Below are positions 1 through 64,000 of a stretch of DNA of 64,000 nucleotides, piece by piece (within the stretch, counting starts at the first letter, position 1; every line of letters starts with the position of its first letter). Below the pieces are notes generated by a model that was given only the letters and a program-made list of their open reading frames with translations, did no database searches and had not been told where the DNA came from. The DNA lies in NCBI GenBank assembly GCA_021108415.1, contig JAIOQX010000003.1:124001-188000 (forward strand), in the 5' to 3' direction. This DNA is from Acholeplasmataceae bacterium (lineage in GTDB: Bacteria; Bacillota_I; Bacilli_A; Acholeplasmatales; Acholeplasmataceae). The position numbers were made by a program, and so were the translations under genes.

Positions 1-858
1 GTCAGAGAAATATTAGAAATTACGGGTGGAGTTGTACTCTTAACACTGGGTTTCTATTTTTTCTTACTACCGCAAAATTTAGTTATCGGTGGTGTGATGG
101 GGATATCAGTCTTAGTTCAAGATTTCATCTCTGTTTCAATGTTTATTTTGATAGCAAATGCTATCTTACTTCTAGTAGGACTTATCTTTTTGGGTAAAGC
201 ATTCTTTTTAAAAACAGTTTACGCAACTGTTTTGTATCCGGTTATAGTTTTTATCTTAGAAAAAACAATTGCTCCAGATTTTTTTATGAAGTATATTAAT
301 GAAAGTCCATATTTAATTGCAGGATTGTTTGGTGCACTTACTGTTGGTGTTGGATTAGGATTAGTCATTAGAAATAATTCAACAACAGGCGGTATAGATA
401 TTTTGCAAAACATGATGCATAAATATCTTCATATACCTTTTTCTTGGGCTATTTATATTATTGACGGAACCATCATAACAATCGCTTTATTTATAGATTT
501 TCAAGCAGGATTATACGCATTTGGTGCAATGATTTTAAGTGGGATGATTATCGATCGAATGTCAATTGAAGGACGTTCAGGGTTTACGGTATTTATACTT
601 ACAAACCAAACAAAACAAATGCAACAAGCAATTTATAACCGATTAGATCGTGGACTTACAAAAATTAAAGTCGTCGGTGGTTATTCAAATAAAGAAATGG
701 AAATGATTGTGTGTACGATTGATCGTATGCAATTGTATACATTTAAATTAATTATAAAAGAAATTGATCCAAAAGCATTTTCTTTTGTGACTAGAACAAA
801 AGAAGCAAGTGGTTATGGATTTAGTAAAGGGAGTTTACAATGGAAAATAGAAGAATAG
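1..858 (+). CDS. YitT/DUF2179 family membrane protein (5' partial)
   Basis: The reading frame is open from base 1, so the gene starts outside the window; 285 residues are visible. The first 165 or so residues are hydrophobic with several membrane segments, including the glycine-rich stretch GGVMGIS typical of YitT. The last 60 residues form a soluble DUF2179-like domain around GGYSNKEMEMIVCTIDR, ending in the family pattern KEASGYGF. YitT proteins are bacillus-type inner membrane proteins of unknown transport function. The last 19 bases overlap the following protease gene, so the two are probably translationally coupled. Family assignment is firm; function is unknown. Confidence 0.9.
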   Translation, partial: VREILEITGGVVLLTLGFYFFLLPQNLVIGGVMGISVLVQDFISVSMFILIANAILLLVGLIFLGKAFFLKTVYATVLYPVIVFILEKTIAPDFFMKYINESPYLIAGLFGALTVGVGLGLVIRNNSTTGGIDILQNMMHKYLHIPFSWAIYIIDGTIITIALFIDFQAGLYAFGAMILSGMIIDRMSIEGRSGFTVFILTNQTKQMQQAIYNRLDRGLTKIKVVGGYSNKEMEMIVCTIDRMQLYTFKLIIKEIDPKAFSFVTRTKEASGYGFSKGSLQWKIEE

Positions 859-2336
859 GTATATTGTTTTTTGCGACTGTTTTAATTGCATTTTTTGCAG
901 GATATCAAGTACAAACTTTTTTTGTAACAAATGAACCAGAAGCATACTTTGATGTTTATGAGCAAATCACTGAAGCACTTGATAGATATTATTTCTATGA
1001 TCTTGATCAAGGTGAAAAAGATGCAGCCTATGTTGCTCAAATGGAAGCAATCGTTTCAGCATATGCAACAGCAAATAATGATCCATATACTAGAATATCA
1101 GCTGCAGCTCTAAATGTTGCACCTACAGGTGATGAGTCGTATGTAGGACTTGGTATAACCATATCAAATGAAGAGATAGGACTAAGAGTTTTAGATGTCT
1201 TATATCAAGGACCAAGTTTTACCAAACTCTATCCTAATGATTTGATCATTGGTGTGATGGATGGCACGACTGCAATCTATTTTGAAGATTTAGATGCTTC
1301 AATTTCACCAACTTCATATTTAAGTGGAGTAGTTGATGAAGTAAAATCACTCATCGTTTTACAACCAGATTTAGAAGAAGTAGTTATCGATATCACTTAT
1401 GAAAATATTTTAACTCCAACTGCTTATAGTAAACCTATAGATACTGATATTGCCTATATAAAAATTACTGAATTTTCAGGATATATCGAAGGCGTTACAG
1501 ACGGTACAGCTAAAGTTTTTTCTGATCGATTAAATGAACTTGAAGATACTATTTTACTTGATAGCACAGACACTTTAATTATAGACTTAAGAGATAATCC
1601 AGGTGGATCACTAACAGCACTTCATAATCAAGGCTCACAAGGATTAATTCCAGGCATTACCCAACAATTACTCATCAGAAACGTTGAAATGCCTTTGTTT
1701 TCTATGATCAATAAAATTGATTTAAGAGAAGATTATTATGGTGCTTTAACTCAAGCAAAAGCATATGATATTAAAGTTTTAGTCAATGAGTATTCTGCAT
1801 CAGCTGCTGAGGTTTTAGCTGCAGCACTTAATATCAATGGTGGCTATGAATTGTATGGAAATTACACATTTGGTAAAGATGTTTATCAAAACACTGTTTT
1901 ATTAGAAACAATCGATCAGGTAAGTTACTATTTAACTTTCACAGAAGGTAATTGGTTATTTGATGGTGACAAAAAGATATCTGAAAATCCACTTGATGTA
2001 AATTTAATTTCACAAAATGGATACCTATCGTTATATAATTTATTTTTTGATCATGTTTTAAGTTTAGATAGTGTTTCAAATTCACTTGTAGAATTCCAAG
2101 CATTTTTAAATATCTATTTTGAACTTGAAGGAGCACAAATGATTAGAACAGATGGCTATTTTGATCAAAGAACTGAAGATTATATGTTAATGTTTCAAAT
2201 AGATCAAGGCTTAACTCAGACAAGCAATTTAGATAAACAAACCGCACAACATATGTTTAATCTATTAAAGACTTACCAAGATGATCTTTCAAATGATGAA
2301 CAGTTAAATCAAGTCTTAACCATCATTAACTCATGA
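840..2336 (+). CDS. S41 family carboxy-terminal processing protease
   Basis: 498 residues. A single membrane anchor spans about residues 7-24. A PDZ-like region covers about 100-165 (YVGLGITISN...GPSFTKL). The protease core contains IIDLRDNPGGSL near 247-258. The Ser/Lys dyad fits the family spacing: Ser321 in YSASAAEV and Lys346 in YTFGKD, 25 residues apart. The C-terminal 70 residues (DGYFDQRTEDYMLMFQ) look like a peptidoglycan-binding type 1 helical domain, as in Bacillus CtpA/CtpB. It should act outside the membrane, cleaving substrates from their C-termini. It overlaps the upstream YitT gene by 19 bases and recX by 4. The wall-binding-like domain is odd if the host is wall-less. Confidence 0.9.
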   Translation: MENRRIGILFFATVLIAFFAGYQVQTFFVTNEPEAYFDVYEQITEALDRYYFYDLDQGEKDAAYVAQMEAIVSAYATANNDPYTRISAAALNVAPTGDESYVGLGITISNEEIGLRVLDVLYQGPSFTKLYPNDLIIGVMDGTTAIYFEDLDASISPTSYLSGVVDEVKSLIVLQPDLEEVVIDITYENILTPTAYSKPIDTDIAYIKITEFSGYIEGVTDGTAKVFSDRLNELEDTILLDSTDTLIIDLRDNPGGSLTALHNQGSQGLIPGITQQLLIRNVEMPLFSMINKIDLREDYYGALTQAKAYDIKVLVNEYSASAAEVLAAALNINGGYELYGNYTFGKDVYQNTVLLETIDQVSYYLTFTEGNWLFDGDKKISENPLDVNLISQNGYLSLYNLFFDHVLSLDSVSNSLVEFQAFLNIYFELEGAQMIRTDGYFDQRTEDYMLMFQIDQGLTQTSNLDKQTAQHMFNLLKTYQDDLSNDEQLNQVLTIINS

Positions 2337-3109
2337 AAAAGACGATAACAGATATTAAAAAATTAAAGTCAGGTTATAAAGTTACATTTGATAATGAATA
2401 TATATCAACCATTGAAATTGACATTTATATAAAATATCGGTTAAAGTCAGGTCTCTCTCTAGAAAAAGATACATATTATCAGATGTTAGCAGAAAATGAT
2501 AAAATCCATTTTACTAAATTAGGTATCATAAAATTAAAACGGATGCAAACAAAAAAAGAGTTAACAGATTATTTAGTAGACAAAGGATGTAATTATCACC
2601 TTGCTATAAGTTTAGTAAATGAATTTGAACAAAAAAGATATCTTAATGATCAAGAATATGCAAGATTATATATAGAGATGAAAAAGCATCAACAAGGACC
2701 AAAAGTCATCACAGCAAATCTCATAAAAAAAGGTGTTGATCCACTTTTTATAGAACAGTATTTAAAGCAAATTGATCAATATGAAATTTTATCTGTTTTA
2801 GTCAAAAAGAAATATCAATCATTCAAACAAAAAACACAAAAACAAGCTTTACTTTCAACAAGAAATCATTTGATTGCTAAAGGTTATCAAAGAGATATTA
2901 TTGATTCTATCTTAATACATATGAAAGATGAATTTCCAAGAGATGAAAAACCATTACTTGAAAAATCATTTGAAAAACTATATATGAGATACAAAGATAA
3001 AAAACAAGGATATGAATTAAAAACATTCATTAAACAAAAACTATATCAAAAAGGCTTCGAAATGGAAGACATTCAAGCTTTATTTATAGAAAAAGATGTT
3101 CTATCATGA
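2333..3109 (+). CDS. recX: Regulatory protein RecX
   Basis: 258 residues, the usual length for Firmicute RecX. The N-terminal third (MKKTITDIKKLKSG, then YIKYRLKSGLSLEKD) matches the bacillus-type extension. Three-helix RecX repeats follow, with the signature KRYLNDQEYARLYIEMKKHQ near 103-122 and further repeats to the C-terminus. RecX binds RecA filaments and limits recombination. The start codon overlaps the protease stop by 4 bases (ATGA), implying coupled translation. The 3' end of the coding region is itself the 5' arm of a terminator hairpin. RecA is not in the window. Confidence 0.88.
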   Translation: MKKTITDIKKLKSGYKVTFDNEYISTIEIDIYIKYRLKSGLSLEKDTYYQMLAENDKIHFTKLGIIKLKRMQTKKELTDYLVDKGCNYHLAISLVNEFEQKRYLNDQEYARLYIEMKKHQQGPKVITANLIKKGVDPLFIEQYLKQIDQYEILSVLVKKKYQSFKQKTQKQALLSTRNHLIAKGYQRDIIDSILIHMKDEFPRDEKPLLEKSFEKLYMRYKDKKQGYELKTFIKQKLYQKGFEMEDIQALFIEKDVLS

Positions 3110-3132
3110 TAAAATCAGGATAGAACTTTTTT
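3098..3132 (+). terminator. Rho-independent terminator after recX
   Basis: An 8-bp stem (GTTCTATC at 3098-3105 with GATAGAAC at 3119-3126) is followed by six T residues. The 5' arm lies inside the last codons of recX. It closes the yitT-protease-recX transcript. Confidence 0.75.
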
Positions 3133-3154
3133 ATATCAAAGTGAGGTGTTTCAA

Positions 3155-4633
3155 ATGATTTTATGGAAAAATGGATATTTTCATACGCTAATTGATGATA
3201 AACATATGCATCATCAAATGGCAACGGATAATGGTTTAATCGTTGGATTTGATGATGAAGTTAACGATTTATCATTTGATCAGGAAATAGATTTGAAATC
3301 TCTACATGTTTATCCTGGTTTTGTAGATGCACATCTACATCTGATTGGTTATGGTCAAAAACTTAGCCAAGTCACACTTGATGCGTGTATTTCAAAGACA
3401 GATACTTTAGTAAAAATAGATAAACATGTAAAACTAGGTGTCACTTTCTTTGAAGGATACAAACCCAAAGGCGTTGATAAAACTGATTTAAATATGATAA
3501 GTGATCATTCACCTATCATTTTAAGACATTCAGATTATCATAGTGTCACGGTTAATGATTTTGTCTTAGAAGAATTAAATCTCTTAAGTCAAACAGGCTA
3601 TTTGACAGAAGAGGATGCAAAACTAGTCATTAAAGTGTTTAACAAACAAGATAAAAAAACATTAAAAAAAGCATTAGAAAATTCGATTAAAAAACTTTAT
3701 AGTTATGGCATTACAGGCGGTCATTCAGATGATTTATTTTATTTTAATGGATTTAGTGAAACTCTAGATATATTCCAAGAAACACTAAACATAAATCCAT
3801 TTAGAGCACATTTGTTAATGCATTACATGATTATTGATGAGTATTTAGAATCAAATCTCTTATTTTTAGATATTCATAAATACTTACAACTAGGTGCAGT
3901 AAAGATTTTTTATGATGGTACATTTACTTCAAAAACAGCACTATTAAAATACAACTACTTAAATGAATCACAAAATGGATTACATATGTTTACTAAACAT
4001 CAGCTTGAAAAATTGATCATCAAACTCAGATCAAAAAAACTACCACTTGCGATTCATGTGATTGGGGACTTAGGATTAAAAGAAGTTATCCAATTACTTA
4101 AAAAGTATCCACCTGAAAAAGGACTACATGATCGAATTATTCATGGATCTCTAGCTGATTTAGAGACCATTAAAAGCATGGCAACTTGTCCAATCATTAT
4201 GGATATCCAACCACAATTTATTACATCCGATCTACCTGAGATTTTAAATATATTTTCTAAAAAACCAGATTATATATATCCTTTTAAAACTTATTTAGAT
4301 GAACATATAACGCTTTGTGGTTCAAGTGACGCACCAGTTGAAGATCCTAATCCATTTAAAGGGATGCATGCAGCGATTACCAGACAACTTAAAGATGGAA
4401 CTATTTTTCAAAAAGAACAATGTATATCTAGATTTGAAGCATTAAAACTATATACATCATATGCGAATATACCTACATATAAAAAGAATAGAGGGTATTT
4501 AAAAAAAGGATATATTGCTGATCTAACCATGACAAAAGAAAATATTTTAACAAGCGATTTAGATAAGTTTGTAGATACAAAAGTAAAAATGACCGTGATT
4601 GATGAGAAAATTGTCTTTAATCAAGACATATAA
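3155..4633 (+). CDS. Amidohydrolase family protein (YtcJ-like, amidohydrolase_3)
   Basis: 492 residues. A start at ATG 3155 is preferred because GAGG at 3143-3146 sits 8 bases upstream; a GTG at 3146 lies inside that site. The metal-binding signature is VDAHLHL (His60 and His62), followed by later His residues in IHVIGD and IHGSL and the Asp of GSSDAPVEDPNPF near residue 405. The C-terminus returns to the small beta domain (GYLKKGYIADLTM). The family hydrolyses amide or related C-N bonds in metal-dependent barrels, but the substrate cannot be read from sequence. It stands alone between two terminator or gap regions. Confidence 0.85.
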   Translation: MILWKNGYFHTLIDDKHMHHQMATDNGLIVGFDDEVNDLSFDQEIDLKSLHVYPGFVDAHLHLIGYGQKLSQVTLDACISKTDTLVKIDKHVKLGVTFFEGYKPKGVDKTDLNMISDHSPIILRHSDYHSVTVNDFVLEELNLLSQTGYLTEEDAKLVIKVFNKQDKKTLKKALENSIKKLYSYGITGGHSDDLFYFNGFSETLDIFQETLNINPFRAHLLMHYMIIDEYLESNLLFLDIHKYLQLGAVKIFYDGTFTSKTALLKYNYLNESQNGLHMFTKHQLEKLIIKLRSKKLPLAIHVIGDLGLKEVIQLLKKYPPEKGLHDRIIHGSLADLETIKSMATCPIIMDIQPQFITSDLPEILNIFSKKPDYIYPFKTYLDEHITLCGSSDAPVEDPNPFKGMHAAITRQLKDGTIFQKEQCISRFEALKLYTSYANIPTYKKNRGYLKKGYIADLTMTKENILTSDLDKFVDTKVKMTVIDEKIVFNQDI

Positions 4634-4695
4634 GCATCATACTTGCTGCTTATAAGAATTATTGATACAATAAGTAAGAAATTAGAGGTGAAAAG

Positions 4696-5343
4696 ATGAA
4701 AATCGAATTTTGGTTAGATTATTTATGTCCAAAGTGTTATTTACAGCATCAAGTTTTAGAAAACTTAATCAAAACATATGACATTAAAGATGTTGAATTA
4801 ATCTATCGAAGTTATGAAATGGTTGAAGCACATCAATTTGACGACGGACAATCTTATGATCAATTTATTGCCAATCATAAAAACCTACCCATAGAAGAAG
4901 TTAAACAATTTTTATGTGAAAACCAATTTGAATTAGACTTATTTAGAATTCATGATGTTCACCGCATATTTCATTTGGCAAAAAAATACAAGAAGTGTCA
5001 ATTATTTAACCATTTAGTTTTTGATGCAATCTATGAAAAGCATCAAGATCTATCCGATCATAAAAACTTAAAAGAAGTTGCACTAATGGCAGGACTAGAT
5101 GAAACTTTAATAGATGAAGTGTTAACATCAACATTATATAGCTCACAAGTGATTTCTAACAGAGAAAATGCACAACTAAAAGGTATAACAGAACTTCCTT
5201 TTATCAGAATAAATGGTAAAACAAAACTTCAAGGTTTACAAAGCATGGATCAAATAGTTAAAACTCTAAATCAGTCATTTGGTATGCTTAAAGACATAGA
5301 GTTTTGTGAAGGTGAAAACTGTGTACGTAAAAGAAGACAATAA
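4696..5343 (+). CDS. DsbA family oxidoreductase (FrnE-like)
   Basis: 215 residues without a signal peptide, so it should act in the cytoplasm. The thioredoxin-fold redox motif CPKC is at residues 11-14, right after the first strand (EFWLDYL). A helical insertion and a late cis-Pro-type strand, TELPFIRING, follow, as in FrnE/2-hydroxychromene isomerase-like DsbA proteins. The CPKC dipeptide differs from the CPWC more usual in FrnE. A good ribosome site (AGAGGTG) precedes the ATG. Likely a dithiol/disulfide oxidoreductase or isomerase; the partner is unknown. Confidence 0.85.
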   Translation: MKIEFWLDYLCPKCYLQHQVLENLIKTYDIKDVELIYRSYEMVEAHQFDDGQSYDQFIANHKNLPIEEVKQFLCENQFELDLFRIHDVHRIFHLAKKYKKCQLFNHLVFDAIYEKHQDLSDHKNLKEVALMAGLDETLIDEVLTSTLYSSQVISNRENAQLKGITELPFIRINGKTKLQGLQSMDQIVKTLNQSFGMLKDIEFCEGENCVRKRRQ

Positions 5344-5366
5344 ACCCTAAAATAGGGTTTTTTTGT
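5341..5366 (+). terminator. Terminator after the DsbA-like gene
   Basis: AAACCCTA / TAGGGTTT stem with a short loop followed by a T run, starting at the stop codon of the DsbA-like gene. Confidence 0.8.
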
Positions 5367-5464
5367 TGAAAAAGCTTTAAAATGAGGGATAATTTACTAA
5401 TAATGTAGTAATTTATTCTGATATATGATATAGTTATTAAGGTTAAAAAGAATAGAGGAAAAAG

Positions 5465-7192
5465 ATGAATACGTTATTTACAGATTTACAGATTAAAGAA
5501 GAAACAAAAAAAGCCATTGAGGCTTTAGGATTGGTTGAAACAACAGACATTCAACATCATGCGATTCCATTGATGTTAGAGAAAAAAGATCTTATTGGTC
5601 AAGCACAAACAGGCACAGGTAAAACCTTTGCGTTTGCAATACCAATGATTGAACATATCGATACTGACAACAAAAACATACAAGGACTTGTTATTTGTCC
5701 AACTAGAGAATTGACTTTACAAGTTTATAAAGAATTTTTAAAACTTGCTAAATTTAATAAGCAAATCAAGATCACATCAATTTATGGTGGAGAATCATAT
5801 CAAAAACAATTTAGAGCATTAAAAGAGAATCCACAAATCGTTGTGGCTACACCAGGACGATCTATAGACCACTTAAATCGTGGCACAATTGATTTATCTC
5901 ATTTATCCATGTTGATTATGGATGAAGCAGATGAAATGCTTAAAATGGGGTTTCAAGATGATCTTGAAACACTATTAAAAGATACACCACAAGATAGACA
6001 AACAGCACTGTTTTCTGCAACAATTCCAGCATTTATAAAAGAAGTTGCAAAGAAATATCAAAAAACACCAGAGATTATTAAGATTAAAACACAATCACTT
6101 ACAGTTGATAAAATTGATCAATTTTACTATATGATTAAAAAATCAGATCGTGATCAACTTTTATTAAGAGCACTAGATTTTTATAATCCATCATCTGCGA
6201 TAATATTTGCGAACACAAAAAGAGATGTTGATCATCTAGCAGCGTTTTTGCAAAAATATTCATATGAAGCTGATGCATTGCATGGCGATTTAAAACAATC
6301 TCAAAGAGATTATGTCATGAATCGCTTTAGATCAGGAAGACTATCGTTGTTAATTGCAACAGATGTTGCAGCACGTGGTCTTGATGTATCTCATATTGAT
6401 ATGGTATTTAATTATGAACTACCATTTGAAGATGAAATTTATGTTCATAGAATAGGTAGAACAGGTCGTGCAGGATTATCTGGTAAATCTATCTCATTTG
6501 TATATCCTTCAATGCGTGGAAAACTCTTTATGATTGAAAAGTTTATCAAGCAACAAATGGTTGAACTTGAAATTCCTACACTTATAGAGATTAAACAAAA
6601 ACAAGAAGAAACTTTATTTGAACAAATCAAACATGAAACAGATACAAATGAAGCAAATTATGAAATGCTAATTTCTAAATTTGTTGAACTTGGATATGAT
6701 AAAGATGATATCATTTCTGCTTTAATTGAAAAATTATCTGTTCAATCAAAAGCATATGAAGATATTAGCAAACCAAGAACTAGACAAGATTATGCACAAA
6801 AAAGCGATTCATCAAAGAGTAGATCAAGAAATAGATCAAGAAACGATTCAAAAGGTGGATCTAGAGATTCATCAAAAGGCGGCTCAAGAGATTCTTCTCA
6901 AAGAAATTCAAGATCTAATTCAAGAGACTCTGGAAACAGAGGGTCTGACAGTGGTAATCAATACTATAGTGCAACCATTAATATTGGTAAAAATGATGGA
7001 CTAAGAGCACCACATTTGGTTGACTATTTTAAGAAAAATGCAGATATGTATCCTAAGAATATTGGTGATATCAATATCAGTGATGATCATACAGACTTTG
7101 AAATTCATGTGAAAGCCGTGAAAAGGCTCGACCAACTAAACGACAAAGTATTTAAAGGTCGTAAATTAAAGTTTAAAATAACAAAAAAATAA
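5465..7192 (+). CDS. cshA: DEAD-box ATP-dependent RNA helicase
   Basis: 575 residues. Helicase motifs appear in order: a Q-motif (TTDIQHHAIP), motif I AQTGTGKT at 47-54, PTRELT, TPGR, DEAD at 153-156, SAT, then in the second RecA domain HGDLKQSQRD, ATDVAARGLD and HRIGRTGRAG. Residues about 440-495 are a low-complexity Arg/Ser/Gly linker with SRDSSKGG-type repeats. The last 75 residues form a DbpA/CsdA-like RNA-binding domain (INIGKNDGLRAPHL). It unwinds RNA in ribosome assembly or mRNA decay. Single gene with its own upstream gap. The symbol is by similarity to Bacillus-type helicases; deaD is an alternative name. Confidence 0.92.
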   Translation: MNTLFTDLQIKEETKKAIEALGLVETTDIQHHAIPLMLEKKDLIGQAQTGTGKTFAFAIPMIEHIDTDNKNIQGLVICPTRELTLQVYKEFLKLAKFNKQIKITSIYGGESYQKQFRALKENPQIVVATPGRSIDHLNRGTIDLSHLSMLIMDEADEMLKMGFQDDLETLLKDTPQDRQTALFSATIPAFIKEVAKKYQKTPEIIKIKTQSLTVDKIDQFYYMIKKSDRDQLLLRALDFYNPSSAIIFANTKRDVDHLAAFLQKYSYEADALHGDLKQSQRDYVMNRFRSGRLSLLIATDVAARGLDVSHIDMVFNYELPFEDEIYVHRIGRTGRAGLSGKSISFVYPSMRGKLFMIEKFIKQQMVELEIPTLIEIKQKQEETLFEQIKHETDTNEANYEMLISKFVELGYDKDDIISALIEKLSVQSKAYEDISKPRTRQDYAQKSDSSKSRSRNRSRNDSKGGSRDSSKGGSRDSSQRNSRSNSRDSGNRGSDSGNQYYSATINIGKNDGLRAPHLVDYFKKNADMYPKNIGDINISDDHTDFEIHVKAVKRLDQLNDKVFKGRKLKFKITKK

Positions 7193-7281
7193 TCCTTAAA
7201 AAATAGAAAATATGAACAATTCATGATACAATAAGTATAGAATTCATATTTTTTTATTTATATAAATAAAGGAGGACTTAC

Positions 7282-8658
7282 ATGGCACATTTGTTTGACA
7301 GGATGCATGACAATTTTTTTAGTGTGCTTTCGTCTCCAAATAAGAATACATACGTCGATTGTATTTTTGTAATCTATAATGCTATTGATACGATTGAAGA
7401 TGCTTTTCAGGGGGATAGAGAATATATCGTTTCTAAATTAGTTGATTATTTTGATGATCAACAAACAGATGATTTTGTCGATATGGAAGAAGATGAACAA
7501 TCCAATACATCTAGACAAAAAGCACTTCATGTGATCAACGTCTTAAAGAAAAACGGATGGTTAGGTGAAGAAGAATTAGGAAACTATAAAACATCACTTA
7601 ATCTATTTGACTATTCTATTCAAATCATCGATATATTAAGTCGAATTAAAAATAATCAACAAAACGAGTATACAGGAGAAATTTATACTGTGTATTCTCT
7701 TTTGTCTAGCTTTACAATTGAAGAAGGTATTGGCGTTTTAGAACAAGCTTACTTAAAAACTAATGATATCATTAGAAAACTTAAAGCACTTAAAGCTAAT
7801 ATTTATCGATATTATTATGACATTACAAAAAAGCATTCAAAAGAAGATCTACCACAACTCTTAGAGAAACTACTCGTTGAATATAAACAAAACTTCTTTG
7901 ATTCTGCATATTATAATTTAAAAACCACAGATAGCTTATCTCGATATAAAAGAGGTATCTTAGAATCTATTTCAAATATACAAAACGATGCAGACTTAAT
8001 GGATGAACTTGCAAAAGTTGTTATTAAGGTTAAACGGATTGATGATTATAACCAAGCATTTTTGTATGTTGAAGATAAAATGAGGTTTATTACAGATAGT
8101 TTTTCTGCATTAGAGTACTTAATTTTAGCAATTGATAGAAAGAATGAACAATACATATCAGCAGCAGCATCAAAGATATTATTTTTCACAAATCAATCAG
8201 ATGATATTGAAGGTATATTCAATAGGCTGTTTAGAATATTGTTAACAACTAAAGACCTAGATTACAATCAACTCTTTCATATTACACAAATAAGTAATTT
8301 AGATACAGATTCACTTTATAACCAAAGAAGACAAAGAGTTCAAACAGAACCAGAAGAAATTGATTTTGATGACAGTTTTATCTCAGATGAATATCGAAAA
8401 GAAAAAATCAAAGCATTGCTTAAAAATAATATTTATGGGAAAAAAGAAATTGATTTATATGTAAAATCAATACTTAACGAAAACAAAGAAATTCAAGCTA
8501 AAGATCTCTTGCTTGAAACACAAGAAGATTACGTAAAACTTATTTTAATTTTCTTGTATTCTAAATCAGTGGGTATGCATTATAATGTTGAACTTACAAA
8601 AGATAAATGTAAGAATAATTTCGTAACATTCCAAAACTTTATCATAAGGGGAAGATAA
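7282..8658 (+). CDS. jetA: Wadjet/MksF-type kleisin-like subunit JetA
   Basis: 458 residues, mostly helical and acidic in the middle. I recognise it as the JetA (DUF5716-type) component mainly from position and overall pattern: it is followed by a JetB-like gene 1 base later and a JetC SMC gene. The N-terminus begins AHLFDRMHDNFFSVLSSPNKN and the protein has a winged-helix-like C-terminal region (KEIDLYVKSIL). In Wadjet/MksBEF complexes this subunit bridges the SMC heads, as a kleisin does. A strong site (AAAGGAGGAC) precedes ATG 7282. The same operon continues into jetB and jetC. The family call is likely; the Wadjet subtype is uncertain. Confidence 0.75.
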   Translation: MAHLFDRMHDNFFSVLSSPNKNTYVDCIFVIYNAIDTIEDAFQGDREYIVSKLVDYFDDQQTDDFVDMEEDEQSNTSRQKALHVINVLKKNGWLGEEELGNYKTSLNLFDYSIQIIDILSRIKNNQQNEYTGEIYTVYSLLSSFTIEEGIGVLEQAYLKTNDIIRKLKALKANIYRYYYDITKKHSKEDLPQLLEKLLVEYKQNFFDSAYYNLKTTDSLSRYKRGILESISNIQNDADLMDELAKVVIKVKRIDDYNQAFLYVEDKMRFITDSFSALEYLILAIDRKNEQYISAAASKILFFTNQSDDIEGIFNRLFRILLTTKDLDYNQLFHITQISNLDTDSLYNQRRQRVQTEPEEIDFDDSFISDEYRKEKIKALLKNNIYGKKEIDLYVKSILNENKEIQAKDLLLETQEDYVKLILIFLYSKSVGMHYNVELTKDKCKNNFVTFQNFIIRGR

Positions 8659-8659
8659 G

Positions 8660-9298
8660 ATGAATAAAACATCCGCAATGAAACAATTAAATGACGCATA
8701 CTTCAATTTAAAAGAAGGCGAAAAGAATAATGTTTCTAGAATTGTAAATAAACTTCTTCAAGTTAATTTTTTAACAAAAAGAAAACCTGGAGATGCAAAT
8801 GATTATAGATTTATTCTTGCATATAAAGAAATCTTTGAAGCATATTTTGCTTTATCTGATTTTAATTTATCTATCCATCGTGATGATGAAGTTGTCTTTA
8901 TCGCAAATGAGCAATTATTTAATCATATGCGACTTAGAAAAACAGAAACGATAATGTTATTAATTTTGCGCATCTTGTTTCAAAGAAAAAAAGATTTTGT
9001 AACATTAGATGATGACGTTGAAATCTTTTTACACGAAATTCATAGTGAATTAACAAGAATTGGATATCTAGATCATAAACGTATTACAAAAGATCGTTTA
9101 AAACCTGCATTAACTTTTTTAAGAAGTTATAACATGATAGACTACATCGATCGTGGCCTTCATGATGATGCAAGAATCAAGATATATCCTACTATTCTTT
9201 ATGTAACAGATCTTGGCTCTATTAAAGATGTTGTCGATAAGTTTGAAGCATTCCAGGAAGGAGAGATGACTGATTATGAAGAAACTGACGAAGATTAA
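8660..9298 (+). CDS. jetB: Wadjet/MksE-type accessory subunit JetB (DUF4194-like)
   Basis: 212 residues. The middle matches the winged-helix KITE-like MksE/JetB pattern: NEQLFNHMRLRKTETIML followed by FVTLDDDVEIFLHE and a tail of about 50 residues. In Wadjet and MukBEF-like condensins this dimeric protein binds the kleisin. It starts 1 base after jetA stops and its last 23 bases overlap jetC, so the three are a single translational unit. It ends in an acidic tail (TDYEETDED) encoded by the overlap. Confidence rests on the gene order as much as on the protein itself. Confidence 0.75.
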   Translation: MNKTSAMKQLNDAYFNLKEGEKNNVSRIVNKLLQVNFLTKRKPGDANDYRFILAYKEIFEAYFALSDFNLSIHRDDEVVFIANEQLFNHMRLRKTETIMLLILRILFQRKKDFVTLDDDVEIFLHEIHSELTRIGYLDHKRITKDRLKPALTFLRSYNMIDYIDRGLHDDARIKIYPTILYVTDLGSIKDVVDKFEAFQEGEMTDYEETDED

Positions 9299-12200
9299 AC
9301 TGATTAATTGGCATTTGTTTTCAAATCAAACTATCGATATTAAAGACAATGCGCTCATCTCTGGTGAAAATGGTTCTGGTAAATCAACACTTCTAGATGC
9401 GATGCAATATTTATTAGTAGGTGGTAAAAGTGGTGCAAAATTTAATATTGCCGCAACCGATGATGCTAAACGTACACTTGAAGGCTATATTAAAGGCCGT
9501 ATTGGTGCAGAAAATAAAGAGTTCTTAAGAAATGGCGATGTCATTACACATCTAGCATTAGAGTATTTTGATGAGCAAAGTAAACAATATGCAACCATGG
9601 GAGTCATCTTAGAATTACCAAAAGGTGGTAATTTAAAAGAAAGATTTTATCTTCTAGATAACATATCAATACACGATAGTTTGTTTTTAGATAAAAAATA
9701 TCCAAGAGACTATAAGTCAATGAAAGCATATCTAAAAACATTAGATATGGATTTTTCACCTTTCGATTCACAAAGAAAATATAGAGAAGCACTTGCTAGA
9801 TTCTTTGGGATGGATGCGACTAAATATGCAAAAATTCTTCCAAAAGCTTTGGCTTTTAGATCTATAGATTTACAACAATTTGTTTTTGAGTTTTTATTAG
9901 ATGATGATCCAATTGATATTCAATCATTAAAAAATAATGTAGCTCAACTTAAAAAAATTGAGCAACAAATTAAAAATGACCGTGACAAATTAACTCAATT
10001 AACACAAATTAATGAGAAGGGCGAAGATATCGAACAAAATATTCGCCAAAAAGACATTAATAATTTAATTGATCAATTAAACTGGGTAGAAAAAAGAGAA
10101 GCATTCTTAAAAGATAATGAAAACAAATTAACATCAATTAACAAACAACTAGACTATCTAAGAGATGCAAAATCACAACTAGATGAACAAATGGATGAAA
10201 ATGATTCTTCAATTTTAAATCTAGAACGAGCTAAAAATGATAATGATATTTCAAGAACACTACAATCATATCAAGACGCACTCAATAAAAAAGCTATAGA
10301 ATACGAAAAACAAAAAGAAAATGTCATAGAAGTTAAAAAAGATCTTCAACGTGAATTTATCATTATGAAAGAGTTGACAAACTTAATGCCAAATCAAAGC
10401 ATTAAACAATTTGTTACATATTACCAACAATCACAAGATCAATTAGACACAGAAGAGTTAAACAATCATTTAGGTCACCTTGAACAAGATGTAAAATCAT
10501 TAGTTCAAGCTTATACATTAGAAAAAGATAAATTAGAAAAAAATAAACAAGACTTGTCTTCAGACATTAGTCAATCAAAATCAAAATTAAATCAATTAAA
10601 AAAACATGTAAAAACATATCCATATTATGTTCAAAAACTAATCACATCTTTAAATGATGAACTTTCTAATTATTATCAAAAGGAAATTAATGTTCAACCT
10701 TTATGTGAAATGATAGAAGTGAAAGATGAAAAATGGAGAAATGCTCTTGAAGGATATCTAGGAGGACAACGATTTGATATTATTGTCGATCCTAAATATT
10801 TTAATGATGCCTTAGAGATCTATGATCGCATTAAATTTGATCAAAAGATTTATGGTGTAGGTTTAGTCAATACACAAAAAATCGCACATTATGATCAAAT
10901 CAATGAAAATACACTAGCATCTATGGTCTCAAGCGATCATAAATACGCACGATATTACGTTAACATGATGTTAAACAACATTATGTGTGTTGATGATGTC
11001 AAAGAATTAAAAAACTACCAGAGAGCAATTACGCCGACTTGTATGACTTATTCAAACTATACAGCAAGACAAATCAATCCAAGAAACTATGAAGTTCCGT
11101 TTATTGGACAAAGTGCAACAAAAATTCAAACTGAGATGGAAGAAAAAGCATTAGCATCTTTAGAAGAACAAATGCAAGCACTTTATCAGTTAACAGATAA
11201 AAATGATCAAATCTTAAAACTGTTATTACAATCAAGACATACACAACTCTTACATCAAGGACAAATTAGATACCTTGATTTAATCAAACTAACTCGAAAA
11301 GAATATACAACCATTGAAGATCAAATCCAAGCACTAGGTAAGAGCAAGACACTACAAAATATAGAAGAGCAAATTGATAAAGCAAAACTTGCTAGAAAAG
11401 AATTAAGATTTGAATCTGATGAGCTTGTAGGCAAGATTGCCACTCAAAGAGAAGAGCGTCAAAGAGTTCTTGATCGTATTGATGATGTGCAAATTAAACT
11501 TGATGAATTTGTTCAAGAACAAAAATTGCTATCGCAAAAACATCCAGAAAAACTAAGCATTGCTCATACACAGTTTTATGCATTAAAACAAAAACATAAA
11601 CAAGATCATGAAGCAATCACTAATTATCTTGCGAATTCTTCAGTATCTCTAAACTCACAAATTATTAAGGATAAAACTGAATTAACAAACATCATGAAAA
11701 ACTATAATGAAACCTATCATTTTGGTGCGGGTTCAACTTTAGATGAACTAGTTTTTTATGAGCAAGAAGCCAATAAGATTAGAAATAATAATTTAATTAA
11801 GTATGAGTTAGAAGCTACAGAATTAAGAAAGAGCTCTGAAACAGGCTTTAAGGAAGAGTTTGTTGGTAAACTTAGAGCAAGTATTGAAAATGCGCAACAA
11901 CAAATTGCAGAGCTTAATTATGCGCTTCAAGATAAACGTTTTGGTAGTGACTCTTATCAGTTAACCTATAAAGCAAGTACGGATCCTGATTACAAGATGT
12001 ATTATGATATCATCATGAGTAATCAAGCAATCAGTAAACATACTTTATTTACCGAAGGTTTAACGAAAAAGAATGAATCCGCTTTAATGGAACTATTTGA
12101 AAAAATAGCTTCAAATGATCCTGAATATGATACACTTACGTATAAATTCTTAGATTATCGTAATTATATGAGCTATGACATTGAAGTTACAAACATTAAT

Positions 12201-12551
12201 GGTAATAAATCACTGTTTTCTAAAGTATCAAAAGAAAAGAGTGGTGGGGAAACACAAGTACCATTTTATATCGTAATTGCAGCATCATTCCAACAATTAC
12301 TTACCAAAAATAGAAGAGTTGATTCAGGATGTATCGTCTTATTTGATGAAGCATTTAATAACATGGATGAATCAAGAATTGATGCGATGATGAAATTCTA
12401 TAATTCTTTAAGTATTCAATTATTTATCGCAGTACCACCACAAAGAGTATCAAACATTATTAATTATGTAAATACAAGCTTAGTTATCGTTAAAGATAAT
12501 GATTATGCTATTGTTGAAACATTTAATGATGAACGAGAAATACGTATGTAA
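9276..12551 (+). CDS. jetC: Wadjet/MksB-type SMC ATPase JetC
   Basis: 1091 residues. The Walker A motif GENGSGKST is at 30-38 in the typical start INWHLFSNQTIDI...NALISGENGSGKST. Long coiled coils follow (about 230-450 and 640-800) around a central hinge-like region, then the ABC signature region KEKSGGETQVPFY and Walker B IVLFDEAFNNMDESR near 985-1040. This is the MukB/SbcC-like architecture of JetC/MksB. The motor extrudes DNA loops; in complete Wadjet the partner nuclease JetD then cuts plasmids. No JetD/DUF2220 gene is present on either side. The start overlaps jetB, with AAGGAG 12 bases upstream. Confidence 0.88.
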   Translation: MKKLTKIKLINWHLFSNQTIDIKDNALISGENGSGKSTLLDAMQYLLVGGKSGAKFNIAATDDAKRTLEGYIKGRIGAENKEFLRNGDVITHLALEYFDEQSKQYATMGVILELPKGGNLKERFYLLDNISIHDSLFLDKKYPRDYKSMKAYLKTLDMDFSPFDSQRKYREALARFFGMDATKYAKILPKALAFRSIDLQQFVFEFLLDDDPIDIQSLKNNVAQLKKIEQQIKNDRDKLTQLTQINEKGEDIEQNIRQKDINNLIDQLNWVEKREAFLKDNENKLTSINKQLDYLRDAKSQLDEQMDENDSSILNLERAKNDNDISRTLQSYQDALNKKAIEYEKQKENVIEVKKDLQREFIIMKELTNLMPNQSIKQFVTYYQQSQDQLDTEELNNHLGHLEQDVKSLVQAYTLEKDKLEKNKQDLSSDISQSKSKLNQLKKHVKTYPYYVQKLITSLNDELSNYYQKEINVQPLCEMIEVKDEKWRNALEGYLGGQRFDIIVDPKYFNDALEIYDRIKFDQKIYGVGLVNTQKIAHYDQINENTLASMVSSDHKYARYYVNMMLNNIMCVDDVKELKNYQRAITPTCMTYSNYTARQINPRNYEVPFIGQSATKIQTEMEEKALASLEEQMQALYQLTDKNDQILKLLLQSRHTQLLHQGQIRYLDLIKLTRKEYTTIEDQIQALGKSKTLQNIEEQIDKAKLARKELRFESDELVGKIATQREERQRVLDRIDDVQIKLDEFVQEQKLLSQKHPEKLSIAHTQFYALKQKHKQDHEAITNYLANSSVSLNSQIIKDKTELTNIMKNYNETYHFGAGSTLDELVFYEQEANKIRNNNLIKYELEATELRKSSETGFKEEFVGKLRASIENAQQQIAELNYALQDKRFGSDSYQLTYKASTDPDYKMYYDIIMSNQAISKHTLFTEGLTKKNESALMELFEKIASNDPEYDTLTYKFLDYRNYMSYDIEVTNINGNKSLFSKVSKEKSGGETQVPFYIVIAASFQQLLTKNRRVDSGCIVLFDEAFNNMDESRIDAMMKFYNSLSIQLFIAVPPQRVSNIINYVNTSLVIVKDNDYAIVETFNDEREIRM

Positions 12552-12568
12552 AAAGGAGAAATAGACAT

Positions 12569-13897
12569 ATGAAACCAGTAACAAGTAAAAACATTGAACA
12601 ATTTAACAGTAATTTTGATAAAAAACCAGTACAAAAAGCATTATCAAGAGTTTTAGTGAAAAGTAATTTAGCTGATATTTTTGATGTGCAAGAACAAAGC
12701 TTAGCAAATCAATTTAAATTTTCACATGAAATAAAAACACTACCAGTTTCAAATCAAAAACAAAGTGGTAGATGTTGGATTTTTGCAGGACTTAATGTCT
12801 TAAGAGAAATCGTTGCTAAAAAATATGATTTAAAGAAATTTGAACTATCACAAAACTATACAGCTTTTTGGGATAAGTTTGAAAAGATTAACTATTTTAT
12901 AGAAAGCATGGATGATTTTCTAACATGTCATTATGATGATAGAACCTTGCAACACATCTTAAAGATGGGTATCCAAGATGGTGGACAATGGGATATGTTT
13001 GTTTCTCTAGTTGAAAAATATGGTGTTGTTCCACAAGAAGCAATGGTAGAGACAACTTCATCAAGTGGCACTCGATTTATGAATCAATTAATTAATGTTA
13101 AATTACGTAAATATGCTGCAGATGCAAGAGCTTTAGTTCAAAATAATAAAGAATCTGATATCAAAGCTTTAAAAGAAAAAACTTTAGATGAACTATATAC
13201 CTTATTAGTTACAAACTTTGGAATGCCACCTAAAACATTTGATTTTGAGTATGTATCAAATGATAAATATGCATCTATAAAAGGCTTAACGCCACAAAGT
13301 TTTTATAAAGAACAAATGGGTGACAACTTAAAAGATTATGTATCGATCATCAATGCACCAACCATTGATAAACCATTTATGAAAACTTATACAGTGGGCT
13401 ATTTAGGAAATGTTATTGATGGTAGAGAAATCAAGTATATTAATCTAGAAATGAAAGATTTAAAAGCTTTAGTGGTAAAACAATTAAAAGATAATGAAGT
13501 TGTTTGGTTTGGATCAGATGTTGCACGATTTGGTGATAGAACTAAAGGTGTATGGGATGATCAACAATTTGATTATGAATCGATGTTAGGCATGTCATTT
13601 AATATGTCAAAAGAAGATCAATTATACTATGCACAAGGTGCGATGAATCATGCAATGCTTTTAACTGCTGTTCATCTTGAAGATGAAGTATCTAAAAGAT
13701 GGAAGATTGAAAACAGTTGGGGAGATAAATCTGGACAAAAAGGATATTATTTAGCATCTGATTCTTGGTTTGATCAATTTGTCTATCAAGCAGTTATTCA
13801 TAAGAAATATTTATCAAATGAACAACTTAAAGCTTGGGAACAAGAACCAATAGTTTTAAAACCTTGGGATCCTATGGGCGCATTAGCAAATAATTAA
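12569..13897 (+). CDS. pepC: C1 family aminopeptidase (PepC / bleomycin hydrolase)
   Basis: 442 residues, full family length. The catalytic Cys69 lies in KQSGRCWIFAGLN; the His is in MNHAMLLTAVHL and the Asn in WKIENSWGD, in the expected order. The C-terminus (WDPMGALANN) matches PepC-type self-compartmentalising peptidases, where the tail reaches the active site. It is a cytoplasmic cysteine aminopeptidase that releases N-terminal residues from peptides. It starts 17 bases after jetC with its own AAAAGGAG site, so it may be cotranscribed with the Jet genes. A strong terminator follows. Confidence 0.93.
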   Translation: MKPVTSKNIEQFNSNFDKKPVQKALSRVLVKSNLADIFDVQEQSLANQFKFSHEIKTLPVSNQKQSGRCWIFAGLNVLREIVAKKYDLKKFELSQNYTAFWDKFEKINYFIESMDDFLTCHYDDRTLQHILKMGIQDGGQWDMFVSLVEKYGVVPQEAMVETTSSSGTRFMNQLINVKLRKYAADARALVQNNKESDIKALKEKTLDELYTLLVTNFGMPPKTFDFEYVSNDKYASIKGLTPQSFYKEQMGDNLKDYVSIINAPTIDKPFMKTYTVGYLGNVIDGREIKYINLEMKDLKALVVKQLKDNEVVWFGSDVARFGDRTKGVWDDQQFDYESMLGMSFNMSKEDQLYYAQGAMNHAMLLTAVHLEDEVSKRWKIENSWGDKSGQKGYYLASDSWFDQFVYQAVIHKKYLSNEQLKAWEQEPIVLKPWDPMGALANN

Positions 13898-13906
13898 ATA
13901 ATGATT

Positions 13907-13946
13907 AGATACTTAAGTTAGATAATGGCTTAAGTATCTTTTTTTA
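13907..13946 (+). terminator. Terminator after pepC
   Basis: An 11-bp perfect stem (AGATACTTAAG at 13907-13917 with CTTAAGTATCT at 13929-13939) and seven T residues. Confidence 0.88.
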
Positions 13947-13975
13947 AGCATAAATGAGTGATATAATATATCTAT

Positions 13976-14052
13976 CGGGACGTGGCGTAGCTTGGTAGCG
14001 CGCTTGGATGGGGTCCAAGAGGTCGCAAGTTCAAATCTTGTCGTCCCGACCA
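13976..14052 (+). tRNA. tRNA-Pro (UGG anticodon)
   Basis: 77 bases including an encoded CCA. The acceptor stem pairs CGGGACG with CGTCCCG, the discriminator is A, and the T-arm contains TTCAAAT. The anticodon stem CTTGG/CCAAG encloses a loop reading A-TGGGG-T, giving anticodon TGG. It lies between the pepC terminator and an acetyltransferase that begins 20 bases later. Confidence 0.95.
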
Positions 14053-14072
14053 GCTTTATAAAGGGGTAAAAT

Positions 14073-14882
14073 ATGAAAAACTTTAATGATTTAATTAATA
14101 AATTTAAATATAACTCGCTTCAATATTTTATGTCATCAATTGATGATATCATCATCAAAGATGATCAGTCTGGATATATTTGTATACATTATGATGATCA
14201 AAAAGATATCAACGAAATTAGATTTGCATTAAATGATGTAGATGACTTGATTGATGTTTTAAACTTATATAATGAAAAATTTCTTATACCTTTTGTACCA
14301 AAATCATGGATCAAAGCATTAGAAGCCCTAGGAGCAAGGCTTGAAAGTGTATTTAAAGATTATAGAAAACTAAATTTAGATGATGTTGTGATGAATGATG
14401 ATATCAAACATTTAAGCATCAATGAGATTGATCAAGCAGCATTATTAACTCAAAATGCTATTGGAGAATCTAGAGGTTTTTTTGGACAAAATGCAACATG
14501 GTTTAAAGGCTGGCTTGATGGTAGCCTAGAAGATGTCATTGACAATAAATTAACTGACCAAAGTGTTCTTGTTAAGAAAAATGAACAAGGTCAAATTATA
14601 GGTCTAATTTGTGTAGGTGTCTATCAAAGCATACAAACCACATGTTGGATTAGAGAATTAGTCGTCGATAAACGATACCAACATCAGAAAATAGGTCAAA
14701 ATTTATTAAATCAAGGTTTAGCCTATGGTAAAGCAAGAGGAGCTACGCAAGCATTCTTGCTAGTCGATGAACTCAATGAAATAGCAATACATATATATAA
14801 GAAGTTTGAATTTATACCAGATGATACTGATGGACAGATTGATATGATTATAAATCACCAAACAGACAATCATAAGCAATAA
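14073..14882 (+). CDS. GNAT family N-acetyltransferase
   Basis: 269 residues. The N-terminal half (about 1-130) is a second, divergent acetyltransferase-like or unknown domain. The C-terminal half carries the GNAT core: a strand (GLICVGVY), then the acetyl-CoA-binding stretch WIRELVVDKRYQHQKIGQ followed by a helix (LLNQGLAYGKARG) and the NEIAIHIYKKFEF end motif. Substrate unknown. A good site (AAAGGGGT) precedes the ATG 20 bases after tRNA-Pro, so it may be read from the same promoter. Confidence 0.85.
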   Translation: MKNFNDLINKFKYNSLQYFMSSIDDIIIKDDQSGYICIHYDDQKDINEIRFALNDVDDLIDVLNLYNEKFLIPFVPKSWIKALEALGARLESVFKDYRKLNLDDVVMNDDIKHLSINEIDQAALLTQNAIGESRGFFGQNATWFKGWLDGSLEDVIDNKLTDQSVLVKKNEQGQIIGLICVGVYQSIQTTCWIRELVVDKRYQHQKIGQNLLNQGLAYGKARGATQAFLLVDELNEIAIHIYKKFEFIPDDTDGQIDMIINHQTDNHKQ

Positions 14883-14946
14883 AATGGTATATTTATAGGT
14901 TTTCAAGTAAAATGTATTTATAAGAAAGATAAAAAGGAGAACATAT

Positions 14947-15468
14947 ATGAATATTTATGATTTTAAAGTAAAAAATATGAAAAATGAAGATGTATCTTTA
15001 GAAAAATATAAGGGTAAAGTTTTATTAATCGTCAATACCGCTCCAAAATGTGGGTTTGCACCTCAATATGAAGGATTAGAAAAACTTTATGAAACATATG
15101 GTGGAGAAAAGTTTGAATTACTTGATTTTCCTTCAAATCAATTTATGAATCAAGCACCAGGAACAAATGAAGAGATTAAATCATTTTGTGAATTAACTTA
15201 TGGTACAAAGTTTGAAACATTTTCTAAAGTCGATGTAAACGGTAAAGATGCAATTCCTCTTTATAAATATTTAAAAGAAAACGCACCTAAGGAATTAAAA
15301 GGCTCTGAAAAAGAAGAAGGATTCTTAAGAGGTATCATTTTTGGGAATAAGATCAAATGGAATTTTACTAAGTTTTTAGTTGATCAAGAAGGAAAAATCG
15401 TTAAAAGATTCAGTCCAGGATTTAAACCGGAAGACATCGAAAAATATATTAAAGAACTAGTAGCTTAA
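14947..15468 (+). CDS. Glutathione peroxidase family protein
   Basis: 173 residues, thioredoxin fold. The peroxidatic Cys35 lies in VNTAPKCGFAPQYEGLEKLY; family members usually have NTAS at this place, here NTAP. The FPSNQF motif and the Trp of IKWNFTKFLVD complete the Cys-Gln-Trp site. A further Cys in SFCELTYG is a possible resolving residue, so thioredoxin rather than glutathione is the likely reductant. It reduces hydroperoxides in the cytoplasm. AAAAGGAG precedes the ATG and a terminator follows, so it appears monocistronic. Confidence 0.92.
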   Translation: MNIYDFKVKNMKNEDVSLEKYKGKVLLIVNTAPKCGFAPQYEGLEKLYETYGGEKFELLDFPSNQFMNQAPGTNEEIKSFCELTYGTKFETFSKVDVNGKDAIPLYKYLKENAPKELKGSEKEEGFLRGIIFGNKIKWNFTKFLVDQEGKIVKRFSPGFKPEDIEKYIKELVA

Positions 15469-15487
15469 ACTTATTATATATATTTAT

Positions 15488-15520
15488 GAAGAACCTAAGT
15501 GTATTAAAGGTTCTTTTTTC
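15488..15520 (+). terminator. Terminator after the peroxidase gene
   Basis: AAGAACCT and AGGTTCTT arms around an 11-base loop, followed by a T-rich run. Confidence 0.8.
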
Positions 15521-15608
15521 TTTTTCATATGATAGGATTTAAAAAATTGATTTGTTTGCTTGTAAACTATAGAGTTTATTTATAGACATATGGTAAAATA
15601 ATAGTGCT

Positions 15609-15686
15609 GCATCCGTAGCTCAGTTGGATTAGAGCGTAACCCTCCGAAGGTTAAGGTCGCATGTTCAATTCATGTCGGATGCACCA
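15609..15686 (+). tRNA. tRNA-Arg (CCG anticodon)
   Basis: 78 bases including CCA. The acceptor stem GCATCCG pairs with CGGATGC, discriminator A. The anticodon stem TAACC/GGTTA encloses CTCCGAA, so the anticodon is CCG. The T-arm reads TTCAATT. It is separated from tRNA-Ser by 3 bases, so both come from one transcript. Confidence 0.94.
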
Positions 15687-15689
15687 AAT

Positions 15690-15778
15690 GGAGGAGTACT
15701 CAAGTGGCTGAAGAGGCGGGCTTGGAAAGCTCGTAGACTGTAAAAGGTGCAAGGGTTCAAATCCCTTCTCCTCCGCCA
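15690..15778 (+). tRNA. tRNA-Ser (GGA anticodon)
   Basis: 89 bases including an encoded CCA, with the long variable arm of class II tRNAs. Acceptor GGAGGAG pairs with CTCCTCC, discriminator G. The anticodon stem CGGGC/GCTCG surrounds TTGGAAA, giving GGA. Its last 23 bases are repeated in degraded form at 21789-21811, which makes this tRNA the likely integration target of the adjoining island. Confidence 0.95.
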
Positions 15779-15788
15779 TATAAGAAGC

Positions 15789-15827
15789 ATAGGTTTGATA
15801 CAATTCGAATCAAGCCTTTTTTTGCTT
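15789..15827 (+). terminator. Terminator after tRNA-Ser
   Basis: AGGTTTGAT and AATCAAGCCT arms followed by seven T residues. A related hairpin sequence follows the tRNA fragment at 21.8 kb. Confidence 0.75.
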
Positions 15828-15916
15828 TAATAAGGGCTTTTTCTCGTTTTTATTGATTAGATTTCGACATGAAAATTTACTAAAACAAGGCTAATTTGTA
15901 ACATCAATATAGATGC

Positions 15917-16026
15917 TTACACGATTTAATTTATATTTACACGATTTCAAGTAAGTTTACATGATTTGAATGATTTTTACACGATTATAAGTGAATTTAC
16001 ACTATTTTGTTGAATTTCACACGATA
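15917..16026 (+). repeat. Six-unit array of TTTACACGATT at exact 20-bp spacing
   Basis: Six copies of a TTTACACGATT-like unit recur with the AC dinucleotide of each TTAC ending at 15920, 15940, 15960, 15980, 16000 and 16020; the fourth base of each unit is therefore always 20 bases from the next. Units 1, 2 and 4 are closest to consensus and the last reads TTCACACGATA. The layout resembles multiple terminal repeats of IS21-family elements or a set of iterons. There is no transposase beside it. The array lies in the 400-base gap between tRNA-Ser and the first Fic gene; apart from the terminator and the Fic promoter repeats I see nothing else there. Confidence 0.85.
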
Positions 16027-16100
16027 ACTAGTTTAAAATCAGCGATCACAAGCAGAGTAAATCAATATTTTACCAAAACAATAATGGTGTAAATGCAATT

Positions 16101-16163
16101 ATATTCATAAAACTAAATAAAAAAACCAAATATATTCGCAAAACTAAATATATGTGCTATAAT
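16101..16163 (+). promoter_or_regulatory. Fic promoter with two direct operator-like repeats
   Basis: ATATTCATAAAACTAAATA at 16101-16119 recurs as ATATTCGCAAAACTAAATA at 16132-16150 (17 of 19 bases the same, 31 bases apart). The second copy covers the -35 zone of a promoter whose -10 is TATAAT at 16158-16163. The Fic protein made from it has an N-terminal helix-turn-helix, so autoregulation is the natural inference. Confidence 0.6.
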
Positions 16164-16184
16164 ATATATGAGAGGTGATTTCTA

Positions 16185-17117
16185 GTGTCATTAATATATA
16201 AAGGATTATTCGAAGTGTTAAGCAAGAAAAATATATCAATATCAGAAATGTCAAAAGACTTGAACATATCATCAGCAACTCAAGCTAAATTTAGAAAAGG
16301 CGAATATGTCTCACTTCAGACATTGGAGTCTATCTGTAAATACTTATCGGTTAGTATCAATGATATCGTATCATTTCTGACATTAGAAAACTCATCTATC
16401 TTATATCAAAGATTAAAAGAAGAAATGTCCCACAAAATTAAAGGAAGTATTTATCACGAAACACAAATACTACTAACTTATAATTCAAACCACATTGAAG
16501 GAAGCCAACTATCATCTGATCAGACTAGGTACATTTTTGAAACAAACACCATTGGATTAGATAAGGATAATGCAATTAATGTTGATGATATTATAGAAAC
16601 TCAAAACCATTTTAGATGTATTGACTATATGATCAAATCTGCTTTAGAGCCATTATCTGAAGCATTGATTAAAGACTTGCATAGAATATTAAAAACAGGG
16701 ACAAGTGATTCTAAACTCGATTGGTTTAATGTTGGTGAGTATAAACAAAGACCAAATACAGTAGGTGGTGTAGAAACAACCAAACCTACTAATGTTCAAA
16801 GTGAATTAATATCCTTGATCGGTAAATATGAAATTAAAAAAGAGTATTCTTTTGAAGATATCATAGAATTTCATTATCAATTTGAATGTATACACCCATT
16901 TCAAGATGGTAATGGTAGAGTTGGAAGATTAATTGCATTTAAAGAATGCTTACGTCACGGATTTGTTCCATTCACGATTGATGAAAGTATTAAACTCTTT
17001 TATTATAGAGGTTTAAAAGAGTGGAAAAGTGAAAAAGGATATCTTATGGATACTTCTCTATCTGGACAAGACAAATATAAGAAATTACTTGATATGTTCA
17101 ATATAAGTTATGAGTAA
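16185..17117 (+). CDS. Fic family protein with N-terminal XRE-like HTH
   Basis: 310 residues from a GTG start with GAGAGGTGA upstream. Residues 1-65 form an XRE-like helix-turn-helix (SISEMSKDLNISSATQAKFR). The Fic core contains the catalytic loop HPFQDGNGRVGR at 237-248. An inhibitory-helix motif SNHIEG is at 101-106, fitting the (S/T)xxxE(G/N) rule and placing it in the class with an N-terminal inhibitory helix. Fic enzymes transfer AMP or similar groups to protein hydroxyls. Two direct repeats overlap its promoter. It is the first gene inside the tRNA-Ser island and is followed 12 bases later by an acetyltransferase. Confidence 0.9.
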   Translation: MSLIYKGLFEVLSKKNISISEMSKDLNISSATQAKFRKGEYVSLQTLESICKYLSVSINDIVSFLTLENSSILYQRLKEEMSHKIKGSIYHETQILLTYNSNHIEGSQLSSDQTRYIFETNTIGLDKDNAINVDDIIETQNHFRCIDYMIKSALEPLSEALIKDLHRILKTGTSDSKLDWFNVGEYKQRPNTVGGVETTKPTNVQSELISLIGKYEIKKEYSFEDIIEFHYQFECIHPFQDGNGRVGRLIAFKECLRHGFVPFTIDESIKLFYYRGLKEWKSEKGYLMDTSLSGQDKYKKLLDMFNISYE

Positions 17118-17129
17118 TGAGGGAATAAG

Positions 17130-17744
17130 ATGACAAAGGAAGAATACTTAGTTAATCCATGTGCGAATTTATCCATTCCATATTGGAAACACCTATTATT
17201 TAAACAACCCCAAAATATAGATATATGTCATGAAAGTGACTATACTGAAGACGGTTTATATAATCATGTAGAGAAATATTTTAGGATTATACACTATTTA
17301 GAAAAGTATATAATATGCCATCAATATATCTCCAGTATTAATATTGCTCAAGACATGAAAGATTTAATTCTGCAAATTAATCATTCATACATCAATGAAA
17401 GAATTACTGTGAGTAAAGATGACATTCAGGGTTGGATAAATCATCCGACCTATGATTCTTCGCTTTGGATTAAAGTAGTTGTTGATGGTCGTATAATTGC
17501 CAGTGGTATCGCAGAATTTGATATCAATACAAAAGAAGGTGTTATTGAATGGGTGCAAGTTCTCCCTGAGTATCAACACCAAGGATATGGAAAAATGGTT
17601 GTTCAAGAGTTAGTGTATAGACTATCAAAAAAGGCTGATTTTGTGACTGTTTCAGGTAGATTAAACAATAATACAAACCCGAAAAGGTTATATGAGTCTT
17701 GTGGTTTTGAAGGATCAGATATTTGGTATGTGTGCTATAAATAA
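17130..17744 (+). CDS. GNAT family N-acetyltransferase
   Basis: 204 residues. The N-terminus MTKEEYLVNPCANLSIPYWK is shared by a group of Firmicute acetyltransferases with an extra N-terminal region. The GNAT core is in the C-terminal half: GVIEWVQVLPEYQHQGYGKM binds acetyl-CoA, followed by VQELVYRLSKKADFVTVSG and the NPKRLYESCGFEG end motif. Substrate unknown. It begins 12 bases after the Fic gene with AGGGAATA upstream, so the two are probably one transcript. No clear terminator follows; instead an IS21-like end lies downstream. Confidence 0.87.
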   Translation: MTKEEYLVNPCANLSIPYWKHLLFKQPQNIDICHESDYTEDGLYNHVEKYFRIIHYLEKYIICHQYISSINIAQDMKDLILQINHSYINERITVSKDDIQGWINHPTYDSSLWIKVVVDGRIIASGIAEFDINTKEGVIEWVQVLPEYQHQGYGKMVVQELVYRLSKKADFVTVSGRLNNNTNPKRLYESCGFEGSDIWYVCYK

Positions 17745-17794
17745 CCATTAGAGATGAAGTGTTAAATCTACTTAGGGTCACTCAAATTTCTTTA

Positions 17795-17853
17795 GCGGTG
17801 CGTAAAATCTTATCAAAGGTGTGCATTTGTATTAAAATAGGTCATTCAATCCA
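17795..17853 (-). repeat. IS21-like terminal end, degenerate copy 1
   Basis: Read on the minus strand it runs TGGATTGAATGACC, then ATTTTAATACAAATG, then units related to TTTACGCACC. Two units are seen with a 21-base step (TGCGT at 17799 and TGTGC at 17820). It aligns with the better copies at 23231-23307 and 24809-24883. No transposase accompanies it. Confidence 0.6.
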
Positions 17854-17931
17854 GTAAAGAATATATATTATAAGTTTACATTTTTAAATTTGTGTTATAT
17901 AATATATAAAAAAACAATATGGGGAGGAATT

Positions 17932-19722
17932 ATGAAAAAAATTATACTATTAACTATTTCAGTTTTTGTATTTTTGGCAGCATCGTTTATAGAAAAACCA
18001 ATTTTACTTTCACAAGGTAAGATTTATATTGAAACACTACAACGTGGGGGAATATCAGTTCAAACGGCTTCGTTAGAAAATCTGTCAAATGAAATTCTTG
18101 AATCATCAACTATTTTAGCTATCGAACTTGTTACAGATTTTGACATGAACGTTAAACATAATAAGAATGAAACAGCTGAATATTTTGAAATATTGAATGA
18201 GTCTTTTGTATCTGAATATTTGGAAGGTTATTCATCATATTATGCAAGCCTATTTACACCATTTATATTTTTAGCATTTGATGAAGATTCTACAATTGAT
18301 GTATATAATTATGCTATAACTTTAGAATCACTTGAACAAATCAAAAAAATTAATATATATAATGAAATTATATATGAACCTCAAGAAGTTGAAGGACAAA
18401 TCTCACATCAATTATTTTTTGATGATATGGGAGGCGGTGGCGGAGGTACAAGTGAGCCTCGCATTCCTTATGATTTTTTTCCAAGTTATACATCTTACTC
18501 GGGAGATGGTGTAACAATTGGCATTATTGATGTCGGTACGATGGATGTTAATCATGCTAATTTTACAGGAAATCAACCGACCATTGTTTATGACAACTAT
18601 ACAGAAGGTACAATTCATCCAACCGTAGTAGCTTCTGTGCTTGGTGGACAACATGGTATTGCTCCGGATGCAAATCTTGTTTACTCTGACCTGAAATCAA
18701 ATGGTAAAACGCAACAAGCGATTATAGAAGAAATCGTAAGTATGTCTGATATTGTGAATATGAGTGTAACTATTGGCGATGAATTTTCAGATGGTGCAGT
18801 TGATACGGTTTATGAAGCTTTCTTTAATGATCTTGTTATTAACTCTGGTGTAACAATTATTGCTTCCACTGGTAACCGTGCAGATGTATATGAAGGGAAA
18901 TATATCGGCATGCCTGCACTTGCAGCAAACGTTATTGCCGTAGGTTCAATTGATGACGAATTTAAACCAGCTTTTGACAGTAATTTTGAAAATGCAAACA
19001 ATATTACAAATAAACCTAATATTGTAGCAGTTGGTGAGGAAAGATCTGTGACTGGACTAGGTGTTTTTAGAGGGACCAGTCTGGCTGCGCCAGCGGTAGC
19101 AGGTGCATTAGCACTTAAGTTTGAAAAAGAGGGTTCTTTAAATGTCCAACAAGTTCTAACCATGCTATCCGTTACTGCTAATGATGATGTTATCAATAAA
19201 GCAGATGAAACATTAGATATGGGAACATATGATCCAAGTTATGATATGTTTTTTGATGCAGAAGATCGTGTTGTAACAAACCATATCAAAGATAATGGTT
19301 ATCGTGAAAGAACTGGTGCAGGAGCACTTGATATTTCAGAATTATTATCTTTTAACGTAAATAATTTCTATGAAGATGCCATCATTATATCCTCTACTAA
19401 TTATATTGAGTTAGGCAGTTTTTATGCATCATCAAGTGATAATTTCAGAGTTTCTGTAGCATGGCTACAGAAAACACATGATATATGGATTTGGGATTGG
19501 TTTAATTCTAGATTTATTCCAGAGTTATCACCATTATCAGATTTTGATCTATCAGTTTGGGGACCAACAGGCAATTTAGTGTTGCATAAATTTTGTGGTA
19601 ATAATAACGCGGAAATGTCTACGTTTATAGCAATTTCATCAGGCTATTATACAGTTAAAATCAAACCATACTCCAATTATTCAAGTACGCAATATATTGA
19701 TTTTGCTTATTTAGAGGTGTAA
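17932..19722 (+). CDS. Secreted S8 subtilisin-like serine protease
   Basis: 596 residues from ATG 17932, chosen because GGGGAGGAA lies 5 bases upstream and the product then opens with a signal peptide (MKKIILLTISVFVFLAASFI). A prodomain-like region covers about 25-185 and includes a Gly-rich hinge (MGGGGGGTSEPR). The catalytic triad is in order: Asp200 in IGIIDVG, His229 in GTIHPTVVASV, Ser383 in RGTSLAAPAVAG, with the oxyanion Asn315 in ASTGN. The His box departs from the usual HGTHVAG. The last 130 residues look like a beta-rich C-terminal domain. It should work outside the cell. A small membrane protein gene follows after 3 bases. Confidence 0.9.
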   Translation: MKKIILLTISVFVFLAASFIEKPILLSQGKIYIETLQRGGISVQTASLENLSNEILESSTILAIELVTDFDMNVKHNKNETAEYFEILNESFVSEYLEGYSSYYASLFTPFIFLAFDEDSTIDVYNYAITLESLEQIKKINIYNEIIYEPQEVEGQISHQLFFDDMGGGGGGTSEPRIPYDFFPSYTSYSGDGVTIGIIDVGTMDVNHANFTGNQPTIVYDNYTEGTIHPTVVASVLGGQHGIAPDANLVYSDLKSNGKTQQAIIEEIVSMSDIVNMSVTIGDEFSDGAVDTVYEAFFNDLVINSGVTIIASTGNRADVYEGKYIGMPALAANVIAVGSIDDEFKPAFDSNFENANNITNKPNIVAVGEERSVTGLGVFRGTSLAAPAVAGALALKFEKEGSLNVQQVLTMLSVTANDDVINKADETLDMGTYDPSYDMFFDAEDRVVTNHIKDNGYRERTGAGALDISELLSFNVNNFYEDAIIISSTNYIELGSFYASSSDNFRVSVAWLQKTHDIWIWDWFNSRFIPELSPLSDFDLSVWGPTGNLVLHKFCGNNNAEMSTFIAISSGYYTVKIKPYSNYSSTQYIDFAYLEV

Positions 19723-19725
19723 ATA

Positions 19726-20019
19726 ATGAAACAAAAAAAAAAACTATATTTTATTATGAGTGGAGTATTGATTTTGCTAGTTATTTGGTCTATTTTTTTC
19801 ACAGTTGATTATCAACATATCCAACGATTAGAAGACCCAGTTTTCAGTTATAAACAAAGTGAAATTAGCAATTTTGAGTATTTTACAGGTTTGTTTTATA
19901 TTATAGAAAAAGAAACTCATCTTGATGTTACACCCTCGTATTGGCAAGAAGGACAAGCTTTACCTGATGAAGATGAAATTGTTGTTTACAAAATTTATCC
20001 ATGGTTTTGGCCATTTTAA
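19726..20019 (+). CDS. Small single-pass membrane protein, unknown
   Basis: 97 residues that I do not recognise. One hydrophobic segment near the N-terminus (about 7-27) follows a lysine-rich start (MKQKKKLYF); the remaining 70 residues are predicted outside, acidic and aromatic-rich, ending KIYPWFWPF. It begins 3 bases after the subtilase stop and takes its ribosome site (AGAGGTG) from the end of that gene, so it is surely cotranslated with it. A role as partner, anchor or inhibitor of the protease is inference from position only. Confidence 0.7.
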   Translation: MKQKKKLYFIMSGVLILLVIWSIFFTVDYQHIQRLEDPVFSYKQSEISNFEYFTGLFYIIEKETHLDVTPSYWQEGQALPDEDEIVVYKIYPWFWPF

Positions 20020-20104
20020 AAAAAAATTATAAAAAAAAGATTATCATAATTTGAATCATCATGTTTGTAGTAAGCATAATCTCCATAGTTCTACATATTG
20101 TGTT

Positions 20105-20131
20105 CTTTATCCATTACGAGAATGGATAAAG
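20105..20131. other. Perfect 11-bp stem-loop in a long gap
   Basis: CTTTATCCATT and AATGGATAAAG flank a 5-base loop (ACGAG). No T run follows, so it is not an ordinary terminator on this strand. It sits in the 430-base gap after the small membrane protein; the rest of the gap before the repeat at 20221 is AT-rich with no gene visible. Confidence 0.5.
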
Positions 20132-20220
20132 TGTATAAGAGGCTTCACTATATTGAAAATAGATTTATTTTTCTTGAATTTTGAATGCTTATGAATTTAA
20201 GATAATTGATGTGAAACGCA

Positions 20221-20372
20221 CAAATATAGTGTCAAGAGATAATTAACTTTTTATGATGATCGTGCTATAAGCTTTAAGCTTCTAGTGCAAAAACAGTAAA
20301 CATGGTATAACTCCAGAGTGAAACACGCTATATTTTTAGTAAAAATCATGATAAACACCGTAATGACAACAC
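20221..20372 (+). repeat. Island repeat R2, copy A
   Basis: About 150 bp. The 3' 70 bases (from GGTATAACTCCAGAGTG at about 20303 to GACAACACA at 20372) are almost the same as in copies at 24127-24279 and 25411-25562. The 5' part is weaker, with GTCAAGAG and GTGCTATAAGC kept. It lies 80 bases upstream of a small membrane protein gene. Read on the minus strand it begins TGTGTTGTCATTACGG, like a transposon tip; no long inverted repeat was found. Confidence 0.85.
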
Positions 20373-20451
20373 AGTTTAAAATAATCAGTTAATTTATTTA
20401 TTAAGTAGCTTTTTATTCTATTCTAAATTATACATAAAGGGGTTGATTATA

Positions 20452-20838
20452 TTGATACCAATTGAAATTACATATACATTTGCATTTTTATTTTATTTTT
20501 CAAGTTTAGCAATCCATATTTTGATTCTGAATAAAAAGATATCATATCAGTTAGTTAATGGTGGTAGAAGTAAAGATTTTATAGAACAACAAAAGCAATC
20601 TAAGGCAAGCATTTTTATATTGATAGTTTTAATGATGTATGTACTTTATACTGCAGTATCTCCAACTTTTAGATTATCTCTAGTGTATTTAGTGTTATCT
20701 TTTGTATTAGTGTTGTTTTGGTTGTTAGGAACAATTATGCAAATCATCGGAACTAAATTTGAAAAAAGAGTTGTATTTTGGATAAACCTAGTGGGTTTAT
20801 TATCTCATATATTATTAATGTTGTCCTATTTTAAATAG
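20452..20838 (+). CDS. Small polytopic membrane protein, unknown
   Basis: 128 residues from a TTG start at 20452, 9 bases after AAAGGGG; a TTG at 20443 touches that site and is less likely. Four hydrophobic segments are visible (about 4-26, 48-64, 70-90, 102-124) with a short basic/Gln loop (NGGRSKDFIEQQKQSK) after the first. I recognise no family. It follows repeat R2 copy A and precedes a terminator, as a single-gene module within the island. Confidence 0.65.
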   Translation: MIPIEITYTFAFLFYFSSLAIHILILNKKISYQLVNGGRSKDFIEQQKQSKASIFILIVLMMYVLYTAVSPTFRLSLVYLVLSFVLVLFWLLGTIMQIIGTKFEKRVVFWINLVGLLSHILLMLSYFK

Positions 20839-20931
20839 ACAAAACTACTATTAGTTTGGTGTTTTACTGATTGATTCCATTTGAATTACATCTAGTCAAT
20901 ATTGTTTTTTTCTATGTATCTATCATCATTT

Positions 20932-20956
20932 AAGTTACACTTTGTAACTTTTTTTA
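20932..20956 (+). terminator. Terminator after the small membrane gene
   Basis: AAGTTACA and TGTAACTT arms with a 3-base loop, then a T run. It lies between the membrane gene and the convergent transposase remnant. Confidence 0.7.
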
Positions 20957-20967
20957 TAAAAAGTGCT

Positions 20968-21650
20968 TTAAATAATCTTTCTTTTCTTAAATAATCCTTC
21001 TTTAAAATTAGGAGTAATCATACCAATGCCTTGATGCAGTCGTATTTTATTGTAATAATTAATATATTCAATGACGAGCGATTTATAATTTTGAATTGTA
21101 GAAAATGGGTATTTAGGATAAACTGCTTCTCTTTTGAAATGTGAAAAAAATGATTCCGCTACATCATTATCATATGGATACCCAACAGCACTATATGATA
21201 GTAGAACATCATTTTTTTGCAGATATGAGCGAAAATTTTGGATGTATATTGTACACCACGATCACTATGAAACATTAAAGGATGTGTGCCTCTATAGATG
21301 CTAGCAATTCTATATGTGTTTAATGTAAGCCTAGTATTATTGATTTTTGAAATATCATGTGCAATGATTTTTCTTGAAAAAAGATCAATTATTACGCACA
21401 AATATACTGCTTCGTAGTTTATTTTTATTTCTGTGATATCACTAACCCAAACTCGATTTGGTATAGTTTGGTTAAAGTCTTGCTTTAATAGATTTTTATA
21501 TTTTATAGAGGTTCTAGGTCGTTTATATTTTTTCATATATTTGTTCTTGTTAAATTGAATGCCAAGCTCGTGCATTAAAAGTCTGATTTTTTTCTCACTA
21601 ACGGTCATTTGCTGATTAGAGAGGAGAACTTTAATCTTAGATGCAGTGAA
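20968..21650 (-). pseudogene. Broken IS3-family (IS150-type) transposase OrfB
   Basis: The minus strand encodes most of an OrfB: SEKKIRLLMHELG, then the DDE residues in VWVSDITEI, FHSDRGVQYTS and, in another frame, VAESFFSHFKREAVYP, ending with the family tail YYNKIRLHQGIGM. The frame changes near 21231-21240 in an AAAATTTT run (YTSKI continues as FRSYLQKNDV in the -1 frame). The first 80 or so residues of OrfB and all of OrfA are missing upstream of about 21650. It cannot be active. It lies inside the right edge of the tRNA-Ser island. Confidence 0.85.
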
Positions 21651-21788
21651 AAACACGGTCAAATTAGTGGACAAAAAAATATAGAATATTAGAATCAAGA
21701 AAATTTAGGAAATGAATGTGTTATAATATAGAAAAGAAATTAAAAATATAGGTGGGGAAAAATAGAATAATTTAACATTATATTAGAA

Positions 21789-21857
21789 TTCAAATCCCCT
21801 TTCCTCCACCATTAGTAGAGCATTGGTCTGATACGATTAAGTATTAGGCCTTTTTTG
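21789..21857 (+). repeat. Degraded tRNA-Ser 3' end and terminator (att-like)
   Basis: Bases 21789-21811 match the last 23 bases of tRNA-Ser (15756-15778) at 20 positions, including the T-arm TTCAAATCCC and the final CCA. The match continues weakly through the next 45 bases, which again form a hairpin-like AGCATTGGTCTGAT...GGCC followed by a T run, as after the intact tRNA. This is the expected trace of integration into the tRNA 3' end. Confidence 0.8.
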
Positions 21858-21954
21858 TACTAATAATATAAATGTCAATATAGTATTGCTAAAAAACTAA
21901 TTTTAGTGTATTATAATGTTAGAAAGTAGGAAAGTAAGAAAAGGAGATAATTTT

Positions 21955-22254
21955 ATGGTTATAGAATTAAGAAAGAAGTCGCAAGTTACTATACCTAAGG
22001 GAATTGTTGATCAATTAAATTTACAAGAGGGGGATCATCTTGAAATATCAGTCAAAAATGGAACAGTCATATTAACTCCGGTTGCAATATACTCTAAGTC
22101 ATATATTCGAAAACTTGAAGATACTGTCATGAGAATTAATGAAGATTCAAGTAAGTATAATGTTGGTCCTTTTAAAACAGTAGAAGATGCAATTGATTAT
22201 TTAGAAGGATCTGATGAAGATGATGACCTTACAGATAAAGATACTAAACAATGA
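21955..22254 (+). CDS. AbrB/SpoVT-type antitoxin
   Basis: 99 residues from ATG 21955, chosen because AAAAGGAGATAA precedes it; an upstream ATG at 21916 has no site. The swapped-hairpin AbrB domain is clear: VIELRKKSQVTIPKGIVDQL followed by EGDHLEISVKNGTVILTPV. A helical acidic tail ends DDDLTDKDTKQ and would bind the toxin. The stop overlaps the next gene by 4 bases (ATGA), as usual for a type II toxin-antitoxin pair. Such antitoxins also repress their own promoter. Confidence 0.87.
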   Translation: MVIELRKKSQVTIPKGIVDQLNLQEGDHLEISVKNGTVILTPVAIYSKSYIRKLEDTVMRINEDSSKYNVGPFKTVEDAIDYLEGSDEDDDLTDKDTKQ

Positions 22255-22517
22255 AATATGAAATTCTTTTTTCAAGTAAATTTAAGAAATCTTTTTCTAA
22301 GCTAGAAGTGAATGAAAAAAAAGTATTCTACAAGAAACTCTCTTTGTTTATAAATAATCACCGGCATCCTAGCTTAAGAACGAAAAAGATAAAAGGTAGT
22401 GAGATTTTGTTTGAATCTAGCATTAATATGTCTATTAGAGTTATTTGGACATACAAGAATGCCTATTTAATCTTGATGCTTGATATTGGTCATCATGACA
22501 TACTAAAAAGAATGTAG
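22251..22517 (+). CDS. RelE/YafQ-type toxin (putative mRNA interferase)
   Basis: 88 residues. The start MKYEILFSSKFKKSFSKL and the end LDIGHHDILKRM fit the RelE/ParE superfamily, closest in pattern to YafQ, where the late His residues matter for RNA cleavage. A basic strand (KKIKGSEILFESSINMSIRVIW) lies between. Toxins of this fold cut mRNA at the ribosome. It overlaps the AbrB-type antitoxin gene by 4 bases. ParE-like gyrase poisoning is an alternative, though less likely with an AbrB-type partner. Confidence 0.82.
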   Translation: MKYEILFSSKFKKSFSKLEVNEKKVFYKKLSLFINNHRHPSLRTKKIKGSEILFESSINMSIRVIWTYKNAYLILMLDIGHHDILKRM

Positions 22518-22570
22518 CTTCTGCCTATGAATTTAAATTCCTAAAAAATAAATATAATTCAGGAGGAAAT

Positions 22571-23068
22571 ATGGGAAAGACAGAATATTTGAAAAGCGGT
22601 ATAAAAGAGATATTGGAAGAAAGATACTTTAAAGATACAATATTATTAATTGCAACTGCTGCCAATAATGTGCCATCAGTGAGAAGTGTAGATAGTTTTT
22701 ATTATGATGGATCATTTTGGATAGTTACAGATAGAAGGTGTAATTATGTTAAAGAAATCCAGGAAAACAAGAATGTAATGATTTCTGATGGTGGACATAA
22801 TCGTTTTTGGTGTAATGCTGAAATTACAGGACACCCATTAGATAATACTAATCAGTCTATACGAGTTATCTATCAAGAAGTTTTCAAAAGTTGGTATAAA
22901 GAAGTAAATAACGAAGAGCTAAAGAGTGTTTGTTATATACAAGTAAAGCCTTACAAGGGTTATATACATAAAGACAAGATCGGGTATAAGTTTAACATCA
23001 GTGATGATATAGTTTATATTGGTAAAGTGACACATCACATTGATGTCAAATTAGAACCCTTTTGGTAA
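22571..23068 (+). CDS. Pyridoxamine 5'-phosphate oxidase-like flavin-fold protein
   Basis: 165 residues with CAGGAGGAAAT just before the ATG. The split-barrel pattern is visible: DTILLIATAANNVPSVRSVDS, then DGSFWIVTDRRCNYVKEIQENKNVMISD, typical of general stress or pyridoxamine oxidase-like proteins that bind FMN or F420. Substrate unknown. It is the first of two such genes within 1 kb of each other in the accessory region. It lies 53 bases after the toxin gene. Confidence 0.78.
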   Translation: MGKTEYLKSGIKEILEERYFKDTILLIATAANNVPSVRSVDSFYYDGSFWIVTDRRCNYVKEIQENKNVMISDGGHNRFWCNAEITGHPLDNTNQSIRVIYQEVFKSWYKEVNNEELKSVCYIQVKPYKGYIHKDKIGYKFNISDDIVYIGKVTHHIDVKLEPFW

Positions 23069-23230
23069 GATAATATTATAGATATTTATCAGTTTAATGG
23101 AATAGTCAAACACTTGTATTTACATAGTGATGGGTTTACCTCGAACAATAAATAGATAGAGAACAGTCTATTTCGATGAAAAAAATGCTGTTAAAAATAA
23201 CAAAAAAACCTCTAAACTAAAAGACAATTT

Positions 23231-23307
23231 AGGGGTGCGTAAAAACAAACAAGGGTGCGCGTTATTCAACAAGGATGCGTAATTGTATTAAAATGGGTCA
23301 TACAACA
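23231..23307 (-). repeat. IS21-like terminal end, copy 2
   Basis: On the minus strand it starts TGTTGTATGACCCATTTTAA, continues with ATACAATTACGCATCC and then repeats the TTACGCACCC-like unit. On the plus strand TGCG occurs at 23236, 23256 and 23276, exactly 20 bases apart. TG at the tip and periodic subterminal repeats are typical of IS21-family ends. No transposase gene is present. Its tip directly abuts a piece of repeat R2. Confidence 0.75.
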
Positions 23308-23354
23308 CACTATATTTTTAGTGAAAATCATGATAAACAACGTAATGACAAGAC
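23306..23354 (+). repeat. Island repeat R2, truncated copy D
   Basis: Only the last 48 or so bases of R2 remain (CACTATATTTTTAGTGAAAA to GTAATGACA). The upstream part of the repeat is replaced by the tip of the IS21-like end, so this is an insertion junction. It lies upstream of a flavin-fold gene, like the other R2 copies lie upstream of single genes. Confidence 0.8.
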
Positions 23355-23448
23355 AATTTTTATACTCAAAGGGGCATGTGTCTAAGAAATTGTGATTGAG
23401 AAACTTATTCTTTGTAGATATTTTCATATAAAATGTGGAGGAACTAGC

Positions 23449-23919
23449 ATGGAATTAAAAGCAAGTGAGATTCAAAAACAACGAATTAAGGAAATAGAGA
23501 CAAGAGCGAATGAATTAGTAGATAGTTCCATTATAATGTTTGTCACATCTATTAATGAAAAAGGGTACCCTAGAACTTGCTGTGTTAATAAACTACATAG
23601 CAAAGGTTTTCGAGATATTTATTTCGTTACTTCCAAAAGAAGTGAAAAACAGGGCAAAGCTAAACATTTTGAAACAAACACAAAATCAAGTATATGCTTC
23701 AGACATGAAGGTGATTCTTTGACTATGGTTGGTGATGTTGAACTCATTATTAATAAAACGGAAATGCAAGTATTATGGAATGAAAATGACAAAGCTTTCT
23801 TTCCGAAAGGAATTGATGATCCGAAAATAAGATTTTTTCATTTTCATACTTTAGAAGCAACTTTTTGGATTAATCAAAAATTCAGAACTGTAAAATATGG
23901 CAAGTCAACAATAACATAG
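23449..23919 (+). CDS. Pyridoxamine 5'-phosphate oxidase-like flavin-fold protein
   Basis: 156 residues from ATG 23449, which has TGTGGAGGAAC upstream; an in-frame GTG/ATG further 5' has none. Pattern: SSIIMFVTSINEKGYPRTCC, then FRDIYFVTSKRSEKQGKAKH, as in general stress protein 26-type split barrels. It probably binds a flavin and handles a small redox substrate that cannot be named from sequence. It is flanked by repeat R2 copies D and B and so forms its own cassette-like unit. Confidence 0.78.
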   Translation: MELKASEIQKQRIKEIETRANELVDSSIIMFVTSINEKGYPRTCCVNKLHSKGFRDIYFVTSKRSEKQGKAKHFETNTKSSICFRHEGDSLTMVGDVELIINKTEMQVLWNENDKAFFPKGIDDPKIRFFHFHTLEATFWINQKFRTVKYGKSTIT

Positions 23920-23928
23920 AAGTAATTG

Positions 23929-24063
23929 GTGTCATATACTATAAAAGTTGTAGTTCAAAAACATACTATCACTTCATTTGCTTATGATTATAACTGGTGG
24001 GGAATAGCACACACTAGAGAAGATGGAATTATGATTGTACCTATTGATTTTTTAAGAGATTAA
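23929..24063 (+). pseudogene. Possible gene remnant, 44 residues
   Basis: A short frame from GTG 23929 (or TTG 23926) to the stop at 24061 encodes a protein-like end: HTITSFAYDYNWWGIAHTRE, then DGIMIVPIDFLRD. The composition looks coding (paired aromatic residues, tidy end), but there is no ribosome site and no upstream half. It may be the 3' remnant of a gene lost when the repeat modules formed. The remaining gap to 24303 holds repeat R2 copy B. Confidence 0.35.
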
Positions 24064-24126
24064 GTCTAATTGCTTTTATGTCAATAAAGTAGACATGTTA
24101 AATGAGAATTTCTATTGGAAAGCCAA

Positions 24127-24279
24127 CAAATATCATGTCAAGAGCATACTGAAACTACATGTCGCTTGTGCATAAAGTTGTAAGCTTTTAGTTCAAAATT
24201 AGTAAAGGCGGTATAACTCCAGAGTGAAACACGCTATATTTTCAGTGAAAATCATGATAAACACAGTAATGACAACACA
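24127..24279 (+). repeat. Island repeat R2, copy B
   Basis: It runs from CAAATATCATGTCAAGAGC to GACAACACA. From GGTATAACTCCAGAGTG on, it differs from copies A and C at only a few bases. It ends 24 bases before the start codon of the next gene, so the gene's ribosome site is just outside the repeat. Confidence 0.85.
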
Positions 24280-24303
24280 CTTTTCAAAATAGGGAGCGAT
24301 TAT

Positions 24304-24726
24304 ATGAATTTTATACTTAATCGAGATGACTTTAGTATCATGTTTTGTGATATTGGTTTTTATGAGAAAGATATTAATATGGATGCACCTATTTCTGGAA
24401 CAATACGAGTATCTATAAAATCTGACAAATATGCTGCAAAGTCATATTTGGATCTATATCATAAAGACTTCATTAGATTTTTAAATGATATTGTTAATTT
24501 GTGGAAGTCTTTAAAAACAGGAAAAGCAATCATTAAAGAGCCTTATGGGTATGAGCAATTTGTTGAATTCATAAGTGGGAATGGAAAGTTTACAATTAAA
24601 GGTAAACTAGTTGATCAGGATTTTCAAAAGTTTAAAATCGAATTTGAAGAAGTAGTAGATCAGAGTGATATGAATGATTTTATTAAAGACATTGGAAAGT
24701 TTGATTTAGAAAACTATCTAAAATGA
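24304..24726 (+). CDS. Unknown protein, possibly WapI-like immunity protein
   Basis: 140 residues with GGGAG upstream of the ATG; soluble. The pattern of an N-terminal beta region (FSIMFCDIGF..., TIRVSIKSD), a helix holding FIRFLNDIVNLWKSL, the GYEQFVEF strand and a final KFTIKGKLVDQDFQKFKIEFE beta hairpin resembles WapI/DUF6228-type immunity proteins that guard against contact-dependent toxins. That match is from memory of the fold pattern and is tentative. No toxin lies next to it. It lies between R2 copy B and an IS21-like end. Confidence 0.6.
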   Translation: MNFILNRDDFSIMFCDIGFYEKDINMDAPISGTIRVSIKSDKYAAKSYLDLYHKDFIRFLNDIVNLWKSLKTGKAIIKEPYGYEQFVEFISGNGKFTIKGKLVDQDFQKFKIEFEEVVDQSDMNDFIKDIGKFDLENYLK

Positions 24727-24808
24727 TTTTTGCGTTTACATTAAATGTGGGGTTTTAGTACAATCAAGTTAGTAAGATTTTACCCCTATATTATGATCTG
24801 CATATATA

Positions 24809-24883
24809 GGGTGCGTAAATTTTGATAGCGGTGCGCAAAAATCACTAGGGGTGCGTAATTGTATTAAAATAAGTCGCACAACA
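24809..24883 (-). repeat. IS21-like terminal end, copy 3
   Basis: On the minus strand: TGTTGTGCGACTTATTTTAA, ATACAATTACGCACCCC, then two more units. TGCG on the plus strand is at 24812, 24832 and 24852, exactly 20 bases apart. The middle unit reads TGCGC as in copy 2. It is closely related to copy 2, with no adjacent transposase. Confidence 0.75.
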
Positions 24884-24929
24884 TATCTTAATTTCATGAG
24901 CTGTACCAATATTTAAAGGAGATGAATTT

Positions 24930-25373
24930 GTGAAAAATAAGAAAAATGTAGTGCTTTACTCATTATTAGCATTGATTATTATATTAACTTTGCTATTAGG
25001 GCTATTTACTGACTGGGAGCAATGGTATTACACTCCCTTTTTGATTATAGCAATTAGTATGTTCATTATCCGTTTAATATCAAATCAATTGAAGGAGTCT
25101 AACAAAATCCAAAATTATACATTTATATGGATATCACTTATCAATTTTGCAATATATTCCATTGCGTCTTTTTATCATTATTCAGGTGGAATAACTGGAA
25201 TTACAATTGTTTTACCGATTTTATTCTTTGTATGTTTGGTTTTCTCTTATCTTTATAATCGTATTGATAAGAAGTCATTTATAGTTTTTAGTGATATTTT
25301 TATTGTTGTAGTGTTCATATTTGCCATCCTCATGGTTATGGGTGGTATGGCACTTGCCGGTATGGGAGTTTGA
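24930..25373 (+). CDS. Small polytopic membrane protein, unknown
   Basis: 147 residues from GTG with AAAGGAGATG upstream. Four to five hydrophobic segments are seen (about 8-26, 33-50, 65-85, 92-110, 120-142), with little between them. The tail is Gly/Met-rich (MVMGGMALAGMGV). No family recognised. It stands alone between an IS21-like end and repeat R2 copy C, one more single-gene module in the accessory region. Confidence 0.65.
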   Translation: MKNKKNVVLYSLLALIIILTLLLGLFTDWEQWYYTPFLIIAISMFIIRLISNQLKESNKIQNYTFIWISLINFAIYSIASFYHYSGGITGITIVLPILFFVCLVFSYLYNRIDKKSFIVFSDIFIVVVFIFAILMVMGGMALAGMGV

Positions 25374-25410
25374 CAAAATCAAAAACGACACTACATTAAA
25401 AAGATGTATG

Positions 25411-25562
25411 TTTGTATCTATCAAGAGCAATCTTAAGTATTATGTCAATAGTGCTATAAGCTGTAAGCTTGCAGTTCAAAAACAGTAAACTTGGTATAAC
25501 TCCAGAGTGAAACACGCTATATTTTTAGTGAAAATCATGATAAACACCGTAATGACAACACA
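25411..25562 (+). repeat. Island repeat R2, copy C
   Basis: From TATCTATCAAGAGCAATC to GACAACACA. It shares GTGCTATAAGCTGTAAGCTT and the whole 70-base 3' block with copy A. It lies 130 bases upstream of the second Fic gene. Confidence 0.85.
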
Positions 25563-25645
25563 TAAATCAAATAAGCAGTTAAAAATTACTATATAGGAAT
25601 TTTTTACTGCTTTTATTTTCGATAAAAAGAATAAATTAATCATAT

Positions 25646-25674
25646 TTGACATTATACCGATAACGGTATATAAT
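25646..25674 (+). promoter_or_regulatory. Promoter with inverted-repeat operator before second Fic gene
   Basis: -35 TTGACA at 25646-25651 and -10 TATAAT at 25669-25674, 17 bases apart. The spacer is filled by the inverted repeat TATACCG-ATAA-CGGTATA (25653-25670). A bound regulator would block RNA polymerase. The Fic protein itself carries an N-terminal DNA-binding domain and is the obvious candidate. Confidence 0.8.
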
Positions 25675-25692
25675 AAATTAAGAGGTGATTCG

Positions 25693-26610
25693 ATGAAATA
25701 TGTTGGAACAAAAGAAATATCAAAAAAATGGGGAATAAATGATCGCAGAGTGAGATTACTGTGTGAAGAAGGCCGTATTGATAGTGCTATGAAAGTTGGA
25801 AAGAGTTGGCTTATTAGAGAAGATGAGGAAAAACCATATGATGCGAGAAGAAAAAACGTTAAGAGTTATATTGGTTTAGAATTCGATTTTAATAGAATTG
25901 ATAATATGAAAAAAGAAATAGATTCTTATAGACCTTTATCTAAATCATTGACATTAGGACTTCGTGAAAAACTAATTGTTGAATGGACATATAATAGTAA
26001 TGCAATAGAAGGAAATACCTTAACAATGTCAGAAACTAAAGTAGTTCTTGAAGGAATAACAATTGGAGGAAAAAGTGTTATAGAGCACTTGGAGACAATC
26101 AATCATAAAGAAGCTATTATATTTTTGGAAGAATTGATTAATAAAAATGAAGATTTGTCTGAATGGAATATTAAGAATATTCACTCATTAATATTAAGGG
26201 ATATTGATGATAAAAATGCAGGAAAATATAGAAATGAGAATGTGATTATCAGCGGAGCAAGTCACATACCACCTAATCATGTATTATTGCATGAACTTAT
26301 GCAGAAACTAATAATTGAATATAATAAGGAATGGATTGAGTTTCATCCAGTTATAAAAGCTTGTTTATTACATGGAGAATTTGTCAAAATACATCCATTT
26401 ATTGATGGCAATGGCAGAATAGCAAGATTATTGTTGAATTTTGAATTGATGAAATACGGGTATACTCCAATTATAATCACTAAGGTTAGAAGAGCTGAGT
26501 ATTATGATGCATTAGATTATGCTCACACGACAATGGATTATTCCAAATTCATTAAACTAATTTCAGAATTTCTAATTGAATCAGAAATGTTATGGTTAAA
26601 AGTAATTTAA
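25693..26610 (+). CDS. Fic family protein with N-terminal excisionase-like HTH
   Basis: 305 residues with AGAGGTGA upstream of ATG. Residues 1-45 look like a MerR/excisionase-type winged helix (TKEISKKWGINDRRVRLLCE then GKSWLIRED). The Fic loop HPFIDGNGRIAR is at 234-245. The inhibitory motif SNAIEG is at 102-107, again in the N-terminal helix class. It should modify hydroxyls on target proteins, probably by AMP transfer. Its promoter spacer holds an inverted repeat. No separate antitoxin gene is adjacent, so inhibition is probably in cis. Confidence 0.9.
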   Translation: MKYVGTKEISKKWGINDRRVRLLCEEGRIDSAMKVGKSWLIREDEEKPYDARRKNVKSYIGLEFDFNRIDNMKKEIDSYRPLSKSLTLGLREKLIVEWTYNSNAIEGNTLTMSETKVVLEGITIGGKSVIEHLETINHKEAIIFLEELINKNEDLSEWNIKNIHSLILRDIDDKNAGKYRNENVIISGASHIPPNHVLLHELMQKLIIEYNKEWIEFHPVIKACLLHGEFVKIHPFIDGNGRIARLLLNFELMKYGYTPIIITKVRRAEYYDALDYAHTTMDYSKFIKLISEFLIESEMLWLKVI

Positions 26611-27036
26611 AAGATTTGTGGATGCTTCTAAGTTTCAGGGACTCTCAGCCCTACAAATAGTGCCCTGTTCCAGAAAAGTGGAAGAGTTGAGCTGGGATAG
26701 AATTAATTATGATATAAATTATTGGATAATAAACTTATGGAATTGGAAAGGGAAAAAATATGCAAAATTTCTCTTCTATATATTAAGCCAAAATCATAGT
26801 TTTATCTTGCAAGATATTTGATCGACGTCTAACGTTTTAACGTTTATCTAACTATTTCTATAATTACTATGAAACTATTTAAACAAAGAGTTGAAATCAC
26901 CTATGTTATGAATAGCGGATTAGCTATTCAAGTGTCATTTGGTACATTTAAATGCTATTGCTTTATCAGTACTAAAAAAAACATTTCAAAAATAACAGTT
27001 TCTATTATATTAAATGATTCATAAAGTAAAATAAAC
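26611..27036. other. Long gap without a confident gene
   Basis: An open frame at 26618-26821 (67 codons from GTG) has no ribosome site and no recognisable product. A hairpin GAATAGC-GGATTA-GCTATTC lies at 26910-26929 with no T run. Otherwise the stretch is plain AT-rich DNA. It probably marks the right edge of the accessory region. Confidence 0.5.
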
Positions 27037-27065
27037 TTGACATAATGTAAAGTATATGATATATT
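27037..27065 (+). promoter_or_regulatory. Promoter for the dehydrogenase gene
   Basis: -35 TTGACA at 27037-27042 and -10 TATATT at 27060-27065 with a 17-base spacer. Confidence 0.65.
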
Positions 27066-27124
27066 TAGAATATAATATTTGACAAATAGTTGTTTTTAAA
27101 TTGAAATATTATAGGAGGAAAGAT

Positions 27125-28120
27125 ATGAAAACTAGTTATTGTGAACGATATGGAGGACCTGATGTTTATCAGTTTTTAGAAGTGGATACACCAAAACCTA
27201 AAGAAAATGAGGTTTTAGTAAAAGTGTATCGAGCAGTAGTATCACCAACAGATGGAAATTTCAGATCAGGTAAACCATTTATTTCTCGATTATTTTCTGG
27301 TTTAGTGAAACCGAAAATGAAAATTCATGGAGAAATGTTTGTTGGTATTATTGTTGAAATCGGTGCTCAAGTAACTGATTTTAAAGCTAATGACTTGGTT
27401 TATGGAACCAACGGTATGAAGTTAGGTGCTTATGCCGAATATATCGCTGTCGATATAAAAAATGCAATAAAAAAAGTTCCATCAGATCTTGATTATAAAG
27501 ATGTATTACCTTTACTAGATGGTGGTATTACAGCACTACCTTTTCTAAAAGAACTAGCTGAAGTCAAAAAAGATGACGTCGTCTTAATCAATGGTGCATC
27601 TGGTGCAGTTGGATCGATGGCAGTTATGATTGCAAAGCATTATCAAGCACATGTAATTGCTGTATGTAGCACAAAAAATGTTGAAGTTGTCTTAGATCTT
27701 GGTGCTGATGAAGTGATTGATTATAAAAAAGAAGATTTCACGAAACGCTTAAATCATTATCATATTATTTTTGATACTGTTGGCAAATCAACTTATGGTC
27801 AATCGAAAAAATCCTTAAAATCAAGGGGGATCTACATCACGACCGTCCCAACCTTAGGTGTGATGCTACAATCATTATTTAAGAAAAATAAAGATAAAAA
27901 AAGAGCTAGCTTTATGGCAGCAGGTCTACGTAAAGCTAAAGTTAAAATTAAAGATTTAGTTGAACTGGAAAATCTATTAAGATCAGGTGAATTAAAACCA
28001 CTACATGGTAAAGTATATCCATTAGAAAGTTTAGGAGAAGCTCAAGCATATGTAGAAACAGGACACAAAATTGGTAATGTAACCATAGAAATGATCATTG
28101 AAAAGGAGAATCAAAAATGA
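27125..28120 (+). CDS. Zinc-independent MDR-type alcohol dehydrogenase / quinone oxidoreductase
   Basis: 331 residues from ATG 27125 with ATAGGAGGAAAG upstream; an earlier in-frame start (27101) lies before that site. The GroES-like half begins KTSYCERYGGPDVYQFLEV and contains VSPTDGNFRSG. The nucleotide-binding half has VLINGASGAVGSMAVMIAKH. Zinc ligands of classical alcohol dehydrogenases are absent, which fits the quinone-oxidoreductase branch that uses NADPH. Substrate unknown. The stop overlaps the next gene by 4 bases, linking it to a small membrane protein and an HTH regulator. Confidence 0.88.
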   Translation: MKTSYCERYGGPDVYQFLEVDTPKPKENEVLVKVYRAVVSPTDGNFRSGKPFISRLFSGLVKPKMKIHGEMFVGIIVEIGAQVTDFKANDLVYGTNGMKLGAYAEYIAVDIKNAIKKVPSDLDYKDVLPLLDGGITALPFLKELAEVKKDDVVLINGASGAVGSMAVMIAKHYQAHVIAVCSTKNVEVVLDLGADEVIDYKKEDFTKRLNHYHIIFDTVGKSTYGQSKKSLKSRGIYITTVPTLGVMLQSLFKKNKDKKRASFMAAGLRKAKVKIKDLVELENLLRSGELKPLHGKVYPLESLGEAQAYVETGHKIGNVTIEMIIEKENQK

Positions 28121-28578
28121 CATATCAAGAATCAAGGAGTTTAACAAATATCATAAGCACTATAACAATAAGTGGAGTTTATGCATTGATCATATACCAA
28201 AGAGTATTAATCGGGATTGGAGATACGTCTGATATATTTAAATTTTGGGCATTAACTATACTCATATTTATACCCATTTCGATTGTTGCAAGAATTTTGA
28301 TTATGATCATATTTGCCATAATTAATGCAACTATTCAAACAGCAAAAGGTGAAGAAATTGATATTGAAGAAATTGTTGATGAAAGAGATAAATTAATTGA
28401 ACTCAAAAGTATGCGTATATCTTTAATTATCTTTTCTTTAGGTTTTATCTTAGCACTAGTAACACAACTTTTTGATACGAGTCATCATATGTTCTTTATA
28501 ACACTTATAGGTTTTGGCGTGCTTACAGAAGTCATCTCAGATATTTCAACAATTATCTATTATAGAAAGGGTGTTTAA
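28117..28578 (+). CDS. Membrane protein with four TM segments, unknown
   Basis: 153 residues. Hydrophobic segments lie at about 10-30, 42-70, 100-118 and 124-145, with an acidic/basic loop (KGEEIDIEEIVDERDKLIEL) between the second and third. This layout, followed directly by a small XRE regulator, is common in Firmicutes for two-gene membrane-protein/regulator units. The ATG overlaps the dehydrogenase stop, and the stop overlaps the HTH gene by 1 base. Function unknown. Confidence 0.75.
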   Translation: MTYQESRSLTNIISTITISGVYALIIYQRVLIGIGDTSDIFKFWALTILIFIPISIVARILIMIIFAIINATIQTAKGEEIDIEEIVDERDKLIELKSMRISLIIFSLGFILALVTQLFDTSHHMFFITLIGFGVLTEVISDISTIIYYRKGV

Positions 28579-28808
28579 TGATGGATAAACTAGTCATTAA
28601 CAACAATGTTCGAACCCTCAGATTTTTCAAAGATGAAATGACTCAAAAAGATTTAGCGAAAGCTGTTGGTGTATCTAGACAAACGATTGTAGCGATTGAA
28701 AAAGGTCAATATTCTCCTACACTTGAATTATGTTTTAAAATTGCTATAGTCTTTAATAAGACACTGGAAGAAGTTTTTTACATTGATAATAATCAAAAAA
28801 TGGAATAG
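28578..28808 (+). CDS. Small XRE-family HTH regulator
   Basis: 76 residues, essentially a single helix-turn-helix: NNVRTLRFFKDEMTQKDLAK, AVGVSRQTIVAIEKGQYSPT, LELCFKIAIVFNKTLEEVFY. It belongs to the YozG-like group of minimal regulators usually paired with a membrane protein, as here. GAAAGGG lies 6 bases before ATG 28578; ATG 28581 is the alternative. It probably regulates its own operon. Confidence 0.88.
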   Translation: MMDKLVINNNVRTLRFFKDEMTQKDLAKAVGVSRQTIVAIEKGQYSPTLELCFKIAIVFNKTLEEVFYIDNNQKME

Positions 28809-28841
28809 TTGATTCGAATAGAGATACCATTTTTTTGTACT
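28802..28841 (+). terminator. Weak terminator after the HTH gene
   Basis: AATGG and CCATT arms enclose a loop containing the small palindrome ATTCGAAT, followed by a T run. The stem is short, so this is tentative. Confidence 0.4.
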
Positions 28842-28948
28842 TTAGGTTCTTTTTTGATTTCTTTGTCATAAATATTAAATGAAGCTTTGTTGAAAATATG
28901 ATAAGAGTGAAGTGCAATATAAAGTGTAAATGGAGGGGGTAATATATT

Positions 28949-29119
28949 ATGGGAGATATAATTAAAGATAATTTTAAGAGAATAAGAAGAATAAAGTACA
29001 TAACGAAAACACAAACTAAACAACTAACTGTAAATATAAAACATTTTAGATATAAGCATGATATTGCTTTTATTACGTGGTATAATATAAATAGCATAAA
29101 AAATGAAATTGTTAAATAA
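28949..29119 (+). CDS. Small basic protein, possible truncated HTH
   Basis: 56 residues. A strong site (TGGAGGGGG) lies 8 bases before ATG 28949, which is the main reason to call it. The N-terminus MGDIIKDNFKRIRRIKYITK resembles the first helices of XRE regulators (NFKRIRRIK...TKTQ), but the later sequence loses the pattern, so it may be a frameshifted or truncated regulator. It is very basic and Ile/Lys-rich. A TATAAT within its 3' part (29081) could drive the following TetR gene. Confidence 0.45.
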   Translation: MGDIIKDNFKRIRRIKYITKTQTKQLTVNIKHFRYKHDIAFITWYNINSIKNEIVK

Positions 29120-29162
29120 ATTCATAAAAACACTATATTTAATAAGTATTGGGGGTTAATCT

Positions 29163-29726
29163 ATGTTAACAACAGAAAAAAAGATTTTACAAGCCGCAAC
29201 CAAATTATTTTCAGAACATGGATATAAAGGTGTATCTACAAGAAGTATCGCTGATCTAGCTGGCGTAAACGAGGTCACTTTGTTTAGACACTTTCAAACC
29301 AAAAGTAATCTATTACAATCGGTGATTAGACACTTTGCATTTGAAGGTAATATCATTGAAAAATTATCTAAAGATATAACTGGTTGTATCAAAGATGATA
29401 TCATCGTCTTTGCAAATGTCTATCATATGTTTTTGGAGAATAATATAAAAATGTATAAAATTCAGATAAAAGAGATTGATGAAGATGGAAAGAAATTTAC
29501 AAACAGTATAGAATACACTAGATTTATGGAAGAGTATTTTATAAAAAAAATTGATGAAGGAAAATTTACAGGAGATCCATACCTAGTTTCAACAAGTATT
29601 GTGTCCATGATAATGGGGATATTTACGTTAAAAGAGTATGCGCCAGACATTTTTGAGGGAACTAATTATAAATCCTTAATCAAAAAATTTGCAGAAGATA
29701 TAGTACATTTGTATGTGGTAAACTAA
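29163..29726 (+). CDS. TetR/AcrR family regulator of the ato operon
   Basis: 187 residues. The N-terminal HTH is canonical: EKKILQAATKLFSEHGYKGV, STRSIADLAGVNEVTLFRHF. The C-terminal ligand-binding part (70-187) has no recognisable signature. It lies immediately upstream of the acetate-CoA transferase operon on the same strand, separated by a terminator and a promoter containing a 12-bp palindrome. It is therefore the likely repressor of that operon, possibly responding to a short-chain acyl-CoA or fatty acid; the ligand is inference. Confidence 0.9.
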   Translation: MLTTEKKILQAATKLFSEHGYKGVSTRSIADLAGVNEVTLFRHFQTKSNLLQSVIRHFAFEGNIIEKLSKDITGCIKDDIIVFANVYHMFLENNIKMYKIQIKEIDEDGKKFTNSIEYTRFMEEYFIKKIDEGKFTGDPYLVSTSIVSMIMGIFTLKEYAPDIFEGTNYKSLIKKFAEDIVHLYVVN

Positions 29727-29752
29727 AACTACAAAAAAAAGTAGTTTTTTTA
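29725..29752 (+). terminator. Terminator after the TetR gene
   Basis: AAAACTAC and GTAGTTTT arms with an A8 loop and a T run, overlapping the TetR stop codon. Confidence 0.8.
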
Positions 29753-29761
29753 TGAAAACGC

Positions 29762-29805
29762 TTGTACTATTTTTTTTTAGATGTATAATGTAAGTAAGTA
29801 CTTAC
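29762..29805 (+). promoter_or_regulatory. ato operon promoter and palindromic operator
   Basis: -35 TTGTAC (29762-29767), 16-base spacer, -10 TATAAT (29784-29789). Five bases later is the perfect 12-bp palindrome GTAAGTACTTAC (29794-29805) within TGTAAGTAAGTACTTACATG, a typical TetR-family binding site at the transcription start. Confidence 0.8.
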
Positions 29806-29834
29806 ATGTAAATATAAGAGAAAGGAAGGATTAG

Positions 29835-30494
29835 ATGAAGAATAAGGTTATTTCAAAGACCGATTTTGTTGCCAAGATTCATGATGGAGCAAGCATCATG
29901 ATAGGCGGGTTTATGAATATCGGTACGGTAGTAGGAATCATCGATGCAATATTAGAGACAGATGTCAAAGATTTGACAATTATCTGTAATGATGCAGGTT
30001 TGCCTGGTGTAGGTGTAGGTAAATTGATTGACGCTGGAAAAGTCAAGAAATTAATTGCCTCACATATTGGGCTTAATCCAATTGCAGGTGAAAAAATGAC
30101 AAATGGCGAAATGGAAGTTGAATTAATTCCACAAGGAACACTTGCGGAAAGAATTCGCGCAGGTGGCGCTGGTCTTGGAGGTTTCTTAACACCAACGGGT
30201 TTAGGAACTTTGGTTCAAGAGGGGAAACAAGTTATCAATGTTAATGGTAAGGATTACTTGTTAGAAAAACCGCTTAAGGCTGATTTTGCATTTTTGTTAG
30301 GTCATGTAGTAGATAAAAAAGGAAATGTTGTTTATCGTAAAACAACACGAAATTTTAATCCACTGATGGCTACAGCTTGTGACACAGTTGTTGTTGAAGC
30401 TAGAAGTATTGTAGAAGTTGGCATGCTTGATCCTGATCAAGTCATCACACAACACATTTTTGTTGATTATATTGTGGAGGGTGACAAATTATGA
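29835..30494 (+). CDS. atoD: Acetate/acetoacetate CoA-transferase alpha subunit
   Basis: 219 residues. The N-terminus KVISKTDFVAKIHDGASIMI, then GGFMNIGTVVGIIDAI matches AtoD-type subunits, with the glycine-rich stretch AGGAGLGGFLTPTGLGT near 108-124 lining the CoA site. Together with the beta subunit it moves CoA between acetate and acetoacetate or butyrate. GGAAGGA precedes ATG. The stop overlaps atoA by 4 bases. It is the first gene of a four-gene operon that also carries a short-chain fatty acid transporter and thiolase. Confidence 0.95.
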   Translation: MKNKVISKTDFVAKIHDGASIMIGGFMNIGTVVGIIDAILETDVKDLTIICNDAGLPGVGVGKLIDAGKVKKLIASHIGLNPIAGEKMTNGEMEVELIPQGTLAERIRAGGAGLGGFLTPTGLGTLVQEGKQVINVNGKDYLLEKPLKADFAFLLGHVVDKKGNVVYRKTTRNFNPLMATACDTVVVEARSIVEVGMLDPDQVITQHIFVDYIVEGDKL

Positions 30495-31141
30495 ATCCAA
30501 AAGAACTTATTGCAAGACGAGTAGCGAAAGAATTAAAAGATGGTGATGTTGTAAACTTAGGTATTGGACTACCAACTATGGTTTCAAATTTTTTACCAGA
30601 AGATGTTGATATCACTTTTCAATCTGAAAATGGAATGCTCAATTTAGGACCAGCTCCTACTGAAGGAAATGAAGATTGGGATTTAACAAATGCAGGTGGA
30701 AAACCAGTAACAATGGGTATAGGTGGTGTTTGTTTCGATAGTGCAACTTCATTTGGAATTATCCGTGGAGGACATGTCGACGCAACTGTCTTAGGCTCAC
30801 TACAAGTTGATGAAGAAGGCAGCATTGCAAATTGGATTATCCCAGGTAAGATGGTTCCAGGTATGGGTGGAGCTATGGATTTATTGGTTGGTGCCAAAAA
30901 AGTTATTGTCGCAATGACGCATACTTCTTCAGGAAAAGCTAAAATATTAAAAAAATGCAGTTTACCTTATACTGCAGTAAAAGAAGTAAATATGATAGTT
31001 ACAGAATTAGGAGTTATGGAAATTACCGATAAAGGTATAAAACTTTTAGAATTAGCTCCAGGTGTAACCATTGAAGAAATTCAAGCAGTAACAGAACCAA
31101 CACTAATTATTAGTGAAAATTTAAAAACTATGGAAATTTAA
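30491..31141 (+). CDS. atoA: Acetate/acetoacetate CoA-transferase beta subunit
   Basis: 216 residues. The catalytic Glu is in the motif QSENGMLNLGPAP (around residue 46), and the family pattern GIGLPTMVSNFLP precedes it. Later, GGHVDATVLGSLQVDEEGSI and WIIPGKMVPGMGGAMDL are conserved in beta subunits. The Glu forms the glutamyl-CoA thioester intermediate. The start overlaps atoD (ATGA) with GGAGG upstream, which fits a 1:1 complex. Confidence 0.95.
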   Translation: MNPKELIARRVAKELKDGDVVNLGIGLPTMVSNFLPEDVDITFQSENGMLNLGPAPTEGNEDWDLTNAGGKPVTMGIGGVCFDSATSFGIIRGGHVDATVLGSLQVDEEGSIANWIIPGKMVPGMGGAMDLLVGAKKVIVAMTHTSSGKAKILKKCSLPYTAVKEVNMIVTELGVMEITDKGIKLLELAPGVTIEEIQAVTEPTLIISENLKTMEI

Positions 31142-31152
31142 GGAGAAAGAAA

Positions 31153-32517
31153 ATGAAAAAGTTATTTAACAAATTAACAACAGGTTCAGTCAAGTTAGTT
31201 GAAAAGTATTTACCAGATCCATTTATTTTTGCGATAATACTAACATTTTTAGTTATTGTCATTTCTATGTTCGTAACAAAAGCTACACCAATTGGTATTG
31301 CTGAAGCTTGGTACGGAGGATTTTGGAACTTATTAACATTCTCTATGCAAATGGCATTGATTCTTGTTACAGGTACTATTTTAGCAACAGCGCCTTTATT
31401 TAAAAAAGGTTTAGGTAGACTTGCTTCATTACCAAAAAACAAATTTCAAGCAATTATCTTTGTTAACGTTATTTCAATTTTAGCATGTTTTGTTAACTGG
31501 GGTTTTGGTTTAGTTATTGGTGCTATTTTTGCTAAAGAAGTTGCAAAAAGAGTTAAAAATGTTGACTACCCATTATTAGTTGCTTCAGCTTATGCTGGAT
31601 TCTTAGTATGGCATGCTGGTTTATCAGGATCGATCCCTCTAGCACTTGCTACAGGTGGTCCAGGACTAGTAACTGCAACTGGTGGTGCAATTACAGATGC
31701 AATTCCTACAAGTTTAACTATTTTCTCAACATTCAATTTAGTAATCTTTGGTGTTATTTTAGTAACAGTTCCACTATTATTAGCACTTATGCATCCAAAA
31801 GATGGCGATGCTAAAGTAGTTGATCCTAAGTTATTTGATAATGAAGTTGAAGCAGCAGTATTAAAAGATCGTAAAGAAATGACTCCTGCTGAAAAATTAG
31901 AAAACAGTAAAATTATTAACTATATATTGTCTGCAATTGGTTTTGTAGTCATTATTAAATATTTCATTGATAATGGTTTTAATCTAAATCTAAATATCGT
32001 AATTTTCGTATTCCTATTTACTGCAATCTTATTGCATGGTACTCCAATAGCTGTTGTTCGTGCAGTTAATGGTGCAGCTAAAAATGTTGGTGGAATTATT
32101 CTTCAATTCCCATTCTATGCTGGTATCATGGGCATCATGATTGCTGTTGGTCCTGCAGGTGTTTCACTTGCTGGTGCAATTTCTGATATGTTTGTAAATA
32201 TTTCAACTGCAACTACATTACCACTCTTTTCATTCTTAAGTGCTGGTATCGTTAATGTATTTGTTCCATCAGGTGGTGGACAATGGGCAGTTCAAGGTCC
32301 TATCATGATGCCAGCTGGTATGGCATTAGGCGTTGATGCAGCTAAAACAGCTATGTCAATTGCTTGGGGTGACGCATGGACAAATATGATCCAACCATTC
32401 TGGGCTCTTCCTGTTTTAGGTATTGCAAAACTTGGAGCTAAGAACATTATGGGTTATTGTTTAGTTGTATTACTATATTCTGGCGTTATCATTAGCTTAG
32501 GATTAATCTTGTTATAA
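31153..32517 (+). CDS. atoE: Short-chain fatty acid transporter (AtoE family)
   Basis: 454 residues with about ten to twelve membrane segments. The N-terminal pattern VEKYLPDPFIFAIILTF and WYGGFWNLLTFSMQMALIL and the later motif FVPSGGGQWAVQGPI are characteristic of AtoE/DUF-type short-chain fatty acid permeases. It would bring in acetoacetate, butyrate or related acids for activation by AtoDA. It starts 11 bases after atoA with AAGGAGAAAG upstream. A central cytoplasmic loop (KDGDAKVVDPKLFDNEVEAA) is acidic. Confidence 0.93.
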   Translation: MKKLFNKLTTGSVKLVEKYLPDPFIFAIILTFLVIVISMFVTKATPIGIAEAWYGGFWNLLTFSMQMALILVTGTILATAPLFKKGLGRLASLPKNKFQAIIFVNVISILACFVNWGFGLVIGAIFAKEVAKRVKNVDYPLLVASAYAGFLVWHAGLSGSIPLALATGGPGLVTATGGAITDAIPTSLTIFSTFNLVIFGVILVTVPLLLALMHPKDGDAKVVDPKLFDNEVEAAVLKDRKEMTPAEKLENSKIINYILSAIGFVVIIKYFIDNGFNLNLNIVIFVFLFTAILLHGTPIAVVRAVNGAAKNVGGIILQFPFYAGIMGIMIAVGPAGVSLAGAISDMFVNISTATTLPLFSFLSAGIVNVFVPSGGGQWAVQGPIMMPAGMALGVDAAKTAMSIAWGDAWTNMIQPFWALPVLGIAKLGAKNIMGYCLVVLLYSGVIISLGLILL

Positions 32518-32519
32518 TA

Positions 32520-33725
32520 ATGAGTAAAGTATATATTGTATCAGCCAAAAGAACTGCAGTTGGTAGTTTCTTAGGTTCATTATCTAATGTATCACCAACT
32601 GAATTTGGTGCTAAAGTAGTAAAAAATATCTTGGAAGAAACGAAAATAGATCCAAGTAAAATCGATGAAGTTATTTCTGGAAATATTTTACCTGCAGGTC
32701 AAGGACAAGGCGTTGGTAGACAAGTTGCTATCAAAGCTGGTATCCCAGATTCTGTATGTGGATATGCAGTTAGTATGGTTTGTGGATCAGGTATGAAAGC
32801 TGTCATGGATGGGTATTTAAAAATTGTATCTAAACAAAATCATGTTGTGATAGCTGGCGGTACTGAATCTATGAGTCAAGCACCTCATCTTATACCTGCT
32901 AAAACAAGAAGTGGTGTTAAAATGGGTAACTATGAAGTCATCGATCATATGATCTATGATGCATTGATTGATGCTTATGATGGTATACATATGGGTGTAA
33001 CAGCTGAAAATATAGCGGAAAAACATCTAATATCCAGAGAAGAACAAGACTTATTTTCTTATAATTCACAAATCAAAGCGATTAAAGCAGTTGATCAAGG
33101 ACGTTTTGACGATGAAGTTGTTCCTATTGAAGTTAAGATTGGTAGAGATTTAGTTATGTTTGATAAAGATGAGTATCCTAATAGAAAAACATCTTTAGAA
33201 AAACTGTCTAGTTTAAGAGCAGTCTTTAAAAAAGATGGATCAGTAACAGCTGGTAATGCATCAGGTATAAATGATGGTGCAGCCTATATGATGTTAGCAA
33301 GCGAAGAAGCTGTCAAACTTTATAATCTTAAACCAATCGTAGAAATCATTGGAGTAGATCAGGCTGGTGTTGATCCTAAATTTATGGGATTAGGTCCAGT
33401 TGGAGCTATCAAAAATGTTCTTAATAGAACAAATTTGACTATCGATGATATGAAACTATTGGAGTTAAATGAAGCGTTTGCTGCACAAAGTATTGGTGTC
33501 ATGAAAGAACTTAGTCAAGATTTGAACGTTTCTTATGAAGCGTTACTCAATAAGACAAATGTCAATGGAGGGGCTATTGCAATTGGCCATCCAGTTGGAG
33601 CTAGTGGAGCTAGAATTTTGGTTACATTAATTCATGAATTGAAAAAACAAAATCTTGATTTAGGACTAGCCTCATTATGTATTGGTGGTGGCATGGGTAC
33701 TGCAATCATCGTAAAGAATGTTTAG
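32520..33725 (+). CDS. atoB: Acetyl-CoA acetyltransferase (thiolase)
   Basis: 401 residues. Catalytic residues are all present: Cys88 in SMVCGSGMKA, His357 in IGHPVGASGAR and Cys387 in LCIGGGMGTA. It converts acetoacetyl-CoA plus CoA to two acetyl-CoA, or the reverse. It starts 2 bases after the transporter stop, with no separate clear ribosome site, so translation is coupled. With AtoD, AtoA and AtoE it makes a complete route from external acetoacetate to acetyl-CoA. thl or thlA is an equally valid name. Confidence 0.95.
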   Translation: MSKVYIVSAKRTAVGSFLGSLSNVSPTEFGAKVVKNILEETKIDPSKIDEVISGNILPAGQGQGVGRQVAIKAGIPDSVCGYAVSMVCGSGMKAVMDGYLKIVSKQNHVVIAGGTESMSQAPHLIPAKTRSGVKMGNYEVIDHMIYDALIDAYDGIHMGVTAENIAEKHLISREEQDLFSYNSQIKAIKAVDQGRFDDEVVPIEVKIGRDLVMFDKDEYPNRKTSLEKLSSLRAVFKKDGSVTAGNASGINDGAAYMMLASEEAVKLYNLKPIVEIIGVDQAGVDPKFMGLGPVGAIKNVLNRTNLTIDDMKLLELNEAFAAQSIGVMKELSQDLNVSYEALLNKTNVNGGAIAIGHPVGASGARILVTLIHELKKQNLDLGLASLCIGGGMGTAIIVKNV

Positions 33726-33746
33726 TTAATTATATTTATAAAAAAT

Positions 33747-33778
33747 AAGACCACACTTTCCTTTTGTGGTCTTTTTTT
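33747..33778 (+). terminator. Terminator of the ato operon
   Basis: AGACCACA and TGTGGTCT arms (8 bp) around a 9-base loop, then seven T residues. Confidence 0.88.
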
Positions 33779-33884
33779 ACTTAGTTTTTATAAAGATGAA
33801 TATTTGAAAAAATAAACGAGTTTAAAATAAGCTATTACATATAAAAAACCATAATTATGGATTTTTTATTTATAGTATGTCTTA

Positions 33885-34712
33885 CTATGAAACTTCTATA
33901 ATATATGAACATTCAAAAGTCTTATTTTCTTCTAAAACATTTATTCCAGTTTTACGAGTAATATCTTTATCGTGATCAGCAAAATCAGTTAAACCATACC
34001 AAGGTTCTAAACAAATAAATGGTGCGTTTTTACCATTTAATCTCTTTGACCATATACCAAAAAACGGAAAGCCTTTTGATTTTAAAGTTACAGATTTAAA
34101 AGTATCTTTTAATGTAATTTCATCTATATGATCAAAGATGATTGCATCATTAATAAAAGTTTGATCATCTATAATTATGTTCTTAACATCTATATTTTTA
34201 TATACTTCTGTGATTTGTGGATTGCCTTTTAAAAGATACTGATTTGTGGTCTTAAATACATCTATAATCGAGCCGTTTGAGAAATTAAATGCAGGATGTG
34301 CACCTATTTGAAAGTACATGTTTTTACTATTGTTATTTTTAATGATATAAGTTATTTTAATTTGATTGTGAATTAACTCATATTTAATATATAGATCAAA
34401 TTTAAAAGGGTATATTTTTAAAGTTTCACTATTTTCTTTTAATAAATATGTAGCACTATTTATATCATAAGAAATAAGTTTAAATTCATGATCTCTTGCA
34501 AATCCGTGTTGAGATAAATGAAAGACTTTATCATTATACACGTACTCATCATCAATTAATCTACCAACAATTGGAAATAAAACGGGACTTGATCTTTTCC
34601 AATATTTTGGATCAGCTTGCCAAATGTATTCTATATCATTTCTAAGAATACTTGTTAATTCAGCTCCAAGACTATTTATTATTATTGTTAATTCACTATT
34701 TTTTAATATCAT
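33885..34712 (-). CDS. Aldose 1-epimerase family protein (LacX-like)
   Basis: 275 residues on the minus strand from ATG 34712, which has GGGTGAT 5 bases upstream; a GTG at 34721 lies within that site. The pattern LGAELTSILRNDIEYIWQAD, then SSPVLFPIVGRL and HGFARDHEF, then IGAHPAFNF is that of LacX/YihR-type mutarotase-like proteins, with His residues of the active site in HGFAR and GAHPAF. They interconvert sugar anomers or phosphosugar anomers. Single gene facing its neighbours; substrate unknown. Confidence 0.88.
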   Translation of the reverse strand: MILKNSELTIIINSLGAELTSILRNDIEYIWQADPKYWKRSSPVLFPIVGRLIDDEYVYNDKVFHLSQHGFARDHEFKLISYDINSATYLLKENSETLKIYPFKFDLYIKYELIHNQIKITYIIKNNNSKNMYFQIGAHPAFNFSNGSIIDVFKTTNQYLLKGNPQITEVYKNIDVKNIIIDDQTFINDAIIFDHIDEITLKDTFKSVTLKSKGFPFFGIWSKRLNGKNAPFICLEPWYGLTDFADHDKDITRKTGINVLEENKTFECSYIIEVS

Positions 34713-34896
34713 CTTTATCACCCATTCTATTTTATAACAAACCTATCTATAATAGAAGAAAAATGTTACAAAATAAAGCGATGAAATGTGATTGTTCAAT
34801 AAAAGATTTATTTTTTTGTAACAAGGATTAATTATGAAGAAATTATGCAAGTTTATAAATACTTTAGACTGCGTCATATTTAAAGATTAAAAGATG

Positions 34897-34951
34897 TTGA
34901 CCAATTTGGTCAATTGGTGTATAATACATTTATATTGACCGCACGGGTCAA
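34897..34951 (+). promoter_or_regulatory. Autoregulated TetR promoter with two operators
   Basis: -35 TTGACC at 34897-34902, 17-base spacer, -10 TATAAT at 34920-34925. Two copies of TTGACC-N5-GGTCAA are present: 34897-34913 (covering the -35, and a perfect palindrome but for its centre) and 34935-34951 (just after the start of transcription). Their centres are 38 bases apart. The TetR product beginning at 34973 is the likely ligand-controlled repressor. Confidence 0.88.
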
Positions 34952-34972
34952 TCAGTGATGGAGGTAATCTAA

Positions 34973-35590
34973 ATGATGTTGAAAGCATTAGAAAAAATGG
35001 ATCCAGTAAAAAGAGCTAATTTAATAGATAGTGCCATGAAAGAATTTGGTAAAAACGGATTTGATAAAGCATCAACAAATGTAATAGTCAATGAAGCAGG
35101 TATTTCAAAAGGATTACTGTATCACTATTTTTCTACCAAACAAGAATTATTTGAAACGCTATCTATCTATTCAATTACTTTAATTGGTGATCATATAGAA
35201 CAAGAGTTAGATTGGGAGATTGGTGATATCACTAAGAGATTAGAACATATCACAATGATTAAGTTAAGACTTTTTAAGATGTATCCATATTTATTGGATT
35301 TCAGCAAAAATATATTTTCTGAAAGCACACTTGATGAAGTGAAAGAGAAAATCTATAAGTATATACCAAACTTTCATGAAAAAGTATTTAGTTATCATAT
35401 AGATTATTCGATTTTTAAAGAAGGTATTGATGTTGAAAAAGCAATTGTTTTTCTTCAGTATTTTCTAGATCAGTACTCAGAAAACTTACTTAAAAAATAT
35501 ATGGTTTCCAAAGATGAGATGAATCTAGATGAGATAGAAAAAGAACTTAAGGCATATTTAGAGATATATCAAAGTGGATTTTATAAGTAA
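34973..35590 (+). CDS. TetR/AcrR family regulator of the ABC exporter
   Basis: 205 residues. HTH: KRANLIDSAMKEFGKNGFDK, ASTNVIVNEAGISKGLLYHY. GGAGG lies 8 bases before ATG 34973. The C-terminal region of about 140 residues would bind the inducer. It heads an operon with an ABC-2 exporter and a small membrane protein, and its promoter carries two copies of a 17-bp inverted repeat, so it probably represses itself and the exporter until a toxic compound binds. Confidence 0.92.
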   Translation: MMLKALEKMDPVKRANLIDSAMKEFGKNGFDKASTNVIVNEAGISKGLLYHYFSTKQELFETLSIYSITLIGDHIEQELDWEIGDITKRLEHITMIKLRLFKMYPYLLDFSKNIFSESTLDEVKEKIYKYIPNFHEKVFSYHIDYSIFKEGIDVEKAIVFLQYFLDQYSENLLKKYMVSKDEMNLDEIEKELKAYLEIYQSGFYK

Positions 35591-35621
35591 ATTAAATACA
35601 TTAAAAAAAAGGAGATATGTT

Positions 35622-36476
35622 ATGATATCGGTCAAAAATTTAACGCATAATTATAATCATGATGGTAAACCAGCAGTAAATAATATTAGTTTTGAAATTA
35701 AAAAAGGAGAGACTTTTGGTTTCTTAGGGCCTTCGGGAGCAGGTAAATCAACTACTCAAGGTATATTAACGGGTTTGTTAAAATTACAAGATGGAGTGGT
35801 CGAAGTAGCAGGATATGATATGCACAAAGTAGAAAAAGAGCGCTTTAATAAAATAGGTGTTTCTTTTGAACAATCAAATGTCTATTCAAAATTAACAGCA
35901 TTAGAAAATTTAAAATTCTATGCAGACTTATTTGATGTACCAACCAAAGATCCACATGAGTTAATAAAACTTGTTGGATTGGAAGGTAGAGAAAATGATC
36001 GTGCTGGAGAATTTTCAAAAGGGATGAAACATCGTCTTACATTTGCAAGATCGATGATTAACAGTCCAGAATTATGGTTTTTAGATGAACCTACAACTGG
36101 ACTAGACCCTGCGATAGCTGCAAATATTAAAGATATCATCAAAGAAGAAAAAGCAAAAGGAACAACTATATTCCTTACAACCCATAATATGTTTATCGCT
36201 GATGAACTTTGTGATAGAGTTGCTTTTATCATAGATGGTGAAATTAAATTAATTGATACACCTAAGAATTTAAAACAACAATATGGTAAAAAACTTGTAG
36301 AGGTTGAATATATAAAAAATGGTAAATCAGTTGTTGAAACATATAAAACCATAGAAGATACAGATCGTGAAAAACTAGCAGCTATCATTAAAAACAATGA
36401 AATTATATCTATGCATTCAAAAGAAGCAACATTAGAAGAAATATTTATAACAGTTACTGGTAGGGGGCTCATCTAG
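35622..36476 (+). CDS. ABC transporter ATP-binding protein
   Basis: 284 residues from ATG 35622 with AAAAGGAGAT upstream; a longer frame from 35574 overlaps the TetR gene without a site. Walker A GPSGAGKST is at 36-44, the signature reads FSKGMKHRL and Walker B is LWFLDEPTTGLDP. The C-terminal 70 residues are the extension typical of ABC-2 drug or bacteriocin exporters (GEIKLIDTPKNLKQQYG). It powers export by the two permeases that follow. The stop is 1 base before the next ATG. Confidence 0.94.
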   Translation: MISVKNLTHNYNHDGKPAVNNISFEIKKGETFGFLGPSGAGKSTTQGILTGLLKLQDGVVEVAGYDMHKVEKERFNKIGVSFEQSNVYSKLTALENLKFYADLFDVPTKDPHELIKLVGLEGRENDRAGEFSKGMKHRLTFARSMINSPELWFLDEPTTGLDPAIAANIKDIIKEEKAKGTTIFLTTHNMFIADELCDRVAFIIDGEIKLIDTPKNLKQQYGKKLVEVEYIKNGKSVVETYKTIEDTDREKLAAIIKNNEIISMHSKEATLEEIFITVTGRGLI

Positions 36477-36477
36477 C

Positions 36478-37668
36478 ATGAAATTGCTAAGTACTTATTT
36501 AAAAGAAATAAAAATCGCTTCACGAGGATTTTATTTTTACATTGAAATATTTATTGCTATACTTTTGCTTGTTGTAGTTTTAGTGGCAATTGATGATTAT
36601 CCAGACAGCAAAGCAGAAGAATATGTATATTATGACATGAGTGATGTTCAATTTGATTCGATGTTAGCTATGCAGTTGGCTTCAGATTCTATTATTCAAA
36701 TTGAAGATAGTCAATTTGATTTAAAAGCTGTATCATTTGATGTTTTAAATATAGATTCTGAACAAGTCACAAGTTATGTATTTGAAAGTTCAAAAACGAT
36801 TAGTGTACCTACATTACAAATGATCAATGTAGAAACTAATCAAATCATTAAAACAATCTATATTGTTGATAGTCTAGATGATTTACTAAGATTATCATTA
36901 TCGAGTGGAAATGCTGGATCTAAAATAACTACAAATGAATTAGATGAAGTAATCTATACATATATTATTCAAGGATATGAAACAGAGCGATATGTTGACT
37001 TTTTATATTTGACACATTCTATTGACGAATCATCAATTGCAGGTGAGCTAGCTAGTCAAGATGTGGTAGAAATAGGATCTTCAAATCGATTGACTAATAA
37101 AGAAGCAATTGTTCCTGTATTTGTCGTTTTTGCGGGATCTCTTATGGGGTTATTTATTGTGATAGCATATCTATTTTTAGATAAAGGACAAGGAGTTATT
37201 AAAGCTTTGGCTGTTACGCCATCTACTATAGGAAGTTATTTATTAAGTAAAAATTTTGTGATCATGACAACTGTTGTGATTTCTTCAAGTATTGTCGCAA
37301 TTCCTATTATGGGATTGAAGCCTAATTATTTCTTATTTTATGTATTTTTATTAATTACAACATTCGCTTTTTCATCTATTGGTTTATTTGTCTCAAGTTT
37401 CTTTGATTCAATAGGTAAATCATTTGGTGTCGTCTATATATTAATGATTGTACTTATGATTCCTGTGATTTCTTATTATAATAGTAGTTTTGATCCCCTA
37501 TGGATTAAGTTTTTTCCAACTTATCCAGTCTTACAAGGGTTTAAAGGGATTTTGATGGGACAACCTGATTGGGCTTATGTCTCAATATATGCTGGTGTAT
37601 TTCTTTTAGCGGGTATTGGCATTTTAGGATTAGCCAATATTAGATTTAAGAAGTCACTTACGATATAG
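36478..37668 (+). CDS. ABC-2 type permease
   Basis: 396 residues. A single N-terminal membrane segment (about 16-38) is followed by a large external domain of about 190 residues and five or six further segments from about 212 to 390, ending in VSIYAGVFLLAGIGILGLAN. This is the YhfR/LinK-like ABC-2 layout. It forms half of the pore; the other half is the next gene. It starts 1 base after the ATPase stop. Transported compound unknown. Confidence 0.87.
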   Translation: MKLLSTYLKEIKIASRGFYFYIEIFIAILLLVVVLVAIDDYPDSKAEEYVYYDMSDVQFDSMLAMQLASDSIIQIEDSQFDLKAVSFDVLNIDSEQVTSYVFESSKTISVPTLQMINVETNQIIKTIYIVDSLDDLLRLSLSSGNAGSKITTNELDEVIYTYIIQGYETERYVDFLYLTHSIDESSIAGELASQDVVEIGSSNRLTNKEAIVPVFVVFAGSLMGLFIVIAYLFLDKGQGVIKALAVTPSTIGSYLLSKNFVIMTTVVISSSIVAIPIMGLKPNYFLFYVFLLITTFAFSSIGLFVSSFFDSIGKSFGVVYILMIVLMIPVISYYNSSFDPLWIKFFPTYPVLQGFKGILMGQPDWAYVSIYAGVFLLAGIGILGLANIRFKKSLTI

Positions 37669-37680
37669 GGAGGCATAAAA

Positions 37681-38682
37681 ATGTTTAATAAAATATTAAA
37701 AATATTCCGTAAAGAAATAAAAGTAGCATTTCGTGATGGTATGATGATCATTATATTAGTCATGCCTATCATGCTAGCGTTTGGAATTAAACTTTTTACT
37801 CCAAGCATAACTGATGCATCAATAAAAATTGCTTTACTAGAAACCGATAGCACAGAACACATTAATTATCTTGAAAGATATGTTCAAGTTGAATTATTTG
37901 ATGATGTAGAATCACTTGAAAAAAGAGTGAATAAAAATGATGATATTATAGGATATCTACAAACTTCAAACGGGTATCAAATCATTATAGAAGGTAATGA
38001 AATTGAAGGTATTATTGATTACGCTAAATTACTAAACGTTTATTATGCAAATGGAGCAAGTACGCTGACGTCAAACACAGAGATATTATCTTTACAAAAT
38101 GATGATTCACCATTGGTTGCAGTACTTACTAATATGCTAATTTTAATGATTATTATGTTAGCTGGTATGGTTATAAGTTTATCAATTGTTGAAGAGAAAA
38201 AAGATAAAACAATAAGCGCTATAAATGTTTCACCTGTTACACAAACAAGTTTTATTATCGGTAAGGTTTTATTAGGTGGTATATCATCATTGTTTTCAAT
38301 TATAGTTTCATTGTTAATATTAGGATTTCAAGATATTAATTGGATAATGATTATTCTAGTAGGTATAAGTTCAATGTTTTTAACCTTCATTATTGGATTC
38401 TTACAAGGGTTGATATCTAATGATGTTATTGAAGCAGCAAGTGGTGTTAAACTAATTATGATACCAATGGCAGGCTCAATTGCAGGATATTTGTTGCTAT
38501 CTGCTAAGTGGCAATGGACGATGTATTGGTCACCATTTTACTGGACGTACAAAGCAAATGATTTAATATTAACGCAAAAAGGTGATTGGGGTACAATATT
38601 ATTAAGTGTAGCAGCGGTGATTGCATTAACATTTATTGTTTATCTAGTTGCATATCCTAAGATTAGAAAAGGTCTTAGTTAA
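37681..38682 (+). CDS. ABC-2 type permease
   Basis: 333 residues with the same architecture as the preceding permease: one N-terminal segment (MMIIILVMPIMLAFGIKLF), an external domain of about 120 residues and five to six segments from 150 on. The stretch SIVEEKKDKTISAINVSPVT before the second membrane segment is the ABC-2 coupling region. GGGAGGCATAAA precedes ATG. The two unequal permeases suggest a heterodimeric exporter. Confidence 0.9.
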   Translation: MFNKILKIFRKEIKVAFRDGMMIIILVMPIMLAFGIKLFTPSITDASIKIALLETDSTEHINYLERYVQVELFDDVESLEKRVNKNDDIIGYLQTSNGYQIIIEGNEIEGIIDYAKLLNVYYANGASTLTSNTEILSLQNDDSPLVAVLTNMLILMIIMLAGMVISLSIVEEKKDKTISAINVSPVTQTSFIIGKVLLGGISSLFSIIVSLLILGFQDINWIMIILVGISSMFLTFIIGFLQGLISNDVIEAASGVKLIMIPMAGSIAGYLLLSAKWQWTMYWSPFYWTYKANDLILTQKGDWGTILLSVAAVIALTFIVYLVAYPKIRKGLS

Positions 38683-38702
38683 AAAAATAAGGAGATAAAA
38701 AA

Positions 38703-38927
38703 ATGGGTATTGGATATTTATTAGGAGCAATAGCAGCATTTTTATATGCTGGATTTGTAGGATATTTTGGTGGTATTAAAAAGAATGCAGGATTGATAAG
38801 ATTAGTAAAAGCTAAAATAGGAAAAAATATGAAAGATCAAACAGCAGCAAACTGGTGTATCGGTATGAGCATATTCATGCTAGTCTTAGGGATATTCTTG
38901 ATTGTATTTGGACTTATACAAGCTTAA
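38703..38927 (+). CDS. Small two-TM membrane protein of the ABC operon
   Basis: 74 residues with AAGGAGAT upstream. Two membrane segments (about 5-23 and 49-72) are joined by a basic loop (KAKIGKNMKDQTAANW). It looks like the DUF3784 or SdpI-related small proteins of Firmicutes, but I cannot assign it surely. It is the last gene of the TetR-ABC operon, followed by a terminator, so it may be an accessory to the exporter. Confidence 0.75.
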   Translation: MGIGYLLGAIAAFLYAGFVGYFGGIKKNAGLIRLVKAKIGKNMKDQTAANWCIGMSIFMLVLGIFLIVFGLIQA

Positions 38928-38973
38928 TTTAAAAAACGATTTAAAAAAAAGGTGCAATTCAATGAATAAAATA

Positions 38974-39008
38974 AGAGGCTTTTCTTCAAATTGAAGAAAG
39001 GCTTTTTA
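38974..39008 (+). terminator. Terminator of the TetR-ABC operon
   Basis: AGGCTTTTCTTCAA pairs with the following TTGAAGAAAGGCTT region, closed by a short loop and followed by T residues. Confidence 0.8.
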
Positions 39009-39046
39009 TATCTATAAATAAAGATCTAATTTTTATGTAAACTTTG

Positions 39047-39115
39047 TTGACAAAGGAAAAGTTGCGTGATACAATATTGATAGTATTCAATATAGATAAA
39101 CATCAATATAGATAA
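39047..39115 (+). promoter_or_regulatory. ars operon promoter and ArsR-type operator repeats
   Basis: -35 TTGACA (39047-39052) and -10 TACAAT (39070-39075), 17 bases apart. Downstream the 13-base word TCAATATAGATAA occurs twice (39087-39099 and 39103-39115), 16 bases apart, and an inverted partner AATATTGAT overlaps the -10. These are likely binding sites of the ArsR protein encoded next. Confidence 0.75.
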
Positions 39116-39135
39116 TTAGTAAAAGAGGCGATATA

Positions 39136-39426
39136 ATGAATAAAGAATTAGTTGAGTATTTTAGAGTTTTATCTGATCCTAATCGATTAGAGATCGTAGA
39201 ATTACTTTTAAAAGGTGAGACTTGTGGATGTACATTGATCGATAAACTATCCATTTCACAACCTACACTATCTTATCACCTAAAGACAATTACTAAATCA
39301 GGACTAGCATCTGCAAAGCGTGATGGCAACTGGATTAAGCATTTTGTCGATAGACAAAAGCTTAATGATATGATTGAGTATTTAACAGAACTTAGAGATA
39401 TGGAGATCAAGCAATGCAGTTTATAA
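39136..39426 (+). CDS. arsR: ArsR family arsenic-responsive repressor
   Basis: 96 residues. Winged helix: VLSDPNRLEIVELLLKGETC then LSISQPTLSYHLKTITKSGL. The thiol pair Cys30-X-Cys32 in ETCGCTLID is the classical As(III)/Sb(III) site of ArsR; Cys94 near the C-terminus could be a third ligand. Binding of arsenite releases it from the promoter. Its last 13 bases overlap the permease gene, so it leads the operon and controls it. Confidence 0.93.
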   Translation: MNKELVEYFRVLSDPNRLEIVELLLKGETCGCTLIDKLSISQPTLSYHLKTITKSGLASAKRDGNWIKHFVDRQKLNDMIEYLTELRDMEIKQCSL

Positions 39427-40436
39427 AAGACATATTTATATTTTTAAATGATGTTTTACTAAAAATGACTTGGCTACAAAACATAGTCAATTCAATATTA
39501 ATAAATGTTTTTGGAGTTAGTGAAACAAGCTATCTTTACAAAGCACTCTCATTTTTCTTTTATGATGTTATAAAAATCTTTATACTTTTATCAGTATTAA
39601 TTTATATATCCTCATATATTCAATCTCATTTTACACCAGAGAGAACTAAGAAGATATTAACTAAGTTTAAAGGGCTACCTGGTAATATTATTGGCGCTTT
39701 ATTAGGAACAGTTACACCGTTTTGTTCATGTTCGTCAATTCCTATTTTTATAGGATTTACAAAAGCTGGACTACCTATTGGAGTTACCTTTTCATTTTTA
39801 ATCTCTTCACCGTTAGTTGATCTAGCATCCATGATTTTACTAGCAAGTATCTTTGGATGGCCAATAGCATTAGCTTATGTAGGCGTTGGATTGATTATCG
39901 CAGTGATTGGAGGAACAGTCATTGATAAACTCCATATGGAAAAATATGTAGAAGAATTTGTAACTCAAGGGATGGATCAAAACCAAGATATAGAAATCGC
40001 TGAGCAAACAAGAAAACAAAGACATGAGTATTCTATTGAACAAGTTAAAGAAGTGATTACAAAAGTATGGGTTTATATTTTAATTGGTGTAGGTATTGGA
40101 GCAATCATTCATGGATATATCCCTCAAAATATTATTGAAACAGTATTAGGCGATAATAATCCGTTTTCTGTAATCATCGCAACCATAGTAGGTGTACCAA
40201 TGTATGCAGATATCTTTGGAACATTACCGATAGCTGAAGCATTAGTATTTAAAGGTGTTGGTATTGGTACAGTTCTAGCATTTATGATGGCAGTAACTGC
40301 ACTAAGTCTACCATCAATGATATTACTTAGAAAAGTTGTTAAACCTAAACTTTTAGGTCTATTTATCTTCATCGTAACCACAGGAATTATAATAACAGGA
40401 TATTTATTCAATTTATTTGGATATCTATTTATATAA
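39414..40436 (+). CDS. arsP: Permease of the YraQ/ArsP (DUF318) family
   Basis: 340 residues with eight or so membrane segments and a charged cytoplasmic loop near 180-215 (MDQNQDIEIAEQTRKQRHEY). The conserved motif TPFCSCSSIPIFIGF near residues 101-115 holds the Cys pair that defines the family, followed by AGLPIGVTFSFLISSPLVD. Some members export trivalent organoarsenicals, and the ars context supports that here. It overlaps arsR by 13 bases. Whether it moves methylated or inorganic arsenic cannot be read from sequence. Confidence 0.88.
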   Translation: MQFIKDIFIFLNDVLLKMTWLQNIVNSILINVFGVSETSYLYKALSFFFYDVIKIFILLSVLIYISSYIQSHFTPERTKKILTKFKGLPGNIIGALLGTVTPFCSCSSIPIFIGFTKAGLPIGVTFSFLISSPLVDLASMILLASIFGWPIALAYVGVGLIIAVIGGTVIDKLHMEKYVEEFVTQGMDQNQDIEIAEQTRKQRHEYSIEQVKEVITKVWVYILIGVGIGAIIHGYIPQNIIETVLGDNNPFSVIIATIVGVPMYADIFGTLPIAEALVFKGVGIGTVLAFMMAVTALSLPSMILLRKVVKPKLLGLFIFIVTTGIIITGYLFNLFGYLFI

Positions 40437-40457
40437 AAAAAAAGGAGAAGTAAAAAA

Positions 40458-40688
40458 ATGAATATTAAAGTTTTAGGATCAGGGTGTCCAAAATGCAAGT
40501 TATTAGAAAAGAATGTCGTTGAGGCATTAGCTAAGTTAGGTAAAAAAGCAGATGTCGAAAAAGTTACTGATTATGCTGAAATGGCAAAATACAATGTCAT
40601 GAGTACACCTGCACTAGTCATTGATGGAAAAGTAGTGATCACTGGTCGTGTAGCCAATCCAAAAGAATTGGAAGAATTATTAAAATAA
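40458..40688 (+). CDS. Small thioredoxin-like redox protein (TM0996/MTH895 type)
   Basis: 76 residues. The redox motif is CPKC in GSGCPKCKLLEKNVVEAL, at residues 10-13, and the cis-Pro strand is VMSTPALVIDGKVV. This minimal fold is commonly encoded beside YraQ/ArsP permeases and arsenic genes. It probably supplies electrons to ArsC or to the permease's Cys pair. AAAAAGGAGAAG precedes ATG. It is cytoplasmic (no signal). Confidence 0.92.
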   Translation: MNIKVLGSGCPKCKLLEKNVVEALAKLGKKADVEKVTDYAEMAKYNVMSTPALVIDGKVVITGRVANPKELEELLK

Positions 40689-40710
40689 TCAATCAAAAGG
40701 AGCAAACCAT

Positions 40711-41112
40711 ATGAAAAGAACAGTCGCATTCGTGTGTACACACAATAGCTGTAGATCAATTATGGCAGAAGGCTGGGCAAGAGAGCTTGGATCTGATATC
40801 ATGGAGATTTACTCAGCTGGAACAGAAAAATACGATAGTCCTAAACCAATGGCATTAGAAGTTATGAATGATATAGGAATTGATATGAGTCATGCAAGAT
40901 CTAAATTATTATCAGATATTCCTGAATCAGTAGATATTTTAATTACCATGGGATGTGGTGTTCAATGTCCATTTGTTGTTTGTGATCATAGAGAAGATTG
41001 GGGTTTAGATGATCCTAGTGGTGGTCCAAAAAGTGGATTTGAAACAACTAGAGACCTTGTTAAAGTCAAAGTCCTAGATTTAATTGATCGTATCAATAAA
41101 GGTTTGTTATAG
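40711..41112 (+). CDS. arsC: Arsenate reductase, LMW phosphatase type
   Basis: 133 residues. The CX5R loop CTHNSCR at 9-15 follows strand VAFVC, and the Asp of DDPSGGP is the general acid. A further Cys pair in MGCGVQCPFVVCDH may relay the disulfide, as in thioredoxin-coupled enzymes. It reduces arsenate to arsenite for export by the next gene. AAAAGGAGCA precedes ATG; its last base is the first of acr3. Confidence 0.93.
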   Translation: MKRTVAFVCTHNSCRSIMAEGWARELGSDIMEIYSAGTEKYDSPKPMALEVMNDIGIDMSHARSKLLSDIPESVDILITMGCGVQCPFVVCDHREDWGLDDPSGGPKSGFETTRDLVKVKVLDLIDRINKGLL

Positions 41113-42179
41113 TGAAGAAAACAAATAAAGGCATCAGTTTTTTCGAAACTTATTTGACTATATTTGTTTTAATTTGCATGGTAATTGGTGTTTTGATCGG
41201 TAATTATTTACCAGCGATACCAGAATTTTTAAATCAGTTTGAAATCTATAATGTAAATATTGCTATCGGTGTTTTAATATGGGTAATGATATATCCGATG
41301 ATGCTAAAAATTGATTTTTCATCTGTTAAAAATGTCGGTAAGAATCCTAAAGGATTATATTTAACATGGATTGTTAATTGGCTGATTAAACCCTTTACGA
41401 TGTTTTTAATAGCAAGTCTATTCTTTTTAGTTATTTTCAAATCTATAATCCCAGAAAATCTTGCAAATGATTATTTAGTAGGTGCAGTTTTATTAGGTGC
41501 AGCACCATGTACTGCAATGGTCTTTGTCTGGAGTAGTCTAACTCGTGGAAATCCAGCTTATACTTTAGTGCAGGTGGCAACAAATGATTTAATCATATTA
41601 ATATTATTTGTTCCTATAGTGGGTTTACTACTTGGTATTGGTGGTATTGCTGTACCATGGGGTACATTATTCTTATCAGTTGTCTTATTTGTCGTCATCC
41701 CATTAGTTGCAGCGTCACTTACCAGATATTTTGTGATTAAACAAAAGGGATCTACATTTTATAATAATGAGTTTATAACTAAATTTAGTAAGATTACAAT
41801 TATTGGATTATTATTAACGTTGATTATTATATTTTCTCTACAAAGTGAGTTAATCATAAATAATCCTCTACATATAATCCTAATTGGTATACCTCTAGTG
41901 ATACAGACGACTTTGATTTTCTTTATCGCATATGGTGGTGCAAAACTATTAAAACTACCACATGATGTAGCTGCACCAGCAGGCATGATTGGTGCAAGTA
42001 ATTTCTTTGAATTATCAGTTGCTGTTGCAATTGCATTATTTCCTTTAAATCCAGGTGTAGCACTTGCAACGATAGTTGGCGTTTTAGTAGAAGTTCCTGT
42101 CATGTTAATACTTGTTAAAATAGCAAATAAAACAAAGCATTGGTTTACTGATTCAACGATTAATCAAGAAGTAAATTAA
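41112..42179 (+). CDS. acr3: Arsenite efflux transporter, ACR3 family
   Basis: 355 residues, ten membrane segments. The N-terminus SFFETYLTIFVLICMVIGVL and the conserved Cys region GAVLLGAAPCTAMVFVWSSL, which includes the Cys required for arsenite transport in ACR3, define the family. It starts with GTG sharing one base with the arsC stop. It exports arsenite made by ArsC. ArsA is absent, so it works as a secondary carrier. It is the last gene of the ars operon. Confidence 0.95.
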   Translation: MKKTNKGISFFETYLTIFVLICMVIGVLIGNYLPAIPEFLNQFEIYNVNIAIGVLIWVMIYPMMLKIDFSSVKNVGKNPKGLYLTWIVNWLIKPFTMFLIASLFFLVIFKSIIPENLANDYLVGAVLLGAAPCTAMVFVWSSLTRGNPAYTLVQVATNDLIILILFVPIVGLLLGIGGIAVPWGTLFLSVVLFVVIPLVAASLTRYFVIKQKGSTFYNNEFITKFSKITIIGLLLTLIIIFSLQSELIINNPLHIILIGIPLVIQTTLIFFIAYGGAKLLKLPHDVAAPAGMIGASNFFELSVAVAIALFPLNPGVALATIVGVLVEVPVMLILVKIANKTKHWFTDSTINQEVN

Positions 42180-42186
42180 TTTATAA

Positions 42187-42221
42187 AAGATATCAGAGAA
42201 TTCTTTGATATCTTTTTTTAA
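42187..42221 (+). terminator. Terminator of the ars operon
   Basis: AAGATATCA and TGATATCTT arms followed by a T run just after acr3. Confidence 0.88.
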
Positions 42222-42292
42222 AGTCTAATAAGTTTAACTTGGCAATTAAAAATGGTAAAATAATATAAAATTATAACATGAAGGAGATTTTT

Positions 42293-42775
42293 ATGAAACA
42301 AGCTATACAAGATCAACTAAATACTTTTACAAATGATTTTTTATCAGTTGTTATTGCAACACAAACTAATGAAGATAAACCATATAACTCTTATGCACCT
42401 TTTGTAAATTATGACAATCATTATTATTTTATAATCAGCAAGATAGCTAAGCATTATGACAATTTAGTAAACCATAAACAAGCTAGTATTATGTTTATTG
42501 AAGATGAGTCAAAAACACCTAATATATTTTTTAGAAAAAGGCTTTCTTATGCTGTTTCAGTTGAGTTAGATATTAATGATGACCTACTTAAAAAAGCTTT
42601 TGTAGATCGCTTTGGTGATATGGCAAATATGCTTTTTAAAATGGATTTTTTGATCGTTAAATGCAATATAGAAAATGGACGTTTTGTTATTGGTCCTGGT
42701 CAAGCATACGATATTGATTCCAACATGAAAGTTATAGAACAAGTAAAGAGTCTTAAAGGTCATTCGAGAAAGTAA
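42293..42775 (+). CDS. HugZ-like / pyridoxamine 5'-phosphate oxidase family protein
   Basis: 160 residues from ATG 42293, which has GAAGGAGAT 5 bases upstream; the earlier ATG at 42278 is part of that leader. The split-barrel pattern is DFLSVVIATQTNEDKPYNSY then HYYFIISKIAKHYDNLVNHK, followed by ASIMFIEDES, close to HugZ-type heme-handling proteins. A flavin or heme cofactor is possible. Single gene between terminators, third of this fold in the window. Confidence 0.82.
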   Translation: MKQAIQDQLNTFTNDFLSVVIATQTNEDKPYNSYAPFVNYDNHYYFIISKIAKHYDNLVNHKQASIMFIEDESKTPNIFFRKRLSYAVSVELDINDDLLKKAFVDRFGDMANMLFKMDFLIVKCNIENGRFVIGPGQAYDIDSNMKVIEQVKSLKGHSRK

Positions 42776-42858
42776 AATTATATTTATTTTTGATAAATTA
42801 ACCTGTTTTTGTGTTAAAATATATGTTGTATGAAATGTAGAATATAAAGGGGTAAATG

Positions 42859-43401
42859 ATGATTGTCTGTGTAGGAGCTAGCGCAAGTGGTAAAACTCAA
42901 CTAGCAAAAACTTTATATAAGAATTATGGTTATACCAAATGTGTAACAACTACAACTAGAGATAAAAGAGTTGGAGAAATTGATGGTATAGATTATCATT
43001 TTGTATCTCAAAAAACATTTAATGAACTTTTAGAAAACAATGCTTTTTTTGAAGCTGCAACATATCATGATCACTCTTATGGTATACAAAAAAAAGATGT
43101 TCATAAAAATGGTATCGTCATTGTAGAACCCAATGGTGCAAATACTTTAATTAAGGCATTAAAAAAAGATGTATTTGTAGTCTATGTTGAATCAAGTGAA
43201 GCTTTGAGAAAAGAAAGAATGCAACAAAGAGCTGATGATCCGTTGATTATTCTTGAGCGAATCAATCAAGATCGTGACATTTTTAATATTAAAAATTTAG
43301 ATAGAATTGATTTAAAGATTACTAATGAATCTAAAACCTTAGAAGAACTTGCATCCTTTGTAAATCAAAGCTATCAAAGATATATCAATCAGCAATTATA
43401 A
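42859..43401 (+). CDS. Guanylate kinase-like protein
   Basis: 180 residues. ATG 42859 is preferred over 42856 for its spacing to AAAGGGG. The P-loop GASASGKTQLAKTL is at the N-terminus, and the guanylate kinase pattern follows: TTTTRDKRVGEIDGIDYHFV, then FFEAATYHDHSYGI. Unlike ordinary Gmk the P-loop begins GASASGKT and the YGT motif is shifted to SYGIQ. It should phosphorylate GMP or a related nucleotide, or may be a specialised paralogue. It stands alone. Confidence 0.82.
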   Translation: MIVCVGASASGKTQLAKTLYKNYGYTKCVTTTTRDKRVGEIDGIDYHFVSQKTFNELLENNAFFEAATYHDHSYGIQKKDVHKNGIVIVEPNGANTLIKALKKDVFVVYVESSEALRKERMQQRADDPLIILERINQDRDIFNIKNLDRIDLKITNESKTLEELASFVNQSYQRYINQQL

Positions 43402-43404
43402 ATC

Positions 43405-43429
43405 AATGAGGTAAAACTCATTTTTTTTA
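43405..43429 (+). terminator. Terminator after the guanylate-kinase-like gene
   Basis: AATGAG and CTCATT arms with a 6-base loop, then a T8 run. Confidence 0.78.
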
Positions 43430-43491
43430 CGGATTAAAATTAGATTAATTAAATTAAGTGTTATAATATCAATAGGTTTTAAGGAGGCATC

Positions 43492-44694
43492 ATGAAAAAG
43501 AATATCGCAATTACAATTTCCTTTTTTCTAGTGCAAGGCATCATACACAACCTAGGTCATCCGGTGACCCCTTCATTTGTTCGTGCATTAGGCATACCAG
43601 ATTTTATGTTTGGTGTCTTTTTTGCGTCCATGAGTTTTGGTTTAATGATTGGTGGACCAATTTGGGGCATTTTAGGTGATAATGGTAAAAAGAAGAACTT
43701 TATCGTTATTGGATTGGTGATGTATAGTATTGGTCAATTTGGATTTGGATATGCTGGTAATCAATATATCATGATGTTTTTTAGATTTTTTAGTGGATTA
43801 GGTGTGGTTGCGGCTTCGACATTGTTAATCAGTCATATTATAGAAATATCTGAGAAAAAAGATAGAGCAAAACATTTAGCATTTAGTGCAGCAGCAATGA
43901 CCTTAGGTGGATCAATTGGATATTATCTAGGTGGATTTATTGGAACCAATGAATTTATGGTTGAAATTTTAAATATTACATCATATTCAAAAATATTTTT
44001 GTTTCAAGCATTATTAAATATCTTGTACGCTGGATATGTATATTACGCATTTGTGGATTCTAAATTTGATATACAAGTTCTAAAAAAACCTAGTATTTTA
44101 CAAAGTTTTAAAGAAATCACTCAAATTAAACCAAGTTTATTACTCTTTTTAATTTCTCTAACATTTATGACAATAGGTGCAATTAATTTAAGTAAATATA
44201 TGGATGTCTATTTTAATGATTTAGGATATGACCCACAACAATTAGGTACATTTGTTTTTGTGACAGGTATCGTCTCTGTTATTGCATCTATATTTATTGT
44301 GCCTTTGTTTGCGAGATTTAAAAAACAAATCTTTGCTATATCAGTAATACAATTGTTGAGTGCTGCTATTGTATTTTATGTTTTTAGAGCGTCAAACTTT
44401 TTACTAGTTGTCTATACGATTTATATGATCTATGTCGTATTTAAAGCAGTTTATCAACCTCTAGAACAAAATTATATATCTTTAAATGCTAAAGAAGGAA
44501 ATTTTGGAAAAGTTATGGGTGTAAGACAATCATTTTTATCTATTGGGATGGTCATTGGGCCATTACTTGGGGGCTTTTTATATGAAAAAAGTCCGTTGCT
44601 ATTATTTGATTCATCAGCAATGATGTTCTTAATTGGTGTATTTTTACTAGGCTTTGTTTATCTCATAAAAAAAAGTAATCAAAAAAGCAATTAG
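43492..44694 (+). CDS. MFS family transporter
   Basis: 400 residues with twelve predicted membrane segments in two halves. The loop between segments 2 and 3 has the MFS motif GPIWGILGDNGKKKNFIVIG, and the start of the second half is near residue 205. The N-terminus FFLVQGIIHNLGHPVTPSFV resembles the drug-efflux or sugar-efflux groups. Substrate unknown. A strong GGAGG precedes ATG. Single gene followed by a bidirectional terminator. Confidence 0.92.
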   Translation: MKKNIAITISFFLVQGIIHNLGHPVTPSFVRALGIPDFMFGVFFASMSFGLMIGGPIWGILGDNGKKKNFIVIGLVMYSIGQFGFGYAGNQYIMMFFRFFSGLGVVAASTLLISHIIEISEKKDRAKHLAFSAAAMTLGGSIGYYLGGFIGTNEFMVEILNITSYSKIFLFQALLNILYAGYVYYAFVDSKFDIQVLKKPSILQSFKEITQIKPSLLLFLISLTFMTIGAINLSKYMDVYFNDLGYDPQQLGTFVFVTGIVSVIASIFIVPLFARFKKQIFAISVIQLLSAAIVFYVFRASNFLLVVYTIYMIYVVFKAVYQPLEQNYISLNAKEGNFGKVMGVRQSFLSIGMVIGPLLGGFLYEKSPLLLFDSSAMMFLIGVFLLGFVYLIKKSNQKSN

Positions 44695-44771
44695 ACAAAG
44701 CATATTAAATGACTTTATAAATCTAAGATGCTATAATTTATATATAAATCCTTTCTCCGGATTATAAAAAA

Positions 44772-44806
44772 AACATACGCGACCCATATCGCGTATTTTT
44801 TTATAC
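44772..44806. terminator. Bidirectional terminator
   Basis: ATACGCGA and TCGCGTAT arms (8 bp) flanked by A-rich sequence on one side and T7 on the other, so it can end transcripts from both the MFS gene and the convergent acetyltransferase gene. Confidence 0.85.
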
Positions 44807-44827
44807 TCATATAAAGAAAAGTGATGC

Positions 44828-45349
44828 TTATGCACCACTTAAATCTATCCAATATCGTTGTATGATTTCATGATCTGTGACATCATAAACTTCATTTTCT
44901 AAAATACCCTTATTAGCGATAATCGCTTTTGCAGATGCGATATTTGATTTATCACATACCATTAAAACACGGTTGATTCCTTTTTCCTTAGCTTTTGCTA
45001 AAGCGAGTTTTAGCATTTTCTTTGATAAGCCTAAACCTCTTTTTGAGGGTCTTATACCATATGCAATATGCCCCCGGATTTTAAATAGAATATCATTTAA
45101 ATAATGGCGTATATTTACGAAACCTAATATCTCATCACGATTATTAACAAAGAAATAATTCGAATCAGGTACATATCCTCTTGGTAGATTGATATCATGC
45201 TCTGCTTGATAAAAATAACTTAAAAGGTCTTCATAACTCATATCTTTGATATCAGAGGTTAGTGGTGTCATTGATTGATCACCCCAGTCTTTAATATAAG
45301 CTAGATATTTCTCTTTATAAGCTAGTGTTGGTTTAACTAATTTATACAT
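44828..45349 (-). CDS. GNAT family N-acetyltransferase
   Basis: 173 residues on the minus strand from ATG 45349, with AAGGAAG 9 bases upstream; GTG 45358 is the alternative. The GNAT pattern: ILGFVNIRHYLND, then the acetyl-CoA site HIAYGIRPSKRGLGLSKKML, then NRVLMVCDKSNIASAKAIIA. Members with this RHYLN pattern are common in Firmicutes. Substrate unknown. It is a lone gene convergent with the MFS gene. Confidence 0.9.
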   Translation of the reverse strand: MYKLVKPTLAYKEKYLAYIKDWGDQSMTPLTSDIKDMSYEDLLSYFYQAEHDINLPRGYVPDSNYFFVNNRDEILGFVNIRHYLNDILFKIRGHIAYGIRPSKRGLGLSKKMLKLALAKAKEKGINRVLMVCDKSNIASAKAIIANKGILENEVYDVTDHEIIQRYWIDLSGA

Positions 45350-45410
45350 AATAGACACTTCCTTATCTATTGTATATTATAACATTTATTGCTTTATAAA
45401 GCAATTAAGA

Positions 45411-46988
45411 TTAATAATAGCAAATTGTACCATCACATCTTTTTTCTGTTCCTACTAGATAAGAAGCTTCTTGTTTTATAATGATTTGACCTCTTCCAAA
45501 ATGACCTAATTCGGGTTGGATAATAACTTGATGTCCCTTTTCTTTTAAGCCTTCAATTATCAAAGGATCAAGATCTGGCTCTACAAATATTGTGTTATCT
45601 TTTACCCATTGAAATCTAGGTCTATCAAGAGCTTCTTGAGGATTTAGATTGAAATCAATTAAAGATGAAATGACTTGTAAGTGCCCTTGAGGTTGCATAA
45701 AACCACCCATGACACCAAATGGTCCTATTGGCTTTTTATTTTTAGTTATAAATCCTGGAATAATTGTATGATATGTTTTCTTGTTTGGACCTATATAATT
45801 TACAGATTTTTCATCCATAGAAAAATTATGTCCTCTATTTTGTAGAGCTATACCCGTATGAGGTACGACTAGACCAGAACCAAAGCCCATATAATTACTT
45901 TGAATAAATGAGACCATATTACCATCTTGATCAGCAGTAGCAAGATACACAGTACCGCTTGATTTAGGATGACCACAGATAGGTTTTTGTGCGGTATCTT
46001 TTATATTATCATATCTTTTTTTAGCATAAGATTTTGACAGGAGATCATCTACACTAATGTTCATATAATTTGGATCAGCAATATAATTTAGACCATCGGC
46101 AAATGCTTGCTTTATGGATTCAATAGAATAATGATAAGTATCAAGTGAATCACAAGATTTTTTTTGATGATTTTCAAAAATATTAAGACCCATTAATCCA
46201 ATGATACCTTGTGTATTAGGAGGTAACTCATAAATATCATAGCCATTATAAGAAGTAGAAACGGGCTTTACCCATTCGACTTTATGAGCAGTTAAATCGC
46301 TTTTTCTAATTAAGCCATCATGTTTAATAGAAAATGCTTCAATTTGATCAGCAATTTGTCCTTCATAAAAACTAGCTCCATGTGTATCAGCTATCTCTTG
46401 TAAAGTCTTTGCATGATCTTTTAAGACGACTATATCTCCAACATTTGGAACTTTTCCAAATGTGTTTTGCCAGGATTTAAACATATCACCAGTCAGTTTT
46501 TTATCATAAATATCTTTTGCTTTTTTCCAGTTTTCAACTACAGTTTTACTGGCTCTATACCCCTCTTTAGCAAGTTTTATTGCAGGAGCTAAAACTTCTT
46601 TGAAAGAAAGCTTACCATAAGCTTTAGATAATTCTGACCATCCTTTAACAACTCCAGGTACAGTAACGGGTAAAAAACCAAATGTAGGTAACTCAGTTAA
46701 TCCTCTAGATTTTAAGACATCCATGGACAATAAAGCTGGAGATTTCCCACTTGAGTTCATTCCAATTAATTTATCTTTGTACCAAATGATGGCGAAATTA
46801 TCGCCACCTATTCCATTACTGGTTGGTTCGCAAACAGTAAGGGCAGCAGCAGTTGCTATTGCAGCATCAATTGCATTACCACCTTTTTTCAATATGTCTA
46901 ATCCAGCCTGTGCAGCACTTGGCTCAGAAGTCGCAACCACGCCATGCTTTGCGGTTACTGGATTTAATTTTGAGTTGTATCGATTCAT
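45411..46988 (-). CDS. ggt: Gamma-glutamyltransferase family proenzyme
   Basis: 525 residues on the minus strand. The start ATSEPSAAQAGLDILKKGGN, then TSNGIGGDNFAIIW are the family's N-terminal motifs. The self-cleavage and catalytic residue is Thr346 in PKSSGTVYLATADQDGN, followed by FIQSNYMGFGSG. There is no signal peptide, so unlike secreted Ggt it seems cytoplasmic; the FRase or Cephalosporin-acylase-like subgroup is possible. It transfers or hydrolyses gamma-glutamyl groups, for instance from glutathione. Single gene. Confidence 0.92.
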   Translation of the reverse strand: MNRYNSKLNPVTAKHGVVATSEPSAAQAGLDILKKGGNAIDAAIATAAALTVCEPTSNGIGGDNFAIIWYKDKLIGMNSSGKSPALLSMDVLKSRGLTELPTFGFLPVTVPGVVKGWSELSKAYGKLSFKEVLAPAIKLAKEGYRASKTVVENWKKAKDIYDKKLTGDMFKSWQNTFGKVPNVGDIVVLKDHAKTLQEIADTHGASFYEGQIADQIEAFSIKHDGLIRKSDLTAHKVEWVKPVSTSYNGYDIYELPPNTQGIIGLMGLNIFENHQKKSCDSLDTYHYSIESIKQAFADGLNYIADPNYMNISVDDLLSKSYAKKRYDNIKDTAQKPICGHPKSSGTVYLATADQDGNMVSFIQSNYMGFGSGLVVPHTGIALQNRGHNFSMDEKSVNYIGPNKKTYHTIIPGFITKNKKPIGPFGVMGGFMQPQGHLQVISSLIDFNLNPQEALDRPRFQWVKDNTIFVEPDLDPLIIEGLKEKGHQVIIQPELGHFGRGQIIIKQEASYLVGTEKRCDGTICYY

Positions 46989-47105
46989 ATGATCACCATT
47001 TTAACCTTTAATTATATATAGTTTATCATGTATTTATAAATCTAAACAAGCCTTTATTTTCTTTTCTCATGTTATAATATGACATATAGATAAAAAGGAG
47101 CTCAT

Positions 47106-47720
47106 ATGAATCAAGAAATTATATTTAAAAACAATTCAAAAGAAGTTGCTTTTTTAATTGAAAAAGACGATAACTTAAAAGATTTATTTAAACATCCAGA
47201 AGAAATAAAAGTTACTATATCAGATGATTATTACACATCTTTAGTACAAACAATCATTGCTCAACAGCTATCTACTAAAGTAGCTGATGTGATTTATAAA
47301 AGGTTAGTTGAGCTTTTAGATAATGATATAAAACCACTAAATGTTTTAGCAACAACAGATGAAGATTTAAGAATGATTGGATTATCTAGACCTAAAATTA
47401 AGTATTTAAAATCTCTAGCTTCTCATGTTATAGAACAAAAAACTAATTTTGAAGATTTTCCTAATATGTCAAATCAAGAGATTATTGATCAATTGGTTGA
47501 AATTAAAGGTATAGGCATATGGACTGCGCAAATGTTTTTGATGTTTTCAATGGGAAGATTAGATGTGTTTTCCACTGGTGATTTGGGATTAAGAAATGCA
47601 TTAAAAAAACTATTGAATAGACCAGAAATGACATTTGAAGAAATCGAGAAATATAGTGAAAAATGGATTCCATATCGCTCATATGTATCTCATTATTTAT
47701 GGCATCTTTGGGATGATTAG
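47106..47720 (+). CDS. alkA: DNA-3-methyladenine glycosylase (AlkA-like, HhH-GPD)
   Basis: 204 residues. The helix-hairpin-helix is VEIKGIGIWTAQMFLMFSMG, followed at a fixed distance by catalytic Asp159 in VFSTGDLGLRNAL. The N-terminal beta domain of E. coli AlkA is missing, as in MagIII or yeast Mag1-like enzymes. It removes alkylated bases in base-excision repair. AAAAGGAG precedes ATG. It is 57 bases upstream of zwf and may be cotranscribed with it. Confidence 0.92.
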   Translation: MNQEIIFKNNSKEVAFLIEKDDNLKDLFKHPEEIKVTISDDYYTSLVQTIIAQQLSTKVADVIYKRLVELLDNDIKPLNVLATTDEDLRMIGLSRPKIKYLKSLASHVIEQKTNFEDFPNMSNQEIIDQLVEIKGIGIWTAQMFLMFSMGRLDVFSTGDLGLRNALKKLLNRPEMTFEEIEKYSEKWIPYRSYVSHYLWHLWDD

Positions 47721-47777
47721 ATAAGAAAAGAGCATAACATTAATGAAAGGATACGGGTTAAACCGTTACATGAAACT

Positions 47778-49142
47778 ATGAATAAATTAATATTTACAAT
47801 CTTTGGATCTACAGGTGATCTTACATCTAGAAAACTTTTACCTGCGCTATCGAGATTATATAAAGAGAAAAAAATAGATAAAAAAACAAAAATTATTTGT
47901 TTAGGTAGAAAAGATTTAGATACAAACTCTTATCTATCTTATATGAATGAAGAATCAAGTGCACCACTAGATCTTGATGTTTTAAAAAATATAGTTGAAT
48001 ATCACAAAATTCAGATTACAGACGAAAAAGACTATGGACAATTAAAAGAATTAATTGCATCAAGTAGTGATGCACATACAAAACAATTATTTTATCTAGC
48101 AATTGGTCCCGAATTGTTTTTTGATGTTGCAAAAAACATTAATCAATCTGGATTAATCCAAAAAAACAATGATAATCAAATGATTATGTTTGAAAAACCT
48201 TTCGGACATGATTTGCAAAGTGCAAAAAAAATCAATCAAATGTTATGGGATTTCTTTGATGAAAAACAAATCTTTAGAATTGATCATTACTTAGGAAAAG
48301 AAATGATTCAAAATATTATGATGGTTAGATTTGCAAATAGAATATTTGAAGAAGTTTGGTATAACAGAACCATTAAAAACGTTAAAATTATTGTTAAAGA
48401 AACTGATGGTATCTTTAACAGAGGTGGATATTACGATCAATCAGGTGCACTTAAAGATATGGTGCAATCACATCTATTACAGATGTTAAGCATGGTTTCT
48501 ATGGAAGTGCCTTTGAGCTATCATAGTGAAGATGTGAAAAATGAAAAAGTAAAAGCAATCGAAAATGTGTCCTTTGATAAACATTCATTCATATTTGGAC
48601 AATATGAAGGGTATTTAAATGAAGATAAGATCAAAGAAGATTCTCAAACTGAGACATTTGTCTTTTTAAAAGCATATGTTAATACTCCAAGATTTAAAGG
48701 TGTACCATTTTATTTAATGACAGGCAAGAAGCTTGATCAAAAAGAATCAGTGATTATTGTTGAATTTGAAGAAACATCAGAACAAAGAAAATGGAATCTA
48801 CCATTATCAACAAATAAACTATATATTAAAATTGCACCAGATGATGGTGTAGGTTTAAAGTTTAATTCTAAAGTTCCTGGATTATCAGGCGATGTTGAAG
48901 AAGTTGAATTAGAATACTGTGCAGCATGTAATGCTGTAGGTAATATGAGTGAAGCTTATGAGAAACTCTTATTGGATGCGACTGAATCTCATAAAACTTT
49001 ATTTACAAGATGGGATGAAATTGAACTTTCATGGAAACTTATCGATCAAATCAAAGAAAAACAGTCAAAACCAATTATTTACAAAGATTATCAATCGTTA
49101 AAAGATTTAATTTATAAGAAAATGGATGTGAAAATGCCATGA
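47778..49142 (+). CDS. zwf: Glucose-6-phosphate 1-dehydrogenase
   Basis: 454 residues. NADP-binding loop FGSTGDLTSRKL at 9-20, substrate site FRIDHYLGKEMIQN with His170 and Lys174, and EKPFGHDLQSAK at 139-150. It makes 6-phosphogluconolactone and NADPH, useful for the fatty acid operon further on. There is no clear ribosome site next to ATG 47778: the nearest, GAAAGGA, lies about 30 bases upstream, before a palindrome and a 3-codon open frame (ATG AAA CTA TGA) whose stop overlaps the start. The stop overlaps the next gene by 4 bases. Confidence 0.95.
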   Translation: MNKLIFTIFGSTGDLTSRKLLPALSRLYKEKKIDKKTKIICLGRKDLDTNSYLSYMNEESSAPLDLDVLKNIVEYHKIQITDEKDYGQLKELIASSSDAHTKQLFYLAIGPELFFDVAKNINQSGLIQKNNDNQMIMFEKPFGHDLQSAKKINQMLWDFFDEKQIFRIDHYLGKEMIQNIMMVRFANRIFEEVWYNRTIKNVKIIVKETDGIFNRGGYYDQSGALKDMVQSHLLQMLSMVSMEVPLSYHSEDVKNEKVKAIENVSFDKHSFIFGQYEGYLNEDKIKEDSQTETFVFLKAYVNTPRFKGVPFYLMTGKKLDQKESVIIVEFEETSEQRKWNLPLSTNKLYIKIAPDDGVGLKFNSKVPGLSGDVEEVELEYCAACNAVGNMSEAYEKLLLDATESHKTLFTRWDEIELSWKLIDQIKEKQSKPIIYKDYQSLKDLIYKKMDVKMP

Positions 49143-49756
49143 CATATTATGATGTAAGTATGAAAATAAGCGCTGATATGCAAGTTTATAAGAATAAAGA
49201 AGAGAAAAAACCTGTCTTTAGAGTTGCATCTGATTTTGATACGAGTGTTGCACATGAAACTGAAGTGACTTTAAATCTTCATACAGGTACACATATGGAT
49301 TTTCCACTTCATATGATTGAAGATGGACAAACATCTTCAGAACTTGTTTTAGACAGATTAATTAGAGAAGTAAAAGTTTTTGATTTGACTCATCTTAAAA
49401 ATAAGATTACAAAAGATGACTTAATTAATTTAAATATTAATAAAGATGATTTTATTCTTTTTAAAACTAGAAATAGCTATGAAGATCAATTTAACTTTAA
49501 ATTTATCTATATTGATCAAGGTGCTGCCCTATATTTAAATCAAAAGCAAATAAGTGGTGTTGGCATAGATGCACTAGGTGTTGAGCGTGATCAAGCAGAT
49601 CATATGACGCATAAATTATTATTTGAAAAAGATATTTATATTATCGAAGGACTTAGATTAAAAGAAGTTAAGCAAGGATCATACTTTATGTATGCACTAC
49701 CTATAAAAATGGATCATTCAGATGCATTGTTATTGAGTGTTGTTTTGGTTGCATAA
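49139..49756 (+). CDS. Cyclase family protein (kynurenine formamidase-like)
   Basis: 205 residues. The metal-binding motif HTGTHMDFPLHM (about residues 48-59) identifies the cyclase/KynB family of metal-dependent hydrolases. Further conserved parts are ALGVERDQADHMTHKLLFEK and YIIEGLRLKEVKQGSYF. These enzymes hydrolyse amides or lactone-like rings. Adjacent to zwf with a 4-base overlap, a role as a lactonase for 6-phosphogluconolactone is conceivable, but this is inference. Translation is coupled with zwf. Confidence 0.87.
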   Translation: MTYYDVSMKISADMQVYKNKEEKKPVFRVASDFDTSVAHETEVTLNLHTGTHMDFPLHMIEDGQTSSELVLDRLIREVKVFDLTHLKNKITKDDLINLNINKDDFILFKTRNSYEDQFNFKFIYIDQGAALYLNQKQISGVGIDALGVERDQADHMTHKLLFEKDIYIIEGLRLKEVKQGSYFMYALPIKMDHSDALLLSVVLVA

Positions 49757-49758
49757 TT

Positions 49759-50271
49759 ATGATTAGACAAGCGCGATTAAATGAGTTTGATCAAATTTGG
49801 GATCTTAGACTTAAGACCTCTAAATTGTTAAAACAAAGAGGTATTGATCAATGGCAATATCATCTGCCTGATCAAAAAACAATAGAAAATGATATTGAGC
49901 TTAATGAGTTTTTTATTTATGAGATAGATAATCAAATCATTGGTATGATTGCCATTAAATCAGGTATAGAAGATACATATCTGAAAATATATGATGGCAG
50001 CTGGTCAAAAGATATAGAGTATCTTACGATTCACAGACTTGCTGTATCTGCTGGTTTTCTCGGGAAAAATGTCGCAAAAGAGTTGATTCTATTTGCGCAT
50101 CAACTTGCAAAAAAGAAAAATATAAACTATATCAGAATCGATACACATGAGGATAATAGATTTGCAATTAAGCTATTTGAATCCCTAGGATATTCACTTA
50201 AAGGATATATATATTTAGCTGAAAATCACGTTGGAGATAGAAAACGATTAGCATACGATATTTTATTATAG
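49759..50271 (+). CDS. GNAT family N-acetyltransferase
   Basis: 170 residues. The N-terminus MIRQARLNEFDQIWDLRLKT is typical, the helical part RGIDQWQYHLPDQKTIENDI follows, and the acetyl-CoA site is LTIHRLAVSAGFLGKNVAKE. The end pattern NRFAIKLFESLGYSLKGYI completes the fold. It begins 2 bases after the cyclase-family stop, so it is part of the zwf operon. Substrate unknown. Confidence 0.88.
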   Translation: MIRQARLNEFDQIWDLRLKTSKLLKQRGIDQWQYHLPDQKTIENDIELNEFFIYEIDNQIIGMIAIKSGIEDTYLKIYDGSWSKDIEYLTIHRLAVSAGFLGKNVAKELILFAHQLAKKKNINYIRIDTHEDNRFAIKLFESLGYSLKGYIYLAENHVGDRKRLAYDILL

Positions 50272-50286
50272 AAGGATGGTGAACAT

Positions 50287-51207
50287 ATGAAAGTATTTCT
50301 TGATAAACGATATGTAAAAATCGAATTATATGAAACATTCATTCAAAAATATAATGAGCATACTTTTGTTTTTGACATCAAAGACAGCTTTGATTGTCAA
50401 ATTATAATTAGTGTTCCAAGTTATATCACAAAAAAAGTGCTTGAGAAATATCCTAATTTGGAATGGATAGAACTTATTACTGCCGGCTATGACGGCATTG
50501 ATCTAGCATATTTAAAACAAAGAAATATTTCATTAACATATGCTAAAGATGTATTTAGTATTCAAATTGCTGAAGATGTTTTTTCAAAAATTCTTTATTT
50601 TAATAGAAATTTAAAAAAGCATATGAAATCTTCTGAAAAACATGTTTGGAAATTTCAAAAATCTGATCACGAACTTTATGGTTCAACAGTAGGCATCATT
50701 GGAGCAGGTTCAATAGGACAACACGTGGCAGAGCGTATGAAAGCATTTAAAACTAAAGTGATTGGATATAAAAGACATTTAGAGTATATTCCTTTTTTTG
50801 ATAAAATATATACAACTAAAGAGGGTTTATATGAATTATTAAAAGAAAGTGATTATATCATCATCTCTATACCTCTAACAAAAGATACAAGGTATCTTAT
50901 AGATGCGAAAGCTTTATCAATAATGAAAAAAGACGCATTACTTATTAATGTAGCTAGAGGAGAAATCATCGATCAAATTGCTTTAACAAAAGCATTAAAA
51001 AATGACCAAATCAGGGGTGCAGGACTTGATGTAGTGACCCCTGAACCACTACCCAAAGATGATCCTTTATGGGATTTAGAGAACTGTTTGATTACACCGC
51101 ATAATGCAAGTTCATCTCCTAACGTAAACAGAAGAATAGCTGATGAGATTATAGATACTTTTATAAAGTATCTAGAGAAAAAACAATTAGACAATAGAAT
51201 TATATGA
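50287..51207 (+). CDS. NAD-dependent D-2-hydroxyacid dehydrogenase
   Basis: 306 residues. The catalytic order is intact: GIIGAGSIGQHVAERM binds NAD, then INVARGEIIDQIALTKAL with the Arg, PEPLPKDDPLWDL with the Glu region, and the His in LITPHNASSSP. It resembles the GhrA/D-isomer group that reduces glyoxylate, hydroxypyruvate or 2-oxo acids. GAAGGATGG precedes ATG. It is the last gene of the zwf operon; a terminator overlaps its stop. Confidence 0.9.
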   Translation: MKVFLDKRYVKIELYETFIQKYNEHTFVFDIKDSFDCQIIISVPSYITKKVLEKYPNLEWIELITAGYDGIDLAYLKQRNISLTYAKDVFSIQIAEDVFSKILYFNRNLKKHMKSSEKHVWKFQKSDHELYGSTVGIIGAGSIGQHVAERMKAFKTKVIGYKRHLEYIPFFDKIYTTKEGLYELLKESDYIIISIPLTKDTRYLIDAKALSIMKKDALLINVARGEIIDQIALTKALKNDQIRGAGLDVVTPEPLPKDDPLWDLENCLITPHNASSSPNVNRRIADEIIDTFIKYLEKKQLDNRII

Positions 51208-51236
51208 AAAGTGAATACGTATTCACTTTTTTTTAT
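51207..51236 (+). terminator. Terminator after the hydroxyacid dehydrogenase
   Basis: AAAGTGAATAC and GTATTCACTTT form an 11-bp perfect stem with almost no loop, followed by T residues. Confidence 0.85.
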
Positions 51237-51258
51237 TTTGTAAAAAATAATATATTGA

Positions 51259-51311
51259 TTGACATAAAATTATATTGTGATAGAATAATAAGAGTATTTT
51301 GATATTCAAAA
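51259..51311 (+). promoter_or_regulatory. acc-fab operon promoter with FabT-like palindrome
   Basis: -35 TTGACA (51259-51264), 16-base spacer, -10 TAGAAT (51281-51286). Ten bases later is TTTTGATATTCAAAA (51297-51311), a palindrome around TAT that resembles the TTTGA-N-TCAAA sites of FabT-type MarR repressors of fatty acid synthesis. No marR-like gene is in the window. A leader of about 100 bases follows before accB. Confidence 0.7.
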
Positions 51312-51413
51312 CATTTGAAATCCAAATCGAGGTGATGTCAATAATTAAATAAAAGTAAGTGTCTACCATGAAAAATCAGCAACACCAAAAAAAATATAAA
51401 GTGATGGTAAATC

Positions 51414-51863
51414 ATGACAATAAAAGAGATACAAAATATAATTAAAGAATTTGAGAAATCAGAACTTATGAGTCTTGAACTAGAGACTAAAGATGTGAAA
51501 ATCAAATTATCTAAACAAAAACAAAATGAAATCATTGAAAATAAATCTGATAAAAATATACATTTAAATACTAAAACTAAACATCATGACAACTTAAACA
51601 CAAATGATGAAAATCATACCTATATTAAATCGCCACTTGTCGGTACTTTTTATGCTCAAGCAACTCCAGATGCTAAACCATTTGTTCAAGTTGGACAAAA
51701 AGTTAAAAAAGGAGAAGTTGTTTGTATAATCGAAGCGATGAAGATTATGAATGAGATCACTTCACCATATACTGGTGTGATTAAAACTATTGAAGTCAAT
51801 AATAAAGATGTGATTGGCTATGATCAAGTTTTAATGACAATAGGTGAAGTTTTTGAAAAATAA
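51414..51863 (+). CDS. accB: Biotin carboxyl carrier protein of acetyl-CoA carboxylase
   Basis: 149 residues. The biotin attachment motif is IIEAMKIMNEI with Lys110. A charged linker (about 35-70, KQKQNEIIENKSDKNIHLN) separates the N-terminal helix from the lipoyl-like domain YIKSPLVGTFYAQATPDAKP. It carries carboxybiotin between AccC and AccAD in the first step of fatty acid synthesis. It is the first gene of the operon and overlaps the accC frame. Confidence 0.95.
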   Translation: MTIKEIQNIIKEFEKSELMSLELETKDVKIKLSKQKQNEIIENKSDKNIHLNTKTKHHDNLNTNDENHTYIKSPLVGTFYAQATPDAKPFVQVGQKVKKGEVVCIIEAMKIMNEITSPYTGVIKTIEVNNKDVIGYDQVLMTIGEVFEK

Positions 51864-53217
51864 AGTACTTATAGCAAATCGTGGAGAAATTGCTGTCCGT
51901 ATTATTCGAGCAGCAAAAGAATTGGGTATAGAGACAGTTGCCATTTATTCAAAAGCAGATGAGAGTAGTCTACATGTTAAATTAGCAGACCAAGCTGTAT
52001 GTATTGGTGAGAATTTAGCATCTGATAGTTATTTAAATATGAATAGAGTTTTATCAGCAGCTATATCTACTGGTTGTAATGCAATTCATCCAGGATATGG
52101 TTTTTTGTCTGAGAATTCTGAATTCGTTGAAATGGTTGAAAGTTGTAACATTAAATTTGTTGGACCTACATCAAAATCAATTAAACTTATAGGTGATAAA
52201 TCAAGCGCTAGAACGATAGCAAAACAAAACCATGTGCCGATTGTAGAAGGTAGCGATGGTTTGGTATTAAGCATAGAAGATGGATTGGTTGTAGCTAAAA
52301 AAATAGGGTATCCCGTAATGATCAAAGCCACCAGTGGTGGTGGAGGAAGAGGGATAAGCATCGTTGGCTCTGATGAAGAATTCAAGAGTGCTTTTTCTCG
52401 TACTTCACTAGAAGCATTGTCAAATTTTGGTGATGGAGCATTATATATAGAAAAATTCATAGAGTCTCCAAGACATATTGAAATACAAATCATAGGCGAT
52501 CAAATGGGAAACTATGTACATTTATTTGAACGCGATTGCTCAATGCAAAGAAGAAATCAAAAGATGATTGAAGAAGCACCAAGTCCTGTACTAAATGATA
52601 TATTAAGAAGAAAAATGGGCTTAGCTGCTTTAAAACTAGCAAAATCTATAGATTATGTAAATGCTGGGACTATTGAGTTTTTAGTTGACCGCAAACAAAA
52701 TTTCTATTTTATAGAAATGAATACTAGAATCCAAGTCGAACATCCGATTACAGAAATGATTACAGGTGTTGATTTAGTAAAAGAACAACTAAGAGTTGCA
52801 TATGGAAAAGCATTAAGCTTTAAACAAAGAGATTTAAAGATAAAAGGTCATGCGATTGAATGTAGAATAAATGCAGAAAATCCAATGAAGAATTTTATGC
52901 CTACACCAGGCAATATAAAAAATATCATTTTTCCTGGGGGCTTAGGCATCAGAGTAGATACACATATCTATCCAGGATATGATGTTCCTCCTTTTTATGA
53001 TTCAATGCTAGCTAAGCTTATCGTTTATGCTCCAACACGCTTAGAAGCGATTAAAAAAATGAGAGTTGCACTAGAACAATTCATTATTGAGGGTATAGAA
53101 ACAAATATTGAATATCAATATTTAATTATGTATAATCCAGAATTTATTAAAGGTGTCTATGACACAGGATTCATCCAAAGATTTAATCGTCTTGTGGAGG
53201 AAAATAAAAATGAATGA
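51853..53217 (+). CDS. accC: Acetyl-CoA carboxylase biotin carboxylase subunit
   Basis: 454 residues from TTG 51853, preferred since the protein then begins MKNKVLIANRGEIAVRI like other AccC and AGGTGA lies 5 bases upstream; GTG 51844 is possible. ATP-grasp motifs: MIKATSGGGGRGISIV, ERDCSMQRRNQKMIEEAPSP and EMNTRIQVEHPITEMITG. It carboxylates biotin on AccB with ATP and bicarbonate. It overlaps both accB (11 bases) and accD (8 bases), so dosage of the four subunits is coupled. Confidence 0.95.
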   Translation: MKNKVLIANRGEIAVRIIRAAKELGIETVAIYSKADESSLHVKLADQAVCIGENLASDSYLNMNRVLSAAISTGCNAIHPGYGFLSENSEFVEMVESCNIKFVGPTSKSIKLIGDKSSARTIAKQNHVPIVEGSDGLVLSIEDGLVVAKKIGYPVMIKATSGGGGRGISIVGSDEEFKSAFSRTSLEALSNFGDGALYIEKFIESPRHIEIQIIGDQMGNYVHLFERDCSMQRRNQKMIEEAPSPVLNDILRRKMGLAALKLAKSIDYVNAGTIEFLVDRKQNFYFIEMNTRIQVEHPITEMITGVDLVKEQLRVAYGKALSFKQRDLKIKGHAIECRINAENPMKNFMPTPGNIKNIIFPGGLGIRVDTHIYPGYDVPPFYDSMLAKLIVYAPTRLEAIKKMRVALEQFIIEGIETNIEYQYLIMYNPEFIKGVYDTGFIQRFNRLVEENKNE

Positions 53218-54088
53218 TTTTTTAGAGCAAAGAAAAAAAAGATTAGAAGAATTTAAAAGAAATGTAAGAAAAAAACAAATCACTTATAAGCCTCTTGATA
53301 TTCCAGAAGGCTTATTTATTAAATGTGATCAATGTGGTGCAGCAATATATGAGAAAACTTTAGAAGTTGATCATTATGTCTGCCCTTTTTGTGATTATCA
53401 TTTCAGAATGTCAGCGAAAAGTAGAATGACTTTAATAACTGATGAGGGAAGTTTTCATCCCTTATTTGATCAAGTTACATCAATCAATCCATTAGATATG
53501 GAAGGTTATGAAGATAAAGTAAAAATTGGTAAAGACATATCGGGGATAAATGAAGCTTTTTATTGTGGATATGCTAATGTTGTCGGATTAAAAGTTGCAA
53601 TAGGTGTTCTTGATTCATTTTTTATGATGGGATCAATGGGATCTGCTGTGGGTGAAAAGGTAACTAGACTTATAGAATATGCAACCATGCATAAACTTCC
53701 CCTTCTTATTTTTTCTGCTTCAGGTGGCGCAAGGATGCAAGAAGGTATTTTATCTTTGATGCAAATGGCAAAAACAAGTGCAGCATTAATGAGACATGAT
53801 CAAGAAGGACTATTGTATATAAGTATTTTAACGAATCCAACAACAGGTGGTGTCGCTGCAAGTTTTGCTTCACTTGGTGATATCATGATTGCTGAACAAT
53901 CTTCTTTAATTGGATTTGCAGGCGCAAGAGTAATCAAACAAACAATTAGACAAGACCTACCTGATGGATTTCAAACAGATGTTTTCCAATTAAATCACGG
54001 ACAAGTTGATATGATTGTTCATCGAAAAGATATGAGAAAAATGATTTATAATATTTTAAAATTACATAAAAGAGATGAAACTATATGA
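53210..54088 (+). CDS. accD: Acetyl-CoA carboxylase carboxyltransferase beta subunit
   Basis: 292 residues from ATG 53210, with GTGGAGGAA upstream. A zinc ribbon of four Cys (CDQCG near 40 and CPFCD near 59) starts the protein, and the crotonase-fold core has FSASGGARMQEGILSLMQMA and PTTGGVAASFASLGDIMIAE. With AccA it transfers the carboxyl group from biotin to acetyl-CoA. It overlaps accC by 8 bases and accA by 4. Confidence 0.95.
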   Translation: MNDFLEQRKKRLEEFKRNVRKKQITYKPLDIPEGLFIKCDQCGAAIYEKTLEVDHYVCPFCDYHFRMSAKSRMTLITDEGSFHPLFDQVTSINPLDMEGYEDKVKIGKDISGINEAFYCGYANVVGLKVAIGVLDSFFMMGSMGSAVGEKVTRLIEYATMHKLPLLIFSASGGARMQEGILSLMQMAKTSAALMRHDQEGLLYISILTNPTTGGVAASFASLGDIMIAEQSSLIGFAGARVIKQTIRQDLPDGFQTDVFQLNHGQVDMIVHRKDMRKMIYNILKLHKRDETI

Positions 54089-54903
54089 GTGAAACTAAAA
54101 CAGCTTGGGATATCGTCAAATTAGCTAGACATCCAAAAAGAATGACTGCAAGAACTTTAATCGATCTCATATTTACTGATTTTATTGAGTTAAAGGGAGA
54201 TCGATTATTCAAAGATGATCAATCAATCATTGGAGGAATTGCAAAATGTAATGCAATACCAGTGACAGTCATTGCAGAAGAAAAAGGTAGGGATACTGAA
54301 GATAAAATCAAGCATAATTTTGGTATGCCGCATCCAGAAGGATATAGAAAAGCAATTCGTTTGATGAAACAAGCAGAAAAATTTAACAGACCAATTATCA
54401 CCATCATAGATACTCCAGGTGCCTATCCAGGCATAGAAGCTGAAGAGCGTGGACAAGCTAGGGCTATCGCACTTAACTTGTTTGAAATGATGAAATTAAA
54501 TGTACCTATTATTGTCATTATCTTAAGTGAAGGTGGATCTGGAGGAGCACTTGCCATAGGTATTGGAGATTATATTTGTATGTTTGAGCATGCAATTTAT
54601 TCTGTTCTATCTCCTGAAGGGTTTGCATCCATCTTATTTAAAGATAGTCAACAAGCTGAAAAAGCTGCTTCAATGATGAAACTTACTGCAAAAGATTTGT
54701 TAGCATTTAAGGTTATTGATCAAATCATCACAGAAAAAGAAGGATTACATGAAAATCCTACTTATGGTATTGAACAGTTAAAAAAACATTTAAGTAAAAA
54801 TCTTAATAAATTAAAAAAAATAGATAAAAACATATTACTAGAAAATAGATATCACAAATTTAGAAATATGGGTATCTATCAAGACGAAGGAGAAAACACA
54901 TGA
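54085..54903 (+). CDS. accA: Acetyl-CoA carboxylase carboxyltransferase alpha subunit
   Basis: 272 residues. N-terminal helices with AWDIVKLARHPKRMTARTLI, then IIGGIAKCNAIPVTVIAEEK, then the carboxybiotin-binding loops ITIIDTPGAYPGIEAEERGQ and SEGGSGGALAIGIGDYICMF. Shorter at the N-terminus than E. coli AccA, as is usual in Firmicutes. It is the partner of AccD; the two genes overlap by 4 bases, and its stop overlaps fabH by 4. Confidence 0.95.
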   Translation: MSETKTAWDIVKLARHPKRMTARTLIDLIFTDFIELKGDRLFKDDQSIIGGIAKCNAIPVTVIAEEKGRDTEDKIKHNFGMPHPEGYRKAIRLMKQAEKFNRPIITIIDTPGAYPGIEAEERGQARAIALNLFEMMKLNVPIIVIILSEGGSGGALAIGIGDYICMFEHAIYSVLSPEGFASILFKDSQQAEKAASMMKLTAKDLLAFKVIDQIITEKEGLHENPTYGIEQLKKHLSKNLNKLKKIDKNILLENRYHKFRNMGIYQDEGENT

Positions 54904-55832
54904 ATCATACAAACATCAAAGTGATATCTAGTGGTAAGTATATTCCTCAAGAAATCATTACAAATCAAGATCTAGAAAAATTAGTAAGTACAAATCATGA
55001 ATGGATTGTTTCAAGAACAGGGATTGTAAATAGACATAAAGCAACAGTTGAAAATACAAGCGATATGGCTTATCTTGCAGCAAAAGCTGCAATAGATAAA
55101 GCAAATTATAATTTAGAAGATATAGACTTAATTATCGTAGCATCTATTACTGGAGATCAATTAACACCATCTACAGCAAATATTGTTCAAAAGAAATTAG
55201 GAATCAAACATGATTGTATGAGTTTTGATGTTAATGCAGCTTGTACAGGGTTTGTTTATGGACTTGAAGTAGCAGCAATGATGCTTTCATCTCATAAGTT
55301 TAAATCTGCACTCATCATTGGTGCTGAAAAACTTACAAATATTACTGATTATCAAGATAGAAACACTTGCATTCTATTTGGAGATGGTGCAGGAGCACTT
55401 TTAGTAGAACCTAGCTTAAATGATAATGATCAAGCCTATTTCTACAATGCAGCTAAAATTGATGAAACAGACGCTTTAACTGTTAAGCAATATATAAAAA
55501 TGGATGGAAGAAAAGTATTCTTATTTGCAGTAGATATTATGCAAAAAAGTATTGAAAAAATATTAAATGATGCCAACTTAAAAATTGAAGAAATTGATAG
55601 AATCATCCCCCATCAAGCTAATTTAAGAATTATACAAGCAGTGTCAAAATCGATGGATATTCCAATAGAAAAGTTTAAAATAAATTTAGATGAATACGGA
55701 AACACATCTGCTGCAAGCATTCCAATCACATTGGATGAATACATGGCAGAAGAAAATCAAAAAGACAAAAAAATTATCTTAGTAGGCTTTGGTGGGGGTT
55801 TTACTTATGGTAGTGCATTGTTAAAACTATAG
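54900..55832 (+). CDS. fabH: 3-oxoacyl-ACP synthase III
   Basis: 310 residues. Cys-His-Asn site: Cys115 in VNAACTGFVYGL, His in IPHQANLRI near 237, Asn in EYGNTSAAS near 267. It starts chain elongation by condensing acetyl-CoA, or a branched acyl-CoA, with malonyl-ACP. Its stretch ASITGDQLTPSTANIVQKKL is typical. GAAGGAG lies upstream, in the end of accA. The chain-primer preference cannot be read from sequence. Confidence 0.95.
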   Translation: MNHTNIKVISSGKYIPQEIITNQDLEKLVSTNHEWIVSRTGIVNRHKATVENTSDMAYLAAKAAIDKANYNLEDIDLIIVASITGDQLTPSTANIVQKKLGIKHDCMSFDVNAACTGFVYGLEVAAMMLSSHKFKSALIIGAEKLTNITDYQDRNTCILFGDGAGALLVEPSLNDNDQAYFYNAAKIDETDALTVKQYIKMDGRKVFLFAVDIMQKSIEKILNDANLKIEEIDRIIPHQANLRIIQAVSKSMDIPIEKFKINLDEYGNTSAASIPITLDEYMAEENQKDKKIILVGFGGGFTYGSALLKL

Positions 55833-55840
55833 GAGCACAT

Positions 55841-56773
55841 ATGAAAAATATTTGTCAATTATTAAAAACTAAATATCCTGTTATACAAGGTGGGATGGCT
55901 AACATCGCTACTGCAGAGTTAGCATCTGCCGTATCAAATGCAGGTGGATTGGGTTTAATTGGTTCTGGTGGATATGATCGAAACTGGGTTTATGAAGAAA
56001 TTCAAAAAATGAAAAAATTGACAGATAAACCTTTTGGCGTTAATATAATGTTAATGAGTCCACACGCAAAAGATATTGCACAACTTTTAATCGATGAAGA
56101 TGTTAAAATAGTAACTACAGGTGCAGGATCTCCTGGTATTTATATGGAAGCTTGGAAAGCGAATAATATGATTATCATTCCGGTTGTTCCATCGGTTGCT
56201 TTAGCTAAAAGGATGGAGCGAATGGGTGCTGATGCAGTCATATGTGAAGGGACTGAAGCAGGTGGACATATAGGTGAGATTACAACAATGGCATTAATTC
56301 CCCAAGTAGCAGACCAAGTTAGTATTCCAGTGATTGCAGCAGGTGGTATAGCAGACCAAAGAGGTGTGTTAGCAGCTTTTGCACTAGGTGCAAAAGGCAT
56401 TCAAATTGGTACAGTTTTATTAGCTACAAAGGAATGCCCAATACATGAAAACTATAAAAATTGGATCGTAAAATCAAAAGACATTGATTCAATAGTCACC
56501 GGTAGACAAACTAAAGCTCCGGTTAGAGTTTTAAGAAATCCAATGGCTGTTAAATATAATGAATTGTCTAAAACAGGCATCGATCTAGAAGAGTTGGAAA
56601 AAATGACATTAGGTTCGCTAAGACGAGCTGTATTTGATGGAGATATGGAAACTGGATCGATCATGGCTGGACAAATCAGTGGACTAATTCATGAAATAAA
56701 AACAGTCAAAGAAGTTTTAGAAAGCTTATTTGATGGTGTTAACACATATAAAGATGAATTGGAAGTGTTGTAA
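55841..56773 (+). CDS. fabK: Enoyl-ACP reductase II (FMN-dependent FabK)
   Basis: 310 residues. A TIM barrel with IQGGMANIATAELASAVSNA, GLGLIGSGG, FGVNIMLMSP, EGTEAGGHIGEITTMALIPQ and AAGGIADQRGVLAAFALGAK, the FabK/nitronate monooxygenase pattern. Its position between fabH and fabD favours FabK. It reduces the enoyl-ACP double bond with NAD(P)H, replacing FabI, of which no copy is seen here. It shares its last base with the first of fabD. Confidence 0.94.
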   Translation: MKNICQLLKTKYPVIQGGMANIATAELASAVSNAGGLGLIGSGGYDRNWVYEEIQKMKKLTDKPFGVNIMLMSPHAKDIAQLLIDEDVKIVTTGAGSPGIYMEAWKANNMIIIPVVPSVALAKRMERMGADAVICEGTEAGGHIGEITTMALIPQVADQVSIPVIAAGGIADQRGVLAAFALGAKGIQIGTVLLATKECPIHENYKNWIVKSKDIDSIVTGRQTKAPVRVLRNPMAVKYNELSKTGIDLEELEKMTLGSLRRAVFDGDMETGSIMAGQISGLIHEIKTVKEVLESLFDGVNTYKDELEVL

Positions 56774-57723
56774 TGAATAAACTTGCGATATGTTTTTCTG
56801 GACAAGGTAGTCAATATCAATTCATGGGTCTTGATTACATAGAAGCATCACCAAAGTATAAACAAATGGAAAAAGAAGCTTCTTCAATTTTAGGATTTGA
56901 TGTATTAAGTGCTTTATCTGATGATAATTTAATTAATCAAACACGATATACACAACCACTTATCGTTTTAAAATCTATATTTGGGTTTGATATGGTTAAA
57001 TTACTCAATCCACAAATTGAAGCATATCTTGGCTTTTCTTTAGGTGAATATAGTGCTTATTATGCAGCAAATATTTTTAATTTTAAACAGTTGTTTGAAA
57101 TTATAACAAAAAGAGCAGCATATATGGAAGCAGATACAAAAAAGACTGAAGGATTAATGGCTGCTGTTATAGGTTTGCAAAAAGAAGAAGTTAAACAAGT
57201 TTGTCTTGATCTACAAAAAGAAGGAATCATTGATATCGCTAACGATAATGCACCTAGTCAGTTGGTCATTTCAGGAGAAAAATCACTTATACAAAAAGCA
57301 GCACATATTTTAAAAGAATTAGGTGCAAGACGTGTTATAGAATTAAAAACAAGTGGTGCATTTCATACAAGTTTAATGAGTGATGCTAGCCAAAAATTAA
57401 AAAATGATATACTTACAAACAAAGACTTGACTCCACTCAAGTCATCAAATAAGATGTATATGAATTTTGATGCACAATGTTTAAATGATTTAGATATATT
57501 AAATCATATTGAAAAACAAATGACACATGAAGTTAAATTTAGAGAATCTATTCTAAATATGAAAAAAGACGGGATCACACATATCTTAGAAATAGGACCA
57601 GGAAAAGTGTTAACAAATTTGATACAAAAAATTGATCCTTTAATTGAAACAATGAATTTTGATAAAGAAAAATCATATGAAATAGTGAAAGGTTGGTTGA
57701 ATACACATGGATTTACAAAATAG
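56773..57723 (+). CDS. fabD: Malonyl-CoA:ACP transacylase
   Basis: 316 residues. The nucleophile Ser89 is in LGFSLGEYSAYY, with the catalytic His in SGAFHTSLM near 198, and the start is LAICFSGQGSQYQFMG. It loads malonyl groups onto ACP for elongation. The acyl carrier protein gene itself is not in this cluster. It overlaps fabG by 17 bases and fabK by 1. Confidence 0.94.
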   Translation: MNKLAICFSGQGSQYQFMGLDYIEASPKYKQMEKEASSILGFDVLSALSDDNLINQTRYTQPLIVLKSIFGFDMVKLLNPQIEAYLGFSLGEYSAYYAANIFNFKQLFEIITKRAAYMEADTKKTEGLMAAVIGLQKEEVKQVCLDLQKEGIIDIANDNAPSQLVISGEKSLIQKAAHILKELGARRVIELKTSGAFHTSLMSDASQKLKNDILTNKDLTPLKSSNKMYMNFDAQCLNDLDILNHIEKQMTHEVKFRESILNMKKDGITHILEIGPGKVLTNLIQKIDPLIETMNFDKEKSYEIVKGWLNTHGFTK

Positions 57724-58450
57724 AGTCGCAATCGTTACTGGAGGCGCGTCAGGCATTGGAAAAACAATATCATTAGCGTTAGCTAAAAAAGGAGCTTTTG
57801 TAGTTATTAACTATAATAGAAGCGAAGATAAGGCTTTAGCTTTAGTTAAAGAAATCGAAGATTTAGGATCAAAAGCATTGGCGGTTCAAGCAGATATATC
57901 AAACTTTGATGAAGCAAAAAAACTTGTTGATGCGTGTATTCAAACGTTTCAAAAATTAGATATATTAGTCAATAATGCTGGTGTAACACAAGATAAACTA
58001 ATTTTAAGAATGCAAGAAGAAGATTATGATAAAGTCTTAAACACAAATTTAAAAGGTGCATGGAATATGAGTAAACATGCAAGTAAATATTTATTGAAAT
58101 CAAATTTTGGTAGAGTCATTAACATATCAAGTGTTACAGGATTAATGGGCAATATTGGACAGACAAATTATAGTGCATCTAAAGCTGGATTGATTGGTCT
58201 TACAAAATCTCTAGCTAGAGAACTTGCGTCAAGATCTGTAACTGTCAATGCAATTTGTCCTGGATTTATTGAAACAGATATGACAGCATCTCTAGATCAA
58301 AATTTAATTGATGCATACTTAAATACAATTCCGTTAAAACGCTTAGGTAAGCCAGAAGACATTGGTAATATGGTCTCCTTTTTAGCAAGTGATTTAGCAA
58401 GTTATATAACAGGTCAAACCCTTGTGGTTGACGGTGGGATGGTGATGTAA
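57707..58450 (+). CDS. fabG: 3-oxoacyl-ACP reductase
   Basis: 247 residues. SDR fold: cofactor loop VTGGASGIGKTIS near 11-23, NNAG at about 89-92, the catalytic Ser-Tyr-Lys with SSVTGLMGN and NYSASKAGLIG. NADPH-dependent reduction of 3-oxoacyl-ACP. ATG 57707 lies within the end of fabD, so it is translated by coupling. The C-terminus DGGMVM is that of the FabG group. Confidence 0.95.
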   Translation: MDLQNRVAIVTGGASGIGKTISLALAKKGAFVVINYNRSEDKALALVKEIEDLGSKALAVQADISNFDEAKKLVDACIQTFQKLDILVNNAGVTQDKLILRMQEEDYDKVLNTNLKGAWNMSKHASKYLLKSNFGRVINISSVTGLMGNIGQTNYSASKAGLIGLTKSLARELASRSVTVNAICPGFIETDMTASLDQNLIDAYLNTIPLKRLGKPEDIGNMVSFLASDLASYITGQTLVVDGGMVM

Positions 58451-59692
58451 ATGGAAAAAAGACGCGTTGTTATTACCGGAATGGGATTAGTTTCACCAGT
58501 AGGAAATGATGTTGAGTCATCATTTAAAGCTTTAGTTGAAGGTAAAAATGGGATTGATTTTATCTCGCTATATGATGCATCTAATTGGAAAGTACAATTA
58601 GCAGGTGAAGTTAAAAATCTAGACTTTGAAAAATATATTGATAAAAAAGAAATTAAAAGAGCAGATCGTGTAACTAATCTTGCGTTAGTTGCGGCACACG
58701 AAGCATTTGAACAATCAAAGCTTGATCTTGAAAAAATAAATCCTTTTAAATTTGGAACTTTTATCGGTAGTGGTATTGGTGGTTTAACTACTATATTTGA
58801 AGAAGCTAAAACTTCTGTAACAAGAGGCATAGATAGAATATCTCCATTTTTTATTCCTAATTCAATTATTAACATGGTTGGAGCTAAAGTGGGTATTAAA
58901 TATAATGCGAAAGGCCCAAATCTACCAAGTGTCACCGCATGTTCTGCAGCAACCAATTCAATTGGAGAAGCATTTAGATATATTAGAGATGGATATCTAG
59001 ATTTAGCATTTGCGGGTGGAGCAGAAGCGCCAGTCAATGATTTAGGTATCGGTGGATTTGCAAGTTTAAGGGCACTTGACACATCAAACGATCCTGAATA
59101 TGCATCTAGACCATTTGATGCGACAAGAGCTGGTTTTGTGATTGCTGAAGGTGCAGGGGTATTGGTTTTAGAAAGTTATGAATATGCTAAAGCTAGAGGC
59201 GCAAACATTTTATCAGAAGTTGTAGGTTATGGAACAACTGCAGATGCATTTCATATGACAGCACCAGATGATCAAGCAACTGGTATTACTGAATGTATAA
59301 AAATAGCTTTAGAAGATGCTCAATTAAAACCTGAAGACTTAGGATATATTAATGCACATGGCACATCAACCATTCTAAATGATAAATTAGAAACTCTAGG
59401 ATTTAAAAAAGCTTTAAAAGAGCATGCTTATCATGTAAATATTAGTTCAACAAAATCAATGACAGGTCATGCATTAGGAGCTGCTGGAGCAATCGAATCA
59501 ATAGCAGTAATCAAGGCTTTAGAAACCTCACTCATACCACCAACAATCCATTTAAAAGAAATTGATCCAGAATGTGATTTAAACTATACGCCAAATCACT
59601 TTGTAAAAAGAGAAATGACGTATGGAATGAATATTAATATCGGATTTGGTGGACAAAATGCAGCAGTGATTTTTAAGAAGGTGAACCAATGA
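58451..59692 (+). CDS. fabF: 3-oxoacyl-ACP synthase II
   Basis: 413 residues, full length. Cys164 in VTACSAATNSIGEAF, His in NAHGTSTILND near 304 and His in SMTGHALGAAGAIE near 341 make the Cys-His-His site. It condenses malonyl-ACP with growing acyl-ACP and influences membrane fluidity with temperature. It starts right after the fabG stop, and its own stop overlaps fabZ by 4 bases. FabB is not seen. Confidence 0.95.
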   Translation: MEKRRVVITGMGLVSPVGNDVESSFKALVEGKNGIDFISLYDASNWKVQLAGEVKNLDFEKYIDKKEIKRADRVTNLALVAAHEAFEQSKLDLEKINPFKFGTFIGSGIGGLTTIFEEAKTSVTRGIDRISPFFIPNSIINMVGAKVGIKYNAKGPNLPSVTACSAATNSIGEAFRYIRDGYLDLAFAGGAEAPVNDLGIGGFASLRALDTSNDPEYASRPFDATRAGFVIAEGAGVLVLESYEYAKARGANILSEVVGYGTTADAFHMTAPDDQATGITECIKIALEDAQLKPEDLGYINAHGTSTILNDKLETLGFKKALKEHAYHVNISSTKSMTGHALGAAGAIESIAVIKALETSLIPPTIHLKEIDPECDLNYTPNHFVKREMTYGMNINIGFGGQNAAVIFKKVNQ

Positions 59693-60114
59693 AACTAAAT
59701 TTAGAAGAAATTAAACAAATTATACCTCATAGAGATCCATTTTTACTTTTAGATGAAATCGTAGAATTAAACGAAAAAGATGCTGTTGGAATTAAACATG
59801 TTTCAAAAGATGAATTTTACTTTAAAGGACATTTTCCAGATAAACCAGTAGTGCCAGGTGTTATTTTAGTTGAATCATTAGCACAAGTAGGTGCGGTTAT
59901 CATCTTATCTGATGAAAAACATAAAGGTAAAATAGCATATTTTACGGGTATTAAAAATGCAAAATTTAGAAAAAGTGTAATACCAGGAGATATTTTATAT
60001 CTACATTGTGAACTTACAAAAGTTAAAGGTTCATTTGGATTTGGATCTGGTAAAGCATATGTTAAAGATGATTTAGTTTGTGAAGTTGATATATCGTTTG
60101 CGATTGGCACATGA
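59689..60114 (+). CDS. fabZ: 3-hydroxyacyl-ACP dehydratase
   Basis: 141 residues. Hot-dog fold with IPHRDPFLLLDEIVEL and the active-site region FYFKGHFPDKPVVPGVILVE, where His and Glu catalyse dehydration. It supplies trans-2-enoyl-ACP to FabK. GAAGGTGAAC at the end of fabF gives the ribosome site. Its stop overlaps the biotin ligase gene by 4 bases. Confidence 0.96.
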   Translation: MKLNLEEIKQIIPHRDPFLLLDEIVELNEKDAVGIKHVSKDEFYFKGHFPDKPVVPGVILVESLAQVGAVIILSDEKHKGKIAYFTGIKNAKFRKSVIPGDILYLHCELTKVKGSFGFGSGKAYVKDDLVCEVDISFAIGT

Positions 60115-60629
60115 TCAATTACACATTATTATCATTTGACAAAATTACATCGACAAGTGATTTATTAAAAGAGCATTTTAGCTCTTTTTCTCATTTTACA
60201 ATCATCAAAACTAACCATCAAACACACGGAAGGGGTCAATATGATAGAGTTTGGGTATCAAATCCAAACGAAAACATTTTATTTAGTATCTTATTAAAGG
60301 ATTTAGATATCAATCAAATGGATGAATTAAAACAATGGATTATAGAGAGTATTTCAATGCTTTTAAAAAAATATAAATTAAATCACCGATTTAAACAACC
60401 CAATGATATCTATATCAATGATCAAAAAATATGTGGAATCTTATTTGAATCAAGAACAACACAAAAATTATTAGATTATGTTGTTATTGGTGTTGGCTTA
60501 AATGTGAATCAAGTTGACTTTTTTGATATAGAGGCATCTTCAATGAAAAATGAATTGAATATGACTTTTGATTTACAAAAATTATTTGATGAGTTGTTAG
60601 ATATATTGCTAAATACATATAAAATATAA
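60111..60629 (+). CDS. birA: Short biotin-[acetyl-CoA-carboxylase] ligase
   Basis: 172 residues, much shorter than the usual 230-320. The catalytic core is present: KTNHQTHGRGQYDRVWVSNP with the GRGQ loop, then ILFSILLKDL, and KQPNDIYINDQKICGILFES with the Lys-Trp-Pro-like motif as KQPND. It lacks the N-terminal HTH of BirA and the C-terminal SH3-like domain, so it should be a ligase that does not regulate. It attaches biotin to AccB encoded in the same operon. Confidence 0.92.
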   Translation: MINYTLLSFDKITSTSDLLKEHFSSFSHFTIIKTNHQTHGRGQYDRVWVSNPNENILFSILLKDLDINQMDELKQWIIESISMLLKKYKLNHRFKQPNDIYINDQKICGILFESRTTQKLLDYVVIGVGLNVNQVDFFDIEASSMKNELNMTFDLQKLFDELLDILLNTYKI

Positions 60630-60683
60630 TTTTAAATATCATTTGAATTCATGTTATAATAGATAAGAAATGAGGGGATAATG

Positions 60684-61580
60684 ATGAGTCATAAAAAAAG
60701 AGATTTATGGATTGTATTGGTACTATATTTGATAAGTTTTGGTATAGGGGTTCTTACTTTTATACTATTTGATTCGTATACAATAATGCTTAGATTATTG
60801 TTTGCAGATTTAGCCGCAATGCTATTTATATATGCTGTAAGTTTAATCATCAAAAATGCATCTTTATATGACCCTTATTGGAGCGTCTATCCACCAGTGA
60901 TGCTAACACTAGCATTTATTAGCTTAAATAAAGGATTAACCCTACCTTATTTTCTACTATTATTTTCGATTTACTTTTGGGCAATTCGACTAACTCTAAA
61001 TTGGATTAAAGGATGGCATGGATTTACCGAAGTTGATTGGAGATACTTAATGATTAGAGATACTGCACCAAAACTATATTTCCTTACAAACTTTTTGGCA
61101 ATTCAGCTATTTCCTACAGTTATTGTATTTGCACAAATTTTAATTGGCTTAAAGATTTTAGAGTTAAGTGCAACTTTAAACTTTGTTTTTGTTATTGGAT
61201 TTTTAATGGTGATCATAGCTGCAGTTATTCAATATATTGCAGATGAACAAATGAGAGCATTTAGAAATGAAAATAAAGAGAGTAAAAAATGTATTGATCA
61301 AGGACTATGGAGAATTTCTCGTCACCCAAACTATTTTGGTGAAATCACTGTTTGGTGGGGGCTTTATGTTATGTATTTAAGCATTGTACAAAAACTTGAT
61401 GTCTATATATTAGCACCCATATCAATGACACTTTTATTTGTATTTATTTCAATTCCCATGATGGAAAAAAAGATTTTAAGAACTAGACCAGAATATGAAA
61501 TCTATCAAAAACAAGTTTCGATGATCATTCCATTTATGAGAAAAAGTGAAGAAAAGGATATATATCAAGAAAATAATTGA
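60684..61580 (+). CDS. DUF1295 family membrane protein (steroid 5-alpha reductase-like)
   Basis: 298 residues with about seven membrane segments. ATG 60684 is preferred over 60681 for its spacing to GAGGGG. The family motif is in the C-terminal third: DQGLWRISRHPNYFGEITVW, then WGLYVMY, and further MMEKKILRTRPEYEIYQKQV. The fold belongs to the isoprenylcysteine methyltransferase/steroid reductase superfamily; the substrate in bacteria is unknown, though a membrane lipid would fit its position after the fatty acid genes. It has its own promoter (TATAAT at 60655). Confidence 0.85.
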   Translation: MSHKKRDLWIVLVLYLISFGIGVLTFILFDSYTIMLRLLFADLAAMLFIYAVSLIIKNASLYDPYWSVYPPVMLTLAFISLNKGLTLPYFLLLFSIYFWAIRLTLNWIKGWHGFTEVDWRYLMIRDTAPKLYFLTNFLAIQLFPTVIVFAQILIGLKILELSATLNFVFVIGFLMVIIAAVIQYIADEQMRAFRNENKESKKCIDQGLWRISRHPNYFGEITVWWGLYVMYLSIVQKLDVYILAPISMTLLFVFISIPMMEKKILRTRPEYEIYQKQVSMIIPFMRKSEEKDIYQENN

Positions 61581-61604
61581 CATATCACAAAATATATTTA
61601 TAAT
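61577..61604 (+). promoter_or_regulatory. Promoter of the fluoride riboswitch-antiporter unit
   Basis: -35 TTGACA (61577-61582), overlapping the DUF1295 stop, and -10 TATAAT (61599-61604) with a 16-base spacer. Transcription should begin near 61611, exactly at the first base of the riboswitch P1 stem. Confidence 0.75.
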
Positions 61605-61610
61605 AAGTTT

Positions 61611-61668
61611 AGGGAATGAATGTCTCCCTTAGTGTATACTAAAACCGCAATTGCTGATGACTTCTACA
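61611..61668 (+). ncRNA. Fluoride (crcB-motif) riboswitch aptamer
   Basis: A stem AGGGA/TCCCT (61611-61615 with 61625-61629) closes the loop ATGAATGTC, which matches the crcB-motif loop AUGGAGUUC. A variable hairpin AGT-GTAT-ACT follows, then AAAACCGC and the conserved GCTGATGACTTCTAC. The loop bases GAATGTC can pair with GACTTC to make the pseudoknot expected for this class. The 3' part of the aptamer is also the 5' arm of a terminator. Known crcB riboswitches sense fluoride and often precede fluoride exporters or Na+/H+ antiporters; here an antiporter gene follows. Confidence 0.85.
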
Positions 61669-61695
61669 ACTTTTTTGTTGTAGAGTCATTTTTTT
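61658..61695 (+). terminator. Riboswitch-controlled terminator
   Basis: TGACTTCTACAAC and GTTGTAGAGTCA arms (one bulge) with a T6 loop and T7 tail, 17 bases before the antiporter start. Its left arm overlaps the aptamer, so ligand binding would prevent it from forming and turn the gene on. Confidence 0.85.
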
Positions 61696-61711
61696 AAAAA
61701 AGGAGATCACT

Positions 61712-62926
61712 ATGTTATTAAGTATTGCAATTATCATTTTAAGTAGTTTACTCTTATCAAAAATCTTTAATCTTATTAAATTACCACCTATTTTAGGCAT
61801 GCTTTTAACAGGTATGTTAATTGGACCATATGCTCTAGATTTAATTGATATTGATATTTTAAATATATCTGCCGATCTAAGAAAGATTGCATTAATCGTT
61901 ATTTTAATTAGAGCAGGATTATCACTTGATTTAAGTGACTTAAAAAAAGTAGGAAGACCTGCTATACTCTTGTCATTTGTTCCTGCAACCATTGAGATAT
62001 TAACCATTGTATTAGTTGCACCACTCTTATTTGATATCACTTATACGACTGCAGCAATCATGGGTGCGATTGTCGCAGCAGTATCACCTGCAGTAGTTGT
62101 ACCTAGAATGATTAAACTTATTGAAAGCGGTCATGGTAAAAACAAAAACATTCCACAAATGATTTTAGCTGGAGCATCTATTGACGATGTTTATGTGATT
62201 GTCTTATTTTATGCATTTTTGAAATTAGGTCAAGGTGAAAATTTTAGGTTTACAACATTATTAAACGTTCCAATTTCTATCATATTAGGTATTTTAGTTG
62301 GAGTTATTGCAGGATATTTTGCTTCACAGTTCTTTAAAAAGATTCATATGAGAGACACTGTGAAAGTCTTAATTATTTTTTCTATAGGGTTTTTAGCTGT
62401 AACTTTAGAAGACGTATTAAGTCAAACGATAGCTTTAAGTGGACTTCTAGCTGTCATGTCTTTTGGTATTTCAATCAATAGATATTATCCTGAATTATCA
62501 AAAAGATTAGTTAAAAAGTTTGAAAAAATATGGGTCATTGCTGAAATTATGTTATTTGTTTTAGTAGGTGCCCTTGTCGATGTGAGTGTTTTATTAAGTG
62601 TTGGACTATTGGCGATAGTATTAATCGTTATTTCTATGACATTTAGAATGATTGGGGTTTATTTATCTCTTCTAAAAACAAACTTAAATATAGGTGAAAA
62701 ACTCTTTACAGCAATTTCATATACACCAAAAGCTACAGTGCAAGCAGCGATTGGTGCTATCCCGCTTTCCTTAGGTTTAGCGCATGGAGAATTGATTTTA
62801 ATGGTATCAGTCTTGGCAATTTGTATTACAGCTCCATTTGGTGCAATTTTGATGGATAAAACATATCTTAAACTATTGGATCATCAGTTAAAAACATCCG
62901 ATATTGGTGATATCAGCATAAAATAG
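61712..62926 (+). CDS. Cation:proton antiporter (CPA family)
   Basis: 404 residues, about twelve to thirteen membrane segments. The start LLSKIFNLIKLPPILGMLLT, then GMLIGPYALDLI is the CPA signature. The functional region has GAIVAAVSPAVVVPRMIK and, after it, the Asp pair in AGASIDDVYVIVLFY, the ion-binding site. Cytosolic regulatory domains are missing from the C-terminus. It exchanges Na+ or K+ for protons. AAAAGGAGATC precedes ATG. Expression lies under the fluoride riboswitch. Two TrkA-N genes follow. Confidence 0.92.
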   Translation: MLLSIAIIILSSLLLSKIFNLIKLPPILGMLLTGMLIGPYALDLIDIDILNISADLRKIALIVILIRAGLSLDLSDLKKVGRPAILLSFVPATIEILTIVLVAPLLFDITYTTAAIMGAIVAAVSPAVVVPRMIKLIESGHGKNKNIPQMILAGASIDDVYVIVLFYAFLKLGQGENFRFTTLLNVPISIILGILVGVIAGYFASQFFKKIHMRDTVKVLIIFSIGFLAVTLEDVLSQTIALSGLLAVMSFGISINRYYPELSKRLVKKFEKIWVIAEIMLFVLVGALVDVSVLLSVGLLAIVLIVISMTFRMIGVYLSLLKTNLNIGEKLFTAISYTPKATVQAAIGAIPLSLGLAHGELILMVSVLAICITAPFGAILMDKTYLKLLDHQLKTSDIGDISIK

Positions 62927-62980
62927 TATAATAATACTATGTGTTTGATGCACTTTTAAAGAAATAATGTTAAAATGTAT

Positions 62981-63046
62981 AAGGTAACATGAAACAAAGT
63001 TTAAGGTAACATGAAACATAGTTTGAAGTATCATGATAGATTAATT
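62981..63046 (+). repeat. 22-bp tandem repeat between antiporter and TrkA genes
   Basis: AAGGTAACATGAAACAAAGT at 62981 (22-base unit) is repeated at 63003 with one base changed and a third degraded copy runs from 63025. It lies in a 160-base gap, upstream of the TrkA-N gene. It could be a regulatory site or simple duplication. Confidence 0.75.
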
Positions 63047-63094
63047 GATGTCCATGATATAAAAGTATGGCATAAAAAATAAAGGAGTATGATT

Positions 63095-63514
63095 ATGAAA
63101 AGAAATAAGTTCGTTGTCATCGGTTCTGGAAGATTAGGTTCTAATATAGCAACTTCAATGTCAGAATTAGGAGAAGATGTGATTATTATAGATGCAGTTG
63201 ATGACTCATTTAGAAAACTACAAGAATCTTTTTCTGGTTATCAAGTTGTAGGAGATGCCACAGATCTTACCATTTTAGAAAATTCATATATTAAACACGC
63301 AAAAACAGTTGTCATCACAACTGATAGCGATAATGTGAATATTTATCTAGCTCACATTTGTTTTTATGTTTATAATGTTCCAAAGATATTTGTTAGACTA
63401 TCTGACACTGATAAAGGTAAATTACTAGAAGGCACTTCGATTAAAGCAATCTATCCATTCAATTTATCATATAGTGAATTTATGGATCTAAATGACGAGG
63501 AGGAAACGCTATGA
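63095..63514 (+). CDS. TrkA-N domain NAD-binding protein 1
   Basis: 139 residues from ATG 63095 (AAAGGAG 7 bases upstream; ATG 63089 is too close). The Rossmann start NKFVVIGSGRLGSNIATSMS, then VIIIDAVDDSFRKLQESFSG, YQVVGDATDLTILENSYIK and TVVITTDSDNVNIYLAHICF are the RCK/TrkA-N pattern. It lacks the TrkA-C domain. Such proteins gate K+ channels or antiporters by binding NAD(H) or ATP. Its stop overlaps the second TrkA gene by 4 bases. Confidence 0.92.
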   Translation: MKRNKFVVIGSGRLGSNIATSMSELGEDVIIIDAVDDSFRKLQESFSGYQVVGDATDLTILENSYIKHAKTVVITTDSDNVNIYLAHICFYVYNVPKIFVRLSDTDKGKLLEGTSIKAIYPFNLSYSEFMDLNDEEETL

Positions 63515-64000
63515 AAATAGTGATTACAGGCGGGAAACATGAAGCCGACTATATCGTTAGCAAATTAAAAAAAGAACATCATCAACTAATTATCATTAAT
63601 CAAGACAGAGATTTTGCAGAATATATTAGTTCAAACAATGATATTGGAGTTTTTCCAGGTGATTCAACAAAAGCATATGTTTTATCTGATGCAGAAGCCC
63701 AAAATGCTGATGTTTTATTAGCATTATCTGATAGTGATACAGATAACTATATTACTTGTATTACTGCAAAAAAACTATTTAATATTAAAAGAACGGTTGC
63801 AAAAGTTAAAAACCCTAAAAACGTTGAATTATTTAAACGCTTAGGTGTTGATAGTGTCATCAGTTCAACTTACTTACTTGCACAAACTATTTTAAATGAA
63901 TCTTCAGTTGAAAATATAATTAAAACATTATCAATAGAAGATGAAAAAATTGTAATGATTGAAATTGGTGTTGAACCAGAGCACCATATTGTCAATAAGC
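63511..64000 (+). CDS. TrkA family protein 2 (3' partial)
   Basis: 163 residues are visible and the gene runs off the window. GAGGAGGAAACGCT precedes ATG. The start MKIVITGGKHEADYIVSKLK, then IGVFPGDSTKAYVLSDAEAQ, then VLLALSDSDTDNYITCITAK and KNPKNVELFKRLGVDSVIS match TrkA-N. The last visible part (VENIIKTLSIEDEKIVMIEI) leads into a TrkA-C domain. With the first TrkA-N protein it may form a heteromeric ring for the antiporter or for a Trk/Ktr potassium channel outside the window. Confidence 0.9.
   Translation, partial: MKIVITGGKHEADYIVSKLKKEHHQLIIINQDRDFAEYISSNNDIGVFPGDSTKAYVLSDAEAQNADVLLALSDSDTDNYITCITAKKLFNIKRTVAKVKNPKNVELFKRLGVDSVISSTYLLAQTILNESSVENIIKTLSIEDEKIVMIEIGVEPEHHIVNK

Follow-up and report, generated by a model that had tools for sequence, protein, structure and literature searches.

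Nuclease-free JetABC, a type I Wadjet complex, as the likely chromosome condensin of the Acholeplasmataceae

The type I Wadjet proteins JetA, JetB and JetC, encoded here without the JetD nuclease, likely form the condensin that folds and segregates the chromosome in this lineage of the Acholeplasmataceae. This reading rests on the near-universal presence of JetABC in the family, the absence of Smc-ScpAB and strong purifying selection on the jet genes. Because no other condensin-class complex was detected, a chromosome-folding role is also the simplest explanation available. That JetABC extrudes loops, binds the chromosome or acts in segregation is inferred from computation alone.

Results

An intact JetABC operon followed by pepC

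The window, the whole 64,000-nucleotide stretch of DNA analysed, carries jetA, jetB and jetC as one operon of intact type I Wadjet genes according to both Pfam and PADLOC. The features discussed below are the following, all on the forward strand.

7204..7232, + strand: promoter-like site (extended -10) 5' of jetA, a consensus match only
7282..8658, + strand: jetA, 458 residues, kleisin subunit (MukF/MksF-like)
8660..9298, + strand: jetB, 212 residues, KITE subunit (MukE/MksE-like)
9276..12551, + strand: jetC, 1091 residues, SMC-like coiled-coil ATPase
9363..9389, + strand: JetC Walker A motif GENGSGKST (residue 30; K36)
10695..11006, + strand: JetC hinge region, residues 474-577, a weak PF06470 match (24 bits, cut-off 22.5)
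12237..12254, + strand: JetC ABC signature KSGGET (residue 988; S989)
12330..12368, + strand: JetC Walker B and D-loop (CIVLFDEAFNNMD; FDEAF; D1024, E1025)
12569..13897, + strand: pepC, a housekeeping C1-type aminopeptidase (Peptidase_C1_2, 539 bits)
13907..13939, + strand: intrinsic-terminator-like hairpin 3' of pepC, a 14-pair stem with a T tail

As measured between open reading frames, jetA and jetB are separated by a 1-base gap, jetB and jetC overlap by 23 bases, and pepC begins after a 17-base gap. An AGGAGG ribosome-binding sequence lies directly 5' of the jetA ATG, and extended -10 promoter-like sites were no commoner than in shuffled sequence. The terminator-like hairpin 3' of pepC suggests that jetABC and pepC form a single transcription unit, and co-transcription is likely, as inferred from sequence alone. 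Even so, pepC is very probably a neighbour and not a component of the complex, since it is found after jetC in most family genera but not in Acholeplasma proper.

JetA matched Pfam PF18982 (JetA, 274 bits) and PADLOC JetA1 (328 bits). JetB matched Pfam DUF4194 (89 bits) and PADLOC JetB1 (208 bits), with a sub-threshold match to MksE and a weak profile match to JetB of PDB entry 8dk1 (E 0.004). JetC matched PADLOC JetC1 at 1073 bits, together with Pfam SbcC_Walker_B, AAA_29 and a weak SMC hinge, and its profile aligned over the full length with the Escherichia coli Wadjet JetC structures 8as8, 8bfn and 8q72 (E 1e-43). Against the NCBIfam models for SMC_prok_B and MukB the same protein reached only 37.6 bits (cut-off 567) and 33 bits (cut-off 699), respectively. 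The structural model of JetC predicts the order head, coiled coil, hinge, coiled coil, head, with the hinge region forming a confidently predicted globular part in mid-model. The Walker A, signature and Walker B motifs are all intact, and K36, S989, D1024 and E1025 are each invariant among 78 JetC proteins, a set that includes copies with and without JetD. Because JetA found no match among solved structures by sequence, an AlphaFold2 model (pLDDT 77) was used, which aligned with MukF (Z 14.4, 284-286 residues, rmsd 5-6) and with Wadjet-II JetA (Z 13.8). Gene identity, the ATPase motifs and the SMC-plus-kleisin architecture are in this way shown by computation. With the type I families, the architecture and the invariant catalytic residues all present, the complex is intact apart from JetD. 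JetA retains its N-terminal [IL]FD motif whether or not JetD is present, none of the JetD-contact residues in JetA stood out as lost, and no loss of a JetD-docking site was visible.

A first, sequence-only reading of this locus had described tightly coupled jetABC genes with a 1-base gap, a 23-base overlap and intact Walker A and B motifs, an aminopeptidase C gene 17 bases downstream, and membership of the Wadjet/Mks family. Each of these claims held, the first by open reading frames and motifs, the second by the Peptidase_C1_2 match of pepC, and the last with a more specific assignment to type I Wadjet by Pfam and PADLOC.

JetD is not detected in the genome and is sporadic among relatives

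Neither the JetD_C (PF09983) nor the DUF3322 (PF11795) profile matched anything in the organism's own genome (1.78 Mb, 99.85% complete), which holds a single copy of JetC; the JetD profile search was positive in its control, Corynebacterium glutamicum. As both profiles were negative with a working control, a JetD encoded elsewhere in this genome was rejected. JetD_C was found in one of 88 family genomes (G023) and in eight of 160 genomes of the order, with E values from 1e-17 to 1e-27, and because JetD was recovered in those eight genomes the profile is considered sensitive enough. Genome G023, which we take from matching coordinates to be Tenericutes bacterium MO-XQ (CP017948.1), carries a complete second jetABCD operon ending in JetD, with a JetC copy of 37% identity, and its JetD-less core copy lies elsewhere in the genome.

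Among ScpA-lacking genomes whose gene neighbourhoods were read, JetABC is without JetD in all families but f4, in which G151 has JetABC with JetD and G152 a truncated operon. The other JetD genes in those genomes belong to second copies (G023, G096, G111, G121 and G445). G109 has two JetA genes with JetD beside one of them, as judged from coordinates only, which is the second-copy pattern seen in G023, and in G133 JetD lies on a separate contig. Within the order, JetD-bearing copies are sporadic.

Smc-ScpAB is not detected in the family

Profile searches found ScpA in 0 of 88 family genomes and 0 of 160 order genomes, ScpB above its cut-off in 0 of 88 family genomes and, for the family genomes only, no SMC hinge matches outside JetC. 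The controls for the ScpA, ScpB and hinge searches, among them Bacillus subtilis and Lactococcus lactis, were positive. The absence of JetD and of Smc-ScpAB is shown as far as these profiles reach.

In a class-level sample of 395 genomes, ScpA was found in 181, JetA in 115 and both in 13, a largely exclusive distribution with an odds ratio of 0.085 (Fisher p 3e-20) that is not corrected for ancestry. Nine of the 13 genomes with both have JetD beside JetC. In about 112 of the 395 the profiles found neither ScpA nor JetA, and some of these genomes are complete and single-contig, for example G170 of family f16. Once shared ancestry was removed, the link between loss of JetD and loss of ScpA was not significant, with only five independent pairs available. 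Family f12 has JetD-less JetABC alongside ScpA. Two of its genomes, G216 (loci L145/L146) and G199 (L149/L150), carry ScpA, a full jetABCD and a separate JetD-less jetABC; they could represent intermediates in a handover between condensins.

The sequence-only reading had noted that the cassette lacks JetD, and this held and now extends to the whole genome (PF09983 and PF11795 negative). Of the three explanations it offered, the JetD-elsewhere option is ruled out for this genome within the reach of the profiles, another effector finds no support given that the gene after jetC varies by lineage, and service as a condensin is the best supported. It had also proposed a profile check for Smc-ScpAB, for which the counts above are the outcome, and a search for JetABC followed by pepC in relatives, which was met in most family genera and not in Acholeplasma proper.

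JetABC is a conserved, vertically inherited part of the family

The family sample comprised 88 genomes in 15 genera, taken as Acholeplasmataceae through its named members, genome size and knowledge of the group; among the named members are Acholeplasma laidlawii, A. oculi, A. granularum and A. equifetale. JetC is present in 71 of the 88 genomes and 13 of the 15 genera, and JetA in 127 of 160 genomes of the order. The gene order cshA-jetABC-pepC is stable across most of the family; in Acholeplasma proper, ptsI takes the place of pepC after jetC. No plasmid-borne close relatives of JetC were found, those listed being at most 31% identical. Comparison of the window with relatives gave dN/dS values of 0.04-0.08 for JetA, about 0.08 for JetB and 0.05-0.10 for JetC, below those of the neighbouring CshA (0.12-0.17) and PepC (0.11-0.18). 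The jet genes are under strong purifying selection, tighter than that on cshA and pepC, and this, like the near-universal vertical retention of JetABC, is shown by computation.

In the reduced genus g11, labelled phytoplasma-like by inference from its family, its small genomes (0.5-0.8 Mb) and the literature, jetB-jetC lie at one place and jetA at another, with all three genes retained. Such split loci were read with intact genes at L172-L183 (G074, G073, G054, G057, G067 and G048), and in G073 fragments of JetC additionally occur downstream of jetC, at about 1.2-1.6 kb. JetA and JetC are both missing from 10 of 29 phytoplasma-like genomes, a group of ten that includes several single-contig assemblies of 91-99% completeness, and JetABC is missing from all five genomes of genus g14; no Smc was detectable in these genomes either. 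JetABC is accordingly dispensable in some members of the family.

Two further loci lie outside these patterns. In family f24, a JetABC lineage, the JetA match at G467:C34:37615-38910 contains five in-frame stops (three TGA, two TAA) and may be a pseudogene or reflect poor assembly. At L158 (G260, family f17), an ScpA-bearing genome has a very diverged JetABC without JetD, with a JetC branch length of 2.2, adjoining an apparent alcohol dehydrogenase gene.

Genes downstream of jetC vary by lineage

The gene after jetC is pepC, ptsI, glgC, groES, rsmE, eno, lepB or sepF depending on lineage, with most names read from translations and only pepC and sepF assigned by profile. All of these are housekeeping genes, varying by family, with no replacement effector apparent. 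A conserved substitute effector beside JetABC was rejected on the same ground, namely that the downstream genes vary by family. In family f2 a small open reading frame of about 110 residues follows jetC (L118, with similar ones in L119-L127 and L130). At L118 (G091) this frame, at 8098-8442, is SepF (39 bits), a cell-division gene one base downstream of jetC. The adjacency of sepF and jetC in the f2 locus inspected is compatible with a possible cell-cycle role for JetABC.

JetD-less JetC proteins do not form one group

In the JetC tree the family's core copies form one fully supported clade that includes the phytoplasma-like ones, while across the wider tree JetD-less lineages are interleaved with JetD-bearing ones. 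A single group of all JetD-less JetC was rejected (AU p 7e-47; 9e-6 without long branches). This interleaving suggests several losses of JetD, but the trees are quick, their root is unknown and they cannot separate gain of JetD from loss.

Discussion

A proposed mechanism and its rivals

Published work on Wadjet describes JetABC as a dimeric motor for DNA extrusion, with JetD cutting once a small circle has been fully extruded (PMC12647877, PMC10586767). By analogy, two JetC ATPases would join at the hinge, the JetA kleisin would close the ring and the JetB KITE subunits would be carried on it. The complex would load on chromosomal DNA and, like the JetABC part of Wadjet, use ATP to extrude loops. 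Without JetD the state reached on completing extrusion would have no lethal output, leaving loop extrusion alone, and JetABC would take the place of the absent Smc-ScpAB in this lineage.

Three other explanations were weighed. The system could still be a Wadjet that restricts small circular DNA through an unrecognisable or trans-acting replacement nuclease. The motor parts are all intact, the N-terminal motif of JetA is retained and neighbourhood analysis leaves room for a nuclease encoded in trans. Against this, the genome has no JetD_C or DUF3322 match, even though the first of these profiles picked out JetD in eight of the order's genomes; the genes beside JetABC are not conserved from family to family; and a near-universal, slowly evolving and vertically inherited complex is unlike a defence system. 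This alternative is considered unlikely. Less likely still, to the point of being hardly tenable, is that JetABC triggers PepC as a novel effector, comparable to the proteases of some other defence systems. Its position after jetC in most family genera, at a distance of 17 bases in the window, would fit such a role, as would the presence of a terminator-like hairpin only after pepC; but in Acholeplasma proper that position belongs to ptsI, and elsewhere to glgC, groES, rsmE, eno and others, a gene order that nearly refutes the idea, and PepC evolves faster than JetABC and is an ordinary Peptidase_C1_2 member.

JetABC might instead be a DNA-repair or nucleoid-accessory SMC complex, with these small chromosomes segregating by other means. 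Several phytoplasma-like genomes and genus g14, which have neither JetABC nor a detectable Smc, speak for this view. However, no other SMC complex of the condensin class was detected in the family, JetABC occurs in 13 of the 15 genera, and the constraint on it is stronger than on neighbouring genes, so an accessory role also appears improbable. The condensin reading remains preferred. Weighing against it are the family genomes without JetABC, the roughly 112 class genomes in which neither ScpA nor JetA was found, the co-occurrence of JetD-less JetABC with ScpA in f12, the lack of a significant link between JetD loss and ScpA loss after removal of shared ancestry, and the retained N-terminal motif of JetA.

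Relation to known SMC complexes

Profiles, gene order, fold and catalytic residues all place these proteins in the same families as type I Wadjet (JetABCD/MksBEFG/EptABCD). They differ from it in lacking, in the operon and elsewhere in the genome, the CAP-Toprim nuclease JetD, in coinciding with the absence of Smc-ScpAB, and in distribution: type I Wadjet is sporadic, mobile and defence-like, whereas JetABC here is core and vertical (71/88 genomes, one clade, a stable site). A functional parallel is MukBEF of enterobacteria, likewise a nuclease-free kleisin-KITE SMC trio standing in for Smc-ScpAB, from which it apparently took over (PMC10586767). The structural model of JetA aligns best to MukF. 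JetABC is nevertheless not MukBEF proper: MukB chains have 1482 residues against about 1090 for JetC, the lineage is different, and the sequence similarity of the window's proteins is far stronger to JetABC than to MukBEF. Several marks of a MukBEF/MksBEF-like condensin are present here, namely a nuclease-free set of SMC, kleisin and KITE subunits, core chromosomal status, purifying selection and missing Smc-ScpAB; organisation or segregation of the chromosome is inferred.

A condensin-like role has been reported for Mks proteins in Pseudomonas aeruginosa MksBEF (PMC7485682), and in Borrelia, MksB is reported to promote long-range contacts (PMC10406323). Smc is present in those species as well, and Borrelia lacks MksE and MksF; here, by contrast, the complete JetABC set was the sole complex of this kind detected. 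Smc-ScpAB shares the presumed job of folding and segregating the chromosome and needs ScpA, ScpB and a full-score Smc, none of which was detected here. In the open-access literature searched, no description of JetD-less JetABC as an acholeplasma or phytoplasma condensin was found.

The evidence is evenly poised on a bolder reading, in which a plasmid-defence machine became a housekeeping condensin several times within the Bacilli. This reading would place separate JetD losses in the Acholeplasmataceae, in f2/f3/f5/f23/f24, in f11/f21/f26/f27, in f7 and in f12, with Smc-ScpAB also gone in all of these lineages except f12. Reviews speculate that MukBEF and MksBEF derive from a defence system (PMC10586767), and no intermediate on a route from Wadjet to MukBEF/MksBEF was found in the open-access papers searched. 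If the bolder reading is true, repeated conversion would be a living example of that proposed route. JetD-less JetABC lineages, some with ScpA (f12) and some with both JetABCD and JetABC in one genome, would make the idea of a defence origin testable.

Tools that score JetABC as anti-plasmid defence will err for whole bacterial lineages if JetABC is a condensin. For phytoplasmas, a review has described the chromosome-partitioning repertoire as sparse and the smc annotations as unclear (PMC3322544), and JetABC acting as the condensin would offer an answer to that question.
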